The notes under the pieces are model-generated. The model had not been told where the DNA came from, searched no databases, and was given only the letters and a program-made list of their open reading frames with translations. From NCBI RefSeq assembly GCF_028994805.1, contig NZ_JAJQQP010000007.1, positions 81,468-145,467 of the forward strand: 64,000 nt of DNA, read 5' to 3'. Of the stretch, positions 1 through 64,000 are shown one piece after another (within the stretch, counting starts at the first letter, position 1; every line of letters begins with the position of its first letter). The stretch is from Promicromonospora iranensis. Its GTDB lineage: Bacteria > Actinomycetota > Actinomycetes > Actinomycetales > Cellulomonadaceae. Made by a program: the position numbers and the translations under genes.

Positions 1-620
1 CCACCGTCGGCTCCTGGCTTCGCGGTTCCCGGCTTGCCCGTTCCGGGCTTGCTCGGTTCAGGATCTTCGGTCCCCGGCTCGCCCATCCCTGGCTCCTCAG
101 TTCCCGGGTCCTCAGTTCCCGGCTCCTCAGTACCCGGCTCACCTGTTCCGGGCTCACCAATTCCAGGCTCACCAGTTCCAGGCCCACCAGTTCCAGGCCC
201 ACCAGTTCCAGGCCCACCAGTTCCAGGCCCACCAGTTCCAGGCCCAGGGTTCTCTGTGCCAGGCTCACCCGGCCCAGGCTCACCCGGCCCAGGGTCCTCG
301 GACCCCTCCGACGGGACGCCGGTCAGCAGGCCGTCGACCAGTCCGTCCTTGCCCAGCGTGCCCTCGACCACTCCCGGGACGTCGGCGCGCAGGAGCGACC
401 GGACGATTCCCTCGCGGTCGACGAGCTCGCCCACCAGCCCACTCTCGGCCGCAGCGAGGTCGCCGCGCACGGCGGCCTCGTCCTCGGCCGGGTCGGTGGC
501 TCCGTGAGCGACCGGGGCCGGCGGACCTTCCGCTGCGGCGTGCGCGGAGGAGGCACCGACGACCATGAGGCCGCCCGCGACAAGTGCCGTGTAGAGCACG
601 CGTCGGAAGTATCTGTCCAT
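1..620 (-). CDS. Secreted Gly-Pro-Thr repeat protein, C-terminus cut by window edge
   Basis: The frame is open from an ATG at 620 to the left edge of the window, so the C-terminus is missing. The start has a good ribosome binding site (AAGGAGAG). Residues 1-28 look like a Sec signal peptide (MDRYFRR, hydrophobic core, AHA cleavage site). A charged region of about 80 residues follows, and from about residue 105 the protein is built of five-residue units such as GPGTG, GPGTE and GPGME. Five perfect 15-bp DNA copies lie at 171-245. The repeats use CCT, GGA, ACT and GGT codons that are rare elsewhere in the window. It is probably a cell-wall or surface stalk protein, but I do not recognise a family. 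It lies in tandem with the next secreted repeat protein. Confidence 0.7.
   Translation of the reverse strand, partial: MDRYFRRVLYTALVAGGLMVVGASSAHAAAEGPPAPVAHGATDPAEDEAAVRGDLAAAESGLVGELVDREGIVRSLLRADVPGVVEGTLGKDGLVDGLLTGVPSEGSEDPGPGEPGPGEPGTENPGPGTGGPGTGGPGTGGPGTGGPGTGEPGIGEPGTGEPGTEEPGTEDPGTEEPGMGEPGTEDPEPSKPGTGKPGTAKPGADG
171..245. repeat. Five perfect 15-bp tandem repeats
   Basis: The unit ACCAGTTCCAGGCCC is repeated five times without change inside the coding region of the left-edge secreted protein. Degenerate copies extend over roughly positions 20-300. On the minus strand each unit encodes Gly-Pro-Gly-Thr-Gly. Perfect tandem copies suggest recent slippage expansion. Confidence 0.9.
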
Positions 621-701
621 GGGTCTCTCCTTGCCTGGCGTGGAGCCGACGGCAGATTCACCGTCGGGAGATGCCGCACGCGAAGGCGCGGCCCAGCCAG
701 G

Positions 702-2231
702 TCAGGCAGGAGAGACAGGGATGTCCGTGTAGCTGCGCGAGAGCCTCGCGCGCGACTCGTCGGTCGCCACGCGCCAGCAGCGTGCCCGGAAGAGCAGCAG
801 GGCGGAGAGCACCGCGAGGAGCTCACCGCCCGGGACCTTCAGCTGCGGGGCGCCGCCGAGCAGACCGGCCGTGCTCGCCGCCGCGGCGTTGCCGGCACCG
901 CCGGCAACGAGCGGGAGGTCCGCACCGAGGAGGCTCGGGCCGCCCGCGTGGGCGGCCCCCGCCGTCAGGACGTTCAGGGCGAGAACGGCGTCCGATGCGG
1001 TGGCGCCCTCGCGGACGCCCTCCCGCATCAGGTCGAGCATGGCGTGCTGGACGCCCGCAGAGGTCCAGACCACGACCGCGACGCCACCGGGAGCCTGCAG
1101 CGCCCCCGGGGACGTCGCCTCGGCGCCCTCGGCCTGCTCCGCCGGGGCCACCGTGCTGGGGCCGTCCGGCACCGAGGGCTGGACGGGAAGCTCCGGCACG
1201 AGGACACCCGGCGCCGGAGCGGTCGGCTCCACGATCGGGCGGAGCGGCTCGACGACCGGAGCCAGCCCCTCGCCCACCGGAGCGACGACTCCGACGACCG
1301 GCGACAGGACCGGCTTGAGCGCGTCCGTGACCGGAGCGGTGGCGGGCTCGAGCGCCCGCACGATCGGGGAGGTCACACCACCGACGACGTCGGTCACCGG
1401 GGAGACCAGGCCGACGACGGGCTTCAGCACGCCGCCCGTCACCGGGGCGAGCGGCTCGGTCACCACGCCGAGCACCGGCGCCAGCGGGGAGACGACCTGC
1501 CCGACCAGTCCTGCCACCGGGGTCAGCTGTTTCCCGACAGGTTCGGTCACCGGCTTGAGCGCCTCGCCGACCTGCTCCGTGACGGGCTTGAGGATCGGGT
1601 CGGAGACCTGCTCGACGACCTCGGCGACACCCGCGACGGGCTTCTCGGTGATCCGTGTCACCGCCTCACCCACAGGTGCGGTCACCGTGCTGACAGGCTC
1701 GGTCACCGGCTTCAGCACGCCGTCGGTGACCAGGTCCACCGCCCCCGCGACCGGCTTCGTGGCCGGCTCGGCCACCTTTCCGGTGAGCTCGTTCTTCCCG
1801 GTCGACCCGGGAGCAGGCGCGGCAGGCTCTGGCACCGGCTTCGCGGCAGGCTCCGCCACGGCGGGCTCCGCCGCGGCAACGGGCGCCTCGGGCTCCGCTT
1901 CCGGCGCAGGCTCAGCGGCCGGGCCGGGCGCAGGAGCCGAGGGCTCGGGTGCGGACGGCTCCGTCGTCGCCGAGGCACTGCCCGCCGTGGCCCCGACGGC
2001 TGTGGTGTTGGTCAGCCCGATCAGGTCGGTGGTTCGCGTGACGGTCTGCGTCGTCGCCTCGACCGTGTCACCGAGGACGGAGCCGAGCGGGCCGCGTTCC
2101 GCGGCGCTCGACGGGGCCGCGAGAGTGACGCCCAGCGCGAGGCCCGCTGCGCCGAGCGCGAAGGTCCCGACGGCGCGCGCGACAGCACGACGGAGGTGAT
2201 CCCCCGTGCCCGTCAGCGCGTCCTTCGACAT
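702..2231 (-). CDS. Secreted Pro/Val/Thr-rich repetitive protein
   Basis: This 509-residue protein has a long signal peptide (about residues 1-44, ending near APSSAAERG). A Pro/Ala/Glu-rich stretch covers roughly 90-150. A long repetitive zone of units like KPVTEPV, APVTGG and SPVVGVVAPV runs to about residue 340. The C-terminal part (about 370-480) is less repetitive and contains a short hydrophobic segment (LLAVLSALLLF). No LPXTG motif or catalytic motif is visible. An extracellular structural or wall-associated role is an inference from composition. It lies 81 bp upstream of, and in the same direction as, the other secreted repeat protein, so the two may be co-transcribed. The 225 bp upstream are AT-rich for this genome and probably hold the promoter. 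Confidence 0.65.
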   Translation of the reverse strand: MSKDALTGTGDHLRRAVARAVGTFALGAAGLALGVTLAAPSSAAERGPLGSVLGDTVEATTQTVTRTTDLIGLTNTTAVGATAGSASATTEPSAPEPSAPAPGPAAEPAPEAEPEAPVAAAEPAVAEPAAKPVPEPAAPAPGSTGKNELTGKVAEPATKPVAGAVDLVTDGVLKPVTEPVSTVTAPVGEAVTRITEKPVAGVAEVVEQVSDPILKPVTEQVGEALKPVTEPVGKQLTPVAGLVGQVVSPLAPVLGVVTEPLAPVTGGVLKPVVGLVSPVTDVVGGVTSPIVRALEPATAPVTDALKPVLSPVVGVVAPVGEGLAPVVEPLRPIVEPTAPAPGVLVPELPVQPSVPDGPSTVAPAEQAEGAEATSPGALQAPGGVAVVVWTSAGVQHAMLDLMREGVREGATASDAVLALNVLTAGAAHAGGPSLLGADLPLVAGGAGNAAAASTAGLLGGAPQLKVPGGELLAVLSALLLFRARCWRVATDESRARLSRSYTDIPVSPA

Positions 2232-2456
2232 CGGTCTCCTGCTCTCCGGCCCCCGTGTGGGCCGCTACCAGACATGCATACACATTTAATCTGCTCGGGG
2301 TTCCCGAACTCGGCAACTGCATATCTGCGGTTTGCGGATCGCGAATTTTGTGCTTAGGAACTGCGACATGTCGGAAGAGGCGCGCTATCTCGCCCTTCTT
2401 CCGCTAATCCGCACGATTGGAACGGGGCATCCCGGGGCCGAGGGTGAACTCACAGA

Positions 2457-3713
2457 TCACCCGACGGTGGCCCCGAAGACGAGGCCCAGCACATAGGTGA
2501 CGCCCGCCGCGCCGAGGCCGATCGCGATCTGGCGCAGCGCCCTGGTGAGTGGGGAGGTGCCCGACAACAGCCCGACCACGGCACCCGTCACCAGCAGCGC
2601 GAGCCCCACGAGCGCGGTGGCGACGACCACGGCGGCGAGTCCCTCGAGCCCGAACAGGTAGGGCAGCACCGGGACCACTGCGCCCGACGCGAAGAAGCAG
2701 AAGGACGAGACCGCCGCGCCCCATGCGGTCCCGTGCGTCTCGAGGTCGTCCGCGCCGTCCAGGTCGTCCGCGTCGTCGGCGGAGTCGGTGCCGTCCGCGG
2801 GACGCTCCGCGGCGGAAGCCCCGTGCACCCGGAGGAGCGGCCCCTGCTGTTCCGTGGGAGTGACCGCGAGCCGGGCGAGCACGGCGTCGGCGTGCGCGGT
2901 CGCGTCCTCGATGGTCATGCCCCGGGCCCTGTACACGAGCGCCAGCTCGTTCGCGTCGACGTCGAGGTGCGGCAGGGCGGCGCCGGCCGCGGGCGACGGC
3001 GACGACGCCTCGAGCAGCTCGCGCTGCGAGCGCACCGACACGAACTCCCCCGCACCCATCGAGAGCGCACCCGCGAGAAGTCCGGCGAGCCCGGACAGCA
3101 GCACGGTGCTCGTCGCCACGCCGGAGGCGCCGATGCCGAGCACGAGCGCGAGGTTCGACACGAGCCCGTCGTTCGCGCCGAACACGGCGGCACGGAACGT
3201 GCCCGACAGCCGGTTCCGGCCGCGGGTTGCCAGCGCCCGCACCACTTCCTCGTGGATCTGCTCGTCGGCCGCCATGGTCACCGTGGCATCGGCGTCGTGC
3301 GCGTACGACGACCTGGCCTCGGCCCGCTGCGCGAGCGCCAGCACGAAGACGCCGCCGAAGCGGCGGGCGAGGAAGCCGAGCGCCCGGGTCCGGAGGTCGC
3401 CACGCACGGGCGCGCCGACGTCGGGGCCCAGGAGATCGAGCCAGTGTGACTCGTGCCTCTTCTCCGCGCGCGCGAGCGCGAGCAGGATCTCGCGCTCCTC
3501 ACCGGCGCGTCGTCCGGCGAGGTCACGGTAGACCGCGGCCTCGGCTCGCTCGTCCGCGAGCAGCCGGCGCCACCGCCGGACGTCGGCGCGGGTCCGACGG
3601 CGGGACGGGTGCAGCTCCTGCGCACGCTCGGCGGGCGTGGGGGTGCTGCCGGACGAGCGTCGGGCCGGGTCGGAAGGTATGTGGGGCACGACGTCATCAT
3701 GCCCACGGATCAC
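2457..3713 (-). CDS. Ferritin-like/VIT1 (CCC1) family iron or manganese transporter
   Basis: This is a 418-residue fusion. Residues about 45-160 form a ferritin-like (erythrin) helical bundle with iron-ligand-type residues (AEKRHESHW, ADEQIHEE). The rest is a VIT1/CCC1 membrane domain: two helices after FGANDGLVSNLAL, a cytoplasmic metal-binding segment (MGAGEFVSVRSQRELL), an acidic insert near 300-325, then three C-terminal helices. The family includes vacuolar iron transporters and MbfA, which export Fe2+ or Mn2+ and use the ferritin-like domain to collect iron, so an iron-detoxification role is likely. The longest frame starts with GTG. No strong ribosome binding site decides the start, so the N-terminus is uncertain. 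It is divergent from the RNase H gene. Confidence 0.85.
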   Translation of the reverse strand: MIRGHDDVVPHIPSDPARRSSGSTPTPAERAQELHPSRRRTRADVRRWRRLLADERAEAAVYRDLAGRRAGEEREILLALARAEKRHESHWLDLLGPDVGAPVRGDLRTRALGFLARRFGGVFVLALAQRAEARSSYAHDADATVTMAADEQIHEEVVRALATRGRNRLSGTFRAAVFGANDGLVSNLALVLGIGASGVATSTVLLSGLAGLLAGALSMGAGEFVSVRSQRELLEASSPSPAAGAALPHLDVDANELALVYRARGMTIEDATAHADAVLARLAVTPTEQQGPLLRVHGASAAERPADGTDSADDADDLDGADDLETHGTAWGAAVSSFCFFASGAVVPVLPYLFGLEGLAAVVVATALVGLALLVTGAVVGLLSGTSPLTRALRQIAIGLGAAGVTYVLGLVFGATVG

Positions 3714-3833
3714 GGGGCGTGGGTTTCGTGGCTCCAGCGGAGGTTTTTCGCCCGGCCGAACTCCGTGCCCGTCCGGGGCCGAACCTCCCGTTCCCCGGCC
3801 TGCCGTACGGATTCACGAGCAGAAGGATGCACA

Positions 3834-4445
3834 ATGGACGCCGTGATCATCGTCAGCACGCACGGGTCGGCCGCACCCGGCGGCGCGATCGGATGGGCGT
3901 GGATCAACCACGCGGGCGGCCAGTTCGACTCGGGCGGCGCTGCCCGAGGAAACGACCAGGTAGCCGCGCTCTCGGCCTTGCTGCGGGCGATCGAGGCCCA
4001 CCCGGGTGACGAGCCCCTGCTCGTGGAGTCCGGCTCGCAGTACGCCATCCGATCAGTGTCCGAGTGGTCCGAAGGATGGAAGCGCAACGACTGGCGCTCC
4101 CCGTCCGGCGATCCCGTCCCGAATCTCGACCTCGTGCAGGGCATCGACCGTGCCGTCACGGAACGCACGGGCCCGGTCCGCTTCCACTGGGTACGGGGGC
4201 ACGTCGGCAACCCCTACAACGAGCGCGTCGACCAGCTCGCCGGCTTCGCCGCCGAGGAGTGGGACGCGGGACGTGGCGGTGTCGGCGAGATGCTCGTGCC
4301 GGACGCCGGGATGATCCCGGACGCCGAGCTGCGCCACGCGAGCGCCGCCGCGGAGACGCCGGAGCCCTCTGCCCGCGTCACGCCGCCTGCCCCGGTCGGG
4401 ACCGCGGCCGGCCGGACGTGGGTCGCGGACACCCTGTTCGACTGA
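3834..4445 (+). CDS. RNase HI-fold protein lacking most catalytic carboxylates
   Basis: The 203-residue protein aligns along its length with E. coli RNase HI. The SQYxxRxxxxWxxxWKxxxW region, PVPNLDL, and GHVGNPYNERVDQLA are all conserved. Three of the four metal-binding acids are replaced: Asp10 is His10 (STHGS), Glu48 is Ala44 and Asp70 is Gly67 (ESGSQY). His123 and Asp133 of the last motif remain. Residues after about 145 are a non-conserved tail. The ATG has an AGAAGG site seven bases upstream, which fixes the start. Binding of RNA:DNA hybrid or double-stranded RNA without cleavage is possible, but this is inference. Downstream is a long hairpin shared with the convergent lyase gene. Confidence 0.85.
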   Translation: MDAVIIVSTHGSAAPGGAIGWAWINHAGGQFDSGGAARGNDQVAALSALLRAIEAHPGDEPLLVESGSQYAIRSVSEWSEGWKRNDWRSPSGDPVPNLDLVQGIDRAVTERTGPVRFHWVRGHVGNPYNERVDQLAGFAAEEWDAGRGGVGEMLVPDAGMIPDAELRHASAAAETPEPSARVTPPAPVGTAAGRTWVADTLFD

Positions 4446-4488
4446 GCTCGACCGAGTTCGACCGACGGTCGTTCGGCCGGGGACAGAG

Positions 4489-4535
4489 CTGCGGCCCTGA
4501 CCCGACGTACCAGGTGCGTCGGGTCAGGGCCGCAG
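4489..4535. terminator. Bidirectional hairpin terminator
   Basis: Perfect 19-bp arms at 4489-4507 and 4517-4535 enclose a 9-base loop (TACCAGGTG). It lies between the convergent RNase H-like and lyase genes. There is no T-tract, as is usual for high-GC actinobacterial terminators. Confidence 0.85.
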
Positions 4536-4558
4536 TCCGCGTCTGGTGCGAGGACGGG

Positions 4559-6070
4559 CTACAGGCCGGCCAGCAGGAGGTCGTCAGCGGTCCGGGCGGC
4601 CGGGGCGACCCGGCCGGTGGTGGCCGGGTCGGCGTCGTCGGCGCCGTCGTCCTTCCTGGCCGCCTCCCGCAGGAAGAGCGGAACAGGCTTCGCCGTACGG
4701 GCGCTGAACTCGAGCCGGTCGGCGACGGCGCGCGCGTGCTGCGCCATCTCGTGCGCGATGGTGATGCTCTCGCCCAGGTAGGCGCTCGGGTCGATCAGGC
4801 GGCGGATCTCGTCGCGGTCGAAGTAGGCGCTGACCGTGGTGTTCCGCACCAGCAGGTCGAGGAACCGCTCGTCGCCGACGGCGGACTCCTGCGCCACCTC
4901 GTACACGACCTCGTGCGCCTTCTGCCGACCGATGCGCTCGCCCAGCTCCATCATGAGCGACTCCGAGCCGATGAGCCCCTCGCTGAGGGCGAGGTTCGAC
5001 CGCATCCGCTGCTCGTCCAGCTCCAGCCCGTCGAGGATGACGTCGAGCCGGGTCAGGATGTCGCCGCCGAGCACCGTGGCGCGCTTGACCGTCTCCTCCA
5101 GGAGGTCGGTCATGCCGCCGTTCGCCTCGTGGTCGTGCTGCATCGCCTCGAGCGCCGGTGCGGCGAGCGCACGGAGCTGTGCACTCATCGACAGGAGGTC
5201 GAGGGCGAGCTGCGGGTTGCGCTTGTGCGGCATGGTCGAGCTGCCGACGGTCCCGTCCGGGATGGGCTCGAACGCCTCGCCGAACTCCGGCTGCATCATC
5301 GAGTAGATGTCCTTGCCGATCTTGCCCGCGGTGCCGGCCACCTGGCCGAGGACGAGCACCAGCTCCACGATGCCGTCGTTGATCGCGCGTGACGGGACGG
5401 GCATGGTGCCCAGCCCGAGGTGGTTGGCGACCCGGCGCTCGACCTCGCGACCGGCCGGCCCGAACGACGCGAACGTGCCGACGGCGCCGCCCATGAGCAC
5501 CCGGAACAGCCGGTCCTCGAGGCGCTCGAGCCGGTCGGTGTGGGCCGTGAGCTCGTCGATCCAGACCGCCACCTTGAAGCCGAAGGTGATCGGGACGGCG
5601 TGCTGGCTGTGCGTACGGCCCGCCATCGGCACCGCTGCGGAGGCGTCGGCCTGCTTCGACATGCCGCGCAGCACCTTGGCGAGCAGGTCCTTGACGGCGC
5701 GGTGCGCGTCACGCAGCACCAGCACGTCGGCCGTCTGCGTGATGTTCTGCGTGGTGGCACCCCAGTGCACCCATCCACCGTGCTCGCGCCCGACCACGCG
5801 GGCGAACTCCTCGATGAGCGGCATCAGAGGGTGGCTCGCCGACACCGTCTCGGCCGCCACCCGGTCGAGGTCGAGCTTCTCGATCTGTGCCGCCTGCGCG
5901 ATCGCCTCCCCTGCCGGCTCCGGGATCAGGCCGACCTCGGCCTCGGCCAGTGCGAGCGCGGCCTCGACGTCGAGCCGCGCCTGGAATCGGTTCTCGACGC
6001 TGAAGAGGTGCGCGATCCCGGCGTCGGGCACGCGTCCGTCAGTAAAGTGTCGAATCGATTCGCTGTGCAT
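4559..6070 (-). CDS. Fumarase/aspartase-superfamily lyase (adenylosuccinate-lyase-like)
   Basis: The product is about 503 residues. The superfamily signature GSSTMPHKRNP is near residue 280. The other conserved blocks are also present: SASHPLMPL, HWGATTQNITQ, and AGRTHSQHAVPITFG with its general acid/base His. Family members catalyse anti-elimination of fumarate or lactonisation of 3-carboxymuconate. The closest known groups are the PurB-like and PcaB-like lyases, and the substrate cannot be read from the sequence. I chose the ATG at 6070, preceded by GGGGA eight bases upstream, over an in-frame GTG at 6085. A tail rich in Asp and Ala follows residue 470. It is monocistronic and ends at a strong hairpin shared with its neighbour. 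Confidence 0.8.
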   Translation of the reverse strand: MHSESIRHFTDGRVPDAGIAHLFSVENRFQARLDVEAALALAEAEVGLIPEPAGEAIAQAAQIEKLDLDRVAAETVSASHPLMPLIEEFARVVGREHGGWVHWGATTQNITQTADVLVLRDAHRAVKDLLAKVLRGMSKQADASAAVPMAGRTHSQHAVPITFGFKVAVWIDELTAHTDRLERLEDRLFRVLMGGAVGTFASFGPAGREVERRVANHLGLGTMPVPSRAINDGIVELVLVLGQVAGTAGKIGKDIYSMMQPEFGEAFEPIPDGTVGSSTMPHKRNPQLALDLLSMSAQLRALAAPALEAMQHDHEANGGMTDLLEETVKRATVLGGDILTRLDVILDGLELDEQRMRSNLALSEGLIGSESLMMELGERIGRQKAHEVVYEVAQESAVGDERFLDLLVRNTTVSAYFDRDEIRRLIDPSAYLGESITIAHEMAQHARAVADRLEFSARTAKPVPLFLREAARKDDGADDADPATTGRVAPAARTADDLLLAGL

Positions 6071-6476
6071 TTCTGGTTTCCCCACTCAGTTTTCTCGCCG
6101 TACGTGACTGGACGTGCACTGACAGGTCTGACCCGGGTACGGGGCCGGTCTGCCGGCGGTCTCCTTCTCCACCGCACCGGCCGCCGTGGAGCCTTGCCCG
6201 CCGGCCTGCCGTGCTGAACGCACTGTGCCGATTGCTCGATGCACCGAGTTGCTGTTCCGAATGATGGGAGAAGAAACCGCCCCCAGATTAGCCGAACTGT
6301 TTCGGGAATGTAACGGGAGTGAGGCCTGTCACACGGATCGCCGGTTCCCGGAGGGCCCGCAACCTGCCGTTCTGCAGGGCAGTGACCGGGCGGTGACCGG
6401 CGACGGGTGAACTTTCCTGGTGCTCGTTCGTCGTCTCACATGGCGAGAACGCAGGGCAGGCCGCCGACGCAGAGAA
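6071..6476. other. Non-coding interval upstream of the lyase gene
   Basis: About 400 bp with lower GC content than its surroundings, especially 6220-6330. It must contain the leftward promoter of the lyase gene. Frames on the plus strand in this interval have no ribosome binding site or recognisable protein, so I call no gene. Confidence 0.6.
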
Positions 6477-6513
6477 CCCGGCCGCACGTGCCGTCGAGGG
6501 GCGTGCGGCCGGG
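6477..6513 (-). terminator. Hairpin behind the 46-codon gene
   Basis: Perfect 12-bp arms (CCCGGCCGCACG at 6477-6488 and its complement at 6502-6513) enclose a 13-base loop. The stem continues as AGAG/CTCT after a two-base bulge. It sits about 45 bp behind the stop of the small leftward gene and fits a terminator. Confidence 0.7.
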
Positions 6514-6557
6514 CTCTCCGTCGAGGCACCGGCTGGTGCGGCGCGAGCGTGGTGCGG

Positions 6558-6698
6558 TCAGCCCGCGGACGCGTCGTCGGCCGGGGCTTCGTGTTGCTCG
6601 CGTTGAGGCGCGAAGGCCTCGGTGGCGCTTCGATGCAGGAGCGTGGTGCGGCGAGGGTTGGCGATGGAGTGGTACTGGGCGTCGTCGGCGTCCGTCAT
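6558..6698 (-). CDS. Small 46-residue protein, unknown function
   Basis: A 46-codon frame starts at an ATG directly behind an unusually strong ribosome binding site (GGAGGAGG) and ends with TGA. About 45 bp further on lies a 12-bp GC hairpin that would end its transcript. The peptide is hydrophilic, begins MTDADDAQYH, has an Arg/Thr-rich centre (NPRRTTLLHR) and an acidic Ala-rich tail (APADDASAG). It has no signal peptide, no transmembrane segment and no cysteines. Nothing I recognise matches it. The combination of site, frame and terminator in an otherwise empty 790-bp region is the evidence that it is real. Confidence 0.55.
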   Translation of the reverse strand: MTDADDAQYHSIANPRRTTLLHRSATEAFAPQREQHEAPADDASAG

Positions 6699-6859
6699 GA
6701 TCCTCCTCCGGTGCAGGCGTACGGCTACGGTGCACGTGGTTCACCGCTCTGTGCGGATCAACTATTTTCGTTGATACCGAGTCGCGCCGTCGACTGAAGT
6801 GCCTGTGACATCTGCCTCATCGCGCCGTCAGAACTTTGCCGCGGGCACGCTCGTTGGTG

Positions 6860-7906
6860 CTACCCGTCCGCCCTGGGCGCGACGGCGGCGCCCGGAGGGA
6901 CACCGCGCACGCGGTACCCGGTGGGGAACAGCTGGTAGCGGCCTGCCACCAGGCCCCAGAGGCCGCGCGGCGCCAGGAGGACCACTGCCACCGCCACCGC
7001 GCCGAGCACCACCAGGTACCAGGTGCCGAGCGGTGCCAGTGCCTGCTGCAGCGCCCAGTAGAGGACTGCCCCGACGAGCGGGCCCTCGATGGTCCCGATC
7101 CCGCCGACCACCACGATGAAGATCATCGCGGCGGTCCAGCTCACGGAGTAGATCGATCCCGGCGTCACCCCGAGCGTGCTCAGCGCCACGAGGGCACCCG
7201 CGAGCGCCGCACCGCCCGATCCTGCGACGTAGACGAGGCGCCTGCCCCGGTCCACCGCTACGCCCAGGCTGCTCGCGGCGACGCGGTCGTCACGGATCGC
7301 GGTGAGGCCGAGTCCCACGCGGGAGCGCATGAGCAGGTACGTCCCGAGCACGACGGCGACCATGAGCGCCAGCGCGAACCAGTAGACGAAGGCGACCCGC
7401 TCCACCCGGTCGGTGCCGCGGAAGGCGCTGAGGGAGAGCCCGGTCCCGCCACCGAGCCCGTCGATCCGCATGGTGACGAGCCGGAACACCTCCGCCACGA
7501 CCCAGGTGCCGATGGCGAAGTACCCGCCGGCCAGGCGGAACACGAGGTAGCTCGTGGGCAGGGCGATCGCGGCACCGACCAGGCCGGCGGCTGGCACGGC
7601 CAGCCACAGCGGGGCCCCGACGGCGTCGGCGAGCTGGATCAGGGCGTACCCGCCCACGCCGACGTACGCCTGCTGGCCGACGCTCACCATGCCGCCGTAC
7701 CCCGCGAGCAGGTTCCAGGTGGTACCGAGTATCACGAGGGCGAAGAGCATCACGAGGCTCGACAGCGCGCCCAGGGTCACCACGTAGGGCACGACCGCGG
7801 CGAGCAGGACGACCACGACCAGCAGGACGCCCCCACCGGCCAGCGATCCGCGCCCGCCGCGCGTGATCGTCCGGGTGGCAGCTCGGGCCGCACCGGCGTC
7901 GCTCAT
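6860..7906 (-). CDS. livM: Branched-chain/aromatic-type ABC importer permease, LivM family
   Basis: This 348-residue membrane protein has about nine to ten helices. It has the LivM signature regions (WNLLAGYGGMVSVGQQAYVG, RLAGGYFAIGTWVVAEV, GGIGTIEGPLVGAVLYW). LivM forms the translocation pore with LivH. The start ATG overlaps the stop of the livH gene by four bases (ATGA), indicating translational coupling. It is the last gene of the leftward operon. Because the same operon encodes a phenolic monooxygenase and a ring-cleavage dioxygenase, the substrate may be an aromatic compound and not an amino acid. That specificity is inference. Confidence 0.9.
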   Translation of the reverse strand: MSDAGAARAATRTITRGGRGSLAGGGVLLVVVVLLAAVVPYVVTLGALSSLVMLFALVILGTTWNLLAGYGGMVSVGQQAYVGVGGYALIQLADAVGAPLWLAVPAAGLVGAAIALPTSYLVFRLAGGYFAIGTWVVAEVFRLVTMRIDGLGGGTGLSLSAFRGTDRVERVAFVYWFALALMVAVVLGTYLLMRSRVGLGLTAIRDDRVAASSLGVAVDRGRRLVYVAGSGGAALAGALVALSTLGVTPGSIYSVSWTAAMIFIVVVGGIGTIEGPLVGAVLYWALQQALAPLGTWYLVVLGAVAVAVVLLAPRGLWGLVAGRYQLFPTGYRVRGVPPGAAVAPRADG

Positions 7907-8802
7907 TCCTGCACGCTCCTCGGCATGAGGCCGCCCGGCCGGACCACGAGGACGGCGAGGAAGACGAGGTGCCCGGCGAGCACCCCGGACTGCGGGTCGG
8001 TCTGCGCGCCGATCGTCTGGGCCAGGCCCAGGACCATGCCGCCGGCGAGCGTGCCCCACAACGAGCCCAGCCCGCCGATGATCACCGCCTCGAACGCGAA
8101 CAGCAGAACGAGCTCTCCGTAGCCCGGCGAGAACTGCGTGCTCATGCCGACGAACACGCCCGCGAGCCCCAGCGTCGCAAAGGCGAGCGCGGTCGCCACC
8201 GCATACATGTGCCGCGGGTCGACGCCGGTCATGGCGGCGGCGCCGGCGTCGTCCGCGACGGCGCGCATGGCGCGGCCCGTGGAGGTGCGGGCCAGGAGGA
8301 GCTGGACCGTCGCGATGACCGACGCCGCCACGGCCAGGGTGAGCAGCGGCAGGACGCCGACCGAGAGGCTGCCGACGGGCAGGCCCGCCGAGGCCAGTCC
8401 GCCCGTGGGGATGGTGCGGGTGTCCGCGCTGAAGACCTCCTGGAGCAGGTTCGTGAGCGCCACGGCGACGCCGAACGACACGAGCAGCGGCGCGAGCTCA
8501 CCCGCGCCGCGCGGGCCGTCGGCCGGGTCCCGGCCGACCTGGGCGAGCGCCGGGTTGAACAGGCCCCGCTGCACCGCGTAGCCGAGGGCCGCGAACAGCG
8601 GGACGACCACGACGGTCGCGAGCCACAGCGGCAGGCCCTGCTGCACCAGGACCAGCGTGAGGTAGGCGGCGAGCACCGCGAGCACGCCGTGCGCCAGGTT
8701 GACGATGCGCATCACGCCGAAGATCAGCGACAGGCCGCAGGCCAGCAGGGCGTACTGCCCGCCGAGCAGCACTCCCTGCACGCCGGCGTTGAGCCAGTCC
8801 AT
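7903..8802 (-). CDS. livH: Branched-chain/aromatic-type ABC importer permease, LivH family
   Basis: This 299-residue integral membrane protein carries the LivH hallmarks GGQYALLACGLSLIFGVMRI, NLAHG near the N-terminus, and FEAVIIGGLGSLWGTLAGG near the C-terminus. It pairs with LivM in the membrane. I chose the ATG at 8802 because GGAGGA lies just upstream. The first 79 bases overlap the end of the livF frame, an unusually long overlap for this operon. The stop codon overlaps the livM start (ATGA). Confidence 0.9.
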   Translation of the reverse strand: MDWLNAGVQGVLLGGQYALLACGLSLIFGVMRIVNLAHGVLAVLAAYLTLVLVQQGLPLWLATVVVVPLFAALGYAVQRGLFNPALAQVGRDPADGPRGAGELAPLLVSFGVAVALTNLLQEVFSADTRTIPTGGLASAGLPVGSLSVGVLPLLTLAVAASVIATVQLLLARTSTGRAMRAVADDAGAAAMTGVDPRHMYAVATALAFATLGLAGVFVGMSTQFSPGYGELVLLFAFEAVIIGGLGSLWGTLAGGMVLGLAQTIGAQTDPQSGVLAGHLVFLAVLVVRPGGLMPRSVQE

Positions 8803-9542
8803 CGTTCCTCCGGTCTCGTTGCGTTCCATTTCGGTGGGGGGTGGGTGATGCCGAAGTAGGCGTCCGCGACGGTGTCACGGTCCAGGCCGGCAGCCGGCGC
8901 CTCCAGCACGGTCCGGCCGCCGAGGAGGCACTGGACCCGGTCGGCCACCCGCAGCGCCTGGTCCAGGTCCTGCTCGACGACGAGCGCGGTGGTGCCCGAC
9001 GCGGTGATCCGCCGCACCGCGTCGTAGAGCTGCGCCACGACGGTGGGCGCGAGCCCGAGCGACACCTCGTCGAGCAGCAGCACGCGCGGGTTCGCCAGGA
9101 GCGCACGGCCGATCGCGACAGCCTGCTGCTGCCCGCCGGACAGGACGCCGCCCCGTCGGTCCCTCATCTCTGCCACCAGCGGAAACATCTCGTACACGGC
9201 GCGCAGGTCCCACGGCCCGGGGCGCTTGGGCCAGCGGCCCATGAGCAGGTTCTCCTCGACGGTGAGCGAGCCGAAGACACGCCGCCCCTCGGGCACGAGC
9301 GCGATCCCGCGCCGCACCCGCCGGTGGGCGGGCACCCGGGTGACCGGCTCGCCGTCGAGCAGCACGCTGCCCGACGTCGGCAGGTGCGTCCCGGCGAGCG
9401 CCGCCAGCAGCGTGGACTTGCCCGCGCCGTTGGCGCCGAGCACCGCGAGGGTCTCGCCCTCGGCGACGGACAGCGACACGCCGTCCACCGCAGTCAGGTC
9501 GCCGTACCGGACCTCGAGGCCGGTCACGTCCAGGACGTTCAT
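8724..9542 (-). CDS. livF: ABC importer ATPase, LivF family, with C-terminal extension
   Basis: The product is 272 residues. Walker A is GANGAGKST, the signature is LSGGQQQAVAIGRAL and Walker B is VLLLDEVSLGL, all in LivF order. The family usually ends near the motif seen here as ADAYFGI. This frame runs about 40 residues further (Pro/Cys/Trp-rich) and overlaps livH by 79 bases. The extension reads like out-of-frame livH and may be a late by-product of a lost stop codon. The start ATG overlaps the livG stop by four bases. It energises import together with LivG. Confidence 0.88.
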   Translation of the reverse strand: MNVLDVTGLEVRYGDLTAVDGVSLSVAEGETLAVLGANGAGKSTLLAALAGTHLPTSGSVLLDGEPVTRVPAHRRVRRGIALVPEGRRVFGSLTVEENLLMGRWPKRPGPWDLRAVYEMFPLVAEMRDRRGGVLSGGQQQAVAIGRALLANPRVLLLDEVSLGLAPTVVAQLYDAVRRITASGTTALVVEQDLDQALRVADRVQCLLGGRTVLEAPAAGLDRDTVADAYFGITHPPPKWNATRPEERWTGSTPACRECCSAGSTPCWPAACR

Positions 9543-10327
9543 GCCGTCTCCCCGGTGGGCTCCGTCGCCGGCTCGGAGCCCGCGTCCACGGCGTCGACCG
9601 TCGAGCCCAGGTACACCTCGACCACCTGCGGGCTGCGGATCACCTCGTGCGGGTCGCCCTGGGCGATCACCTCCCCGCCGGCGAGGCACATCAGCCGGTC
9701 CACCACGCCGAGCAGCGCGTGCAGCACGTGCTCGATCCAGACGACTGCCACGCCGTCGTCCCGCAGGCGGCGCACGAGGTCCACCACCTGTGGCAGCTCG
9801 CGGTCGGTGAGGCCGCCGGCGATCTCGTCCAGGAGAAGGAGTCGCGGGCCGGCCGCGAGGGCTCGCGCGACCTCCAGCCGCTTGCGGTCCAGCAGGCGCA
9901 GGCTGCCCGACGGCGTGTTGGCCACGCCGGTCAGGCCCGTCACCTCGAGCGCGTGCCAGGCCTGGGCACGCGCGTCCCGGGGCGGCCCCGTCCTCGTGTG
10001 TCTCCGCCCGGCGAACGACGCCCCGACCAGGGCGTTCTCGTACACGGTGAGCCCACCGAAGGGTCGCGGCACCTGGTACGACCGTGCGATGCCCCGGTCG
10101 GCACGGGCTGCGGCGCCGAGCCGGGTGATGTCCCGTCCGTCGAGCGCCACCGTCCCGGCGTCGGCCCGCTGCGTGCCCGCGACGATGTCGAGGAGCGTGG
10201 TCTTGCCCGCCCCGTTCGGCCCGACGAGGCCGAGCGCCTCACCGGCGGAGACCTCGAACGACACGTCGCGGGCCGTGACGACCCGGCCGAAGCGCTTGGC
10301 GACGCCGGACACCTCCAGCAGGGGCAC
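9539..10327 (-). CDS. livG: ABC importer ATPase, LivG family, degenerate signature motif
   Basis: The product is 262 residues. Walker A is GPNGAGKTT, Walker B is LLLLDEIAGGL and the switch His lies in VVWIEHVLH. The ABC signature is atypical (SGSLRLLDRKRLEVARAL, where LivG usually has a YGxQR-type motif). I chose the GTG at 10327, which has AAAGGAG five bases upstream. A longer frame begins at 10363 without such a site. The C-terminal tail is acidic. It lies 63 bp downstream of the binding-protein gene and is coupled to livF by an ATGA overlap. Confidence 0.88.
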   Translation of the reverse strand: MPLLEVSGVAKRFGRVVTARDVSFEVSAGEALGLVGPNGAGKTTLLDIVAGTQRADAGTVALDGRDITRLGAAARADRGIARSYQVPRPFGGLTVYENALVGASFAGRRHTRTGPPRDARAQAWHALEVTGLTGVANTPSGSLRLLDRKRLEVARALAAGPRLLLLDEIAGGLTDRELPQVVDLVRRLRDDGVAVVWIEHVLHALLGVVDRLMCLAGGEVIAQGDPHEVIRSPQVVEVYLGSTVDAVDAGSEPATEPTGETA

Positions 10328-10390
10328 GGTCACTCCTTTCGGGGTCTCGGCAGGCTCGACCAACGGTGCGGTGCGGGTCGAGGTGCGGGT

Positions 10391-11686
10391 CTATCGGAGG
10401 GGTTCTACCTCGCCGCCCGCCGGGATCTCCGGGGCCAGCTCGTTGGAGACGACCACGAGCTCGTACGGGTGCGCGCCCTCGTCCTCCCCCTCGTCCAGGC
10501 GCCACTGGCCACCGACCAGCGGGGTCTTGGCGACATACGGCGGGACGCTGTCGTCGACGCCCCAGGCGACGTCGCCGACCACGGTGGAGACCTGGAGGGT
10601 GGACAGCGCCTCGGTGATCGCGTCCGGCTCGGTGGAACCGGCCTCCTCGACGGCAGCGACGGTGATCTCGAACAGGGCCTCCGCGAAGCCGAGCGGCTGG
10701 GTCCACTGCTTGCCGGTGTCGGCCTCGTACTGGTCAGCCAGCTCCTGCGCCGTCTGTCCCGTCAGGGACGAGGAGAACGGTGCCGTCGGGTGCCACCAGA
10801 CCTCGGAGGTGAGGCCGTCGCCCTCGTTGCCCAGGGCCTCGACCGCCGACGGGAAGAGCAGTGCCTTGCCGATCGTCGCGATCTTCGGCTGGTAGCCCTG
10901 CTGGCCCGCCTGCTGCCAGAACGTGGTGAAGTCAGGCGGGATCGGCACGCCCACGAGGATGTCGTGGCCCTTGAACGCGGAGAGCTGCGCCGAGAAGTCC
11001 TGGGTCCCGTTCGGGTACAGGCCCGGATCGTCGATCGTGACGCCGGTGTCGGCCGTGAGGGCGGGGAAGTTCGCGCTCCAGGCCTGGCCGTCCGGGTCGT
11101 TCGGGAACAGGCCGGCCGCCTGGGAGTTGGTGTCGACCTGGCTCCACATGTCCGCGTAGACCGCCGACACGTCCTCGAGGCCCCAGAACGCGTGATAGCT
11201 GTACTCGAGGTCGGCCGGCTGGTCACCCTCGCGGATCGCGAACGGCTGCCAGGGCGCGACCGTCGAGATGCACGGGACCTGGTTCGCCTCGCACTGCTCC
11301 GAGACGGGGTTGGTGATGTCCGGCGTGGACGAGGTCAGCACCAGGTCGACGCCGTCGCTGTTGATCAGCTCGGCCGCCACCTCGCCCGCGCGGGCCGAGC
11401 TGGACTGCGAGTCCTTCACGATGATCTCGACGGCGTGCTCGCTCCCGTCGACCGTGACCGGGTTGTCCGCGAACCACTCCTCCATCGCCTCGATCACGTA
11501 GGCGTTGGCCTCGCCGAACGGGGCCGACGAGCCGGTCTCGGTCGAGACGAACCCGATCCGGAGGACGTCCTCCTCCCCGCCGTCGCCGCCGATCGTGCCG
11601 CCGCCGACGTCGCCGCAGCCCGCGAGGGCCCCTGCCAGCACTGCCGTCGACGCCCAGGCAGCCAGTGCCCGTCCGTTGCGAACCAT
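10391..11686 (-). CDS. livK: Periplasmic-binding lipoprotein of Liv-type ABC importer
   Basis: This 431-residue lipoprotein has its lipobox LAGALAGC at Cys24. It belongs to the type I ligand-binding (Peripla_BP_6) fold: it begins LRIGFVSTETGSSAPFG, and the VDLVLTSSTPDITNPVSEQC segment matches the hinge region of amide/aromatic-binding members. It captures substrate outside the membrane for LivHMGF. I chose the ATG at 11686, eight bases after GGAG. A GTG at 11695 overlaps that site. It lies 76 bp downstream of the dioxygenase gene and is probably part of the same transcript. Confidence 0.88.
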   Translation of the reverse strand: MVRNGRALAAWASTAVLAGALAGCGDVGGGTIGGDGGEEDVLRIGFVSTETGSSAPFGEANAYVIEAMEEWFADNPVTVDGSEHAVEIIVKDSQSSSARAGEVAAELINSDGVDLVLTSSTPDITNPVSEQCEANQVPCISTVAPWQPFAIREGDQPADLEYSYHAFWGLEDVSAVYADMWSQVDTNSQAAGLFPNDPDGQAWSANFPALTADTGVTIDDPGLYPNGTQDFSAQLSAFKGHDILVGVPIPPDFTTFWQQAGQQGYQPKIATIGKALLFPSAVEALGNEGDGLTSEVWWHPTAPFSSSLTGQTAQELADQYEADTGKQWTQPLGFAEALFEITVAAVEEAGSTEPDAITEALSTLQVSTVVGDVAWGVDDSVPPYVAKTPLVGGQWRLDEGEDEGAHPYELVVVSNELAPEIPAGGEVEPLR

Positions 11687-11762
11687 CGTCGTCACTCCAA
11701 GTCAGTAGTGGTACGTGCTACATCGGTGGTGCCGTGACTTCCAGTGGTGCGGGTGGCGCCGG

Positions 11763-12656
11763 TCACTCGCGCGGGGCGAGCACCATGTCGAAGCGGGTGC
11801 GCGACCACGTGCCCGCCACCGCGCGGCCGTCCGGCGTCGGGGTGCCCGCCGGCAGCTCCTCGAAGTCCATGACGAGCGAGTCCTTGACCCCGAACACGGA
11901 GTCCGAGGCGAGCAGCTCGTCGCCGCGCACGAAGATGTGGGTCACCAGGGTGCGGAGCCCCGGCGCGGTCACCATGAAGTGCAGGTGCGCGGCACGCAGG
12001 GGCGACCGGCCCGTGGCCGCGAGCAGCGCGCCCACCGGCCCGTCGTGCGGGATCGGGTACGGCGTGGGCGTGATGCCCCAGAACCGGTACCCGCCGTCGT
12101 CGTCCGAGTAGAGGTGCGCGCGCCCCGCGGTGCGCTCGTCGCCGTACTGGACGTCGTAGAACCCGTCCTCGTCGGCCTCCCACACCTCGATCCGGGCTCC
12201 CCGCACCGGCCGGCCCGACGTGTCGGTGACGGTGCCCTCCACCCAGCAGGGCTGCCCCGTGGCGCCGCCGGCGATGTCCCCGCCGTTCTCGATACGCGGG
12301 GCGTCGTCCATGAAGAACGGTCCGAACACCGTGGCCTCCGTCGCGGACCCGTACGCCTCGTTGTTGATGGCGATGGTCTGCATGGAGGCGCCCAGCACGT
12401 CGGACAGCAGGATGAACTCCTGCCGTCTGTCGTCGGTGATGTGCCCGGCAGCCGTGAGGAACTCGATGCCCTTGTTCCACTCGTCCTCGGTGAGCCGCAC
12501 CTCGCGCAGGAACGCGTGCAGGTGCCGGGTCAGGGCCTGCATGACGGTCTTCAGTCGCTCGTCGCCGGCACGGTCGAACGACGCCACCACCCGGTCGGTG
12601 AGGTCCTGCTCCCGGGCGGCCTGCTCCGGGGCCGCCGCGTGGTCGTCCTCAGCCAT
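11763..12656 (-). CDS. Intradiol ring-cleavage dioxygenase (hydroxyquinol/catechol 1,2-dioxygenase type)
   Basis: The product is 297 residues. An N-terminal dimerisation region of about 100 residues ([18 protein letters not shown]) is followed by the intradiol dioxygenase fold. The expected Fe(III) ligands are visible: Tyr in DGFYDVQY, Tyr in [10 protein letters not shown], and the two His in RAAHLHF. Such enzymes insert O2 between the two hydroxyls of catechol or hydroxyquinol to give (maleylacetate-forming) muconates. The gene overlaps the monooxygenase gene by eight bases, so they are translated together. Hydroxyquinol is the likelier substrate because the partner is a TfdB-like phenol hydroxylase and no muconate cycloisomerase is adjacent; that is inference. 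Confidence 0.9.
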
Positions 12657-14478
12657 CCTGGTCGCTCCGCCCGAGCACCGCCCTGAGCGCGTCGCCGAGG
12701 GCGCCCGCGGGGTCGGCGGCGAGCGTCTGCGCTCGCCATGCCACGTGCGCGTCGGGACGCACCAGGATCGCGCCCGACTCCTCGACGCCCCGCATCTTCG
12801 CCCAGTCGTAGTAGGTGTCGATCACCTCGCGGCCGGGTCCGATGACCACCGTCCCGAGCGGCACGCCGAGCTCGTCGGCCACCGTGGCCGCCGCGTCGGC
12901 CCATGCCTCCCCGGCGATGCCGGTGACCAGCGTGAACCGCCCGTACGGCACCAGGTCGTGGGTCGAGCGCTTGTAGCCGGCGGGGTCGGCCACCCAGACG
13001 TGCGGGAACCGGGCGCCCGGGACCGTGGACTGCTCGTAGTAGAGCTCCGGGTCGCGCTCGTCCACAGGCTGGGGAGAACCGTCAGCGACGACCGCGGCGG
13101 ACTCGTAGAACTGCCCCATGTCCACACCGTGTGCGTTGAACTCGTAGTGCTTAAGGTCCATCGCCTCCACGAGCGCCGCACGCTTGGCCTCCCCGGCCGG
13201 GGTGTTGGCCTTGCGCTCGTCGATCGCGGCCTGCATCGCCTCCGGGGTCTCGGCGTCGAGCACGCCGAGCACCTCCATGAACCGGAACTCGCCGCCGGAC
13301 TTGTTGGCCCGCAGCACGATCTGCTCGGCGATCGGCGCGCGCTCGGTCGAGTAGGTGTCCAGCAGGGACGGCGCCGCCTGCCCGTTCAGGACCGCGGCGA
13401 TCTTCCACGCCAGGTTGTACGCGTCCTGGACCGACGTGTTCGAGCCCAGGCCGTTGCTCGGCGGGTGCCGGTGCACGGCGTCGCCCGCACAGAAGACGCG
13501 CCCCTTCTGCAGGTGCGTCGCGTACATCTGGTTGTTGCCCCACAGCGAGTAGCCCGTGATCTCGACGTCGAGGTCGTCGACGCCGACCAGCTGCCGCACG
13601 ATCTCGGCCGCTGCCGCGTCGTCCAGCTGCGGCGGGTCGCCCGCGATGTCGTAGCCCCAGACGATCAGCCACTCGTTCCACGGCCGGACCATGCGGACCA
13701 GGCCCGCACCGATCCCGCCGACGTCGGAGCCGGGCTGCAGCACCCAGTACAGGACGGACGGACGGTGACCGACGAGGTCGGTGAGGTCGGCCTTGAACGT
13801 GATGTTCATGGAGCCGGCGATGTCCATGGCGCCCTCGAACGGCAGGCCGATGTCGGCCGCCACCTGGGAGCGCGCCCCGTCGCCGCCGATCAGGTACTTC
13901 GACCGGATCGTGTACTCGGTGCCGGTGACCCGGTCGAGCACGCGGGTGCTGACGCCGTCGGCGTCCTGGGTGTGGCTCAGGTACTGCGTGGAGAACCGCG
14001 ACTGGGTGCCCCGCTCGGTGGCGTTCTTCACCAGGATCGGCTCGAGGTACGTCTGCGGGATGTCCACCGTGAGCGACGGCGAGGCGAGGCGGGCGTCCGC
14101 CTCGCGCGCGGGGTGCGTCTCCCAGGTGAGGATGCGGCCGATCTCCTCGCCCGCGATCGTCGTGCAGAACACCGTGTCGCCCACGAGCTCGTGCGGCGTG
14201 GCGTCCGCGAGGACCTGGTCCTCGATCCCCAGGTCCCGGAAGATCTCCATGGTCCGCTGGTTGGTGATGTGCGCTCGGGGCGTGTTCGCCGTCCAGCGGT
14301 ACTTGGTGATCATGATGTTGCCGATCCCCAGGCTGGACAGGAACAGAGCGGCCGACGCGCCCGCCGGGCCGGAGCCGACGACGAGCACGTCCGTCTCGAC
14401 GACGACGTCGGTGGGCGTGGTGCCGGCAGGGCTGCTGGGCAGTGCGGTCTCTGTCTGACCGTCGTCGAACTCAGGCAT
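12649..14478 (-). CDS. FAD-dependent phenol monooxygenase, TfdB-like
   Basis: This is about 609 residues. The FAD dinucleotide motif [11 protein letters not shown] is at about 35-45. The second FAD motif, [16 protein letters not shown] with [12 protein letters not shown], is near 345-375 and closely matches 2,4-dichlorophenol hydroxylases. A thioredoxin-like C-terminal domain covers about 470-600 (phenol hydroxylase type). It should hydroxylate a phenolic ring ortho to an existing hydroxyl using NAD(P)H and O2, making the diol for the downstream dioxygenase. The start is uncertain: the ATG at 14478 has only a distant GGAGG. It lies 65 bp behind the AraC gene and overlaps the dioxygenase gene. 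Confidence 0.87.
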
Positions 14479-14543
14479 GCGCACAGGCTGCCGTGGGCCT
14501 CCGACCAGGGAAAAGACCTGCCCACGAAAGTCGGCGGAAATTC

Positions 14544-15629
14544 TCAAGAACCGATGGGGAGCGGGTGTGCCGGGCCGGTGTACCGGCGAGCCTCCGACGG
14601 CGACATGCCCGACTGCTCCCGGAACACGCGCGAGAACTGCGCGGCCGACGAGAAGCCGCAGCGCAGGCCGATAGCCTCGACCGTCTGCTCCGCGTAGGAG
14701 GGCATGCGCAGCATGCGGCCCGCCATCTCCACCCGGCGCCGGGCGACGAACCGCGGCACGCTCGTGCCCCGCTCGGCGAACACGCGCGAGAGCTGCCGCT
14801 CGCTCAACCCGATCGCGTCGGCGATGCGGCGCGCGGACAGCGTGGGGTCGCGCAGCCACTGCCGCACGTACTGCTCTGCCGCGGCGAAGTGCGCCCCCGT
14901 CGTCGACGTCCCGGCGGCCGGGGGCCTGGCCGTCGACGGTGCTCCGGCGGCCGTCGACCCGACCCCGGCCGTGTCCGGCTGCGCCAGCACCGCGGTGACC
15001 AGCTCGAGCAGCGCGTCCTCGTCCGCCGAGCCGTCCCCCCGTGACCCCACGGCACGCGCGACGAGTGCGGCCAGCGCCGCCGCATACGAGCCCGCGCCCC
15101 ACGCCGGGGCGGTTCTCCCGCCCGGTCCGGCCCGCCCGCGAAAGTCGATCACCCGCGCGGTGCGCGGCATGGTGCCGCCCACGGACCGCAGCACGTCGTA
15201 GGGCACCTTGACCGCCAGCTCCTCCAGGCCCTGCTCGAAGCCGCGCAGGAACGGCCGGTCGGCGTCGCAGACCAGGAGCTGGCCGGGGCGCAGCGTCCGG
15301 GTGCCGTCGGCGTCGGCGAAGAGCGCCGCACCGGCGAGCGTGAAGTACAGGGCCACCGACTCGGTGGGGCGAGAGCGCACGGTGCGCGCGGTGCGTTCGA
15401 CGGCGTGCGGGTTGGCCTCGACGTGCGCCAGGTGCAACCGGTCCAGCTGGAGGTTCGCCTCCGCGGCCTCGAGCGCCGACTCGTCGAGCATGCGGCACTG
15501 CAACGCCACCAGGGCGTGGGCGTTGTGCTCCTCCCACAGCTCGATCCGCCGCGCTGCGGGCAGGCCTCGCGTGGAGAAGCGGTCGACGGCGCCGTGCGAC
15601 GCCGGTGTGGCACGGGTCACGGTGCTCAC
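14544..15629 (-). CDS. AraC-family regulator of the aromatic operon
   Basis: The product is 361 residues. The N-terminal half is an AraC-binding-like domain (RIELWEEHNAHALVALQCR, VDFRGRAG). The C-terminal HTH_18 domain is at about 265-355 (LSARRIADAIGLSERQLSRVF and FSSAAQFSRVFREQSGMSP). It is the promoter-proximal gene of the leftward monooxygenase/dioxygenase/ABC block and is the obvious candidate activator, presumably responding to a phenolic ligand. I chose the GTG at 15629 (GTGAGCACC). Another GTG at 15620 is possible. It is divergent from a histidine-phosphatase gene across 171 bp. Confidence 0.85.
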   Translation of the reverse strand: MSTVTRATPASHGAVDRFSTRGLPAARRIELWEEHNAHALVALQCRMLDESALEAAEANLQLDRLHLAHVEANPHAVERTARTVRSRPTESVALYFTLAGAALFADADGTRTLRPGQLLVCDADRPFLRGFEQGLEELAVKVPYDVLRSVGGTMPRTARVIDFRGRAGPGGRTAPAWGAGSYAAALAALVARAVGSRGDGSADEDALLELVTAVLAQPDTAGVGSTAAGAPSTARPPAAGTSTTGAHFAAAEQYVRQWLRDPTLSARRIADAIGLSERQLSRVFAERGTSVPRFVARRRVEMAGRMLRMPSYAEQTVEAIGLRCGFSSAAQFSRVFREQSGMSPSEARRYTGPAHPLPIGS

Positions 15630-15800
15630 AGTAGGTCCAGCGCACGGAGCCGCACCAGGATTCGCGGTGATCCCGCGGCGTGTTGACCTGGCGTGTCGAC
15701 CTGGCAGCTGTTCGCCGTGTTCGAGCAGGTCAGGCCGTATGGCGAGCGTCCGGCGCGGGCAGCGGGTGCGGGCGACCGCCAGGCGCGGGATGCTCCACCT

Positions 15801-16481
15801 ATGCCTGACACCGAGCCACGGCCGCAGCGCCTGAAGCCCTCCCGCGACCCCCAGCTCGTGCTCCTGCGGCACGGCGAGACCGAGTGGAGCGCGAGCGGGC
15901 AGCACACGGGCCGCACCGACATCCCGCTCACCCCGGCCGGTGAGGAGCAGGCACGGTTCGCCGGGGCGACCCTCGCCGACTACGAGTTCGCGGCCGTCTA
16001 CACCTCGCCGCTGGTCCGGGCACGGCACACGGCGGAGCTGGCGGGCTACCCCGACGCCGTCGTCGACGAGGACCTCGCCGAGTGGGACTACGGCCCCGTC
16101 GACGGCCGCACCTCGGCCGACGTGTCCGCGGAGCTGGGGCGAGAGTTCCTCATCTTCGACGACGGCGTGCGCGTGCTGCCGCCGTCGGCCGAGCACGCCG
16201 ACGGCCGCCCCGGCGAGACGCTGGACGAGGTCGCGGTACGGGCGGCGCGCGTGCTGGCCCGCGCGGAGGAGACCCTCGCCGGCCGGGCCCGAGCCGGGGA
16301 CAGCGGCGGCGACGTGCTGCTCGTGGCGCACGGTCACCTGCTGCGCGTGCTCGCCGCGGTCTGGCTCGGCGTGGACCCCCGGCTCGGGGCGCGGTTCGAG
16401 CTGGGCACCGCCGCCGTCTGCCAGCTCGGGTACGGGCACGGCCTGCGCACCATCGAGGGATGGAACCTGGCCGCACAGTAG
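15801..16481 (+). CDS. Histidine phosphatase family protein
   Basis: This 226-residue protein has the phosphoglycerate-mutase-like fold. The catalytic RHGE motif is near residues 24-27 (LVLLRHGETEW), with conserved Arg in YTSPLVRARHTAELA, the acid/base Glu region EWDYG, and the second catalytic His in LLVAHGHLLR. The substrate is unknown; the family includes broad phosphatases and sugar-phosphate phosphatases. The gene stands alone, 33 bp ahead of a membrane PH-domain gene in the same direction. Confidence 0.88.
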   Translation: MPDTEPRPQRLKPSRDPQLVLLRHGETEWSASGQHTGRTDIPLTPAGEEQARFAGATLADYEFAAVYTSPLVRARHTAELAGYPDAVVDEDLAEWDYGPVDGRTSADVSAELGREFLIFDDGVRVLPPSAEHADGRPGETLDEVAVRAARVLARAEETLAGRARAGDSGGDVLLVAHGHLLRVLAAVWLGVDPRLGARFELGTAAVCQLGYGHGLRTIEGWNLAAQ

Positions 16482-16514
16482 ATCCCGGTCACGCAGTAGG
16501 GCAGTATTCGCGGA

Positions 16515-17006
16515 ATGAGGGAAGAGCACCTCGCCGAGGGCGAGACCATCGTGATGCAGCTCCGCACGCACCCGAAGAAGGTCATCAAGCCGATCCTCCT
16601 GCTGGTGGTGCTGCTCGCGGTCCTGGTCGCCCTGTGGGTGCTGCCCGTGCCGGTCGACCAGATCGTGCTGTGGTTCGGCACCCTCATCCTCGTGGTGCTG
16701 GGGCTGTCCGCCGCCGTCGGGCCGTTCCTGCGCTGGCGCACCACGCGCTACACCATCACCAACCAGCGTGTCGCGCTGCGCACCGGCATCGTCACGCAGA
16801 CCGGCCGGGACATCCCGCTCTACCGGATCAACAACGTGACGTTCGAGAAGCAGCTCACCGACCGGTTCTGGGGCTGCGGCACCCTCGTGATCTCCGACGG
16901 CACCGACCAGCCGGGCATGGTGCTCGACGACGTGCCCGACGTCGAGCAGGTGCAGCGCACCCTGCAGGACCTGGTGCGCCAGGGCCAGCAGCTCAGCGAC
17001 GACTGA
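16515..17006 (+). CDS. Membrane protein with bacterial PH domain (YdbS-like)
   Basis: The 163-residue protein has two close transmembrane helices (about 25-75, starting PILLLVVLLAVLVALWVL). A bacterial PH domain (bPH_2/DUF304) follows with the typical RWRTTRYTITNQRVALRTGI and DIPLYRINNVTFEKQLTDRFWGCGTL blocks. The family is widespread in actinobacteria and of unknown function. The last 14 bases overlap the convergent MerR gene. Confidence 0.85.
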   Translation: MREEHLAEGETIVMQLRTHPKKVIKPILLLVVLLAVLVALWVLPVPVDQIVLWFGTLILVVLGLSAAVGPFLRWRTTRYTITNQRVALRTGIVTQTGRDIPLYRINNVTFEKQLTDRFWGCGTLVISDGTDQPGMVLDDVPDVEQVQRTLQDLVRQGQQLSDD

Positions 17007-17793
17007 CGTCGGGCCCGGCGGGCCGCGGACCGTCGAGGACAGCGGCCAGGTCGGCGCCCGCGCGCAGCAGGGCCACCGTGCGCGCCGCGATCTGGTCGAG
17101 CCGCCCGCCCAGGATCCGCTCGGCCTCCGCCACACCCTCGACGACACCGTCGACCCGACGCAGGGTCGCGACGACGTCCCGCACGGCGGGGATGCCGTAC
17201 CCGCTGCCGCGCAGGGCCGCGACGATGCGCGCCTCCCGGATCGCCCCGGTCCCGTACTGGCGGGCGCGCAGGGTGGTCACACGCTCCGGGACCGCCAGCC
17301 CTTCCTGCTCCCAGAACCGGAGCGTGGACGCGCGTACACCGAGGGCGGCGGCGAGCTCGGTGACGGTCATGGTGTCGCCGGCGATGTCGGCGCCCGGCAC
17401 CCCCGCCTCGCTCTGGATGGCGCGCAGCGCTTCCCGCGCGCGAAGCACCTCGTCCCGCTCCCGCGCGAGCGTGACGTGCACGGCGCCGACCGCGGCAGCG
17501 GCGTCGGCGAGGCCGAGCGCCGGCTCGCTGGGCCGGACCTCCCCAGGCTGCGCCCCGCCGAACAGCCGGGCGAGCAGACGCCGCGCCGGCACCGGCCCGG
17601 CGGCGCTCGCGAGCCCGCGGTAGGCGGCCAGCGCCCGGACGTGCACGGCCGTGTAGGTCCGGTACCCGTTGGCCGCACGCACGGCGGGCGGGAGCACACC
17701 GAGCCGTTCCAGGTCCCGGACCTGCTGCACGGAGTACCCCGACTCGCGCGCGACGTCAGCGGTCCGGAGCGGTGGTCGGTCGTCTTGCGTCAT
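16993..17793 (-). CDS. MerR-family regulator with two HTH domains
   Basis: The product is 266 residues. The first MerR-type helix-turn-helix is at about 9-60 (LRTADVARESGYSVQQVRDLERLGVLPP, then GYRTY). A second, independent one is at about 140-210 (TVTELAAALGVRASTLRFWEQEGLAVP, RQYGTGAIREARIVAAL). A helical linker joins them. MerR proteins usually carry one HTH and dimerise; here one chain could bind both half-sites. No Cys clusters are seen, so a metal ligand is unlikely. It is divergent, with only 42 bp between start codons, from the DUF6194 gene, its likely target. I chose the ATG at 17793. Confidence 0.82.
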   Translation of the reverse strand: MTQDDRPPLRTADVARESGYSVQQVRDLERLGVLPPAVRAANGYRTYTAVHVRALAAYRGLASAAGPVPARRLLARLFGGAQPGEVRPSEPALGLADAAAAVGAVHVTLARERDEVLRAREALRAIQSEAGVPGADIAGDTMTVTELAAALGVRASTLRFWEQEGLAVPERVTTLRARQYGTGAIREARIVAALRGSGYGIPAVRDVVATLRRVDGVVEGVAEAERILGGRLDQIAARTVALLRAGADLAAVLDGPRPAGPDVSRR

Positions 17794-17808
17794 CCGGTCA
17801 ACCCCACA

Positions 17809-17831
17809 CAAGCACTTGAAGGTGATGCTTG
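17809..17831. promoter_or_regulatory. Inverted repeat between merR-like gene and its divergent neighbour
   Basis: CAAGCA at 17809-17814 is mirrored by TGCTTG at 17826-17831 with an 11-base spacer. The same stretch holds a direct repeat of CTTGAA. Within 42 bp between two divergent starts, this is the natural operator for the MerR-type protein. Confidence 0.5.
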
Positions 17832-17835
17832 AACC

Positions 17836-18324
17836 ATGAGCACCGACCTGAGTATCGACCAGATCATCGCCGCAGTGCAGGACCTCGACGGTTCGCTCGT
17901 CGTGGCGCCCGCCGTCGGTGACGCCGACTTTCCTGAGCTGGCCTGGGGCGACGCCTTCTTCTACTACGCCCCCGACGGTCAGCTGCCCCGGACCGTCCAG
18001 CCCTACGGCACCGTCGTCACCAAGAACTACCCGGACGACACCGGCTCCGACCTCGACCCGGCCGGTCGCTGGCGCGTGAACGTCCATGTCGGCCGGGCGG
18101 CGTACCGCGAGCTCACCGGCGGGGACGGCGGTGCGGAGCACGACGGCACGGGTGCGGCCGCGATCGACCCGGCCACGCCCGACGTCGTCCTCCCGCACCC
18201 CGTGTACGGGTCGGCCGGCTGGATCGCCGTCGTCAACCCGGGCCCGGCCACCGCGGGGACGGTGCTCCGCCTCCTGCGCGCGGCGCACGAGGCCGCCCGC
18301 GCCCGCTTCGAGCGCAGACGCTGA
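17836..18324 (+). CDS. DUF6194 family protein
   Basis: This 162-residue soluble protein matches the actinobacterial DUF6194 family: WGDAFFYYAPDG near residue 36-47, QPYGTVVTKNYPDD, RVNVHVGRAAYREL, and the C-terminal VLPHPVYGSAGWIAVVNPGPAT. The function is unknown. It is often found beside a MerR regulator, as here. The ribosome binding site is weak (AAGGTG about 12 bases upstream). It ends 11 bases before the convergent MOSC gene. Confidence 0.8.
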   Translation: MSTDLSIDQIIAAVQDLDGSLVVAPAVGDADFPELAWGDAFFYYAPDGQLPRTVQPYGTVVTKNYPDDTGSDLDPAGRWRVNVHVGRAAYRELTGGDGGAEHDGTGAAAIDPATPDVVLPHPVYGSAGWIAVVNPGPATAGTVLRLLRAAHEAARARFERRR

Positions 18325-18335
18325 TCCTGTGGGGT

Positions 18336-19052
18336 TCAGTCGACCGGGATGCGGCTTGCCGCCTGGGTGCTGCGGCGGAGCATGTCGGCGCTGAGCCGGA
18401 TCTCGCCGAGGGCGTGCGCGTCCAGCAGGCGCCGCGCCAGCTTCTCCAGCGCGTCGGGGGCGGCCGCTCCCTTCTCGTCCGCCGCGACCGCGATGCCCTC
18501 GCTGCCGGTGACGCCGTAGCGTGCGGCGAACCAGTCCGCGACGGTCACCCCGTGCACGGGCATCTGCACGACGTCGACGGTGTCACCCGCGCCGATCTCG
18601 CCGTTCTCGATCACGCGCAGGTAGGCACCCGTGCGGTTCGCCTGCGTGAACCGGCGCACCCAGCGCTGCTCGCCCAACCGACGGCCGAAGGTCTGACAGG
18701 GCACGCGCGGCTGCGTCACCTCGAGCAGCGCCGAGCCGATCTGCCAGCGTTCTCCGACCACCGCGCGGTTCACGTCCAGCCCGCGGACGCGCAGGTTCTC
18801 GCCGAACAGGCCCGGCGTGACCTCACGGCCCAGCTCCGCCGACCAGAAGTCGGCGTCCTCCTGCGCGTACGCGTAGACGGCCTGGTCCGGTCCGCCGTGG
18901 TTCGCACGGTCCGCCTGCACGTCCGCGTACAGGCCGAAGGGCCGGACCTTGACCCGGCCGTCGACCGGGCGCTTGTCGATGGCGGTGACTCCCACCGTGC
19001 CGGCGTCGGGGTGCAGGACGTGGACGCGGCAGACCGCGAGGAGCTCAGCCAT
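18336..19052 (-). CDS. MOSC domain protein (YiiM-like)
   Basis: This 238-residue protein carries the MOSC fold with the conserved Cys in TQPRVPCQTFGRR. Other YiiM-like blocks are GLYADVQADRANHGGPDQAVYAYAQED, LFGENLRVRGLDV and RTGAYLRVIENGEIGAGD. MOSC domains bind sulfur or molybdenum cofactor; YiiM-type proteins reduce N-hydroxylated compounds with a partner. The ATG at 19052 has GGGGAG nine bases upstream. It is probably monocistronic, preceded by the terminator-like palindrome of the next gene. Confidence 0.85.
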   Translation of the reverse strand: MAELLAVCRVHVLHPDAGTVGVTAIDKRPVDGRVKVRPFGLYADVQADRANHGGPDQAVYAYAQEDADFWSAELGREVTPGLFGENLRVRGLDVNRAVVGERWQIGSALLEVTQPRVPCQTFGRRLGEQRWVRRFTQANRTGAYLRVIENGEIGAGDTVDVVQMPVHGVTVADWFAARYGVTGSEGIAVAADEKGAAAPDALEKLARRLLDAHALGEIRLSADMLRRSTQAASRIPVD

Positions 19053-19085
19053 GCGCACATGCTCCCCTGCCTGCGGCGGCCCTGG

Positions 19086-19135
19086 CACGTGTCGGGCCCA
19101 CAGTTCACCCGGGTGACCTGCGGACCCGACACGTG
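19086..19135 (-). terminator. Nested palindrome behind the metallophosphoesterase gene
   Basis: Arms CACGTGTCGGG (19086-19096) and CCCGACACGTG (19125-19135) are perfect. A second imperfect palindrome, GTTCACCC/GGGTGACC, lies in the loop. It starts six bases after the metallophosphoesterase stop codon (reading leftward) and precedes the MOSC gene, so a terminator is most likely. An operator for the MOSC gene is an alternative. Confidence 0.6.
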
Positions 19136-19140
19136 TGCCG

Positions 19141-20373
19141 TCACCTGCGCTTCGGCAGCGGCAGCGGCTCCATCCACTGGTCGTTGGCCGTGAGGTCGAT
19201 GCCGTACTCGGCGGCGAACCGCATGCGGGTGCCGGCCAGCACGCCGTCGACCGACTCGTCGAGGTCGTAGACCCGCGCGCCGCGCAGTCGGTTGCGCTCG
19301 TCACCCGACAGGCCGTACGTACCGAAGCCCGTGTTGCCCGCGTAGCCGAGCAGCACGCCGTAGTAGTTGCCGGAGTAGGTGTTCACGTGGTCGTGGCCGC
19401 AGAACACGCCGCGCACGTCACCCCGGTGCTGGATCGCCGAGAACATGCCCGAGTTGAACGGCCCCGGGCACTCGTCCTCGTTCCGCTCGCCCTCGATGGC
19501 GTGGCGGGCCTTGGCGCGCTCCTGGTCGGCGTCGGTCCGCCCGTCCACCGACCCGAACCACATGAACCGGTACTCCCACAGCGGGATGTGGATGAACATG
19601 AGGGACGGGACGACGTGCCCGACCTTGCGCTCGAGCTGCACCGACGTGTCGTAGTACCACTTGACCTGGTCCATCCGCAGCCAGTCCCACGTCGGGTAGC
19701 CCTCGAAGTCCTGGCCGGCCAGAGTCTCCGGGGCGTACCGGCCGGAGTCGAGCAGCCAGAGGTTGAAGGCCGGCCGGCCGTTGCGGCCCTGGATCAGCAG
19801 GTTCGAGTTGCCCTGACCGGTGACGCCGCGCGCCGTCGGACCGTTCACGTTGTAGCGGTACGACCGGTAGAAGGCGAGCATGTCGGCCTCGTCGAGCCCG
19901 CTGTTCGGCGTCGAGTCCTCGTCGTGGTTGCCGAAGGTGATGGCCCACGGCACCGACCGCTCCTCCATCGGCTGCACCACGTTGTTCATCGCCTGGTGCA
20001 TCTCGAGCGGGGTGTCGCAGCCGCCGGTGATGTTGTCACCGTTGAGGATCACCAGGTCGGGCCGCTCGTCGTCGAGCACCGCGCGCATCAGCTCCAGGGT
20101 GCGACGGTCCACCTTCTCGTCGTCCTGGGTGTCGTTGAACTGGACGATCTTGAACCTGCCGTCGCGGCCGAACCGGAGCCCGCGCTGCGGGTGCCGGGTG
20201 AGCTCCGTGGCGGCCGCGGGCGCCGCCGCCGCGACGGTCGCGGCGCCGGCCGCACCGAGGCCGCTCAGGGACAGGAACGTCCGACGGTCGACGGCGGACG
20301 TCCCGCTGCCCGGCGTCCCGCTCTCGGCCGGGTTGATCTCGCTCGGCATGTCGCCGGCTGTCTTCTCACTCAT
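19141..20373 (-). CDS. Tat-exported metallophosphoesterase
   Basis: This 410-residue protein carries a Tat signal (DRRTFLSLSGLGAAGAA at about residues 29-45), so it is exported folded. The calcineurin-like metal-binding motifs occur in order: FNDTQ, NGDN, GNHDE, FIHIP and GHDHVN. The pattern resembles the DCR2/PAP28-like group. It should hydrolyse phosphate esters outside the membrane with a dinuclear metal centre; the substrate is unknown. It is divergent from the histidine kinase gene, and a palindrome follows the stop. Confidence 0.87.
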   Translation of the reverse strand: MSEKTAGDMPSEINPAESGTPGSGTSAVDRRTFLSLSGLGAAGAATVAAAAPAAATELTRHPQRGLRFGRDGRFKIVQFNDTQDDEKVDRRTLELMRAVLDDERPDLVILNGDNITGGCDTPLEMHQAMNNVVQPMEERSVPWAITFGNHDEDSTPNSGLDEADMLAFYRSYRYNVNGPTARGVTGQGNSNLLIQGRNGRPAFNLWLLDSGRYAPETLAGQDFEGYPTWDWLRMDQVKWYYDTSVQLERKVGHVVPSLMFIHIPLWEYRFMWFGSVDGRTDADQERAKARHAIEGERNEDECPGPFNSGMFSAIQHRGDVRGVFCGHDHVNTYSGNYYGVLLGYAGNTGFGTYGLSGDERNRLRGARVYDLDESVDGVLAGTRMRFAAEYGIDLTANDQWMEPLPLPKRR

Positions 20374-20461
20374 GCCGACGACGATCGAAGGCCCGGCTGG
20401 CGGCAGCCCGACCGGCGGGTGGACCCCCGGTGACGGTCTGCTGAATTAGTGTCGGGGAGTC

Positions 20462-21679
20462 ATGGTGAACATCGCGTCGCGGGTGCGGAGCCTCGGAGCG
20501 CTGACCACGGTCGTACTCGTGGTCACGCTCGCGATCGCGTCGTCGTCGGCACATTCGCTCCTGGTCGAGAGGTCGCCTGCGGCGGCCGTGGTCGACCTGC
20601 TGATCGCCGCTTCCGTCCTGGCGAGCCTTCGGCTTCGCACGACCGCGTTGCTGCTGGGCGTTGCGGCATTCGCCGCGCAGCTTCTCCTGACGACCGACTT
20701 CACCGTGACGATGGTGGGGCTGTGCGTCGTCTACCTCTCCGTCGGGCGGAGCGGCAGCAGCGCGCAGCGCGCCCTCGGTGCGGTGTCCGTGGTCCTGATC
20801 GTGTGGTTGGCGCTGCTCACGGTCTACTTCGAGGGCGCGGGACCCATGGGTGACGCCATCGAGCCGGTGGGGTTGCCGCCATGGCTCCTGGTGACCCTGG
20901 GGATCCTTCTCGGGGCCGGCATGTACCTCGTCCCGATGCTGCTGGGAACGTTGTGGCAGGCGCGGCGTGCGGTGGGACAGAGCACGCGGGAGCGCCATCA
21001 GGCCGAGGCCGACCGGGACCTGCTGCGGTTCCAGGCAGCCGTCCAGGGCGAGCGCGCTCGCCTGGCGCGCGACGTGCACGACACCGTGGGCCACGCGTTG
21101 ACGATCGTGATCGCCCAGTCCCGTGTCATCCAGCGGATCGTCGACCGCGACCCGCACCGTGCCACGAGCGCCGCCGCGACGATCACCGCGGTCGCGAGCG
21201 AGGCGCTGGAGGAGATCCGCGGTGTCCTGGCCGGCCAGAGCGCCGAGGAGTGGTTGTCCCGCCAGGACATGCTGGACCTGATCAGCTCGGCCGGGCTGGG
21301 CGATCGCATCGATGCCCAGCTCGACGTCGGGCTCCCCCCGCTGCCACCCCCTGAGGGAAGGACCGCGCACCGGGTGATCCAGGAGCTGCTCACCAACGCA
21401 CTGCGACACGGCGAGGAGGGCGCGCCGATCCTCGTCCGCGGAACCGTCGAGAGGGATCACGTGGTCATCCTCGTCACCAACGTGCTACCCACGGCGCCTC
21501 GTGACGGTGTGACCACCGGTGGCTCCGGACTGCCCGGTCTGCGAGAACGGCTCGCCGCGGTCGGTGGGCGCCTCAGGGCCGGACCCACCGCCGGACGGTG
21601 GCACAGCGAGGCGCGCATCCCACGGAACCGGTCTGCTTCGGGCGCCGAGGGTCCTCGCCCGCGTGAGGACGACGCATGA
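20462..21679 (+). CDS. Sensor histidine kinase, NarL-partner (HisKA_3) type
   Basis: The product is 405 residues. About five transmembrane helices fill residues 10-165, with little extracytoplasmic loop, as in intramembrane-sensing kinases. The dimerisation/phosphoacceptor motif ERARLARDVHDTVGHALT places the phosphorylated His at 206. The ATP-binding N box is ELLTNALRHGEEG and a G box is GSGLPGLRERL. The stop overlaps the response-regulator start by four bases. Together with the ABC genes this resembles regulated efflux modules responding to membrane-active compounds. The first ATG sits very near GGGGAG, so the GTG at 20465 may be the true start. Confidence 0.9.
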   Translation: MVNIASRVRSLGALTTVVLVVTLAIASSSAHSLLVERSPAAAVVDLLIAASVLASLRLRTTALLLGVAAFAAQLLLTTDFTVTMVGLCVVYLSVGRSGSSAQRALGAVSVVLIVWLALLTVYFEGAGPMGDAIEPVGLPPWLLVTLGILLGAGMYLVPMLLGTLWQARRAVGQSTRERHQAEADRDLLRFQAAVQGERARLARDVHDTVGHALTIVIAQSRVIQRIVDRDPHRATSAAATITAVASEALEEIRGVLAGQSAEEWLSRQDMLDLISSAGLGDRIDAQLDVGLPPLPPPEGRTAHRVIQELLTNALRHGEEGAPILVRGTVERDHVVILVTNVLPTAPRDGVTTGGSGLPGLRERLAAVGGRLRAGPTAGRWHSEARIPRNRSASGAEGPRPREDDA

Positions 21680-22338
21680 TCCGGGTGCTGCTGGTGGACG
21701 ACCAGGCGCTGTTCCGGGTGGCGATCGGCACGTTGATCGACCTGGAGGACGACATCGAGGTCGTCGGGCAGGCGGCTGACGGTCTGCAGGCACTGCGGCT
21801 GGTCGACGAGACGGAGCCCGACGTCGTCGTCATGGACGTACGCATGCCGCGGATGGACGGCGTCGAGACGACACGGCGCCTCCTTGCGGCCGGGGCCGCG
21901 CGCCGCACCACGCCGCGAGTCATCATCCTGACGACGTTCACCTTCGACCAGCAGGCGCTCCGAGCGGTGCGCCTCGGTGCGAGCGGCTTCCTGCTGAAGG
22001 ACGTCGACCCGGATCTGCTCGTCGCGGCCATCCGGACCGCTCACCGCGGTGGCAGCCTCATCGCGCCGGGGCAGCTGGAGGACATCTTCGAGCAGGGCGG
22101 CCGGGAGCCCGCAGAGCTGCCGCCGGAGTTCTCCCGACTGACCGATCGTGAGCGAGCGGTGCTCGCGCACATCACCCGTGGGCTGAGCAACGCGGAGATC
22201 GCGGAACGCGAGTTCGTCTCCGAGTCCACGGTGAAGGGCCACGTCAGCTCGGTCCTGACCAAGCTCGGTCTGCGTGACCGCACGCAGATCGTCGTCTTCG
22301 CGTACGACCACGGTGTGATGGCGCCGCGCGAGGAGTAG
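21676..22338 (+). CDS. Response regulator, NarL/LuxR family
   Basis: This 220-residue protein has a receiver domain (acidic pocket DD8-9, phosphoacceptor Asp54 in VVVMDVRMPRMDG, Thr in LTTFTF, Lys in LLKDV). A LuxR-type helix-turn-helix covers about 150-212 (LTDRERAVLAHITRGLSNAEIA, ESTVKGHVSSVLTKLGLRDR). It is coupled to the kinase by an ATGA overlap. The palindrome directly behind its stop codon and ahead of the ABC genes is the candidate binding site. Confidence 0.92.
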   Translation: MIRVLLVDDQALFRVAIGTLIDLEDDIEVVGQAADGLQALRLVDETEPDVVVMDVRMPRMDGVETTRRLLAAGAARRTTPRVIILTTFTFDQQALRAVRLGASGFLLKDVDPDLLVAAIRTAHRGGSLIAPGQLEDIFEQGGREPAELPPEFSRLTDRERAVLAHITRGLSNAEIAEREFVSESTVKGHVSSVLTKLGLRDRTQIVVFAYDHGVMAPREE

Positions 22339-22339
22339 C

Positions 22340-22367
22340 CGCAAGTACCGGTCGGACGGTACTTGCG
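22340..22367. promoter_or_regulatory. Perfect 10-bp inverted repeat upstream of ABC exporter operon
   Basis: CGCAAGTACC (22340-22349) and GGTACTTGCG (22358-22367) are separated by 8 bases. It lies between the response regulator and the ABC genes. The size and spacing suit a NarL-family dimer, so it may be the regulator's own site; a short terminator is the alternative. A possible -10 element (TAGTGT) follows near 22396-22401. Confidence 0.5.
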
Positions 22368-22408
22368 ACCGGGGCGGTGCCCGGTGCCGCGTCCATAGTG
22401 TCGAGGTC

Positions 22409-23152
22409 ATGAACATGACCTCCTTACCCCGGGCGGTGCTCGAGGCACGGCACGTGCATCGCACCTACGGGACCGGGCCCGCGGCGCTGACCGACGTCAG
22501 CGCCGAGTTCCGGGCCGGCAGCCTCACCGCGGTGATGGGCCCGAGCGGATCCGGGAAGTCCACCCTGCTGCACCTGCTGTCGGGGCTCGACGACGCAGAC
22601 CACGGAGAGATCCGCCTGGGCGAGACCGCGCTCGGCGACCTCGACGAGGACGCCCGCGCCGAGCTGCGTCACCAGCGGATGGGATTCGTGTTCCAGGGCT
22701 TCAACCTCCTGCCCGGACTGACCGGGCTGGAGAACATCAGGCTTCCGCTCCGTCTCGGCCGGCGGCCGGCCACCGCCGATCCGCAGTGGGAGACGTACCT
22801 GATCGATCTCCTGGACATCGCCGATGCGCTGGACCGTTCTCCGACGCAGCTCTCGGGCGGCCAGCAGCAGCGGATCGCCATCGCCCGTGCCCTGCTCCAC
22901 CGGCCGGACGTGGTCTTCGCCGACGAGCCGACCGGAAGCCTGGACGTCGCCACGGGCCGGAACGTGCTCGGGCTGTTCTCGTCCCTGGTGCGCGAGCACG
23001 GCATCTGCATGGTGATGGTCACCCACGACCCCGTCGCGGCGAGCATGTGCGACCGGGTCCTGGTCCTGCGCGACGGCACGATCGAGCACGACCTCGCCAC
23101 GACGGCACCGGAAGATCTCGCGCGGCTTCTCATCGGGCACGTGAACGCATGA
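22409..23152 (+). CDS. ABC transporter ATPase, MacB/LolD family
   Basis: This 247-residue ATPase has Walker A GPSGSGKST, Q-loop FQGFNLLPGLTGLENI, signature [15 protein letters not shown], Walker B VVFADEPTGSLD and H-loop VMVTHD, all typical of MacB/LolD/FtsE-type proteins that work with FtsX-like permeases. It probably drives export or resistance to membrane-active compounds rather than import. The start is either the ATG at 22409 or the one at 22415, which is better spaced from GAGG. Its stop overlaps the permease start (ATGA). Confidence 0.9.
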   Translation: MNMTSLPRAVLEARHVHRTYGTGPAALTDVSAEFRAGSLTAVMGPSGSGKSTLLHLLSGLDDADHGEIRLGETALGDLDEDARAELRHQRMGFVFQGFNLLPGLTGLENIRLPLRLGRRPATADPQWETYLIDLLDIADALDRSPTQLSGGQQQRIAIARALLHRPDVVFADEPTGSLDVATGRNVLGLFSSLVREHGICMVMVTHDPVAASMCDRVLVLRDGTIEHDLATTAPEDLARLLIGHVNA

Positions 23153-24516
23153 GCGCACGGCAGGGCGGTCAGCGCGCCACGGGTGCTGCGATGCTGATCT
23201 CGGTCACGGGAACCACGATGACGACCGTCGTCCCGGGTATCCAGGCGGACGTCGCCCAGAAGGTCGCCGAGACCCTCTTCGGCGGCATCCCTCTGGTGCA
23301 GCTGATCCTCCAGCTGCTGGCCTGGGCGTTCCTCGCCATCGCGGTCGCCACGGCGACGTCGACCGCGACGAACTCGTTCCGCATCGTGCTCGACGCGCGT
23401 CTCGAGGAGATCGCGCTGCGGCGCGTGCTCGGCTCGTCCGCGACCCGAGAACGCCGCCGGCTGACACGGTTGAGCAGCCGCATCGGCATCATCGGCGCTC
23501 TGCTCGGGATGACCCTCGGCACGCTGATCCTGCTCGCCGTCGCCCCGGGAGCGGTCACCGAGCCCTTCACGGTCCTGTCGATCGTGGTGGGCGCGACGGC
23601 GATGGCGCTGGCCACGGTGACCGCGGCAGGCCGAGCCGCACGAGAGGTACTGAGCACGACGGCCATCACGGGCCTCCGCCTGACCCGGGTCGACGAAGCC
23701 GAGCGGGCACCGCACACACGGCACGAGGCGGGACGAGCCCTGTTCGCCGGCGGACTGGTCGTCGTCCTGGGCAGCGTTGTCGCCAGCTTGTTCAGCCCGT
23801 TCGCGATCCTGGTCGGAGCGCTCGGTGGCGTCGCGATGATGTTCGGCGCTCTCTCCGTCATGGATGTCCTGCTGCCCGCGGTGCTGAAGCTCATCGCCCG
23901 CCGCGGCGTCGTGCACGGAGCCGCGGGTGTGGCGATCCAGTCCCTGAGAACGCGCTCGGCCGGCGCGGCACGCGGGGCGACCGGCGTCTTCACCAGTACG
24001 GCAGCGGTCACCACGTTCATCGTCGCTCTCGCGACGCTCACGGGGGCGCTCGAGGACTCCTACGCGGGCACGTCCCACGAGGACGCGGCGGTCGGTGTGC
24101 TGCACGAGGTCACGGCGCAGTTCGGGCTCGCGACATCGCTGCTCGTGGTGCTCTGCGGCATCGGGCTCTACACCTCCATCACGCACTCGGTACGGCAACG
24201 CACGAGAGAGATCGCGACCATCCGCGTGCTCGGCCAGCGCCCCGACGACACCCGCAGGATGCTGCTGGTGGAGGCCGGTGTCCTCACGGCCGGCGCCGCG
24301 ATCCCGGGCCTCGCGCTGGGAACGTTCACCGGCTGGGCCGGTGCGCAGGACGTCCTGGGCACCGTGCGGGAGCTCGGGCTGCTCGTTCCCGTGCTGCCGT
24401 GGCCCTACCTCCTTGCGTGTGCCGTGGGCGCAAGCCTGCTCGTCCTCGTGTCGATGCGGTCCGCCGCGCACCACGTCATCGAGCCCCCTCCCGTACGCGC
24501 CCTCGCCACAGCCTGA
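23149..24516 (+). CDS. FtsX-like ABC permease
   Basis: This 455-residue membrane protein has about eight helices arranged as two FtsX-type halves. The motif LEEIALRRVLGSSATRERRR in the first half is matched by RQRTREIATIRVLGQRPDDTRRMLLVEAG in the second, as in duplicated exporter permeases. The large extracytoplasmic domain of MacB is absent. It forms the membrane part of the exporter with the preceding ATPase, to which it is coupled by an ATGA overlap. Substrate unknown; the two-component system upstream probably controls it. Confidence 0.88.
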   Translation: MSARQGGQRATGAAMLISVTGTTMTTVVPGIQADVAQKVAETLFGGIPLVQLILQLLAWAFLAIAVATATSTATNSFRIVLDARLEEIALRRVLGSSATRERRRLTRLSSRIGIIGALLGMTLGTLILLAVAPGAVTEPFTVLSIVVGATAMALATVTAAGRAAREVLSTTAITGLRLTRVDEAERAPHTRHEAGRALFAGGLVVVLGSVVASLFSPFAILVGALGGVAMMFGALSVMDVLLPAVLKLIARRGVVHGAAGVAIQSLRTRSAGAARGATGVFTSTAAVTTFIVALATLTGALEDSYAGTSHEDAAVGVLHEVTAQFGLATSLLVVLCGIGLYTSITHSVRQRTREIATIRVLGQRPDDTRRMLLVEAGVLTAGAAIPGLALGTFTGWAGAQDVLGTVRELGLLVPVLPWPYLLACAVGASLLVLVSMRSAAHHVIEPPPVRALATA

Positions 24517-24552
24517 CCTCCCCTCGATGATCAACCAGACAAGGAATCCTCT

Positions 24553-25020
24553 ATGTCCACGTCCCAGCCCTCTGCCGTCCGGCGTCGTACCCGCACCTGG
24601 GTCGTCTTCTCCGTCATCGTGGCGATCGGCCTCCTGATGGCAGCCGCTCCACCGGTCATCGAGAGGATCGCGGGACGCAGCATCGGTGCTCTCATGAACG
24701 AGTCACAGGGCAACAGCACGTTCAGCCGCTACGACAGCGCCGCCGAGCTCCCCGAGGACGTCGCACCGTCGTGGCTACCTCGCGAGGCACGCGACATCCG
24801 GGTCGTGGGAGCCGGGCCGAGCTCCGGAGTACGGGGAGTGCGCATCGACGCCGCCGTCACCTCGACGTCGATACCGTCCACGTGCGTTCCCGCCACGAGC
24901 CGGACCATCCCCTGGGACGGCGGCGGGAGCTGGCCCGACCTCGGCTCTGCGACGACCTACACGTGCGACCCGTCCTGGACTCTGGCCGTCACCGGGGACC
25001 GCTGGTACCTCTGGAGCTGA
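24553..25020 (+). CDS. Membrane-anchored extracellular protein of exporter operon
   Basis: I do not recognise this 155-residue protein. Residues 1-14 are basic, and 15-34 form a transmembrane helix (TWVVFSVIVAIGLLMAAA). The remaining 120 residues would be outside the membrane, with two cysteines (111 and 138) that could form a disulfide bond. The ATG has AAGGAA seven bases upstream. It follows the permease gene by 36 bp and so belongs to the two-component/exporter operon. It could be an accessory subunit or a sensor of the exported compound. Confidence 0.7.
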   Translation: MSTSQPSAVRRRTRTWVVFSVIVAIGLLMAAAPPVIERIAGRSIGALMNESQGNSTFSRYDSAAELPEDVAPSWLPREARDIRVVGAGPSSGVRGVRIDAAVTSTSIPSTCVPATSRTIPWDGGGSWPDLGSATTYTCDPSWTLAVTGDRWYLWS

Positions 25021-25065
25021 ACGGCGCTCGGGCCGGGACGTGAGCTCCCGTCAGCCGCGCCGTTC
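25019..25065. terminator. Hairpin overlapping two convergent stop codons
   Basis: GAACGGCGC (25019-25027) pairs with GCGCCGTTC (25057-25065). The 29-base loop contains a smaller GGGA/TCCC stem. It overlaps the stop of the membrane-protein gene and the end of the convergent permease gene and may terminate both. Confidence 0.5.
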
Positions 25066-26430
25066 GGCCACCTGCCGGAAGATCCGGTAGACCACCAGGA
25101 TCACGACGACCAGGCCCGCGGTCGCGGCGATCTGCGGCCGGGCGGCGGCGTCCGACAGCATGAGCCCGACCACCGCCACGAGCGCCACGAGCGTGGCCCA
25201 CGAGAGCCACGGGTAGCCCCAGGCGCGCAGACGCAGCGCCTCGCCGCGTTCGGCGGCCGCGGCCTCCAGCCGCGGCCGCAGGCGCAGCTGCGAGACGACG
25301 ATCAGCAGCCACACCACGAGCAGCGCCGAGCCGACGGCGTTGAGCAGCACCCCGAGCAGCGACTCCGGCAGCAGGTAGTTCAGCAGCACCGCGACGACGC
25401 CGAAGAAGACCGAGACCAGCACCGCCACCCACGGCACGTCCCGGCGCGAGACCCGGGTCGCGAGCGCCGGCGCGTCACCGCGCCCGCCGAGCGAGAACAG
25501 CATGCGGGACGTCGCGTAGACGTTGGCGTTGAAAGCGCTCAGGAGCGCGAGCACCACGACGACCTCCATGAGCCGCGCGGCGCCGTCGAACCCGGCCATC
25601 TGCAGCACGGACACGAACGGCGACTCCAGGCGGGCGGCGTCCGTCCACGGGATCAGCGCGACCATGATCGCCACCGAGCCCACGTAGAAGAACAGGATGC
25701 GCCAGAGGATGGTGCGGGTGGCCGTGGCGACCGCCGTCTGCGGGTCGCGGGCCTCGGCCGCGGCGATCGTGACGATCTCGATGCCCCCGAAGGCGAACAC
25801 GACGGTGAGCAGGCCGGCCGCGATGCCGGGCAGGCCGGTGGGCGCGAAGCCGCCGTGCGCGGCCCAGTCCCCCAGGACGCTGCCCGCCACCGGCACGACG
25901 CCGGTCACGATGAGCAGGCCCAGCACCAGGAACCCGACGATCGCGGCGACCTTGACGGTCGCGAACCAGAACTCGGCCTCCCCGAACTGGCGCACGCCCA
26001 CGAGGTTGACCCCGCCGAACACCGCGACGATGACTGCCGCGACGGCCCACTGGGGCACCGCGGGCCACCAGCCGTGCACGATCCCCGCCACGCCGGTGAT
26101 CTCGACGCCGAGCACCATGACGATCGTGAACCAGTAGAGCCAGCCCAGGAGGAAGCCGGCCCAGCGGCCGAGCGCGGCCTCCGCGTAGACGGAGAAGGAC
26201 CCGCTCGACGGGAGCGCCGAGGCCATCTCTGCGAGCATCCGCATGACGAGCACCACGATGGCGCCCGCTATCGCGTAGCTGAGGAGGACGGCGGGACCGG
26301 CGGCGGCGATGCCGAGGCCGGAGCCGAGGAACAGGCCCGCTCCGATGGCGGACCCGAGGCCCATCATCGTCAGGTGCCGGGGGCGCAGTCCGTGGGCCAG
26401 CTCCTGGCTCAGGTCGTCGGTGGTGCTCAC
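25051..26430 (-). CDS. Amino acid permease, APC superfamily
   Basis: This 459-residue protein has twelve predicted helices. The APC/AAT signature near the N-terminus is GLRPRHLTMMGLGSAIGAGLFLGSG, and AMASALPSSGSFSVYAEAALG-type sequence follows (here EMASALPSSGSFSVYAEAAL). It resembles GabP/AnsP-like proton symporters for neutral amino acids; the exact substrate cannot be read. I chose the GTG at 26430 (GTGAGCACC). No strong ribosome binding site is visible. It is divergent from the NDH-2 gene. Confidence 0.87.
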   Translation of the reverse strand: MSTTDDLSQELAHGLRPRHLTMMGLGSAIGAGLFLGSGLGIAAAGPAVLLSYAIAGAIVVLVMRMLAEMASALPSSGSFSVYAEAALGRWAGFLLGWLYWFTIVMVLGVEITGVAGIVHGWWPAVPQWAVAAVIVAVFGGVNLVGVRQFGEAEFWFATVKVAAIVGFLVLGLLIVTGVVPVAGSVLGDWAAHGGFAPTGLPGIAAGLLTVVFAFGGIEIVTIAAAEARDPQTAVATATRTILWRILFFYVGSVAIMVALIPWTDAARLESPFVSVLQMAGFDGAARLMEVVVVLALLSAFNANVYATSRMLFSLGGRGDAPALATRVSRRDVPWVAVLVSVFFGVVAVLLNYLLPESLLGVLLNAVGSALLVVWLLIVVSQLRLRPRLEAAAAERGEALRLRAWGYPWLSWATLVALVAVVGLMLSDAAARPQIAATAGLVVVILVVYRIFRQVAERRG

Positions 26431-26579
26431 GACCGACCACGGTAACCCGAGCGCCGGAGTGCCGGTCCACGGCGTGTGCAGGGACACAGGGTGTGCCGGA
26501 GCACAGTGGGTGGCGGAGCACGGCGCGGCCGCGCCGCAGCGGATGTGAGTGGCTCGCCTCCGGTGAGAGACTCGGAGGC

Positions 26580-27950
26580 GTGACCGACTCTGCACACACC
26601 CCCGTGCACGCTGGTGAGGCCCGCCCTGTCGAGGACGAGGACTACGGCCTCGAGACACCCCTGGCCGGGCACCCCGAGCCGCTGCCGCACGTGGTGGTCG
26701 TCGGTGGCGGGTTCGCCGGCATGGCAGTCGTGAAGGCGCTGCAGGACGCGCCGGTGCGGATCACCCTGATCGACCGCCGGGTCTACAACACCTTTCAGCC
26801 GCTGCTGTACCAGGTGGCGACCGGCGGGCTGAACCCCGGCGACGTGACCTACTTCCTGCGCGGCCTGCGGCTGAAGCAGAAGAACGTGCACGTCGTCCAC
26901 GAGCACCTCGTGGAGGCGGACCACCAGGCGAAGAAGATCCGTCTCCTGAACGACCACTGGGTCAGCTACGACTACCTCGTCGTGACGGCGGGCGTGACCA
27001 CCAACTTCTTCGGGACGCCGGGCGCCAAGGAGTACGCGTTCCCCATGTACTCGCGGTCGCAGGCCATGCGGATCCGCGACAACCTCTTCATCCGCCTGGA
27101 GAAGGCGGCGAAGTCGAAGCGGCTCGACGACGGCCTGCGCGTCGTGGTCGTGGGCGGCGGAGCCACGGGGGTCGAGGTGGCGGGCGCGCTCGCGGAGCTG
27201 CGGACCGCCGGCCTGGCGCCCGCCTACCCGGAGATCCACGGCGACGCCTTCGAGGTCAAGATCGTGCAGCGCGGCGGTGAGATCCTCAAGGCGTTCGCCC
27301 CCCAGCTGCGGGCGTACGCCGCGAAGGAGCTGTCCCGGCGCGGGGTCTCGCTGCACCTGGGCGCGGGCGTCGCCGCCGTCGAGCGCGACGCGGTGGTGCT
27401 CACCGACGGCAAGCGCATCCACGCCGACCTGACCGTCTGGTCCGCGGGCGTGCACCCGCACGAGGAGGTCTCGGACTGGGGCCTGCCGCAGGACAAGGGC
27501 GGCCGTATCAAGGTCGGCGACGACCTGCAGGTGGAAGGGCTGCCCGGCGTCTTCGCGGCGGGCGACATCGCGGTCTCGCCGTCCGGCCTGCCGCAGCTGG
27601 CCCAGCCCGCGATCCAGGGCGGCACGGTGGTCGGTCGGAACATCAAGGCGCTCCTCGAGGGCCGCCCCCTGGAGGAGCTGCGCTACGTCGACAAGGGCAC
27701 CATGGCGGTGATCGGCCGGCGCGCCGCGATCGCCGAGATCAACCTGCCCGGCGGCAAAGCCCTGCGGATCACCAAGGGCCTGGCGTGGCTGGTCTGGCTG
27801 TTCGTGCACATCATGTCGCTGATCGGCCCCCGTAACCGGGTCACGACGCTCGCCGGCCTGGTCACCCGCTACGGGTTCCCGTTCCACCGGCGGCCCATCC
27901 CGATCGTGGGCGACGTGCCGACCGTGCGGCCGCCCAAGCCCGGGACTTAA
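26580..27950 (+). CDS. ndh: Type II NADH dehydrogenase (NDH-2)
   Basis: The product is about 456 residues. The FAD-binding motif VVVGGGFAGMAV is near residues 38-50 and the NADH-binding motif VVVVGGGATGVEVAGALAEL is near 185. AAGDIAVSPSGLPQLAQPAIQGG matches the quinone/FAD contact region of NDH-2. The C-terminal amphipathic/hydrophobic helix (AWLVWLFVHIMSLIG) anchors it to the membrane face. It passes electrons from NADH to menaquinone without pumping protons. I chose the GTG at 26580. GGAGG lies very close to it, so a slightly later start is possible. Confidence 0.9.
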   Translation: MTDSAHTPVHAGEARPVEDEDYGLETPLAGHPEPLPHVVVVGGGFAGMAVVKALQDAPVRITLIDRRVYNTFQPLLYQVATGGLNPGDVTYFLRGLRLKQKNVHVVHEHLVEADHQAKKIRLLNDHWVSYDYLVVTAGVTTNFFGTPGAKEYAFPMYSRSQAMRIRDNLFIRLEKAAKSKRLDDGLRVVVVGGGATGVEVAGALAELRTAGLAPAYPEIHGDAFEVKIVQRGGEILKAFAPQLRAYAAKELSRRGVSLHLGAGVAAVERDAVVLTDGKRIHADLTVWSAGVHPHEEVSDWGLPQDKGGRIKVGDDLQVEGLPGVFAAGDIAVSPSGLPQLAQPAIQGGTVVGRNIKALLEGRPLEELRYVDKGTMAVIGRRAAIAEINLPGGKALRITKGLAWLVWLFVHIMSLIGPRNRVTTLAGLVTRYGFPFHRRPIPIVGDVPTVRPPKPGT

Positions 27951-27989
27951 GCGTTTCACTTCCTGTTTCTCGCGCGGGCGCGTGGGAGA

Positions 27990-28026
27990 CCCTTCGAGGG
28001 CCGTACTCGATGTACACCTCGAAGGG
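27990..28026 (+). promoter_or_regulatory. Inverted repeat whose right arm enters the GH5 ribosome binding site
   Basis: CCCTTCGAGG (27990-27999) is the exact complement of CCTCGAAGGG (28017-28026), with a 17-base spacer. The right arm includes the first half of the AAGGGGAGG ribosome binding site. As RNA it could mask translation; as DNA it could be a repressor operator. Confidence 0.45.
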
Positions 28027-28034
28027 GAGGAACC

Positions 28035-29087
28035 ATGAGACCCACACGCGCGACCATCTCCGGTACCGCAACGGCCGCGATGTTCGGCCTGCTGCTCGTC
28101 CCGCTGCTCGCCCAGTCGGCGGGTGCCGCGACGCCCGCCGACCGCGACGCCGGCGCCGGCGCGAACGCCGTCGGCATCCACGTCTCCGGCGGGCAGCTCG
28201 TCGAGAGCGACGGATCGCCCCTGCTGCTGCGCGGCGTCAGCCACGCCCACACCTGGTACACCTCGGAGACGGATTCGTTCGCCGACATCTCCGACGCCGG
28301 CGCCAACTCGGTCCGGGTGGTGCTCAGCGACGGCACCCGCTGGACGCGCAACGAGCCCGCGGACGTCGCGAACGTCGTCGGCCTGTGCGAGGAGAACCGG
28401 CTGATCTGCGTCCTGGAGGACCACGACACGACCGGCTACGGGGAGGAGTCCGCCGCGAGCACGCTCGACACCGCCGCGAGCTACTGGATCTCGCTGCTCC
28501 CGACCCTCCGGGGCACCGAGGACCGCGTGCTCATCAACATCGGCAACGAGCCCTACGGGAACAACGCGACGGTCAACGCGAGCTGGGCAGCCGACACGTC
28601 CGCCGCGATCCAGCGGCTGCGTGACGCCGGGTTCGAGCACACGATCGTCGTGGACGCGCCGTCCTGGGGCCAGGACTGGCAGGGCATCATGCGGGACTCC
28701 GCCGCGGACGTCCTCGCGGCCGACCCGGACGGCAACACCGTCTTCTCCGTCCACATGTACGGCGTGTACGACACCGCGGCCGAGATCACGTCGTATCTCG
28801 ACACCTTCACGAGCCAGGGCCTGCCGATCATCGTCGGCGAGTTCGGCCACAACCACTCCGACGGCAACCCCGACGAGGACACGATCATGTCGTACACCCG
28901 GTCGCAGGGGATCGGCTGGTTCGCCTGGTCCTGGAGCGGCAACGGCGGTGGCGTCGAGTACCTCGACATGGTTGCCGGCTTCGACCCTGCCCAGCGGACC
29001 GAGTGGGGCAACCGGGTCATCACCGGGCCGGACGGTCTCGCGGAGACCTCGGTGCGGGCGAACGTGTTCGGCTGCACCCCGTCCTGA
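28035..29087 (+). CDS. Secreted GH5-family glycoside hydrolase (mannanase-like)
   Basis: This 350-residue protein has a signal peptide (about 1-31, LLAQSAGAA). One GH5 barrel starts at GIHVSGGQLVE and GSPLLLRGVSHAHTWY. The acid/base Glu172 is in INIGNEPYGN, and the nucleophile Glu269 is in IIVGEFGHN. The pattern fits GH5 subfamily 8 beta-mannanases, so it probably degrades mannan outside the cell. No carbohydrate-binding module is present. The ribosome binding site is strong (GGGGAGGAACC before the ATG) and overlaps one arm of an inverted repeat. Confidence 0.85.
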   Translation: MRPTRATISGTATAAMFGLLLVPLLAQSAGAATPADRDAGAGANAVGIHVSGGQLVESDGSPLLLRGVSHAHTWYTSETDSFADISDAGANSVRVVLSDGTRWTRNEPADVANVVGLCEENRLICVLEDHDTTGYGEESAASTLDTAASYWISLLPTLRGTEDRVLINIGNEPYGNNATVNASWAADTSAAIQRLRDAGFEHTIVVDAPSWGQDWQGIMRDSAADVLAADPDGNTVFSVHMYGVYDTAAEITSYLDTFTSQGLPIIVGEFGHNHSDGNPDEDTIMSYTRSQGIGWFAWSWSGNGGGVEYLDMVAGFDPAQRTEWGNRVITGPDGLAETSVRANVFGCTPS

Positions 29088-29099
29088 GGTCCCGGCCTT

Positions 29100-29149
29100 G
29101 CGCCCTGTATCGACGAGTGTCAACATAGACACATGTCGATACAGGGCGC
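29100..29149. promoter_or_regulatory. 50-bp palindromic ars operator overlapping start codon
   Basis: Fifteen-base arms at 29100-29114 and 29135-29149 (half-site ATCGAC/GTCGAT) are perfect complements. Inside them GTGTC (29117-29121) and GACAC (29128-29132) are also complementary about the same centre. Only two positions per arm and the six central bases are unpaired. The right arm begins at the G of the ATG of the ArsR-ArsC gene. It is the likely autoregulatory operator, and it may also act as a terminator for the GH5 gene. Confidence 0.75.
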
Positions 29150-30197
29150 GAGCGCCGGATCCGCGACGTCGGCCGAGGCGCACGCGATCGGTGCCGACGC
29201 CGCCGCCGATCTCGCCGCGACCCTCAAGGCGATCGCCGACCCGCTGCGGCTCCGCATGCTCTCGGCGATCGCCACATCGGCCACCGGCGAGACGACGGCG
29301 GGCGAGCTCGCGACACTGACCGCCGTCTCGCAGCCGACCGTCTCGCACCACCTCAAGGTGCTGCGCGAGGTGGGCCTGCTCACGTCGGACCGTCGCGGCA
29401 CCTGGGTCTGGTACCGCATCGCACCGGCCTACCGGGGCGCGGTCACCACGCTGCTGGACCGGTTCGCGCCGGTAGCCGTCGAGGTCCACGGCGCGCACGC
29501 CGCCGCGGCGCACGGCGAGGTCAGCGGGCTCGCCGACGTCGACCCCGCCCTCGACCGGATCGCCGCCTCGCTCGCCGAACGCTTCACCGGGACCCCCCAG
29601 CGCGAGTGCTACCGCGTGGTCCGGGAGTCGTACACGGCGCTCGCCCGCCGCGGCGGCAACGCCGCCCACCTGGTCCCGCTCACCGAGCACTTCGCGCGGC
29701 AGCGCATCATCGACGCCGAGAAGGCACGTGCGGGGACGGAGACGCACCTGCCCCAGGTGCTCTTCGTGTGCGTGGCCAACGCCGGACGGTCGCAGCTGGC
29801 CGCGGCCCTGCTGCAGCACTACGCCGGCGACCGGGTGGTGGTCCGGTCCGCCGGCTCCGCCCCCGCGAGCGACGTGCACGCGGCGGTGCGCAGCATCCTC
29901 GACGAGCTCGGCGACCCGGCCGCCGCGGACGCCGTCGACGACGTCACGCGCTTCTATCCCAAGCCCTTGACCGACGACGCCGTCCGCGCCGCCGACGTCG
30001 TGGTGACCATGGGCTGCGGTGACGCGTGCCCGGTGCTGCCGGACAAGCGGTACGAGGACTGGGCGGTGGGTGACCCGGCGCTCGCCTCCCCCGCCGGCGT
30101 GGCCGCCATCCGCGACGAGCTGGACCAGCGGGTGCGCGACCTGCTCGCCTCCTTGCTGCCGACCGACGGAACCCTGACGACCGAAGGAACCCGATGA
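29133..30197 (+). CDS. ArsR-ArsC fusion: regulator plus arsenate reductase
   Basis: The product is 354 residues. An ArsR winged helix lies at about 25-110 (KAIADPLRLRMLSAI, SQPTVSHHLKVLREVGLL). A helical bundle covers about 135-200. A low-molecular-weight-phosphatase-type arsenate reductase at about 207-345 has catalytic Cys213 in FVCVANAGRSQ and TMGCGDACPVLP. The first 158 residues contain no Cys, so the DNA-binding part lacks the usual arsenite site. It is the first gene of the ars operon, and the palindrome over its start implies autoregulation. Its reductase type probably uses mycothiol. The next gene overlaps by four bases (ATGA). Confidence 0.88.
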   Translation: MSIQGASAGSATSAEAHAIGADAAADLAATLKAIADPLRLRMLSAIATSATGETTAGELATLTAVSQPTVSHHLKVLREVGLLTSDRRGTWVWYRIAPAYRGAVTTLLDRFAPVAVEVHGAHAAAAHGEVSGLADVDPALDRIAASLAERFTGTPQRECYRVVRESYTALARRGGNAAHLVPLTEHFARQRIIDAEKARAGTETHLPQVLFVCVANAGRSQLAAALLQHYAGDRVVVRSAGSAPASDVHAAVRSILDELGDPAAADAVDDVTRFYPKPLTDDAVRAADVVVTMGCGDACPVLPDKRYEDWAVGDPALASPAGVAAIRDELDQRVRDLLASLLPTDGTLTTEGTR

Positions 30198-32368
30198 CCG
30201 CCACCCGCCCGCCGGACGCCCCGCTGAAGATCGTCATCGTCGGCTCGGTCGCCGCCGGCACGTCGGCCGCCGCGAAGGCCCGCCGCAACACCGAGACCGC
30301 GCGGATCACCGTGTACGAGCGCGACCACGACATCTCCTACTCCGGCTGCGGCCTGCCCTACTTCGTGGGCGGCGAGGTCGCCGACATCGACGACCTCACT
30401 CCGCGGGACCCGGCATGGTTCAAGGCCCGGTACGACGTGGACGTGCGCACCGGGCACGAGGTCGTCGCGGTCGACACCGCCGCCCGGACGGTGACCGTGC
30501 GGGACCTGGCCACCGGCCGCACCTTCGTCGACACCTACGACGAGCTGGTGCTCGCGACCGGTGTCCGTGCCGTCGTCCCGCCGATACCCGGTGCGGGCTC
30601 GACCGGCGTGTTCTCCGTGCGCACCCCGACCGACGCCCGCGCCATCCGGGCCTGGATCGAGGACAGCGAGTCCCGGGGCCGGCCCGTGCGGCACGCGGTG
30701 GTGGTCGGGGCCGGCTACATCGGGCTCGAGATGACCGAGCAGCTGACGGCCCGCGGCCTGGCGGTGACGGTGGTCGAGGCGGCCGACCACACCATGCCCC
30801 GGATGGACGCGGACATGTCCGCGCGGGTGGACGCCGAGGTCCGCAGGCACGTCCGCGAGCGCGGCGGTGACCTGCTGCTGTCGACGAAGGTCACCGGCAT
30901 CACGGCGGACGACGGCGGGGTGACCGGCGTCGGCGTGGCGCGCGAGCAGGCTGCCGAGCACCTCGACGCCGAGCTGGTGATCGTCTCGGTCGGCGTCCGG
31001 CCCCACGTGAACCTGGCGGAGCAGGCAGGCGTCGAGCTCGGCCCGACGGGCGCGATCGCCGTCGACCGGCGGATGCGCACGAACGTGGAGCACGTGTGGG
31101 CGGTCGGGGACGTCGCCGAGTCGTTCCACGTCATCACGGGCGAGCCCGTGTGGGTGCCGCTGGGCTCCACCGCGAACAAGATGGGCCGCATCGCGGGTGA
31201 CGCGATGACCGGCGGGCCCCTGGAGCACCGCGGCATCCTCGGCACGTCGATCGTGCGGGTCTTCGACCTCGGGGTGGCCCAGACGGGGTTCACCGAGACG
31301 CAGGCCCGCGCCGCCGGGTACGACGTCGAGGTGCTGCACAACATCAAGCCCGACCGTCCGGAGTACCTGGGCGGCACGCCCCTGGTCATCAAGGCGGTCG
31401 CGGACCGGGCCACGGGGCGGCTCCTGGGCGCGCAGGCGATCGGGGCGTCGGGGGCGGACAAGCGCATCGACGTGCTGGCCACGGCGATCACCTACGGGGC
31501 CGACGTCGCCGACCTGTTCCACCTGGACCTCGCCTACTCCCCCACCTACGCCACCACCAAGGACCCGGTCCACTACACCGGCATGGCGCTGACGAACGCG
31601 GTCCACGGACAGGCGCCGCTGGTCACCCCGGCCGAGCTGGACCGGCGCCGGTCCGACGGCGAGCGCATCCAGGTGGTGGACGTGCGTTCGGCGAAGGACC
31701 GCGCGAGGTCCTCGGTGCCCGACTCCGTGCACATCCCGCTGGCGGAGCTGCGGCAGCGGGCGGGCGAGCTGGACCCCGCACTGCCCACGCTGACCTACTG
31801 CAACAAGGGTGTGACCGGGAACGCGGGCCAGAACGTGCTGCGCAACCTCGGGTTCACCGACGTCGCGAACCTGTCGGGCGGCAACCAGGGCTACCAGCAG
31901 CACCGTCAGCACACCCCACGAGCCACTCCGGAGACCCCCGTGCCCGAGACGTCCACCCCCCGCAAGCCGTCAGCCCTGTTCGTCTGCGTGCACAACGCGG
32001 GCCGGTCCCAGATGGCCGCCGGGTTCCTGCGGGCGCTCTCCGGCGGCGCCGTCGAGGTGCGCTCCGCCGGCTCCATGCCCGCCGACCAGATCAACCCGGT
32101 CGCCGTGGAGGCCATGCTCGAGGTGGGCATCGACATCCGCGACGAGACGCCCAAGATCCTGACCGACGACGCGGTCGAGGCCTCGGACGCCGTCATCACC
32201 ATGGGCTGCGGCGACGCCTGCCCGTTCTACCCCGGCAAGAACTACCAGGACTGGGAGCTCGACGACCCGGCAGGACAGGGCATCGAGGCGATCCGTCCCA
32301 TCCGCGACGAGATCGAGCGGCGGGTCCGCGGCCTCCTCGCGGAGCTCGGCGTCCAGCCCGTCGCATGA
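30194..32368 (+). CDS. Three-part fusion: CoA-disulfide-reductase-like flavoprotein, rhodanese, ArsC
   Basis: The product is 724 residues in one uninterrupted frame. Residues about 10-455 are a pyridine nucleotide-disulfide oxidoreductase of the CoA disulfide reductase/NADH oxidase group: FAD motif VIVGSVAAGTSAAAK, redox Cys52 in SYSGCGLPYF, NAD motif VVVGAGYIGLEM. Residues about 470-560 are a rhodanese with Cys536 in TYCNKGVTGN. After a Pro/Thr linker, residues 592-720 are an arsenate reductase (Cys598 in FVCVHNAGRSQMAAGF, TMGCGDACPFYPG). Two-domain reductase-rhodanese proteins are known; I do not know of this ArsC-bearing version. An in-frame GTG at 31940 with CGGAG upstream could also give free ArsC. 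Confidence 0.88.
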   Translation: MTATRPPDAPLKIVIVGSVAAGTSAAAKARRNTETARITVYERDHDISYSGCGLPYFVGGEVADIDDLTPRDPAWFKARYDVDVRTGHEVVAVDTAARTVTVRDLATGRTFVDTYDELVLATGVRAVVPPIPGAGSTGVFSVRTPTDARAIRAWIEDSESRGRPVRHAVVVGAGYIGLEMTEQLTARGLAVTVVEAADHTMPRMDADMSARVDAEVRRHVRERGGDLLLSTKVTGITADDGGVTGVGVAREQAAEHLDAELVIVSVGVRPHVNLAEQAGVELGPTGAIAVDRRMRTNVEHVWAVGDVAESFHVITGEPVWVPLGSTANKMGRIAGDAMTGGPLEHRGILGTSIVRVFDLGVAQTGFTETQARAAGYDVEVLHNIKPDRPEYLGGTPLVIKAVADRATGRLLGAQAIGASGADKRIDVLATAITYGADVADLFHLDLAYSPTYATTKDPVHYTGMALTNAVHGQAPLVTPAELDRRRSDGERIQVVDVRSAKDRARSSVPDSVHIPLAELRQRAGELDPALPTLTYCNKGVTGNAGQNVLRNLGFTDVANLSGGNQGYQQHRQHTPRATPETPVPETSTPRKPSALFVCVHNAGRSQMAAGFLRALSGGAVEVRSAGSMPADQINPVAVEAMLEVGIDIRDETPKILTDDAVEASDAVITMGCGDACPFYPGKNYQDWELDDPAGQGIEAIRPIRDEIERRVRGLLAELGVQPVA
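31929..31942 (+). promoter_or_regulatory. Possible internal ribosome binding site and GTG start for free ArsC
   Basis: CGGAG (31929-31933), six spacer bases and an in-frame GTG (31940-31942) occur exactly in the linker between the rhodanese and ArsC domains. Translation from here would give a stand-alone arsenate reductase of about 142 residues. Confidence 0.4.
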
Positions 32369-33153
32369 GCGCGCCCGCGAGCGCGCCGGCAGGCGCACCG
32401 GTGGACGCACCGGTGGACGCACCGGTACGCGCACCGGCCGACGCACCCGGGAGTGTCCGCGCCGTTCTGTGGCGGCGGGCGCTCGGCGAGCTCCTCGGGA
32501 CGGGGATGCTGGTCGCCGTCGTGGTCGGGTCCGGCATCGCCGCGGCGAACCTCTCGCCCGACGACGTCGGGCTGCAGCTGCTGGAGAACTCGATCGCCAC
32601 CGCGCTCGGGCTGGCCGTGCTGATCGCGGTGCTCGGACCGCTGAGCGGGGCGCACTTCAACCCCGTGGTGACGCTCGCGGACTGGGTCCTCGGGCGCCGC
32701 GACCCGGCGGGGCCGCGCCTCGGCGACCTGGGCGCGTACCTCGCCGCGCAGGTGAGCGGCGGGATCGGCGGCGCGCTGCTGGCGAACGCGATGTTCGGCG
32801 AGCCGACGACTCTCGCGACCACCCAGCGGGTGTCTGGCGCCACGCTCCTCGCCGAGGTGGTCGCGACGGCGGGCCTCGTGCTGGTGATCCTCGGGCTGCT
32901 GCGCGCCGGTTGCGACACGCTGGTCGCCCCGGCGGTGGGCGCCTACATCGGTGCCGCCTACTGGTTCACCAGCTCGACGTCGTTCGCCAACCCCGCGGTC
33001 ACCGTCGGCCGCATGTTCAGCGACACCTTCGCGGGGATCGCCCCGGGCTCGGTGCTCCCGTTCGTGCTGGCGCAGCTGGTCGGCGGAGCGGTCGGCGTCG
33101 GCCTGGCGGCGCTGCTGTACCCGGCGCGGTCCGAGGCGGCCGCCCGCTCCTGA
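32365..33153 (+). CDS. Aquaglyceroporin (arsenite channel, AqpS-like)
   Basis: This 262-residue MIP-family channel has six helices. The first pore motif is NPV (AHFNPVVTL) and the second is NPA (FANPAVTVGR), matching the subgroup found in ars operons such as S. meliloti AqpS. Such channels let As(OH)3 leave the cell down its gradient after arsenate is reduced. Residues 5-28 are a low-complexity APVDAPVDAPV stretch from 12-bp DNA repeats. The gene overlaps the triple fusion by ATGA, so reduction and exit are translated together. No ArsB or Acr3 pump gene is present nearby. Confidence 0.87.
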   Translation: MSAPASAPAGAPVDAPVDAPVRAPADAPGSVRAVLWRRALGELLGTGMLVAVVVGSGIAAANLSPDDVGLQLLENSIATALGLAVLIAVLGPLSGAHFNPVVTLADWVLGRRDPAGPRLGDLGAYLAAQVSGGIGGALLANAMFGEPTTLATTQRVSGATLLAEVVATAGLVLVILGLLRAGCDTLVAPAVGAYIGAAYWFTSSTSFANPAVTVGRMFSDTFAGIAPGSVLPFVLAQLVGGAVGVGLAALLYPARSEAAARS

Positions 33154-33162
33154 CCCCGCCAC

Positions 33163-33249
33163 CCCGCCGAGGTAGACACTCAGCGAAGCAGTCAGGCAGC
33201 GAGGTAGTCAGGCCTGCTGACTACCTCGCTGCCTGACTACCTCGGCGGG
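33163..33249 (-). repeat. Dispersed palindromic element, copy A
   Basis: The inner stem of 20 perfect base pairs (33191-33210 with 33218-33237) has a 7-base loop. The outer 13-bp stem (33163-33175 with 33237-33249) is separated on the left by a 15-base insert. The core words are GCAGCGAGGTAGTCA and TGACTACCTCGCTG. It lies between the convergent aquaporin and ArsO-like genes, eight bases past the leftward stop codon. Copy B is at 50979-51073, and a short related fragment overlaps the end of arsR at 35221-35240. It probably serves as a terminator. Confidence 0.8.
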
Positions 33250-33256
33250 TGATGGG

Positions 33257-34771
33257 TCAGTCGCCGGAACGGCCGTGGACGACACCCGTGCTGAATCCGA
33301 CGGATCCGGCCGGCGCAGCGCCTACCGGGACGGCGTCGGCCGGCGCCGTGCCGATCGAGACCTGCTGCGGCCCTGCCGACGTGCCGCAGCACGAGCCCTG
33401 CCCGGCCGCGGCGAGCTCCTCGGGCGAGACGATGCCGTTGGCGTCGGCGGCCATCGCGAGGTCGGACGAGCAGACGCCGGTCTCCGGCAGGTCCAGCTCG
33501 ACGGCGTCGGCCGCCGCGCGGTCGCCCGCCAGCGCCGCGGCGATGGAGCGGACCTGCTCGTAGCCGGTGGCGAGGAGGAAGGTCGGCGCCCGGCCGTACG
33601 ACTTCATGCCGACCAGGTAGAACCCGGCGTCCGGGTGGACCAGCTGGGCCTCGCCGTGCGCGGGGACCGTGCCGCACGAGTGGAAGTTCGGGTCGATGAG
33701 CGACGCGATCTGGCGCGGCGCCTCCACCACGGGGTCGAGGTCGAGGCGGACCTCGCGCAGCATCGCCAGGCCCGGGCGGAAGCCGGTGGCCGCGGCGATG
33801 GAGTGCACCGTCAGGTCGAGGGCGCCGTCGTCGCCGTCGCGGCGCGCGGAGCCGAGCACCCGCACGGTGTCGCCCGCACCGTCGGCGGAAGTCTCCAGGC
33901 GGTCGATCGCCACGCGGGTGAGCAGCTCCACCCGACCGGCCTCCACCGCGTCGCGCAGGCGCGTGCCGAGCAGCCCCCGGGCCGGCAGCTCGTCGCCGGT
34001 CCCGCCGCCGTACAGGCGGCGCGGCGAACCGCCGCGGATGGCCCAGGTGATCCGGGTGCCGGGCGCCTGCTCGGCGAGCTCGACGAGGCTCAGCAGGGTG
34101 TTGGCCGCCGAGTGCCCCATGCCGACCACGAGGGTGTGCCGGCCGGCGAACCGTTCGCGGTCGCGGCCGAGCACGTCCGGCAGCCCACCTGCGAGGTACC
34201 TCGCCGCATCGGGCTCGCCCAGCGTCGGCAGGCCGGACGTCCCCAGCGGGTTCGGCTGGTCGAACGTGCCGGACGCGTCGAGCACCGCCTGTGCCCGGAT
34301 CTCCTCGACGCCGGTGGTACCACCGTCGATCCGGACCAGGTACGGAAGGCGCTCGCGCCCGAGCGAGCGGGAGCGGTCGGCGCCGTCCTTCGTGACGGCG
34401 AGCACGCGCGTCCCGTAGCGGATCTGAGCGCCCGCACGCTCGACGAGCGCCCCGGCCAGCGGTGCGAGGTACTGCTCCACGAGCTCGGCGCCCGTGGGCA
34501 GCGCGTCCGGCTCGGGCTCGGTCCACCCCGGCGTCGTGCCGCTGCCCGCGCTCGGCACGGAGGTGAGCAGCCGGCGGGCGGCGGCGTCGACGTCGTACCG
34601 CCACGGCGAGAAGAGGCGCACGTGGCCCCACCGCCCGACGGCGGCACCGGGGCCGCCCCCGGCCTCCAGCACCAGGGGTTCGAGCCCACGCTCGGCGAGG
34701 TGCGCTGCGGCCGCCAGGCCCACCGGGCCGGCGCCGATCACGACGACCGGCAGGTTCTGCGCTGTAGTCAT
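33257..34771 (-). CDS. ArsO-type flavoprotein monooxygenase
   Basis: The product is about 504 residues. An N-terminal FAD motif (VVVIGAGPVGLAAAAHLAERGLEP) is followed by WGHVRLFSPWRYDVD. An NADPH-binding motif, LVVGMGHSAANTLLSL, is near residue 215, and conserved blocks near 380-420 (HSCGTVPAHGEA, VGMKSYGRAPTFLLATGYEQVRS) match the flavoprotein family of ars operons (ArsO). The last 45 residues are Ala/Pro-rich with a Cys pair (GSCCGTS) that could bind metal. The precise arsenic chemistry is not established for this group. Start alternatives are the ATGs at 34771 and 34783. It is divergent from arsR. Confidence 0.82.
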   Translation of the reverse strand: MTTAQNLPVVVIGAGPVGLAAAAHLAERGLEPLVLEAGGGPGAAVGRWGHVRLFSPWRYDVDAAARRLLTSVPSAGSGTTPGWTEPEPDALPTGAELVEQYLAPLAGALVERAGAQIRYGTRVLAVTKDGADRSRSLGRERLPYLVRIDGGTTGVEEIRAQAVLDASGTFDQPNPLGTSGLPTLGEPDAARYLAGGLPDVLGRDRERFAGRHTLVVGMGHSAANTLLSLVELAEQAPGTRITWAIRGGSPRRLYGGGTGDELPARGLLGTRLRDAVEAGRVELLTRVAIDRLETSADGAGDTVRVLGSARRDGDDGALDLTVHSIAAATGFRPGLAMLREVRLDLDPVVEAPRQIASLIDPNFHSCGTVPAHGEAQLVHPDAGFYLVGMKSYGRAPTFLLATGYEQVRSIAAALAGDRAAADAVELDLPETGVCSSDLAMAADANGIVSPEELAAAGQGSCCGTSAGPQQVSIGTAPADAVPVGAAPAGSVGFSTGVVHGRSGD

Positions 34772-34814
34772 TCCCGTCACCATCTTCTCTGTCAGCTCTG
34801 GTCAGATCGAAGAG

Positions 34815-34858
34815 TCTCGATGCGTTGCTGGAGTGAACATATCCAGAAACTTCGATGC
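34815..34858. promoter_or_regulatory. Repeats in the arsO-like/arsR divergent region
   Basis: TCGATGCGT occurs twice as a direct repeat (beginning near 34816 and 34851), with an inverted CTGGA/TCCAG pair between them. The region is AT-richer than its surroundings (GAACATATCC). It probably holds the ArsR operator and both promoters. Confidence 0.4.
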
Positions 34859-34874
34859 GTGGCAAGATGGGGGC

Positions 34875-35240
34875 ATGACGACGATCGCACTCGAGCTCGC
34901 GCCTGCCGCTCCGACGTCCGGCCCGTGCTGCGCGCCGCTCGTGCGCGAGGCGACCGACCCGGCGGCCGCCGCCGACCTCGCCCGCTCCTTCAAGGCGCTC
35001 GGTGATCCCACGCGCGTGCGGCTGCTCTCGATCGTCGCCGCGCACGACGGCGGTGAGGCCTGCGTGTGCGACCTCACCGAGCCCGTGGGGCTGAGCCAGC
35101 CCACCGTGAGCCATCACCTGAAGATCCTGGTCGACGCCGGTCTGCTCGCCCGGGAGCAGCGCGGCAAGTGGGCCTACTACTCGGTGGTGCCGGGTTCGCT
35201 CGACCGGCTCGGTGCGCTGCTCAGCGAAGCAGCGAGGTAG
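34875..35240 (+). CDS. arsR: ArsR-family arsenite-sensing repressor
   Basis: This 121-residue winged-helix protein has KALGDPTRVRLL and SQPTVSHHLKILVDAGLL. Possible arsenite ligands are Cys18-Cys19 (GPCCAPL) and Cys63/Cys65 (EACVCDL), the arrangement known from actinobacterial ArsR proteins in which an N-terminal Cys pair and a Cys of the HTH region bind As(III). The ATG has a GGGGG site. It is divergent from the ArsO-like gene and 48 bp upstream of the winged-helix/ArsC fusion, likely co-transcribed. Its last codons are formed by a fragment related to the dispersed palindromic repeat. Confidence 0.92.
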   Translation: MTTIALELAPAAPTSGPCCAPLVREATDPAAAADLARSFKALGDPTRVRLLSIVAAHDGGEACVCDLTEPVGLSQPTVSHHLKILVDAGLLAREQRGKWAYYSVVPGSLDRLGALLSEAAR

Positions 35241-35288
35241 CCTCGCTCCTGGCGCTCGGCCACCCCGCCGTCGGCCAAGGAGACCCCC

Positions 35289-36431
35289 ATGACCCCGGAC
35301 GAGCTGCGCTCCGCGCAGAAACTGGCGATGGCCAACCCTGAGCGGTTGCGCCTGCTGGCTCGTATGCTCACGCACCCCGCCGGCCGGGCGACCGCGGCGG
35401 ACCTCGTGCGGTTCCCGGCGCCCGACGAGCTGCCGCGAGGCGCCGAGGCACTCGACGTCGCGGAGGCGGAGCAGGAGCTCGACGCGCTGGCCGCGGTGGG
35501 CCTGGTCGCCGTCGTCGGACCGGCGCCGGCGAACGGGCCCGTGCCCGACGGGCCGGTCGACGGGCCCGGCCGCCCGCCCGCGCCGCTGTACCGGGTGTCC
35601 GCGCGGGGTATCTCGCGGTTCGGCGCGGCAGCCCTGGCGGCGCCCCGGCACCCGGGCGACGCAGCACTCGACGTGCACGACCACGAGGTGCTCCTCGCCC
35701 GGCTGACCGAGTCCCTCTCCGCCGAGTTCGCCGCGAACGCGGGTGCGGAGACGGTGGATCGGCTCGTGCGCGAGTGCTATTCGTCGCTGAGCGAGCAGAT
35801 CGGGCACTTCCAGCACCTGCCCGCCCTGACCGCGTGGCTCGCCACCGACCGCCTCGCCGCCATGACCGAGGTGACGCACGGCTCACCGCGGGACGTGCTG
35901 TTCGTCTGCGTCCACAACACCGGCCGGTCCCAGATCGCGGCTGCGGTCACCCGACGGCTGGCCGGCGACCGGATCCGCGTGCGCACCGCCGGCACACGTC
36001 CGGTGACCGAGCCCAGCGCGATGACGGAGACGGTCCTGGCGCGCCGCGGCCTCGACGGACTCATCGAGTTCCCGCGGGAGCTCACCGACGACATCGTGCG
36101 CGCGTCCGGTGTGATCGTGACCATGGGCTGCGGCGACTCCTGCCCCGTCTACCCGGGACGGCGCTACCTCGACTGGCCGCTCGACGACCCCGCGGGCCGG
36201 CCGATCGAGGAGGTCGAGCGGATAGTCGACGACATCACCGCCCGGGTCCGGACGCTCCTCGCGGAGATCGACGCCGCTGCCGAATCGGTGCAGGGCGACG
36301 CCGCCGATGCGGACCCGGCGGGCGACCGACGTGCCTCGGCGCCCCGCGGCCAGTCGCCGCAGGCGGCGCGGAGCGAGTGGCCCACGGTCGCGTCGGCTCT
36401 CGACGCGAAGGGTCAGCGGAAGGCGCGATAG
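35289..36431 (+). CDS. Winged-helix/ArsC fusion arsenate reductase
   Basis: The product is 380 residues. Residues about 1-115 look like a winged helix (MTPDELRSAQKLAMANPERLRLLARML, then PLYRVSARGISRFG). A three-helix region covers about 130-195 (LTESLSAEFAANAG, VRECYSSLSEQ). A mycothiol-type arsenate reductase is at about 201-330 with Cys207 in FVCVHNTGRSQ and TMGCGDSCPVYPG. A basic, Pro/Ala-rich tail ends the protein. The winged helix lacks Cys and may be a specificity or regulatory module. It is the third ArsC domain in 7 kb and is transcribed after arsR. Confidence 0.85.
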   Translation: MTPDELRSAQKLAMANPERLRLLARMLTHPAGRATAADLVRFPAPDELPRGAEALDVAEAEQELDALAAVGLVAVVGPAPANGPVPDGPVDGPGRPPAPLYRVSARGISRFGAAALAAPRHPGDAALDVHDHEVLLARLTESLSAEFAANAGAETVDRLVRECYSSLSEQIGHFQHLPALTAWLATDRLAAMTEVTHGSPRDVLFVCVHNTGRSQIAAAVTRRLAGDRIRVRTAGTRPVTEPSAMTETVLARRGLDGLIEFPRELTDDIVRASGVIVTMGCGDSCPVYPGRRYLDWPLDDPAGRPIEEVERIVDDITARVRTLLAEIDAAAESVQGDAADADPAGDRRASAPRGQSPQAARSEWPTVASALDAKGQRKAR

Positions 36432-36489
36432 CCGGTCGGCTCGACGTCGGAACCCCACGTCTCGAGCGCGCCCAACCTATTCACAGGCC

Positions 36490-36511
36490 TGTGCACAAAG
36501 CCTGTGGATAA
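36490..36511 (-). other. Two DnaA-box-like nonamers
   Basis: On the minus strand these are TTGTGCACA (36490-36498, one mismatch to the actinobacterial TTGTCCACA) and TTATCCACA (36503-36511, a perfect classical DnaA box). They lie in the 224-bp gap after the winged-helix/ArsC gene. Two boxes are too few for an origin. Confidence 0.4.
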
Positions 36512-36655
36512 CTACGGCGGACGGTCCGCGCGACGTCGTCGCAGGTGGCTTCCGTGGGCGGCGGCGTCGCTGGGCCGTGCAGTGGGGAGTGTCAGTGGCT
36601 CGGTGCACAGTGGTGACACGAGCATTCTTGAGACGACCTCTTGAAGGGCTGAGTC

Positions 36656-37408
36656 ATGACCGAACCAACTTCCGCCGACCCCGCGGCCGCCCGGCCCGCT
36701 TCGGACGGGATCGGCACCCTGGACACCGTGGTCCTGGACGTCCCCGACCTCACGGTCGAGGCGAACTTCTGGAAGGCACTGCTGGACGGCACGGTGTCGA
36801 AGGCGGACGACGACTGGATCACCGTCGTCACCCCTGACCGGTGGGGCGTCGCGTTCCAGCTGGCGCCCGACCACGTGCCGCCGCAATGGCCGGGGCAGGA
36901 GCACCCGCAGCAGGCACACCTCGACCTCTACGTCCCCGACCTGGCGGCCGGGAGCGCCCGTGCGGTGGAGCTCGGGGCCACCGTGCTTCGGGAGGGCGAG
37001 CAGTGGATCACTCTCGCCGACCCGGCAGGGCACCCCTTCGACGTGTGCCTCAAGGAGGACGCGGACGGCGTCACTGTCATGGGCGCCACCTTCGACTGCC
37101 CTGATGCGTCGGCGCTGGCCCAGTTCTGGTCCGGTGTCGTGGGCGAGCCGGTCACCTACGACGCCGACGGTGTCGCCATGCTCGGTGGGCCCAAGCCGCT
37201 GCTCTTCCAGTCCGTGGAGGGGTACAACGCGCCGCGGTGGCCCGATCCCGCGTACCCGCAGCAGCTCCATCTCGACATCGAGGTACCCGACCTCGACGCC
37301 GGCGAGGCGGCGGTCCTGGCCCTGGGTGCGACGCGCCTTCCGGGCCAGGACGAAGGTTTCCGGGTGTTCGCCGATCCGGCGGGTCACCCGTTCTGCCTGG
37401 TGCGCTGA
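36656..37408 (+). CDS. Two-domain VOC (glyoxalase-like) protein
   Basis: This 250-residue protein is made of two VOC/glyoxalase-fold halves (about 20-130 and 135-250). Each ends in the same kind of motif (LADPAGHPFDVCL and FADPAGHPFCLVR) and carries a HLDLYV/HLDIEV metal-ligand-type strand. The Glyoxalase_6 group is common in actinobacteria, and its members range from metalloenzymes to antibiotic-binding proteins, so no substrate can be assigned. The ribosome binding site is AAGGG eight bases before the ATG. It ends one base before the convergent kinase-like gene. Confidence 0.85.
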   Translation: MTEPTSADPAAARPASDGIGTLDTVVLDVPDLTVEANFWKALLDGTVSKADDDWITVVTPDRWGVAFQLAPDHVPPQWPGQEHPQQAHLDLYVPDLAAGSARAVELGATVLREGEQWITLADPAGHPFDVCLKEDADGVTVMGATFDCPDASALAQFWSGVVGEPVTYDADGVAMLGGPKPLLFQSVEGYNAPRWPDPAYPQQLHLDIEVPDLDAGEAAVLALGATRLPGQDEGFRVFADPAGHPFCLVR

Positions 37409-37409
37409 C

Positions 37410-38087
37410 TCAGTCGTGCACGAGGGCCGGGTGGTCCGGGTGGTCGACCCGGACCACCAGGTCCGGCCTGCCCTCGATCTCCTCGGCGTAGCGCTCGTAG
37501 GCGGGTACCGTCCAGGCGGTGTCGGGCGATGTCCGACGCCGGAGCGTCGCGGCCTTGAGCGAGAGATGCACGACGAGGTCGACGTCGAGCCCTCGACCGA
37601 CGGCGAGCGCCCCGTCGAGCACGAGGACGGTCCCGGGCGCCACGGGCGCGTAACCGACCCGGGTGGCGCGGTCCGTGTCCGGGTCGCGCAGGCTGGGCAG
37701 GTACTCCCGTCGGTCGACGGCGCGGGTCAGCACCTCACGGTTCAGCGCGCCGACGTCGATCCAGCCGTCGAGCAGGCTGTCCGGGTCCTCACGTCCTCGT
37801 TCGAGGCGCAAGGAACGAGGGCGGAGAAAGTCCCTGACACCGACCCGGCCCGTGGGGCGGCCGGCGGCCTCGAGCGGCGCGACCAGCGCATCGGCCAGCA
37901 GCTCGGGGTGCGTCGACGGGTGACCGTCCACGAGCAGACGGAGCGCCGGGCCAGGTTCCCGTCGGCCCGACGGGCCGTCGACCCGCTCTGCCGACACCTC
38001 GGCCGGACCTGCCGTGTGGGCAAGGACGAGATCAGTGATCCGCTCGACGAGCAGCACCTCGCTGACCGGTTCTACGCGTGTGCTCAT
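37410..38087 (-). CDS. Uridine-kinase-like protein without a P-loop
   Basis: The 225-residue protein follows the uridine kinase layout seen in actinobacteria: VDFLRPRSLRLERGRED-like sequence (here VRDFLRPRSLRLERGREDP), SLLDGWIDVGALNREVL, and VLVLDGALAVGRGLDVDLVVHL. The usual Walker A motif GxxGxGKS/T is replaced by DGHPSTHPELLADAL, so normal ATP binding is unlikely. It may be a pseudokinase or use another phosphate-binding mode. It is probably monocistronic; the ribosome binding site is weak. Confidence 0.7.
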   Translation of the reverse strand: MSTRVEPVSEVLLVERITDLVLAHTAGPAEVSAERVDGPSGRREPGPALRLLVDGHPSTHPELLADALVAPLEAAGRPTGRVGVRDFLRPRSLRLERGREDPDSLLDGWIDVGALNREVLTRAVDRREYLPSLRDPDTDRATRVGYAPVAPGTVLVLDGALAVGRGLDVDLVVHLSLKAATLRRRTSPDTAWTVPAYERYAEEIEGRPDLVVRVDHPDHPALVHD

Positions 38088-38203
38088 CGTGGAACGACTC
38101 TACGGCGTGCGCACGACGCAGCGGCCGGTGGTCCGACCGGTCCGAGGCCCGACCGGCTCAGGTGAGATGAGCGAGCCCGACCACAGGGCACGCTGTCGCC
38201 CCC

Positions 38204-38212
38204 TTGTCCACA
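38204..38212 (+). other. Perfect actinobacterial DnaA-box nonamer
   Basis: TTGTCCACA lies in the 222-bp gap between the kinase-like gene and the next rightward gene. A single box; its role, if any, is unknown. Confidence 0.35.
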
Positions 38213-38309
38213 GATCATCGAGGACCGGCTCCTCTCTGCGCCAGACCGGTCGAGGATCGTGCCGAGACAGGTGCGAAGCACCGACACGAGCAGTCCGGCA
38301 GGGGGACAC

Positions 38310-38990
38310 ATGGCAGGAGCGCACGAGGTCCAGGGAGCACGGGTCGTCGATCTGAGCGCACACCGACAGGCCCGCGACCGGCGCCAGACGCTCGAGCCGG
38401 CCACCACCCGGGAGGACTCACCCGGCTGGCTGCTGCGCTCGCCCGCCTACCGAGTCGTGGACAACCTCGTGCCCTGGGCGGGGCTTGCCGACGGCGGCAG
38501 CTTCGCCGCGCTGCTGGGTGACCCGATCGACGCCTACCTGATCCGCACGACGTTCCCCGCCGCGGCCCTGGCACGTAGCTTCTGCGGCGGGCCGACCCTC
38601 GAACAGGTCACGCTCGCCGTCATGCAGGATCCGCGACGGGTCAAGGCGCGCGTGTGGGTCGGCGGCTACGGGACACCGGGCGAGGGCGTCAGCGTCGCCG
38701 CGGTCTACGTGCGGTTCGAGGGCGATCCCGGAGACGCCGACGCCCGAGCCGGTCGGCATCCCGCGCTCTGGGCGTGGCTGGCCGACCGGCTCGGGCAGGA
38801 CGGCGCCGGACCCTCCTGGCCGGAGCCCGACGAGATCGCACCGGACCGGACGGACGTGCGCGAGACCGGCAGCTGGTGGCGGCTGCGCTGGGGCCCGTCC
38901 CGTACGCCGCACGTCCGGGGGTCACGCGTCCCGCCGCCGCACGCCGTGCCGCGGGCGTCCGGCGCTAGCGGTCCGCGCGCCGGGAGCTGA
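38310..38990 (+). CDS. Hypothetical 226-residue protein
   Basis: I do not recognise this protein. It is predicted soluble, with no signal peptide or transmembrane helix. The central part (about 40-130) has ordered-looking sequence (WLLRSPAYRVVDNLVPWAGLADGGSFAALL-type helices, ARVWVGGYG, VAAVYVRFEG); the C-terminal 60 residues are Pro/Arg-rich and probably disordered. I chose the ATG at 38310 because GGGGG lies just upstream. An earlier ATG-type start at 38259 has no such site. It overlaps the convergent CoA-binding gene by 26 bases. Confidence 0.6.
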   Translation: MAGAHEVQGARVVDLSAHRQARDRRQTLEPATTREDSPGWLLRSPAYRVVDNLVPWAGLADGGSFAALLGDPIDAYLIRTTFPAAALARSFCGGPTLEQVTLAVMQDPRRVKARVWVGGYGTPGEGVSVAAVYVRFEGDPGDADARAGRHPALWAWLADRLGQDGAGPSWPEPDEIAPDRTDVRETGSWWRLRWGPSRTPHVRGSRVPPPHAVPRASGASGPRAGS

Positions 38991-39447
38991 TCACGCCGGT
39001 GTCGAATCCCGCCAGGTGGAGCCCACCGTGGAATCTCGCGTGCTCGATCTTGAGGCACCGGTCCATCACCACGTCCAGGCCGGCGGCGTCGGCCCTGCGC
39101 GCCACGTCCTCGTGCCAGGAGCCGAGCTGCAGCCAGAGCGTCCTGGCACCGACCGCCAGCGTCTCGTCCAGCACGCTCGGCAGGTCGTCGTGCCGCCGGA
39201 AGACGTCGACCAGGTCGGGCACGACCGGCAGGTCCGCCAGGCTCGGGTACACGGGGTGGCCCAGGATCTCGGTCGCCCGCGGGTTCACGAAATACACGTC
39301 GTACGGGGAGGAGGAGAGCAGGTAGGTCGCCACGAAGTAGCTCGCTCGCGCCGGGTTCGCCGACGCTCCGACCATGGCCACCGAGGTGGTCGAGCGCAGG
39401 ATCCGCAGTCGCTCCTGGGCGCTCGGGCCCTGCCAGGTCTCGCTCAT
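38965..39447 (-). CDS. CoA-binding domain protein (YccU-like)
   Basis: This 160-residue protein has a Rossmann-type CoA_binding_2 fold: VAMVGASANPARASYFVATYL at the N-terminus, then YFVNPRATEILGHPVYPSLADLP, LVDVFRR and LWLQLGSWHEDVARRADAAGLDVVMDRCLKIEH. The role of such proteins is unknown. The ATG overlaps the metY stop by four bases. A CoA-binding partner directly after MetY is frequent in actinobacteria, suggesting a link to sulfur amino acid synthesis. Confidence 0.85.
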   Translation of the reverse strand: MSETWQGPSAQERLRILRSTTSVAMVGASANPARASYFVATYLLSSSPYDVYFVNPRATEILGHPVYPSLADLPVVPDLVDVFRRHDDLPSVLDETLAVGARTLWLQLGSWHEDVARRADAAGLDVVMDRCLKIEHARFHGGLHLAGFDTGVISSRRADR

Positions 39448-40766
39448 CGGTTCGCTCCCGTCGCCTTGGTCAGAGCCTGGTCGAGGTCCCAGAGGATGTC
39501 CTCGACGTCCTCCAGGCCCACAGAGATGCGGACGAGGTCCTCCGGGACACCGGCCGCCTCGAGCTGCTCGTCCGACAGCTGCTGGTGCGTGGTCGACGCC
39601 GGGTGGATCACCAGGGTCCGCGAGTCCCCGACGTTCGCCAGGTGCGACGCGAGCTGCAGCGACTCGATGAACAGCCGTCCGGCGTCGCGGCCGTCGAGGG
39701 GCGCGTCGTCGTCCGCCGCGAGCTGGAGGCCGAACGCGAACACCGAGCCCGGCCCGAGCGGCAGGTACTTGCGCGCCCGTTCGTGGTGCGGGTGCGACGG
39801 CAGGCCGGCCCAGAGCACGTACGAGACGCGCGGGTCCGCGTCGAGCCACTCGGCCACGGCACGGGCGTTCGCGAGGTGTGCATCCAGGCGGTGCGGAAGA
39901 GTCTCGATGCCCTGCAGCAGCTGGAACGCCGACTGCGCCGAGAGCGCGGGACCGATGTCGCGCAGCTGCTCGGACCGCAGCTTGGTGAGGAACCCGTACT
40001 CGCCGAAGTTCGCCCACCACTGCACGTTCCCGTAGGACGGGACGGGCTCGGTCATCTGCGGGAACTTGCCGTTGCCCCAGTCGAACCTGCCGGACTCCAC
40101 GACCACACCACCGAGCGTGGTGCCATGACCGCCGAGGAACTTCGTGACGGAGTGGATCACGAGGTCGGCGCCGTGCTCGATCGGGCGCACGAGGTACGGC
40201 GTCGCGAGCGTCGCGTCCACGACCAGCGGGATGCCCGCGGCGTGGGCCACCTCCGCGAGCCCTTCGAGATCGGCGATCTCGCCCGACGGGTTCGCCACCA
40301 CCTCGGTGTACAGCACCTTGGTCTCGGGCGTGATCGCTGCCGCGTAGTCCGCGGGGTCGGTGCCGGGTACGAAGGTCGTCTCGACGCCGAAGCGGCGCAG
40401 CGTCACGTCGAGCTGCGTCACGGTCCCGCCGTAGAGCTGGGCCGACGCGACCACGTGGTCCCCGGACCCGACGAGCGCGGCGAACGTGATGAACTCGGCC
40501 GACATCCCGGACGCCGTCGCGACGGCGCCGATGCCGCCCTCCAGCGACGCGATCCGCTCCTCGAGCGCGGCGACCGTCGGGTTGCCGATGCGCGAGTAGA
40601 TGTTGCCGTACTTCTGCAGCGCGAAAAGGTTCGCGGCGTCGTCGGTGTCCTGGAACACGAACGACGTGGTCTGGTAGATCGGCACCGCCCGTGCCCCGGT
40701 CGCCGCGTCGGGGATGCCCCCGGCGTGGAGGGCCCGCGTGCGAAACCCGAAGGTGTGCTCGGTCAT
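39444..40766 (-). CDS. metY: O-acetylhomoserine sulfhydrylase (aminocarboxypropyltransferase)
   Basis: This 440-residue PLP enzyme belongs to the Cys/Met metabolism family. PLP Lys209 lies in [16 protein letters not shown], with [22 protein letters not shown] and ALATASGM-like ([12 protein letters not shown]) blocks near residues 58-92. It converts O-acetyl-homoserine and sulfide to homocysteine. The length is typical. The ribosome binding site is GGAAGG and a -10-like TATCAT lies about 55 bp upstream. It is translationally coupled to the CoA-binding gene. Confidence 0.92.
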
Positions 40767-40820
40767 CGTCCTGCCTTCCGTTCTGGCTTGCCGCGCCCGA
40801 CCGTTTCATGATGCGAGACC

Positions 40821-40826
40821 ATGATA
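40821..40826 (-). promoter_or_regulatory. Putative -10 element of metY
   Basis: On the minus strand the hexamer is TATCAT, about 55 bp upstream of the metY ATG. The surroundings contain two ATCATG repeats that could be regulator sites. No convincing -35 was found. Confidence 0.35.
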
Positions 40827-40873
40827 TGGATGGGTTCGACCACGCACTCACCCGCTGCCCTGAGCGATTTCCG

Positions 40874-40912
40874 ATGACGCGTCTCAGAGCGCCCGAGTAC
40901 GTTGAACCGGTG
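40874..40912 (+). promoter_or_regulatory. Putative promoter of leaderless tricorn-like gene
   Basis: ATGACG (40874-40879), an 18-bp spacer and TACGTT (40898-40903) are followed six bases later by the GTG start at 40910. No ribosome binding site is present, so transcription would begin at or next to the start codon. Confidence 0.5.
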
Positions 40913-43900
40913 ACCCAGCCCTATCTCCGGTTCCCCCATGTCCATGGCGACCAGGTGGCGTTCATAGCCGACGACGACGTCTGGCTCGCCCCGGTCTCCG
41001 GCGGCCGCGCGTGGCGCCTGACCAGCGATCACGCGCCGGCGACCACTCCTCGCTTCTCCCCCGACGGCATGCGCCTGGCCTACGTGTCGCACAAGGACGG
41101 GCACCCCGAGGCCTACGTGGTGGAGCTGGCCGACGGAGCCGCTCGGCGCCTCACCTGGCTCGGGGGAACGACCACCATGGTGCTCGGCTGGGACGATGCC
41201 GGCCGGGTGCTCGTCGCCTCCAACTGCGGCACGCACGAGCGTTCGCTGACCGTGGTGCGCGCGGTAGGCCTCGACGGCACCGTCGAGACCCCGCGCTACG
41301 GGCCGTCCTGGGGCGTGGCCGAGCACCAGGGTGCGGACCACAGGCGCACGACTGCCCTCGTCTCCGCGGGCTACCGGACGCCGGCGTACTGGAAGCGATA
41401 CCGCGGCGGCACGGCCTCGGTCCTGTGGATCGACCGTGGCACCGGTACCTGGGAACGACCGCTGCCCGACGAAGAGGCCGGGATCTACGACCCGCACTGG
41501 ATCGGCGACGCGCTGGTGTTCACGTCGGACCGCGGCGCCACGTTCCCGGACCACGCCGACGAGCAGGCGAACCTGTGGGTGCTCGACGGACTCGCGACCG
41601 GCACGGAGGCTCCTGAGCCGCGACAGCTCACCACCCAGTCCGAGGCGGAGGGCTACGTCCGCGACGCCACCTCCGACGGTTCACGCATCGTGTGGCACAG
41701 CCGCGGCGACCTGTGGCTGCTCGACCGGCTGGACGGCACTCCGCGCCGGCTCGACATCACGCTCACGGGCGCACTGCCGCAGCCGTACCGGGCGGATCCG
41801 GAGTCGACCCCCGCCGGCGTCGACGGCCTGGCGGTCGACAGGACCGGCGACGCGAGCGTCGTCGGCTGGCTCGGCACCGCGTACTGGGTGACCCATCGCG
41901 CGGGCCCGGCCCGAGCGCTCGTCGCCGACCCGTCGGTCCGTGTCCGGGAGCCCGTGCTGCTGGGCGACACGGGGCGCGCGGTGGTCGTGACGGATGCGCC
42001 CCGCAGCACCGCGGACGGTGAGAGCCGGGAGGACGCGCTCGAGGTCCATGCCCTGCCCGGTGTCTCCGGCGGCACGCCCGACGCCGAGCCGCAGCGCCTC
42101 GCGGCCGGCGAACTCGGCCGGGTCCTGCACCTCGCCGCCAGCCCCGCGGGGGACAGGGTGGCGGCCATCTCGCACGACGGCCGCATCAGCCTGGTCACCA
42201 TGCCGCCCGCGGTCGCCGGTGGCACCGACGGCACGGAGGCCGGCCGTCCCGACGCCGTGGCGCCGGGCACCATCACCTCGCTCGGCAGGTCCGGCAACGG
42301 CGAGGCGGAGTCCCCCACGTTCTCCCCCGACGGGCGGTACCTCGCCTGGTCGAGCCCCACGGGCAGCGAGGGCGACCACCACCAGATCCTCGTGGCGGAC
42401 CTGCACGCCGAGAGCCCCATGGCGACGCCACTGACGTCGGGCCGGTTCCACGACTTCTCGCCGGCGTTCAGCGACGACGGCAAGTACGTCGTGTTCCTCT
42501 CGGACCGCACCTTCGACCCGTCGTACGACTCCCACGAGTTCGCCCTCTCGTTCAGCGCCGCCACCCGGCCGTGGCTCATCCCGCTGGCGGCCACCGAACC
42601 CGCGCCGTTCGGCCCCAGCGCCGACGGCTGGCGTCTGACCAAGCCCGACGACAAGTCCGACGACAGGCCCGGCGACAGGCCCGGCGACAAGGACGGCGGC
42701 AGGGTCACCGGCGAGACGCACGCCACCGCGGGCAAGGCCCGTGCCGGCGAAGCGGCCGGCACGGAGCGCGACCCGCACCAGCACGACGACGCCTCCCCCG
42801 ACATCGACTTCGACGGCGCCGAGGAGCGCGTGGTGCCGTTCCCGGTCGTGTCGGGCCGCTACCGCACCCTGCTCGCCGCCAAGGGCGGGGTGCTCTGGAT
42901 CCACGAGACCGACGACGCCGGTGTGCTCGGCTCGCGCCACGCCGGCTCGGAGGCCGACCCGGCGCCCAACGTGCTGCAGTTCTGGTCGTTCGAGGCGCGC
43001 AAGGCCACGGACGTCGCGGAGAAGGTCGGCGACTACGCGGTGTCGGGCGACGGCGAGCGGGTCGTGATCCGCTCCGGAAACGGGCTCAGCACGCAGTCGG
43101 CGACGAGCAAGCCGGGTGACGACGACCCCAACGCGTTCGACATCGACCTCTCGCGCGTCCGCTACGAGGTGGACCCGCGCGCACAGTGGCGCCAGATGTT
43201 CGACGAGAACGCCCGCATCATGCGCGACCACTACTGGCGGGCGGACATGAACGGCGTCGACTGGGACGGCGTGGTGGCGCGGTGGCGCCCGCTGGTCGAC
43301 CGGGTCGCCACGCACGACGACCTCGAGGACGTGCTCTGGGAGACCGTCGCCGAGCTCAACACGTCGCACGCCTATGTGCGCAGGCCGCACGAGCCGGGCG
43401 ACACGTCCCGCAAGCTCGGCCTGCTCGGTGCGGACCTCTCCCGGGCCGCCGGCGGCTGGCGGATCGACCGGGTCCTGCCGAGCGAGTCGTCCGACCCGGG
43501 AGCACGGTCGCCGCTGCGCGCCGCCGGCGTCGACGCGCAGCCCGGCGACCTGATCGTCGCCGTGGACGGGCGACCCGTGGACCCGGTGGCCGGCCCGGCG
43601 GCGAACCTGGTCGGCGCGGCCGAGATCCCGGTCGAGCTCACCCTGCGGCGACCTGCGGCCGGGTCGGACGGCACCGCGACAGGGGGCGAGGCAGCGGGAG
43701 ACCGCCGAGTCGTCGTCGTGCCGCTCGCGAACGAGTCCGACCTCCGCTACCAGGACTGGGTGCGGTCGCGTCGTGAGTACGTCGCCGAGAAGTCGGGCGG
43801 TCGCCTCGGGTACGTGCACGTCCCGGACATGATGAGCACCGGCTGGGCGCAGCTGCACCGCGACCTGCGGCTCGCCACCGACTGCGAGGGCATCATCGTG

Positions 43901-44410
43901 GACGTGCGGTTCAACGGTGGTGGGCACACGTCGCAGCTCGTGATCGCGCGCCTCGCCGCGCGCGTCGCCGGCTGGGGCCTGAACCGGCACTACGACCGCC
44001 CCAGCTCCTACCCGGACCGTGCCCCGCGCGGACCGGTCGTGCTGGTGACCAACGAGTACGCCGGGTCCGACGGCGACATCGTGAACGCGGCGGCACAGGC
44101 CCTGGACGTCGGACCGGTGGTCGGCGTCCGGACCTGGGGCGGGGTCGTCGGCATCGACGGCCGCTTCGACCTGGTGGACGGCACCGGGATCACCCAGCCG
44201 CGGTACGCCTTCTGGCTCGAGGGCAAGGGGTTCGAGGTCGAGAACCACGGCGTCGATCCCGACATCGAGGTGCGCCACACGCCGGCGGACTACTTCTCCG
44301 ACGTCGACCCGCAGCTCGAGGCCGGCATGGCCGAGGCGTTCCGCCGGCTCGCGGAACGGCCCGCCGCGGCGGCGCCCGCGATGCCCGAGCCTCAGGTGCG
44401 CCGCCGGTAG
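40910..44410 (+). CDS. Tricorn-like protease
   Basis: The product is about 1166 residues and follows tricorn architecture. Two N-terminal WD40-like beta-propellers cover roughly 1-700 (SPDGMRLAYVSHKDG, FSPDGRYLAWSS, FSDDGKYVVFLSDR). A PDZ domain lies near 845-920 (AAGVDAQPGDLIVAVDGRPVDP) and a C-terminal S41-type catalytic domain follows. The catalytic pair Ser819-His820 is in NTSHAYV and the nucleophile Ser1053-Asp1054 is in YAGSDGDI, matching the known tricorn tetrad. A Lys/Asp/Gly-rich insert lies near 580-640. It degrades peptides released by other proteases. A GTG start follows a -10-like TACGTT at leaderless spacing. Confidence 0.88.
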   Translation: MTQPYLRFPHVHGDQVAFIADDDVWLAPVSGGRAWRLTSDHAPATTPRFSPDGMRLAYVSHKDGHPEAYVVELADGAARRLTWLGGTTTMVLGWDDAGRVLVASNCGTHERSLTVVRAVGLDGTVETPRYGPSWGVAEHQGADHRRTTALVSAGYRTPAYWKRYRGGTASVLWIDRGTGTWERPLPDEEAGIYDPHWIGDALVFTSDRGATFPDHADEQANLWVLDGLATGTEAPEPRQLTTQSEAEGYVRDATSDGSRIVWHSRGDLWLLDRLDGTPRRLDITLTGALPQPYRADPESTPAGVDGLAVDRTGDASVVGWLGTAYWVTHRAGPARALVADPSVRVREPVLLGDTGRAVVVTDAPRSTADGESREDALEVHALPGVSGGTPDAEPQRLAAGELGRVLHLAASPAGDRVAAISHDGRISLVTMPPAVAGGTDGTEAGRPDAVAPGTITSLGRSGNGEAESPTFSPDGRYLAWSSPTGSEGDHHQILVADLHAESPMATPLTSGRFHDFSPAFSDDGKYVVFLSDRTFDPSYDSHEFALSFSAATRPWLIPLAATEPAPFGPSADGWRLTKPDDKSDDRPGDRPGDKDGGRVTGETHATAGKARAGEAAGTERDPHQHDDASPDIDFDGAEERVVPFPVVSGRYRTLLAAKGGVLWIHETDDAGVLGSRHAGSEADPAPNVLQFWSFEARKATDVAEKVGDYAVSGDGERVVIRSGNGLSTQSATSKPGDDDPNAFDIDLSRVRYEVDPRAQWRQMFDENARIMRDHYWRADMNGVDWDGVVARWRPLVDRVATHDDLEDVLWETVAELNTSHAYVRRPHEPGDTSRKLGLLGADLSRAAGGWRIDRVLPSESSDPGARSPLRAAGVDAQPGDLIVAVDGRPVDPVAGPAANLVGAAEIPVELTLRRPAAGSDGTATGGEAAGDRRVVVVPLANESDLRYQDWVRSRREYVAEKSGGRLGYVHVPDMMSTGWAQLHRDLRLATDCEGIIVDVRFNGGGHTSQLVIARLAARVAGWGLNRHYDRPSSYPDRAPRGPVVLVTNEYAGSDGDIVNAAAQALDVGPVVGVRTWGGVVGIDGRFDLVDGTGITQPRYAFWLEGKGFEVENHGVDPDIEVRHTPADYFSDVDPQLEAGMAEAFRRLAERPAAAAPAMPEPQVRRR

Positions 44411-44431
44411 TCCCCCGACGCGTCGGGCCGG

Positions 44432-45175
44432 TCAGGCGCGCGTGGCCTGCACGAACGCCATCGGCCCGAAGCGGTGCTCCGTGTGCTCCACCTCACGGGC
44501 GTCGGTGAACCCAACGTCCGTGAGGAGGCGCACCAGGTTGCTCGGGCCGTGCCCACGTGGCTTCCCGTGCCCGTGCGACCTTCCGTGCCCCCGGAGCCTG
44601 CCGCGGCCGTGCTCATGGCCGTGACCGGCCCCGCGCCCGTGCCCGCCGGCATCCGCGCCCTCATCCGCGCCGTCCGAGCTCCCGAGGTCCACGATCGTCA
44701 CCGTCCCGCCCGGACGGAGCGCCCGGAAGGCCTCGCGGCCGAACAGGACACGCCCTTCGTCGGGCACATGGTGCAGCGCGAGCGCGGACACGATGTGGTC
44801 GAGCGACGCGTCGCCGGTCGGGAGCCGGTCGGCGAACCCCTGGACGAGCGTGAGCGGTAGCCGGCGGCGCGTCGCCTTGCGAGCGGCGACCCGCAGCGCG
44901 CCCGCGTCGGGGTCGAGGCCCGTGACCCGCGCCGCCGGCTGCGCGCGGAGCACGGCGAGCGACAGGTTCGCGGTGCCGCAGCCGACGTCGAGCACCGACT
45001 CGCCGGGCGCGACGTCCGCGAGCGCCGCCGCACGGTCGTGCAGGGCACGGGCCCCGACGCGGAGCGAGAACAGGTCGTAGAACGGGAGCAGCCAGGGCTT
45101 TCCCATGCCCGGCAGGAACTCGCGGTCCCGTTCCTCGGGAGTGCGATGGTCGAGGATCTGCACGGTCGTGTTCAT
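44432..45175 (-). CDS. Class I SAM methyltransferase with Gly/His-rich insert
   Basis: This 247-residue methyltransferase has the SAM-binding motif I VLDVGCGTANLSLAVL, motif II-type acidic residue GLDPDAGALRVA, and ALALHHVPDEGRVLFGREAFRALRPGG. Between the core and the last strands (about 178-212) is an insert rich in Gly, His and Arg (for example GAGHGHEHGRGRLRGHG) that looks like a metal-binding segment. The substrate is unknown. It is divergent from a CDF metal transporter; GGAAGG precedes the ATG. Confidence 0.8.
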   Translation of the reverse strand: MNTTVQILDHRTPEERDREFLPGMGKPWLLPFYDLFSLRVGARALHDRAAALADVAPGESVLDVGCGTANLSLAVLRAQPAARVTGLDPDAGALRVAARKATRRRLPLTLVQGFADRLPTGDASLDHIVSALALHHVPDEGRVLFGREAFRALRPGGTVTIVDLGSSDGADEGADAGGHGRGAGHGHEHGRGRLRGHGRSHGHGKPRGHGPSNLVRLLTDVGFTDAREVEHTEHRFGPMAFVQATRA

Positions 45176-45214
45176 CGGGGGCCTTCCGTCCAGTGGTGAG
45201 GCTGGTGGGTCCGT

Positions 45215-45235
45215 AGGTCCCGCGGCGCGGGACCT
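45215..45235. promoter_or_regulatory. Inverted repeat between methyltransferase and CDF genes
   Basis: AGGTCCCG (45215-45222) and CGGGACCT (45228-45235) are exact complements around five bases. Weaker flanking symmetry (GCTGGTG.../...CACCAGC) extends it. It lies 40 bp upstream of the methyltransferase start in a 224-bp divergent region and could serve both genes. Confidence 0.35.
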
Positions 45236-45399
45236 TCTGGACACCAGCATCGGACGTCCTGCGGGGTGGGGACAGGACGGAAGTCGGTGACGATCGCACG
45301 ATCTTCGGTTCCGCTCGCCGGACCGGTTCGCCGACGAGGGCGGGCAGCCGCACCGGGACGGCGGTAGCGTCGAACGGGTCCACGACGAAGGGGGTACGC

Positions 45400-46323
45400 A
45401 TGGCGCGGGATCGGGGTGGCTCGGGGCTGACCGTGGTGATCGCCTTCACCGCCAACTTCGCGGTGGCGACGGCCAAGACGGTCGCAGCGGTCCTGACCGG
45501 TTCGGCGTCGATGGTGGCCGAGGCCGCGCACTCGTGGGCGGACACGGGCAACGAGGTGTTCCTCCTGGTCGCCGAGCGCAAGTCGGGCCGGGCACCGGAC
45601 ACGGACCGCCCGCTCGGTTACGGCCGGGAGGCCTACGTCTGGTCGATGCTGGCCGCCCTCGGTCTTTTTGTCGCCGGTGGTGTGGTGTCGGTCTATCACG
45701 GCATCCGGGAGTTCGGGGCCGCCGGGGAGACCGGCTCGTACACGGTCGGGTACATCGTGCTCGCCGTCGCGTTCTGCCTCGAAGGGGTGTCGTTCGTGCA
45801 GGCGTACCGGCGCACCCGGGCGGAGGCGCGGGCGCTCGGCCGGGACCTCCTCGACCATGCGCTGGCCACCTCGGACCCGACCCTGCGCGCGGTGCTCGCC
45901 GAGGACGCCGCAGCGCTCGTCGGTCTGGTCATCGCGGCGGGCAGCATGGCGTTGCACCAGGTCACCGGTGACGGTCGGTACGACGCGGTCGGCTCGATCC
46001 TGGTGGGCGTGCTGCTGTGCGTCGTGGCGGTGGTGCTGTTCGACCGCAACCGGCGGTTCCTGACCGGTGAGGTGGCCGACGAGCGGATCCATCAGGCGGT
46101 CCGGGCGCGGGTGGAGGCCCTGCCCGGTGTCCAGCGGGTGGGCCACCTGCGCCTGGAGTTCGTCGGACCGCGGCAGATCCTGCTGGTCGCGAGCATCGAC
46201 CTGCCCGGCGACGAGTCCGAGTCCCACGTGGCGGTCCGGCTGCGCGACCTGGAGCAGCAGCTCGAGCGTGTCCCGCAGATCGTCGACGCCGTCCTGACCC
46301 CGGCCGTGCCGAGCGATCGGTGA
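45400..46323 (+). CDS. Cation diffusion facilitator family metal transporter
   Basis: This 307-residue protein has six helices. Metal-site residues are in TM2 (AEAAHSWADTGNE, His/Asp), and the TM5 region has LAEDAAALVGLVI. A C-terminal cytoplasmic domain begins near residue 215 (GVQRVGHLRLEFVGPRQILL). CDF proteins exchange Zn2+, Fe2+ or Mn2+ for protons and export them. AAGGGGG precedes the ATG. The gene faces a methyltransferase with a His-rich insert across 224 bp containing an inverted repeat. The AraC gene follows after seven bases. Confidence 0.88.
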   Translation: MARDRGGSGLTVVIAFTANFAVATAKTVAAVLTGSASMVAEAAHSWADTGNEVFLLVAERKSGRAPDTDRPLGYGREAYVWSMLAALGLFVAGGVVSVYHGIREFGAAGETGSYTVGYIVLAVAFCLEGVSFVQAYRRTRAEARALGRDLLDHALATSDPTLRAVLAEDAAALVGLVIAAGSMALHQVTGDGRYDAVGSILVGVLLCVVAVVLFDRNRRFLTGEVADERIHQAVRARVEALPGVQRVGHLRLEFVGPRQILLVASIDLPGDESESHVAVRLRDLEQQLERVPQIVDAVLTPAVPSDR

Positions 46324-46330
46324 GGTGACG

Positions 46331-47296
46331 ATGACCACCTCCTCGGGCGACGCCGCAGCCGCGCCGCGCTCTGCGGCCGCGCCGCGCTCCGGGGCCCGTC
46401 TGCGCACGGTGCGCCCGGACGGCACGCCGGTGTACTGGCACCCGGCACGCCCCGGTGCCCCGCCGGTGCAGGTCACCCGGATCGACGTCGAGGCCGATCA
46501 CCCGCACCTGTCGCCGGACCACCGGCACGCGCACGACTTCCTCGTGCTCGTCTACATCGAGCGGGGCGGCGGGACGGTGGCGCTGGGCAACCACGACACA
46601 CCGCTGCACGACGGCGACGTGCACGCCATCCCGCCCGGGCAGGCGATCGGCTCGGCGGCACTCACCGACCTGCACCACTGCCGCGCCTGGAGCGTCGCCT
46701 TCACGCCCGACGCCGTCCCCTCGCTCGCCTCGGTCTCGCCCCTCGCCTGGGCGCACCACCCGATCCTCGCGCTGTTCGCGCTCGCGACGCCGCCCGCCGG
46801 GGCGAGCGCCAACGTCCCGGTCGCCGAGCGCCCCCGCTGGGCCGGGTGGCTGACGGAGCTCGGGGAGGAGCTGGCGGAGCCCGGCCGGCTGGGAGCGCGT
46901 GACGCGGCGTCGGCCCTGCTGACGCGGATCCTGATCGGCGCGGCGCGGCTGGCGCCGTCGGCTCCCCCTCCGCCGGACGCGCTGGTGACGCGCGTCTTCG
47001 ACGAGATCGAGGCCACGTTCCGCGAGCCGGTGTCGGCGTCCGACGTCGCCCGGGCGCTGGGCTACACGCCCGGCCACCTGACCACCGTGGTCCGCGAGCG
47101 CACGGGCCGCACCCTGCTGGAATGGATCACCGAACGGCGGATGACGGAGGTGCGGCGGATGCTCCGCGACACCGACCTGCCGCTCGGCGTGGTGGCCGCC
47201 AGGACCGGTCTGCGCGACGCGACCTACCTCGTCAGACGGTTCAAGGACCGGTACGGGACCACCCCCGACCGGTGGCGTCGGAACGAGCGTGTGTGA
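46331..47296 (+). CDS. AraC-family regulator with cupin domain
   Basis: The product is about 321 residues. An N-terminal cupin-like sensing domain (PHLSPDHRHAHDFLVLVYIERGGG, DGDVHAIPPGQ) is followed by a C-terminal AraC HTH at about 225-320 (SASDVARALGYTPGHLTTVVRERTGRT, LRDATYLVRRFKDRYGTTPDRWR). The His-rich cupin may bind metal or a small molecule. It starts just behind the CDF gene (ATG at 46331 preceded by GAGG), so it may be co-transcribed with it, or it may control the amino acid ABC operon downstream. Confidence 0.85.
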   Translation: MTTSSGDAAAAPRSAAAPRSGARLRTVRPDGTPVYWHPARPGAPPVQVTRIDVEADHPHLSPDHRHAHDFLVLVYIERGGGTVALGNHDTPLHDGDVHAIPPGQAIGSAALTDLHHCRAWSVAFTPDAVPSLASVSPLAWAHHPILALFALATPPAGASANVPVAERPRWAGWLTELGEELAEPGRLGARDAASALLTRILIGAARLAPSAPPPPDALVTRVFDEIEATFREPVSASDVARALGYTPGHLTTVVRERTGRTLLEWITERRMTEVRRMLRDTDLPLGVVAARTGLRDATYLVRRFKDRYGTTPDRWRRNERV

Positions 47297-47376
47297 GTTC
47301 CCACCGACTATCAGTTAGTTTTGGGGCGCGCATCGGCAATGTCGATGTGTGTCAACCGTCGAACGGAGCTTTCACC

Positions 47377-48174
47377 ATGTCTCGCAACCGCGCCCTCCTC
47401 ACGGCCGCCGCAGCCTCCGCTGCCCTCCTGGCCCTGACCGGCTGCGGCAGCTCTGGTGAGCCCGGCGGCGCGGGCGAGGAGCTCGGCCTGGTGTCGGGCG
47501 ACACGCTGACCGTCGCCACCGAGGGCACCTACCGGCCGTTCAGCTACCACGACGAGTCGGGCGAGCTGGTCGGCTACGACGTCGAGGTCGCCGAGGCCGT
47601 CGCCGAGAAGCTGGGCGTCGAGATCACGTTCGAGGAGACGCAGTGGGACGCGATCTTCGCCGGTCTGGACGCGGGGCGCTTCGACACGATCGCGAACCAG
47701 GTGACGATCACCCCGGAGCGCGAGGAGGACTACGTCTTCTCGACGCCGTACACCGTGTCGACGGGCGTGCTCGTCGTGGCCGCCGACAACAACGACATCA
47801 CGAGCTTCGCCGACCTCGACGGCAAGACCACCGCCCAGTCGCTCTCGAGCAACTGGAACGAGCTCTCCAAGGAGAACGGCGCCACGGTCGAGGCCGTCGA
47901 GGGCTGGGCACAGTCCGTCGCCCTGCTGGAGCAGGGCCGCGTCGACGCGACCATCAACGACAGCCTGACCTACCTCGACTACGCCAACACCGAGGACGCC
48001 TCCGGCATCAAGGTCGCCGCGGAGACCGAGGAGGAGTCGCAGTCGGCGTTCGTCGTGACGCCGGAGCGCGAGGCTCTCGCCCAGGCGGTGGACGGCGCCC
48101 TCGACGAGCTGCGCGCCGACGGTACTCTCGCCGAGCTGGGCGAGAAGTACTTCGGCGAGGACGTCTCGGAGTGA
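47377..48174 (+). CDS. Polar amino acid ABC importer, substrate-binding lipoprotein
   Basis: This 265-residue lipoprotein has the lipobox ALLALTGC at Cys23. The SBP_bac_3 fold begins LTVATEGTYRPFSYHDESGELVGYDVEVAEAVAEKLG, followed by WDAIFAGLDAGRFDTIANQVTITPEREEDYVFSTPY, the pattern of cystine/glutamine-type binding proteins. The Asp that binds the ligand amine is in LVGYDVEVA. The 80 bp upstream include an AT-rich stretch (TATCAGTTAGTTTT) likely to be promoter. GGAG lies nine bases before the ATG. It heads a three-gene operon. Confidence 0.92.
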   Translation: MSRNRALLTAAAASAALLALTGCGSSGEPGGAGEELGLVSGDTLTVATEGTYRPFSYHDESGELVGYDVEVAEAVAEKLGVEITFEETQWDAIFAGLDAGRFDTIANQVTITPEREEDYVFSTPYTVSTGVLVVAADNNDITSFADLDGKTTAQSLSSNWNELSKENGATVEAVEGWAQSVALLEQGRVDATINDSLTYLDYANTEDASGIKVAAETEEESQSAFVVTPEREALAQAVDGALDELRADGTLAELGEKYFGEDVSE

Positions 48175-48218
48175 GCCCGCGCGCAACGCTTCTCCGCTGA
48201 TCGCGGGGAGAGGGATAC

Positions 48219-48878
48219 ATGGACTGGCAGCTCGTCGCCGACTCGTTCTGGCCGCTCCTGCGGGGTGGCCTCGTCGGCACCATCCCGCTCGCCCTCGCGT
48301 CCTTCGCGATCGGGCTGGTGCTCGCACTCGTCGTGGCGCTCCTGCGGCTGTCGCCGAACCGGATGCTGTCGTGGATCGGCCGCGCGTACGTCTCGCTGAT
48401 CCGCGGCACACCGCTGCTGGTGCAGCTCTTCATCATCTTCTACGGCCTGCCGCAGCTCGGCGTCCGGTTCGACCCGTGGCCCGCCGCGATCATCGCGTTC
48501 TCCATGAACGTCGGCGGCTACGCGGCCGAGGTGATCCGAGCGGCGATCCTGTCCGTGCCCAAGGGGCAGTGGGAGGCGGGCTGGACGGTGGGCATGTCGC
48601 CGGTCCGGACGCTCCGCCGGATCGTCCTGCCGCAGGCGGCGCGCGTGTCGGTGCCGCCGCTGTCGAACACGTTCATCTCGCTGGTCAAGGACACGTCGCT
48701 GGCCACGGTCATCCTGGTGACCGAGATGTTCCGCAAGGCCCAGGAGATCGCCGCGTTCTCCAACGAGTTCATGGTGGTCTACACCGAGGCGGCCCTGATC
48801 TACTGGATGTTCTGCACGGTGCTCGCCACCGGCCAGAACGCTATCGAGAAGAGGCTGGACCGGTATGTCGCGCACTGA
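48219..48878 (+). CDS. Polar amino acid ABC importer, permease
   Basis: This 219-residue inner-membrane permease of the HisM/GlnP family has five helices. The N-terminal signature is [20 protein letters not shown], the conserved loop is [23 protein letters not shown], and the EAA motif is [22 protein letters not shown]. As a homodimer it forms the translocation path. Its end overlaps the ATPase gene by 14 bases. Confidence 0.92.
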
Positions 48879-49722
48879 GCCGTCCGATCGACCCGGGCCT
48901 TCCGACCGCCCCGTGCCCGACACCCTGCTGACCGCGCGCGGCATCGAGAAGTCGTTCGGCGAGAACCACGTGCTGCGCGGCGTGGACCTGGAGGTCCGGC
49001 GCGGCGAGGTGGTCGCGCTGATCGGCGCGTCCGGGAGCGGCAAGACCACAGTGCTCCGCTCGCTCAATGGGCTCGAGACGCCGGACGCCGGGATGGTCGA
49101 GTTCAACGGCGGCCCCGCCGTCGACTTCGGCGCCCAGGCCGCCGCCGCGACCGGCGGCTGGGGAGTCCGGCGGGAGGGCGCACGCCAGGCGAAGGCGGAC
49201 CGCGCGGCCCTGCGCGACCGGTCGGCGATGGTGTTCCAGCACCACAACCTGTTCCCGCACCGCACCGTGCTGGACAACGTGATCGAGGGCCCCACGCAGG
49301 TCAAGCGGATCCCCCGCGCGACGGCGGTCGGCCGTGCCGAAGAGCTCCTGGCCCGCGTCGGGCTCGCCGACAAGCGCGACGCCTACCCGCACGAGCTGTC
49401 CGGCGGTCAGCAGCAGCGCGTCGGGATCGTGCGTGCGCTGGCCCTCGAGCCGGACCTCCTGCTGTTCGACGAGCCGACGTCGGCCCTCGACCCCGAGCTC
49501 GTGGGCGAGGTGCTGAGCGTGATGAAGGAGCTCGCGGACGAGGGCTGGACCATGGTGGTGGTGACGCACGAGCTGCAGTTCGCGCGCCAGGTCGCGGACG
49601 AGGTGCTGTTCCTCGACGGCGGCGTGGTGGTCGAGCGTGGTGCGCCCGCGCAGATCTTCTCCGACCCGGCCGAGGAGCGGACACGCCGTTTCCTCGACCG
49701 GATCCTGCACCCCCTGGACTGA
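48865..49722 (+). CDS. Polar amino acid ABC importer, ATPase
   Basis: This 285-residue ATPase has Walker [11 protein letters not shown]-loop [17 protein letters not shown], signature [15 protein letters not shown], Walker [13 protein letters not shown] and switch His VTHELQFA. It matches the GlnQ/TcyC family but carries an extra segment of about 25 residues (near 80-115) between Walker A and the Q-loop. It powers import with the two preceding gene products and overlaps the permease gene. Confidence 0.92.
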
Positions 49723-49737
49723 CCCGCCACGCAGCGT

Positions 49738-49890
49738 CTACGCGGCAGCGACCGCCACCCGGCGACGCACCACACACCCGAGCGCGAAGACGGCCAGTGC
49801 TGCGGCCGCCGCGGCAGCGCCTGCGAGGTCGAGCCAGGCCGCACCGTACGGCAGCACGGACGCCCCGACGACCGGCGCGAGAATCCTGCT
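49738..49890 (-). pseudogene. 3' remnant of an MFS-type transporter gene
   Basis: On the minus strand about 50 in-frame codons end at a TAG at 49738-49740. They encode a loop (ILAPVVGASVLPYGAAWLDL), one Ala-rich hydrophobic helix and a basic tail (VVRRRVAVAAA), the usual last helix of an MFS transporter. The frame is broken by an in-frame TAG inside the adjacent perfect hairpin that starts at 49891, and the 5' part of the gene is missing. There is no start codon with a ribosome binding site. Deletion or insertion at the hairpin is the likely cause. Confidence 0.5.
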
Positions 49891-49958
49891 CCCTTTCGAG
49901 GTCTAAGTTTCTCCGCTCTGAACCGTTTCAGAGCGGAGAAACTTAGACCTCGAAAGGG
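49891..49958 (-). repeat. Perfect 32-bp stem hairpin
   Basis: Arms 49891-49922 and 49927-49958 are exact complements around the four-base loop CCGT. The stem is AT-richer than the genome (contains CTAAGTTTCTCC). It lies 18 bp behind the stop codon of the leftward Gfo/Idh gene and directly abuts the MFS remnant. It can act as a strong terminator, but its length and perfection suggest an inserted or mobile element. Confidence 0.85.
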
Positions 49959-49976
49959 GTAGAGAGAGCGGAGGGA

Positions 49977-50957
49977 CTACTCGCCCGGGTACTTGAGGCC
50001 GATCTGCTCGCGGATCGTGTCCAGCGTCCCCATGATCGCCACGGTCTCGGCGCGCGACAGCAGCGGGCTGTCCAGCTCGCCGGCCGCAACCATGCGCTCC
50101 GCCTCGGCAGCCTGGAAGTGCATGCCGCGGCCCGTGACCTCGGCGGTGAAGGTCTCCGTCTCGGTGCCCTCGACGTCGTACACGTGGACCGTCGCCGGGT
50201 TGTACCAGACGGCGTCGATCTCGATGCGGCCGTCGGTGCCCAGGATCGACGCGCGGTTCGGACCCTTCGTGTCCGAGGCCGAGACCGTCGTGGCGACCCG
50301 GGCACCGTCGTACCCGAAGATCGTGGCGATCGTCGCGTCCGCGCCGGTCTCCTTGAACGTCGCGTGCGACTGGATCGTGAGCGGCTCGCCGAACACGTCC
50401 CAGGCGAACGAGACCGGGTAGATGCCCAGGTCGAGCAGCGAACCGCCGCCCAGGGCCAGGTCATTGATGCGGTGCGTCGGGTCGTCGGAGAGGTCCTGGG
50501 TGTGGTCCACCATCAGGGTCCGCACCTCGCCGAGCACGCCCGACGCGATGATCTCGCGAACGCGCGCCATGTGCGGCAGGAAGCGGGACCACATGGCCTC
50601 CAGCGCCACGAGGCCCTTCTGCTCGGCGAGCTCCGCGATCTCGCGCGCCTCGGCGGCGTTGACCGTGAACGGCTTCTCGACCAGCACGTGCTTGCCGGCC
50701 TCGAGCACGAGCTTCGCGGCCTCGGCGTGCATCGGGTGCGGCGTCGCGACGTAGATGATGTCGACCTCGGGGTCGTTCACCAGGTTCTCGTAGGAGCCGT
50801 GCGCCGTCGGGATGCCGAAGCGGTCCGCGAAGGTGCGCGCCTTCTCCAGGGATCGGGACCCCACCGCCTGCACGGTGAAGCCGTTGTCGTTCAGGTCTGA
50901 TGTAAAGGCAGCGGCGATCCCGCCGGCCGCGAGAATGCCCCAACGCAGGTGTGTCAT
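49977..50957 (-). CDS. Gfo/Idh/MocA family oxidoreductase
   Basis: The product is 326 residues. The N-terminal Rossmann fold starts RWGILAAGGIAAAFTSDL, then IIYVATPHPMHAEAAKLVLEAGKHVLVEKPFTVN with the catalytic EKP motif. The C-terminal alpha/beta domain has GGGSLLDLGIYPVSFAWDVFG. It oxidises or reduces a sugar or cyclitol with NAD(P). Close relatives include trans-1,2-dihydrobenzene-1,2-diol dehydrogenase-like proteins; the substrate is unknown. It is flanked by two unusual palindromes: the 32-bp-stem hairpin behind it and copy B of the dispersed element ahead of it. Confidence 0.88.
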   Translation of the reverse strand: MTHLRWGILAAGGIAAAFTSDLNDNGFTVQAVGSRSLEKARTFADRFGIPTAHGSYENLVNDPEVDIIYVATPHPMHAEAAKLVLEAGKHVLVEKPFTVNAAEAREIAELAEQKGLVALEAMWSRFLPHMARVREIIASGVLGEVRTLMVDHTQDLSDDPTHRINDLALGGGSLLDLGIYPVSFAWDVFGEPLTIQSHATFKETGADATIATIFGYDGARVATTVSASDTKGPNRASILGTDGRIEIDAVWYNPATVHVYDVEGTETETFTAEVTGRGMHFQAAEAERMVAAGELDSPLLSRAETVAIMGTLDTIREQIGLKYPGE

Positions 50958-50978
50958 GCGCTCGAGCGTAGTGCCCCC

Positions 50979-51073
50979 TCCGCCGAGGTAGACATCTGGC
51001 GAAGTAGTCGTGCAGCGAGGTAGTCACCCAGCGCGAGCTGGGTGACTACCTCGCTGAGTGACTACCTCGCGGG
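50979..51073 (-). repeat. Dispersed palindromic element, copy B
   Basis: The inner stem is 20 perfect base pairs (51013-51032 with 51037-51056) closed by the GNRA-type loop GCGA. An outer stem uses CGAGGTAG and CTACCTCG. The left half shares CCGCCGAGGTAGACA and GCAGCGAGGTAGTCA with copy A at 33163-33249, and the right half shares TGACTACCTCGCTG and TGACTACCTCG. It lies five bases past the stop codon of the leftward M6 protease gene, the same relative position as copy A. Confidence 0.8.
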
Positions 51074-51078
51074 TGGGG

Positions 51079-53388
51079 TCAGTTGACCTGGATGGTCATC
51101 TGGCCGCGCTTCGTGTCCTGCGACAGCACCTTGATGGTGGTGCCGGTACCGCCGACCTTCACCGAGTTGGTCGGGTTGTCGTCGGTCCAGTACGCCTCCG
51201 GGTCGGTGTCGTCGAACTTCCATACCGGCCGCTGCTTGCCCTGGACCAGGGTGGTCAGCTCGGTCTCCGACACCTCGCGGTGCAGCGAGAGCTTGTCGGT
51301 CCTCTGCAGGCCGAACGTCGCGTCGAAGGACTGGATGCGGTTGCGGGCGATCGTGCCGTCCGACCAGTTCATCACCTGCGGGCGCGCGTCGACCGGCAGG
51401 GCCTGACCGGCGCCCGGGTGCTCCGACGTGTTGTTGTCGCCGTACCGGGAGTTCACGTACCAGATGAGCAGGCCGTCCTGGTACGGGAAGTGCTCCACGC
51501 GCTCGGTGTTGCTGAAGGACCAGCCGAAGTTGTACGGGCCCGTCCGCAGCGTCGTGTCGTAGCCGCCGTACACGCGGTTCTCGGCGACGTAGTAGTGGGA
51601 GTACTCGACCTCGTAGGTACCGTCGGCCCCGACGGTCTGGAAGCCGTCGACGGCCCAGTCCGACGCGTCCTCGAAGTCCTCGACCAGTGCGGTGCCCACC
51701 GCGACGTCGTCGACCATGAAGCCCTTCCCCGTGGTGCCGCCGTCGGTCGAGTAGCGGAACCGGACCGACGCCGTCTGGCCCTCGTAGGCCGCCAGGTCGG
51801 CGGTGAGGTCCACCCACGCGCCGGCCGAGCTGCCGGTGATGCCGCCGCCCGGATTGGTGCCGTTCGGGTCCTCGTCCGTGGAGAGGTTGGTCGGCACGGT
51901 CGTCCAGGAACTGCCGCCATCCGTGGAGACCTCCACGAACGCGTAGTCGTAGTCCGCCTCGATGGCGTACTGGACCTTGGCGGACAGCGAGCTGCCCGTC
52001 GGCACGGTGAACGACGGCGACGCGATCGTGTTGTTCAGGTCGTCCGCCTTGCCGGAGTAGACGAACGGGCCGTCGAACGGCTCGACCTCCAGGTCCTCGG
52101 TGGCGACGCCGTCCGGCAGGTTCACGATCGCTGCCTGCTCACGCGTGGTGGCGTGGAACGACGGGCCGAGCTTGACGCGCTCGCGCTCACCGGGTTCCAC
52201 GGTCTCGTAGTCGAGCCAGCCCAGGAACAGCTTCTCGGTGGCGCCCATGTGGTTCGGCGTGGTGCCGGTGGTGCCGTCACCGTGGCCCAACCACGAGCCG
52301 GAGCTCATGAGGGTCCAGAAGCCGGAGCCGTTCTCGCCACCGGCGGTGTCGTAATAGTCCGGCAGGCCGAGGTCGTGGCCGAACTCGTGCGCGAACACGC
52401 CGAGGCCGCCGTTCTCCGGCTCCGTGGTGTAGTCGCGGATCCAGAGGTCGGAGTCACCGATCTTGATGCCGCCGAGCTTGGCGAAGTCGGCCGGGCCGTC
52501 CGAGCCGAGGCCGCCCTGGTTCACGGACCAGCGGTGGGACCAGATGGCCGACTCGGGTGCGCCGGCTTCCTCACCCTCACCGGCGTGGATCGCCTGGAAG
52601 TGGTCGATGTAGCCGTCCGGCTCGGACGTGATGCCGTCGCCGTCCATGTCATAGCGGTCCCAGACGTCGAACGACTTGAGGTACGCGTCGATCTCCTCGG
52701 GGGTCTTGCCCGCAGCGACCTGCTGCTCGTACCAGGCGTCAGCCGCGTCCTGGACGAACCGGGTCATGTCCTCGCCGGACTCTGTGGTGCCGTAGGAGGC
52801 CGTGCTGTACGGCACGGTGACCCAGTCGGACACGTCACCCTGCAGGTCGAACCGGCCCGACGACATCTCGTCGTAGACGTCGGCGAACGACTCGCCCCCC
52901 TGGTCCTCCAGGCCGGTGAAGAACATCTCCATGAAGTGGTCGCGGGAGAAGTCCGGCTCCCAGTAGGTGGAGTTGTCGTCCGCCGCAGGCTCCGGGATCT
53001 CGTTGTGCGAGGGCCCTGCCGGGGCGTCCGGGTAGCGCTCGTCGACCTGGTCGCCGAAGTCCACCAGGATGCTGAAGAGCTGGGCCGTCTCCTCGACGCC
53101 GTACTGCACGTACTCACGCGGCGAGATCTCGACGACCTTCGAGGCGCGGGCGCCCTTGCCGCGCGTCTCGACCTTCGCCTCGCCCGTGGCGACCAGGTCC
53201 ACGGCGCGCTGCCGCTTCTCGATCTGCTTCTCCGCGAGGGGGTCAGGACGGTTGTCCTCCTTCGCGGGCGCCGCCTGCTGCGGCACCTCCTCGGCAGGGG
53301 GTGCTGCCGACGCGGTGGTGATCGGTACGACGGCCGCGGAGAGCAGCAGAGCAGCTCCCGCTCCGACGGCACAGATACGTGGGTTCAT
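51079..53388 (-). CDS. Secreted M6-family metalloprotease (immune inhibitor A type)
   Basis: This 769-residue protein has a signal peptide (1-29) and a charged propeptide to about residue 100. The M6 catalytic domain has the zinc motif HEFGHDLGLPD (His334, Glu335, His338) and FWTLMSSGSWLGHG downstream. Beta-sandwich domains follow (STDGGSSWTTVPTNLS, SVRFRYSTDGGTTGKGFMVDDVAVG). Such enzymes cleave extracellular proteins, including antimicrobial peptides. GGAGG five bases before the ATG at 53388 fixes the start. An AT-rich divergent region with TACGACA repeats separates it from an MFS gene. It ends at palindromic element B. Confidence 0.9.
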   Translation of the reverse strand: MNPRICAVGAGAALLLSAAVVPITTASAAPPAEEVPQQAAPAKEDNRPDPLAEKQIEKRQRAVDLVATGEAKVETRGKGARASKVVEISPREYVQYGVEETAQLFSILVDFGDQVDERYPDAPAGPSHNEIPEPAADDNSTYWEPDFSRDHFMEMFFTGLEDQGGESFADVYDEMSSGRFDLQGDVSDWVTVPYSTASYGTTESGEDMTRFVQDAADAWYEQQVAAGKTPEEIDAYLKSFDVWDRYDMDGDGITSEPDGYIDHFQAIHAGEGEEAGAPESAIWSHRWSVNQGGLGSDGPADFAKLGGIKIGDSDLWIRDYTTEPENGGLGVFAHEFGHDLGLPDYYDTAGGENGSGFWTLMSSGSWLGHGDGTTGTTPNHMGATEKLFLGWLDYETVEPGERERVKLGPSFHATTREQAAIVNLPDGVATEDLEVEPFDGPFVYSGKADDLNNTIASPSFTVPTGSSLSAKVQYAIEADYDYAFVEVSTDGGSSWTTVPTNLSTDEDPNGTNPGGGITGSSAGAWVDLTADLAAYEGQTASVRFRYSTDGGTTGKGFMVDDVAVGTALVEDFEDASDWAVDGFQTVGADGTYEVEYSHYYVAENRVYGGYDTTLRTGPYNFGWSFSNTERVEHFPYQDGLLIWYVNSRYGDNNTSEHPGAGQALPVDARPQVMNWSDGTIARNRIQSFDATFGLQRTDKLSLHREVSETELTTLVQGKQRPVWKFDDTDPEAYWTDDNPTNSVKVGGTGTTIKVLSQDTKRGQMTIQVN

Positions 53389-53490
53389 TTTTCCTCCGTG
53401 AAGAGTTGCGGCGTCCGGGACGAGGAGGTGATTCGGGTCGCCGGACCTGCGGGTCACCTTTGACCACACAGGAGGAAACCAGGGAAATAT

Positions 53491-53583
53491 TACGACAATG
53501 TTGCCTACGACACACATTTGCCTCACGACGTATGTCTCGTATGCCGTCATAGAATCGATTCGAGACCGCGTAGTTTTGTCGTA
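53491..53583. promoter_or_regulatory. TACGACA motifs in the protease/MFS divergent region
   Basis: TACGACA occurs at 53491-53497 and 53506-53512, 15 bp apart, and inverted at 53577-53583. CGTATG also occurs twice between them. The region is AT-rich for the window. Repeated heptamers in a divergent promoter region suggest a shared regulator. Confidence 0.35.
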
Positions 53584-53642
53584 CCCGCCGGGCCCGTTCG
53601 TCGTCCGGGTGAACCCCGCCCGCCGACCAGCCGGAGAGCAGC

Positions 53643-54860
53643 ATGAGCCTCAGCACGCCCGTCACCGCAGCGAGCTTCGCCGCGCCTCCCGTGAACCAGC
53701 GTCGGGCGATCATCGCCCTCATCGCCCTCTCGGTCAGCGCGTTCACCTTTGTCACCGCGGAGAACCTGCCGGGCGGCCTGCTCACCCTCATCGCCCCCGA
53801 CCTGGGTCGCACCACGTCCGAGATCGGGCTGCTGGTGTCGGCGTACGCCGCCGTCGTCGTGCTGACGTCGCTGCCGCTCTCGCGCCTCACCCGCCGGTTC
53901 CCGCGCCGCTACGTGCTGGCGGCGACCACCGCCGTGTGCACCGTCGGGACGCTGTGGTCGGCGGTCGCACCCGGCTACGCGGACCTGATGGCCGCGCGCA
54001 TGGTCACGGCCCTGGGGCAGGCTCTGTTCTGGTCGGTCGTCACGCCGGCCGCGGCGAGCCTGTTCGCCCCGGCGATCCGCGGCAAGATGATCGCGCGGCT
54101 CGCCATCGGCAACTCGCTCGCGCCGCTGCTCGGCGTGCCGCTCGGCACCTGGGTGGGCCAGCAGACGAGCTGGCGCACGGCGTTCCTGTTCTTCTCGGTG
54201 GTGAGCCTGCTCGCGTGCCTCGCGATGGTCATCGCCATGCCGAACGTCGACGCCGAGCAGAGCGGCACGGCCCGCGGCACGCACCCGAGCATGCGCCGCT
54301 TCGTGGTGCTCATGGTGGTCACGGTGCTGCTCGTGACCGGCGGGTTCATGATGATCACGTTCGTCACCCAGTTCCTGCTGGAGACGGCGGGATTCCCCGA
54401 CCGCTACCTCAGCGCGCTGCTGCTCGGCCAGGGCGCCGCTGGCCTGGCGGGCACGCTGCTGATCGGCCAGGTGCTGGACAAACGGCCCTGGCAGACGGTG
54501 CTCGTAGCGCTCAGCCTGCTCACCGGTGCGCTCGTGCTGCTGTGGAGCCTCGGGCACGTCCCGGCGCTCGCCCTGGTCGGGCTGGCGCTGTTCGGCCTCG
54601 CGTTCAGCGCGATCCCGCCGGCGCTGTCCTTCCTGTCCATGCAGGTCGCCCCGGGCGCCACCGAGTCGGCGACCGCGATCTCGAGCTCCGTGTTCAACAT
54701 CGGGATCGGCGGTGGGTCGGCGCTCGGGGCGTTGGTCGTCGCCACCGTCGGCGTCAGCACGGTGCCCCTGGTCGGCGCGGCGTTCGTGCTGGCAGCGCTG
54801 GTGGTGGTCGCGACGGACCTGCGGCTGACGGCCCGAAGCGCTATTCCGCCACGCCCTTGA
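53643..54860 (+). CDS. MFS drug/arabinose efflux-type transporter
   Basis: This 405-residue protein has twelve helices. The MFS motif A region reads SRLTRRFPRRYVLAAT after TM2, and the DHA1 motif C-like region in TM5 is NSLAPLLGVPLGTWVG. It resembles AraJ/YdhP-type efflux permeases with unknown substrate. The start ATG at 53643 follows GGAGAG. It is divergent from the M6 protease. The last 20 bases overlap the convergent septum-formation-type gene. Confidence 0.88.
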   Translation: MSLSTPVTAASFAAPPVNQRRAIIALIALSVSAFTFVTAENLPGGLLTLIAPDLGRTTSEIGLLVSAYAAVVVLTSLPLSRLTRRFPRRYVLAATTAVCTVGTLWSAVAPGYADLMAARMVTALGQALFWSVVTPAAASLFAPAIRGKMIARLAIGNSLAPLLGVPLGTWVGQQTSWRTAFLFFSVVSLLACLAMVIAMPNVDAEQSGTARGTHPSMRRFVVLMVVTVLLVTGGFMMITFVTQFLLETAGFPDRYLSALLLGQGAAGLAGTLLIGQVLDKRPWQTVLVALSLLTGALVLLWSLGHVPALALVGLALFGLAFSAIPPALSFLSMQVAPGATESATAISSSVFNIGIGGGSALGALVVATVGVSTVPLVGAAFVLAALVVVATDLRLTARSAIPPRP

Positions 54861-55437
54861 GGCTGCCCGTGACCGGCTCCTCGGAGCTGACGATGCACTG
54901 CAGGGTGCGGTCGTCGAGCTGCTCCCAGGTGTCCTTGGTCGGATAGAAGCCGGTGTAGCTGTACACCGACTCGTCATACGAGAGGCCGACGAACTTCTCG
55001 AACTCGGCGTAGCACCACTCCTCGAACTTCGTCGCGACGGCCTGCGCACCCGGGAACTCGTCGCCCTCGAGGACCAGCTCGGCGTAGACCTCGCCCGTGT
55101 GCGGCTCGGCGCAGGGCACGACCGGCACGGACTCGACCTCGAACTCGTCACCCGCCGCAGAGTCGCCGTAGCCGTCGAGCGCTGCCAGGTCGATGCAGTC
55201 GCCCTCGAGGATCTCGAAGGCGTCCGCCTCGGCCGAGGCGGTGATCTCGCCGCCGGGCTCGTCGCGCGGGGCTTCCCCGCTCGACATGAGGTCGTCGAGA
55301 GCCCCGCAGCCGGTGAGCATCGTGAGAGACACGGCCGCTGCGGCGGTGGCCGCCAGCAGGCGGGCCGGGCGTCGGGCCGAGCGCCGGCCGGGCATACCGG
55401 TGACGGCGGTGCGGGCGGAACGGAATGTGGGGTTCAT
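54841..55437 (-). CDS. Septum-formation-family lipoprotein
   Basis: This 198-residue lipoprotein has the lipobox TMLTGC at Cys44. The mature part matches the actinobacterial Septum_form family: GDCIDL with a conserved Cys, VPVVPCAEPHTGEVYAEL, WCYAEFEKFVG, and YTGFYPTKDTWEQLDDRTLQCIV. The four mature cysteines outside the lipobox probably pair as disulfides. The function of the family in septation is weakly established. GAGGAAGAG precedes the ATG. It is convergent with the MFS gene (20-base overlap). Confidence 0.85.
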   Translation of the reverse strand: MNPTFRSARTAVTGMPGRRSARRPARLLAATAAAAVSLTMLTGCGALDDLMSSGEAPRDEPGGEITASAEADAFEILEGDCIDLAALDGYGDSAAGDEFEVESVPVVPCAEPHTGEVYAELVLEGDEFPGAQAVATKFEEWCYAEFEKFVGLSYDESVYSYTGFYPTKDTWEQLDDRTLQCIVSSEEPVTGSLKGVAE

Positions 55438-55593
55438 CGACTCTTCCTCAGAGGCGGCACGACGGCGGGCGCCGCGGTCACGACCGGACCGGCCGCCCCG
55501 GAAAACTACCCTCGCCGACACCCACGCTGACCCCGGGGGCGCAACGATTCGGTCACGACTCGCGCGGAGCGCCCGCAGCCCGGGTCCAAGGCT

Positions 55594-55637
55594 GTTCATA
55601 CGCTGTTCACCCGGCCGAACCGGCGCCGCTCTACGGT
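55594..55637 (+). promoter_or_regulatory. Pho-box-like direct repeat and -10 element
   Basis: Two adjacent 11-base units, GTTCATACGCT (55594-55604) and GTTCACCCGGC (55605-55615), match the actinobacterial PhoP box (GTTCACCC-type repeats). A -10-like TACGGT follows at 55632-55637, 16 bp on, the usual spacing where PhoP replaces the -35 contact. It lies about 85 bp upstream of the secreted EEP-family gene. Confidence 0.6.
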
Positions 55638-55722
55638 GGCTGACGCGGACCACCCGCGCAGCACACCGACGCACGGCGACCGTGACACACCGCGGAGCAC
55701 GGCACCCGAAGAAGGAGCAGTC

Positions 55723-56991
55723 ATGCGAGCCAGTACCCCCGTGCGCCTGACCGGCGCCGCCGCGGCAGCGGCCCTGCTGGCCGGGGCGTTCGTCGCCTCG
55801 GCGGGCGCAGCATCGGCAGGCACGGACCCGAGCAGCGCCGGGCGCCCGGACGCCGGCCACCGGACACTGCGTGCCGCCACCTACAACCTCTCGCTCAACC
55901 GGGCGACGGAGGGCGAGCTCGTCGCCGACCTGTCCACGGGCGACGACGCCCAGGCGGCGACGGTGGCCGAGGTCATCCAGCACGCGAACCCCGACGTCGT
56001 GCTGCTCAACGAGTTCGACTACTCCGGCGACGCCGACCCGTACGCCGCCGCGGACCTGTTCCGCGAGAACTACCTCGAGGTGCCGCAGGGCACCGGAGAG
56101 CCGGTGGAGTACCCGTACGCGTTCGTGGCCGCCTCCAACACAGGCGTCCCGAGCGGCTTCGACCTGAACAACGACGGCACCGTCGGCGGGGGCGACGACG
56201 CGCTCGGCTTCGGCCTGTTCCCGGGGCAGTACGGCATGGTCGTGCTGTCGAAGTACCCGATCCAGCACCACAAGGTGCGTACCTTCCAGCACTTCCGGTG
56301 GCAGGACATGCCGGGCGCGCTCCTGCCCGACGACCCCGCCACCGCGGCCCCGGCCGACTGGTACTCGGCCGAGGAGCTGGCGGTCCTGCCGCTGTCGAGC
56401 AAGTCGCACTGGGACGTCCCGGTGCGCGTCGGCCACCGGACGGTGCACGTGCTGGCCGCGCACCCGACCCCGCCGTCGTTCGACGGCGCCGAGGACCGCA
56501 ACGGCCTGCGCAACCACGACGAGATCCGGTTCTGGGCCGAATACGTGCGCGGCGGCCGCGCCGCCCGCTACCAGTACGACGACGAGGGTCGCCGCGGCGG
56601 GCTGCGTCCCGGCTCGTCCTTCGTGATCGTCGGCGACTACAATGCCGACCCCGTCGACGGCGACTCCGTGGACACGGCGATCGACCAGCTGCTGCGCCAC
56701 CCGCGGATCACCGACCCGCAGGCGACGTCGGCGGGCGGGACCGAGGCCGCGGCGCTGCAGGGCGGCGCCAACCTGAGCCACCGGGGCGACCCGGCGCTCG
56801 ACACCGCCGACTTCGCCGACACGGCGCCGGGCAACCTGCGCGTGGACTACGTGCTGCCCTCACGTGACCTGCGGGTCCGGGACGCCGGCGTGTTCTGGCC
56901 GGTCGCCGCCGACCCGCTGTCCCGGCTCACCGGCGTGTACCCGTTCCCGAGCAGCGACCACCGCCTCACCTGGACCGACGTGCGGCTGTAA
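55723..56991 (+). CDS. Secreted endonuclease/exonuclease/phosphatase family protein
   Basis: This 422-residue protein has a signal peptide (about 1-32, ASAGAASAG). The EEP fold starts RAATYNLSLNRA, with the metal-binding Glu in LLNEFDYSG, GQYGMVVLSKYPI, the catalytic His in LAAHPTPPSFDG, Asp/Asn in IVGDYNADPVDGD and the final His in PSSDHRLTW. It should cleave phosphodiesters or phosphomonoesters outside the cell. AAGGAG precedes the ATG. A Pho-box-like repeat in the promoter suggests induction by phosphate starvation. Confidence 0.87.
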   Translation: MRASTPVRLTGAAAAAALLAGAFVASAGAASAGTDPSSAGRPDAGHRTLRAATYNLSLNRATEGELVADLSTGDDAQAATVAEVIQHANPDVVLLNEFDYSGDADPYAAADLFRENYLEVPQGTGEPVEYPYAFVAASNTGVPSGFDLNNDGTVGGGDDALGFGLFPGQYGMVVLSKYPIQHHKVRTFQHFRWQDMPGALLPDDPATAAPADWYSAEELAVLPLSSKSHWDVPVRVGHRTVHVLAAHPTPPSFDGAEDRNGLRNHDEIRFWAEYVRGGRAARYQYDDEGRRGGLRPGSSFVIVGDYNADPVDGDSVDTAIDQLLRHPRITDPQATSAGGTEAAALQGGANLSHRGDPALDTADFADTAPGNLRVDYVLPSRDLRVRDAGVFWPVAADPLSRLTGVYPFPSSDHRLTWTDVRL

Positions 56992-57028
56992 CAGAAGCGC
57001 TCGCACGACCGTCGGCCACCTCGTTCGA

Positions 57029-57050
57029 TCAACATCGATCATATTGTTGA
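57029..57050. promoter_or_regulatory. TCAACA/TGTTGA inverted repeat upstream of the GH59 gene
   Basis: TCAACA (57029-57034) and TGTTGA (57045-57050) enclose ten bases. GATCAT occurs inside it and twice more near 57120-57135, just ahead of the GH59 gene. The region is AT-rich and probably contains the regulated promoter. Confidence 0.45.
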
Positions 57051-57175
57051 CCGCTCCAGGCGCCGCGCTTACTTTTGAGCGCGGAGAGCACCCCTGGCCC
57101 GTCCCGTCCGGTCACAAATGATCATGTCCGATCATCGCTCTCCTCGGACCTGTCAATGACGACGGAGAGTTCCTC

Positions 57176-59956
57176 ATGCCACGTACCCACCGCAGCACGG
57201 CCGCGGGAGCAGCGACGGCCACCGTCCTCGCCCTCACGGTCGGCGGCCTCATGACGCCCCCGGCGGGCGCGGCACCGGACCCCCGGTCCGCGCCCGCCGC
57301 ACCCACCGCGGTCTCGGCCGACACGGCCCTTCCCGAGCTCCGCCTCGACGACCCGTCGATCCCCTGGAAGGAGCTCGTGGTCGACGGTGACGACGTCGAG
57401 CGCCGAGCCGACGGCCGCCCCTACAACACCTTCGGCGGCTTCGGCTCCGTCTCCTGCAACAACACGTCGAAGCTGCTCCTCGACTACAAGGAGGAGAACC
57501 CGGACGCCTACTGGACGATCATGCGGATGCTGTTCGACACCGAGACCGGAGCCGGCCTGAAGCACATCAAGGTCGAGCTGGGTGCGGACAGCAACAGCTC
57601 GTCGGGTGCGGAGCCCGCCACGAAGCGCAGCGCCGACGAGCCCGCGAACGTGCTGCGTGGCGCCGGCTTCCACTTCATCGCGGACGCGCTGTCGATCAAC
57701 CCCGACATCGAGATCGAGGCGCTCCGCTGGGGCGAGCCGTCCTGGACGGGCAACGACCCCGCCAAGCGGTACCAGTGGTACAAGGAGACGATCGACGCCG
57801 CCTACGACACGTTCGGCGTCGAGTTCGACTGGATGAGCCCGTCCCAGAACGAGGTGCGCGGCGCGACCTACCAGGCCGCCGAGCTGGCGTGGACGGTGCA
57901 GTTCGCGCAGTGGCTCGAGCGCGACGCCACCGCACCGGACGCTCGCTACGACTACTCGAAGGTCAAGATCGTCGCCCTGGACTCCTACCGGGAGGGCGAC
58001 GCGATCGCGGGACGGATCCTCGCCGACCCGGCCGCGCTGGAGCAGGTGGACGCCCTCGGCTACCACTACGACATCGTGGGCGGCCCGAACGTCACGCGGC
58101 TCAACAAGGAGTTCGGCAAGGAGATCCTGTACTCCGAGGGCGTCGCACCGATGATCGACCCGCAGTACCGCCTCCCGGCCGATCCGAGCCGCGGCGGCGT
58201 GGGCGGGACCATCGGGGCCGCCGACATCGCGGACCGGTTCATCAACGCCTACCGCTGGAGCGGTGCGGGCAACGACCCGGCGCACATGACGACCTTCCTG
58301 TTCCAGCCCGCCGTCAGCGCCATGTACGAGGGCACGCAGTACTCCCCCAAGCACCTGGTCCGGGCCTCCGACCCGTGGTCCGGGTACTGGGAGGGCGACG
58401 TGGGCCTCGTCGCCGTGCGCCACTTCCACCAGTTCGTCGAGCACGGCTGGGAGTACGTCGAGGGTGCCACCGGCGGTGACGGCACCAAGGGGGACGGCGG
58501 CACGAACGTCGACACCTCGACGCGCACCGTCCTCACCGCCCGCACGCCCGCGAGCGCCGACGGCGACGCCGAGTGGTCGCAGGTGCACGCCAACAACACC
58601 CGCACGGAGCGGCACTTCGAGGTCAAGGTGGCCGACCTGGGCGCTGCCGGGCGACCGCTCTACGCGTGGGAGACACGCGGCCCGGACGCCGGCCAGGCGT
58701 ACGACGCCAACTACTTCCAGAAGACCGGCTACTACGAGCCGGTCCGGACGGAGACGATCGACGGCGTCGAGCACGACGTGTACCGCGTGAAGGTACCCGC
58801 CTACTCGATCGTCACGCTGTCGACGCTCGAGGACGGGGTGCACGGCGGGACGACGGAGTACACGCCGGGCGACTTCGCGCCCGACACGCGGGACACGATC
58901 CTCGAGCTGCCCTACCGGGACAACTTCGAGTACGACGACTACCCCGTGACGACGGTCGGCGGACGGGAGATGACGTACGTGGAGCGCCGGGGCGGCACCC
59001 CGCGCTACACAGCGGACCAGGACGGCGCGTTCGAGGTCGTCGAGACCGGCGACCGCCGGCACCGCAACGTGCTGCAGCAGCAGATCCACGGCGAGAACCG
59101 GGGCTTCATCTGGAACACGTGGGGCAACGGCCGGCAGGACGTGCTCCAGACCGCGGCACCGTCCACGGTGCTGGGTGACCACCGCTGGGCCAGCTACACC
59201 GCGACCGTGGACTTCCGGCTCGACGACGTGGACCGGGACGCCGCGCTCGAGAACTTCGCCGGACTGGGCGTGCGTCAGGCGTACGCGCGTGGCGGGGACC
59301 AGGCCACGTACGCCGTCCGCGTGCACGAGGACGGGCAGTGGCAGCTGCGCAAGCTCGACACCGTGGTCGCCTCCGGCACGGTGGCGGGTTTCGACGGCGG
59401 CGCGTGGCACACCCTCGCGGTCGAGGCACGGGAGAACGTCGTCACGGCGACGCTGGACGGCGAGCAGCTCGTGCGGCACGTCGACTCGTCGGCGAACCCG
59501 GTGCTCTCCGGGCGGATCGCGCTGACCAGCGGGTTCTACAACACCCGGTACGACAACCTCGCGGTGACCCCGATCAAGGGTCACGCCTGGGCGTCCGAGA
59601 AGATCGACGACTCCGACGCGCGTCTGGCCTACCCCGAGGGGTTCACGTTCACCCAGGCTGGGTTCGCCCACTTCAACCGGACCCAGCACGTGCTGCGTGC
59701 CGGTCAGTCCGTGACCATCCCCTTCACCGGTACCGGGCTGAACCTCTTCGGTGCCACCGGCGCCGCGACGCTCGAGGTGCGGGTCGACGGCGGTCCGCCA
59801 CGCACGGTCCAGGTGGGCACCGTGGGCACGCGCCAGACGTCGTACTGGCTCCGTGACCTGAAGCAGCGCCGGCACACCGTGTCCGTCCGGGTGGTCAGCG
59901 GGACGTACACGCTCGACGGCGTCGACACGCTGACGGGCGGCACCAAGCGGTCCTGA
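57176..59956 (+). CDS. Secreted GH59 beta-galactosidase (galactocerebrosidase-like)
   Basis: This 926-residue protein has a signal peptide (1-32). The GH59 barrel starts NTFGGFGSVSCNNTSKLLLDY, with probable acid/base Glu226 in SPSQNEVRG and probable nucleophile Glu321 in ILYSEGVAP. A beta-sandwich follows, then a concanavalin-like domain at about 650-800 (WASYTATVDFRL, RIALTSGFYNTRYDN), and a C-terminal domain like those of mammalian GALC. Bacterial GH59 enzymes release galactose from plant or glycolipid galactosides. Upstream are an inverted repeat and GATCAT motifs. A strong hairpin follows the gene. Confidence 0.9.
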   Translation: MPRTHRSTAAGAATATVLALTVGGLMTPPAGAAPDPRSAPAAPTAVSADTALPELRLDDPSIPWKELVVDGDDVERRADGRPYNTFGGFGSVSCNNTSKLLLDYKEENPDAYWTIMRMLFDTETGAGLKHIKVELGADSNSSSGAEPATKRSADEPANVLRGAGFHFIADALSINPDIEIEALRWGEPSWTGNDPAKRYQWYKETIDAAYDTFGVEFDWMSPSQNEVRGATYQAAELAWTVQFAQWLERDATAPDARYDYSKVKIVALDSYREGDAIAGRILADPAALEQVDALGYHYDIVGGPNVTRLNKEFGKEILYSEGVAPMIDPQYRLPADPSRGGVGGTIGAADIADRFINAYRWSGAGNDPAHMTTFLFQPAVSAMYEGTQYSPKHLVRASDPWSGYWEGDVGLVAVRHFHQFVEHGWEYVEGATGGDGTKGDGGTNVDTSTRTVLTARTPASADGDAEWSQVHANNTRTERHFEVKVADLGAAGRPLYAWETRGPDAGQAYDANYFQKTGYYEPVRTETIDGVEHDVYRVKVPAYSIVTLSTLEDGVHGGTTEYTPGDFAPDTRDTILELPYRDNFEYDDYPVTTVGGREMTYVERRGGTPRYTADQDGAFEVVETGDRRHRNVLQQQIHGENRGFIWNTWGNGRQDVLQTAAPSTVLGDHRWASYTATVDFRLDDVDRDAALENFAGLGVRQAYARGGDQATYAVRVHEDGQWQLRKLDTVVASGTVAGFDGGAWHTLAVEARENVVTATLDGEQLVRHVDSSANPVLSGRIALTSGFYNTRYDNLAVTPIKGHAWASEKIDDSDARLAYPEGFTFTQAGFAHFNRTQHVLRAGQSVTIPFTGTGLNLFGATGAATLEVRVDGGPPRTVQVGTVGTRQTSYWLRDLKQRRHTVSVRVVSGTYTLDGVDTLTGGTKRS

Positions 59957-59972
59957 CCCGCACACCAGTCAG

Positions 59973-60016
59973 GTGCCGGACGCGCAGGTCACTCCCGTGG
60001 CCTGCGCGTCCGGCAC
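59973..60016 (+). terminator. Strong hairpin behind the GH59 gene
   Basis: Perfect 16-bp arms (59973-59988 and 60001-60016) enclose a 12-base loop, 17 bp behind the stop codon. It isolates the GH59 gene from the peptidase gene downstream. Confidence 0.85.
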
Positions 60017-60044
60017 TTCCGTGAAGTTCTGACGCGTACGCGGA

Positions 60045-60059
60045 TACGCTTACGCGGTG
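60045..60059 (+). promoter_or_regulatory. -10 element of leaderless S9 peptidase gene
   Basis: TACGCT (60045-60050) lies six bases before the GTG at 60057, the spacing expected if transcription starts at the start codon. There is no ribosome binding site. GTGAAG at 60021-60026 could be the -35 (18-bp spacer). Confidence 0.5.
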
Positions 60060-62351
60060 CCTGACGCCCTGACTCCCCCAGAGACCGCCCCCTCTACCGC
60101 AGAGTCCCCCCGGACGGCGCGTCGCCCGAGCGAGCGCACCTTCCACGGTGACACGTTCACCGACGACTACGAGTGGCTGCGCCGCAAGGACGACCCGGAG
60201 GTCGTCGCGCACCTGGAGGCGCAGAACGCCTGGACGCTGGCCCAGCAGGCGCACCTGGCGCCATTGCGGCAGACCCTGTTCGACGAGATCAAGGGCCGCA
60301 CCCTCGAGACGGACCTCTCCGTCCCGTCGCGCGACGGCGAGTGGTGGTACTACGCCCGCACGGTCGAGGGCCAGCAGTACCCGATCCACGCGCGTTACCG
60401 CGCCGCCGGGCCGGACGACTGGACCCCCCGCGTGCTCGAGCCCGGCGAGCCCGTCCCGGGCGAGCAGCTGCTGCTCGACCAGAACGCCCAGGCCGAGGGC
60501 CACGACTTCTTCGCGCTGGGCTCGCTCGACGTGTCCGACGACGGTGTCCGGCTGCTCTACGCCACCGACACCGCGGGCGACGAGCGCTACACGCTGCGCG
60601 TCCGCGACCTGGCCACGGGCGAGGACCTGCCGGACGAGGTGCGGGACACCGCACCGGGCGCCCTGTTCGCGCCCGACGGTGAGCACGTCTTCTACCTCAC
60701 CGTCGACGACGCCTGGCGCCCCTGGCGGGTCTGGCGGCACCGGCTCGGCACCCCGGCGTCCGACGACGTGATCGTGTTCGAGGAGCCCGACGAGCGCTAC
60801 TGGGTGGGCGTCGGGCTGTCCCGGTCCAAGAAGTACCTGCAGATCGAGCTCGGCTCCAAGGTGACCAGCGAGTCCTGGCTGCTGGAGTCGGACGACCCGA
60901 CCGGCGAGTTCCGGGTCGTGTGGCCCCGCCGGGAGGGTGTCGAGTACACCGTGGAGCACGCGGTGCTGCCCGCGTCGCTGGTCGAGCCCGCGTCGTTGTC
61001 CGAGCCGCCCTCGCTCGTCGACCCGCCCTCGCTCGCCGAGCCCACCGAGGCCACCCGTGACGTCCTCCTGATCCTGCACAACAAGGACGCGCTGAACTTC
61101 GAGCTCGTCAGCTCCCCCGTCCCGGCGCCCGGCGACACGGTCACGCCCGAGGCGGCGACCGTCGTCGTGCCGCACGCTCGGGACGTGCGGCTCGAGGGCG
61201 TGAGCGCGAGCGAGCGCTACCTGGTGCTCTACTACCGCCGCGAGGCGATCTCGCGGTCGGCGGTGCTCTCGTTGGTCGAACCTGTCGGGACCGGTCCCGA
61301 CACGGCCGGCCCGCGGACGGCCTGGGACTTCCAGGAGATCTCGTTCGGTCAGCCGCTGGAGTCGGTCGGCGCGGGCGTCGGCGTGTGGGAGCAGCCCAAC
61401 CTCAAGGCCGGTTACACCTCCTTCGTGACACCGCAGTCGCTCTACCTGTACGACGTCGCCTCCGGCGAGCGCACCCTGCTCAAGCAGCAGCCCGTGCTCG
61501 GCGGCTACGACCCCGCCGACTACGACCAGCGCAGGGAATGGGCGGTGGCAGAGGACGGGACGCGCATCCCGATCTCGCTGGTCTGGCGCAAGGACAAGGT
61601 CCGGTTCGGGGTCTCGACGGACACGCCCGCCGAGCCCGCGCCCCTCCTCCTGTACGGGTACGGCGCGTACGAGTTCTCGATCGACCCGTACTTCTCGGTG
61701 CCCCGCCTGAGCCTGCTGGACCGCGGCGTCGTCTTCGCCGTCGCGCACGTGCGGGGTGGTGGCGAGATGGGCCGTGCCTGGTACGACGACGGCAAGCTGG
61801 CCGCCAAGCGCAACACGTTCACCGACTTCGTGTCCTGTGGACGGCACCTCGTCGACACCGGCTGGACGTCGTCCGACCGCATGGTGGCCGACGGCGGCAG
61901 CGCCGGCGGGCTGCTCGTCGGAGCCGCCACCAACCTGGCACCCGAGCTGTTCGCCGGCGTGCTCGCCGGGGTGCCGTTCGTGGACGCGCTGACGTCGATG
62001 CTCGACCCGACGCTCCCCCTGACCGTCACCGAGTGGGACGAGTGGGGCGACCCCCTGCACGACCCCGAGGTCTACGCGCACATGCGCTCGTACACGCCGT
62101 ACGAGAACGTGGCCGACGACGCCTCCCGCTACCCGCGGATCCTGGCCACCACCAGCTTCAACGACACCCGCGTGCTGTACGTGGAGCCGGCGAAGTGGGT
62201 GGCCCGGCTGCAGGCCGCGGGGGCGCCGGCGATGCTGAAGATCGAGATGTCCGCAGGGCACGGCGGCGTCTCGGGGCGCTACTCCGCGTGGGAGCAGGTC
62301 GCGTTCGAGCACGCGTGGGTGCTGGACGTGCTGGGCCTCGCCGACCGCTGA
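60057..62351 (+). CDS. Oligopeptidase B-like S9 peptidase
   Basis: This 764-residue protein has an N-terminal seven-blade propeller (about 70-460) and a C-terminal alpha/beta hydrolase. The catalytic Ser615 is in ADGGSAGGLL, Asp703 in SFNDTRVLYVEP and His735 in SAGHGGVSGR, as in oligopeptidase B, which cuts peptides after Arg/Lys. No signal peptide, so cytoplasmic. Residues about 305-325 are a low-complexity insert of PPSLVDP-like repeats. It starts at GTG with a -10-like element at leaderless spacing. It ends three bases from the convergent GH3 gene. Confidence 0.9.
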   Translation: MPDALTPPETAPSTAESPRTARRPSERTFHGDTFTDDYEWLRRKDDPEVVAHLEAQNAWTLAQQAHLAPLRQTLFDEIKGRTLETDLSVPSRDGEWWYYARTVEGQQYPIHARYRAAGPDDWTPRVLEPGEPVPGEQLLLDQNAQAEGHDFFALGSLDVSDDGVRLLYATDTAGDERYTLRVRDLATGEDLPDEVRDTAPGALFAPDGEHVFYLTVDDAWRPWRVWRHRLGTPASDDVIVFEEPDERYWVGVGLSRSKKYLQIELGSKVTSESWLLESDDPTGEFRVVWPRREGVEYTVEHAVLPASLVEPASLSEPPSLVDPPSLAEPTEATRDVLLILHNKDALNFELVSSPVPAPGDTVTPEAATVVVPHARDVRLEGVSASERYLVLYYRREAISRSAVLSLVEPVGTGPDTAGPRTAWDFQEISFGQPLESVGAGVGVWEQPNLKAGYTSFVTPQSLYLYDVASGERTLLKQQPVLGGYDPADYDQRREWAVAEDGTRIPISLVWRKDKVRFGVSTDTPAEPAPLLLYGYGAYEFSIDPYFSVPRLSLLDRGVVFAVAHVRGGGEMGRAWYDDGKLAAKRNTFTDFVSCGRHLVDTGWTSSDRMVADGGSAGGLLVGAATNLAPELFAGVLAGVPFVDALTSMLDPTLPLTVTEWDEWGDPLHDPEVYAHMRSYTPYENVADDASRYPRILATTSFNDTRVLYVEPAKWVARLQAAGAPAMLKIEMSAGHGGVSGRYSAWEQVAFEHAWVLDVLGLADR

Positions 62352-62354
62352 CCG

Positions 62355-63587
62355 TCAGAGATCGGCCTTCGCCGCGACGACCCGGGCCGCCGCCGCGTCC
62401 ACCTTCGCGGCGAAGTCCGGGTCGTCGCGCGCGGCCCGGACCAGGGCGTCGACCATGACCGGTGCGGCCGACGGCTTCGCCGAGGCGAGCACGATGTCCA
62501 CCCCGGCGTCCACGGCGCGGACCGCGCGCGCGCCCGCGGGCACGCGCTGGACCTGCACCGCCGCGGACAGGTCGTCGGAGATGATGACGCCGTCGAACCC
62601 GAGCTCGCGCACCAGGCCCACGGCGACGGGGCTGAACACGGCGGGCGCGTCCGGGTCGATCTTCGTGTAGACCGCCGACGACATCATGACCAGCCCGGAG
62701 CCGGCCTCGATACCGGCGCTGAACACGTCCACCGACGGGTCGTCCGGACCGGTGACCGCGTCGGTCACCCCGGCCGTGTCGTCGGTGTTGCCGGTGACAC
62801 GGCCGAGGCCCGGGAAGTGCTTGATCGACGTCTGCACGCCCGCGTCCCGCTGGCCCTCCGCGAACGCGTTGCCGTGCGTGATGACGGAGTCCGCGGTGTA
62901 CCCGTAGTTGCGTCCGAAGACGCCGACCGGCGCGTTCGACGACGCGGTGGCCTGCGGCACGAGGTCGAGCACCGGCGCCAGGTTGAGGTTCACGCCGGCG
63001 GCGGCGAGCTCGGCGCCCCAGGTCCGGGACCGCTCCCGCAGGTCGGGCGCGGACAGCTCGGCCTGGTCGAGCGCGCTCGGGATGTCGCTGAAGCCCTGCC
63101 CCCGCAGCACCTGCACCGCGCCGCCCTCCTGGTCGGTCGCGACGAAGAGCGGCTGCCGCTGCGCCGCGGCGCCGACGGCGGCATCCACCAGGTTCTTCAC
63201 CGGCTGGCGACCCGCCGTGGTGCGGCCGTGCAGGAACACGCCACCGATCTTCTGGTCCCGGAGCATGTCGAACGTCGGCTGGAACGGACCGGCGACCGGC
63301 AGGCCCACCATGACGATCTGGCCGGCCTTCTCCTCCAGGGTCCAGCCGTCCACCAGCGACAGGTCGGGCTCGCCCGCAGTGGGCTCGGGTGTGGGCTCGG
63401 GTGCGGGCTCGGGAGTAGGCCGCGCCGACGGGGTGCCGGGCGACGCGCTCGGCTGCACGGTCGACTGCGCGGGTCCGGGCAGTGCTGTCGGGTCAGGCTC
63501 CGCCGTCGGGCCGGAGCAGCCGGCGGTCACGGCCGCCACCGTGAGCACCGCCGCGGTGACGAGGCCGAGCGGGCGAAAACGGGTCAT
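62355..63587 (-). CDS. GH3-family lipoprotein (NagZ-like)
   Basis: This 410-residue lipoprotein has its lipobox VTAGC at Cys24 and then a Pro/Glu/Thr-rich linker to about residue 70. One GH3 N-terminal barrel follows (LEEKAGQIVMVGLP, GGVFLHGR, VATDQEGGAVQVL, KHFPGLGRVTGNTD). The nucleophile Asp is in VIISDDLSAAV. The single-domain type matches beta-N-acetylhexosaminidases of peptidoglycan recycling. The usual His of the DSH acid/base loop is replaced in GNTDDTAG, as also seen in actinobacterial lipoproteins of this group as far as I recall. I chose the ATG at 63587 after GAGGAGC. Confidence 0.87.
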   Translation of the reverse strand: MTRFRPLGLVTAAVLTVAAVTAGCSGPTAEPDPTALPGPAQSTVQPSASPGTPSARPTPEPAPEPTPEPTAGEPDLSLVDGWTLEEKAGQIVMVGLPVAGPFQPTFDMLRDQKIGGVFLHGRTTAGRQPVKNLVDAAVGAAAQRQPLFVATDQEGGAVQVLRGQGFSDIPSALDQAELSAPDLRERSRTWGAELAAAGVNLNLAPVLDLVPQATASSNAPVGVFGRNYGYTADSVITHGNAFAEGQRDAGVQTSIKHFPGLGRVTGNTDDTAGVTDAVTGPDDPSVDVFSAGIEAGSGLVMMSSAVYTKIDPDAPAVFSPVAVGLVRELGFDGVIISDDLSAAVQVQRVPAGARAVRAVDAGVDIVLASAKPSAAPVMVDALVRAARDDPDFAAKVDAAAARVVAAKADL

Positions 63588-63644
63588 GCTCCTCAGTCTC
63601 ACCCCTGCGTGGCCGCCATGTGCACCATGGCTCGGGCCGAGCCG

Positions 63645-64000
63645 TCACACGGCGTCGCCGAGTGCTCGCACGAACTCGTCGACGTCCGCCGCCGTCGTGT
63701 CCCACGCGCACATCCACCGCACCTCGACGCGGTCCGCCGTCTCGCCCGGCGCCCAGTCGTAGAACCGCGCGTGCGCGCGCAGCCGGTCCGCCGCCGCGCG
63801 AGGCAGGGTAGCGAACACGACGTTCGCGTCAGTGGGACGGGTGATGCGGACGGCGCTCGTCAGCCCCGCCGTCTCGATGCCTGCGCGCAGGCGCGCGGCC
63901 ATCGTGTTGGAGTGTGCGGCGTTGCGCAGCCAGAGCGGCGCCCCCTCGCCCGTGCCCGACGTCGGCGCGCCGGGCTCGCCGAGCAGCGCCAGGAGCTGCG
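63645..64000 (-). CDS. Threonine aldolase-like PLP enzyme, N-terminus beyond window
   Basis: The frame is open from the right edge to a stop at 63645, giving the last 118 residues of a larger protein. The sequence LWLRNAAHSNTMAARLRAGI, followed by ANVVFATLP and FYDW-type blocks ending VRWMCAWDTTAADVDEFVRAL, matches the C-terminal domain of low-specificity L-threonine aldolases. These cleave L-threonine and related hydroxy amino acids to glycine and an aldehyde. The PLP lysine lies outside the window. Confidence 0.75.
   Translation of the reverse strand, partial: QLLALLGEPGAPTSGTGEGAPLWLRNAAHSNTMAARLRAGIETAGLTSAVRITRPTDANVVFATLPRAAADRLRAHARFYDWAPGETADRVEVRWMCAWDTTAADVDEFVRALGDAV

Follow-up and report, generated by a model that had tools for sequence, protein, structure and literature searches.

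The region analysed here is a 64,000-nt window (the whole stretch of DNA under study) of the genome of Promicromonospora iranensis, designated G000. It contains a palindrome situated between the 3' ends of two convergent genes and beside the remnant of a third. The features of the locus, together with a further palindrome from elsewhere in the window, are as follows:

48865-49722, plus strand: ABC transporter ATPase (Pfam PF00005), convergent with the Gfo/Idh gene
49738-49881, minus strand: remnant of an MFS transporter, 44 aligned C-terminal residues and the stop codon (assigned by alignment; the intact homologue matches Pfam MFS_1)
49891-49958, no strand: palindrome with 32-bp arms and a CCGT loop, a copy of a dispersed family (model R1)
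49977-50957, minus strand: Gfo/Idh/MocA oxidoreductase (Pfam PF01408), its 3' end facing the hairpin at a distance of 18 bp
50999-51070, no strand: palindrome of a different repeat family with the GCGAGGTAGTCAC motif, adjacent to the locus
33177-33251, no strand: another palindrome of that second family, whose members are built on GCGAGGTAGTCAC and sometimes form nested arrays

The arms of the palindrome (49891-49922 and 49927-49958) are 32 nt long, 100% complementary and separated by 4 nt, as described in an earlier note on this DNA, and they are the longest perfect arm pair found in the window. The note had also called the palindrome AT-richer than its surroundings. Its GC content is indeed 0.515 vs 0.72 in the window, and only 0.4% of 68-nt windows are equally AT-rich. 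The calculated RNA fold of either strand has an energy of about -60.7 kcal/mol, as compared with a mean near -18 for shuffled sequences (z about -14; none of 200 shuffles was equally stable), and RNA transcribed from either strand would form a very strong hairpin.

The truncated gene noticed beside the hairpin is an MFS transporter gene. The alignment of its remnant with the C-terminus of a 395-aa MFS protein from the relative G005 spans 44 residues and has a score of 169 (the best score among 500 shuffles was 64). Approximately 349 N-terminal residues have been deleted, up to a junction some 10 bp away from the hairpin. As the note had proposed to check, the gene is whole in relatives, namely G005, G010 and G006; it is nearly intact in G007, G011, G008 and G003, and has left no trace at the locus in G012 or G002. 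A family hairpin lies behind the orthologous Gfo/Idh gene in eight of the 13 species of the genus compared (G000, G012, G002, G005, G006, G001, G010 and G009), some of which retain the intact MFS gene; the hairpin therefore predates the deletion. Thus, of the suggestion that it marks an insertion or deletion point, the position at the junction is confirmed, but the hairpin was not left by the deletion.

In G005, G010 and G006 a second family hairpin follows the ABC gene, so that the genes between the two hairpins are bracketed; in G005 the MFS gene and a gene for an ArsR-type regulator are among them. G009 also has hairpins behind both the ABC and the Gfo/Idh genes, but on two contigs. Inspection by eye showed an unrelated palindrome with GAGATCTGGTG-type arms behind the Gfo/Idh gene in G003, G007 and G011, and another unrelated one with a GTGGGCGTGATCGTTGCG arm in G008, while in G004 the ABC and Gfo/Idh genes nearly abut. 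The presence of other palindromes at this place in four of the 13 species argues that a hairpin is useful at the end of the Gfo/Idh gene.

In the stretches between the ABC and Gfo/Idh genes of four relatives (L200, L201, L205 and L206) we noticed letters that we took to resemble a TPP riboswitch. At the gathering level, Rfam reported no TPP riboswitch in this interval of the relatives and no known RNA family in six loci, the present one included; microRNA-like matches fell under their cut-offs. At another copy (G000:C28:331864, in L076:4300-5700), G000 is devoid of a block of several kb that most relatives have between the flanking genes, and the hairpin sits beside the junction. Hairpins may mark the ends of deletions more often.

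A genus-specific family of palindromes past gene 3' ends

The hairpin belongs to a family of near-perfect palindromes, 60-66 bp in length, that is specific to the genus and has its copies dispersed just past gene 3' ends. A search of G000 yielded 29 copies. A covariance model built from 82 copies gave 58 matches in this genome on the two strands together; with the matches halved for the two strands, the model counts about 29 copies in G000, 32 in G012, 28 in G001, 32 in G002, 2-3 in G003, 48 in G006, 30 in G007, 58 in G011 and at least 75 each in G005, G009 and G010, and none in G004 and G008. The further copies that the earlier note recommended looking for are therefore present both in the genome itself and in relatives, 11 of the 13 genus genomes having the family. 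In a scan of 221 genomes of the taxonomic family to which the genus belongs, 15 matched: these 11 and four of 208 others (G152, G200, G202 and G228), with one or two weak hits each and a best E-value of 4.8e-9 (G228). A plain DNA query matched nine of 39 genomes, all of the same genus, and none of the 26 others. The exact arm pattern occurred in 72 stretches of the genome collection, all titled Promicromonospora, and in these all 75 exact-arm copies had a partner arm. In G000, all 50 arm matches with up to two mismatches fall inside the 29 palindromes, and no single unpaired arms were found, which speaks against an uptake signal or a transposon end. A plasmid or phage origin was rejected: the hairpin had no match among 72,556 records of plasmids and 50,697 of phages, and viral_contigs gave no exact hit of the arm pattern. 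In the literature searched, which covered only a minority of subscription papers, no description of this palindrome family was found.

Of the 29 copies in G000, 17 lie where two genes converge and 12 where genes run in tandem; divergent gene pairs have none. Among 196 copies sampled from ten species, 107 are convergent, 82 tandem and 5 divergent, and 2 lie at contig edges (both counts rely on a home-made gene caller); 189 of the 196 thus lie between convergent or tandem genes. The median distance past the stop codon is 32 nt for the sampled copies. The family copies are stable hairpins near gene 3' ends. However, they are not followed by a T-run: only one of 392 stem sides has an 8-nt window with at least five T (in the background gap counts for this check, hairpin gaps were subtracted roughly), and a scan of the consensus for terminators found none. 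A neutral repeat that is tolerated only where no promoter is near would fit this placement bias as well.

Conservation of pairing was analysed in 82 aligned copies, 81 of them distinct. In total, 93.6% of the cells pair, changes on both sides were seen in 21 of 31 pairs, and there were 197 cells with both-sided changes vs a shuffled mean of 75; none of 500 shuffles reached the observed pairing values. The 26 core pairs are free of mismatches in 70 of the 196 copies. The core arms are uniform, whereas the loops, 2 to 8 nt long, and the outer pairs are variable. The copy C1:162744 of G000 has one extra base in each arm, absent from its G012 counterpart (L091), which fits copying from arm to arm. 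Selection on RNA pairing would be expected to make G-U pairs in the sense strand the commoner mismatches of tandem copies; the counts were 46 vs 31, a difference that was not significant (p 0.11), and wobble bias was set aside as evidence of RNA-level selection.

G000 holds other palindrome families at gene ends as well. One of them, the second family with its two palindromes in the window, has the word GTGACTACCTCGC, for which the counts were 49 in G000, 151 in G007 and between 0 and 7 in every one of the remaining 11 genomes; the reversed control gave none. In G000, a third family with GTTGAGTGCTGGATATCTGTGG-like arms lies behind gene ends at L046:3678-3744, L050:3069-3125 and L074:6841-6906, and a palindrome with GTGGGCG...CGTTGCG arms was seen at L073:7563-7631. 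The latter also stands behind the Gfo/Idh gene of G008 (L206), a genome devoid of the family under study. Several palindrome families seem to stock the gene ends of the genus and to bloom in different species.

Species dialects of the arms and site memory of the loops

The dialect comparison covers the 196 copies. Arms from different sites of one species had an identity of 0.912 (2330 pairs), arms from one site in different species 0.866 (256 pairs), and arms with neither species nor site in common 0.835 (16,524 pairs). Uniformity within the species concerned may be overstated in these values because a pattern supplied the copies of G009 and G010 and some of the G002, G006 and G012 copies, and most copies of G005, G006, G001, G002 and G011 are the best-scoring ones. 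This pattern holds parts of the arm constant but not position 10, and at positions 11, 22 and 27 it allows either C or T. L156 and L158, which have odd loops, were missed by the profile, and the low-scoring L085 was added by hand.

At arm position 10, A occupies both arms in G005 (26 of 29 copies) and G011 (10 of 10), and G does so in G000 (28 of 29), G009 (30 of 30) and G010 (30 of 30). At position 22, C is found in both arms in 27 of 29 G000 and 20 of 23 G012 copies, and T in 29 of 30 G009 copies. Position 11 is mixed in G000 (16 T/T, 10 unequal and 3 C/C), as if a change were in progress. Both flanks could be matched for 107 ortholog pairs. Of eight G005 sites flank-matched to G006, G009 or G010, seven have the G005 spelling and one does not. 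Since copies at orthologous places carry the species-specific spelling, in both arms, the arm sequence follows the species more than the site.

Unlike the arms, the loops retain some memory of the site. Between G000 and G012, loops at the same site were identical in 10 of 20 cases and inverted in 4 of 20, as compared with 8.5% and 8.4%, respectively, at different sites; the excess of inversions is only suggestive of template switching. Same-site memory was also detected for G009-G010 (p 0.001) and G006-G009 (p 0.005). Across a dialect shift it was weak (G005-G009, p 0.036, n=6; G005-G006, p 0.067, n=5; G000-G002, p 0.20, n=5), which leaves room for re-insertion at favoured sites.

A convergent gene pair present in all 13 genomes provided a second site for comparison. 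A family hairpin separates the two genes in G000, G012, G005, G006, G009 and G001, each time in the species' own spelling. In G003, G007, G010 and G011 the stop codons are 7-9 bp apart with no hairpin, and the hairpin is therefore not essential there; the stops are 38 bp apart in G004, and G002 and G008 have other inserts. G009, with the hairpin, and G010, without it, are sisters on the flanks of this pair, which are 97% identical, so that the gain or loss must have been recent. No clear target duplication was evident by eye at this one empty site.

Relation to known systems and possible origin

Repetitive extragenic palindromes (REPs, or palindromic units, with GTAG and CGTC tags) are dispersed, species-specific palindromes placed mostly between convergent or tandem genes (PMC3733652, PMC3686654, PMC2817692). 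The family resembles them in being dispersed, extragenic and multi-copy, in its placement and in its species-specific sequence, but its stem is longer and nearly perfect and its spelling changes in concert at orthologous sites. No unpaired GTAG or CGTC tag was seen by eye at the foot of the stem in the consensus or the 82 aligned copies. In Neisseriaceae, DNA uptake sequences form species dialects of a repeated word, with inverted pairs at terminators (PMC3630211, PMC13020248). Dialects and inverted pairs are shared with the present family, in which, however, the arms are about 26 nt long, the copies number in tens, and those of G000 are palindromes only, all 50 arm matches lying in palindromes rather than as abundant single copies that also occur in genes. 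Intrinsic bidirectional terminators are hairpins just past stop codons with pair changes on both sides (PMC5381666); the family shares the position and the compensatory changes, but is devoid of a U-tract and forms one sequence family over many loci. We assign it to none of these three classes. Maintenance of hairpin stems by template switching (PMC8794818, PMC8604942) resembles what is seen here in the double changes and in the copy that gained a base in each arm. It accounts only for the matching of arm to arm and not of locus to locus.

Our preferred reading, which we consider probable though by a long way not certain, is that of a REP-like repeat that serves as a two-way, U-less 3'-end hairpin and whose arms are homogenised within each genome. 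The hairpin would act in both directions, either stopping transcription or protecting mRNA ends, without a U-tract. Template switching inside the palindrome would carry a change from one arm over to the other, while recombination between copies, repeated copying or a shared reader molecule would keep the copies of a genome alike. Against a role at 3' ends, G004 and G008 live without the family.

A rather doubtful alternative is a REP- or MITE-like mobile palindrome that spreads in bursts in each species and re-inserts at gene-end sites, replacing older hairpins, with any terminator role incidental. Mobility of the family, proposed in the earlier note for a "new mobile palindrome", is suggested by the copy-number range, from none (G004, G008) through 2-3 (G003) to at least 75 (G005, G009, G010), and by the clean presence or absence at the convergent junction in G009 and its sister G010. 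One site that was checked also distinguishes G000 from G012, which has other sequence there. Dispersal was thus borne out, but no mobilising enzyme was found in a search for the Y1 transposase family: the RAYT/Y1 transposase domain (PF01797) was detected in none of the 13 genus genomes, while the same search was positive in 5 of 14 control genomes, and mobilisation by a RAYT was rejected. As to MITE features, there are no orphan arms in G000 and no target duplication evident by eye at the single empty site. The site memory of the loops between species (G000-G012, G009-G010, G006-G009) also speaks against re-insertion.

Less probable still, and in our view unlikely, the arms could be half-sites that a co-evolving protein or RNA recognises by their sequence, with a dialect for each species as in DNA uptake sequences. 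The joint shift of both arms in nearly all copies of a species is consistent with such a reader, as are the uniform core arms next to variable loops and outer pairs and the non-significant wobble bias among mismatches. However, uptake sequences differ from the G000 copies, among which no arm stands alone, and a loop length of 2 to 8 nt would be awkward for a rigid dimer site on double-stranded DNA. Finally, a locus-specific origin, whether as a strong intrinsic terminator of the ordinary kind or through a recent inverted duplication at this place, is very improbable: the position between convergent gene ends would suit it, but the arm sequence is common to 29 copies, the hairpin is present in eight of 13 species at the locus, the stems have no T-run, and the existence of the family refutes it as a sufficient account. 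The note was right to look beyond an ordinary terminator; its very recent inverted duplication is contradicted by the 29 copies and the orthologous placement, and conservation behind the Gfo/Idh gene, which it had taken as the mark of a plain terminator, holds for the placement, but what is conserved is a member of a repeat family.

What keeps the palindromic repeats within a genome alike is a long-standing open question, and a 1988 paper by Higgins reportedly asks in its title whether REPs evolve by gene conversion. Beyond the preferred reading of a homogenised REP-like 3'-end hairpin, we tentatively entertain, as possible rather than probable, a bolder one: a dispersed palindrome distinct from REPs, tens of copies of which are respelled together at inherited gene-end sites by a reader or by copy-correction. 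Because sister species one clean double change apart can be compared site by site, gene conversion, re-insertion and reader co-evolution can be distinguished here. Such a case would also demonstrate the exchange of one palindrome family for another at a gene end. If the reader version is true, Promicromonospora would have a reader that recognises U-less two-way terminators by their sequence and co-evolves with them; if the copy-correction version is true, there would be efficient correction between 60-bp palindromes scattered over the chromosome.
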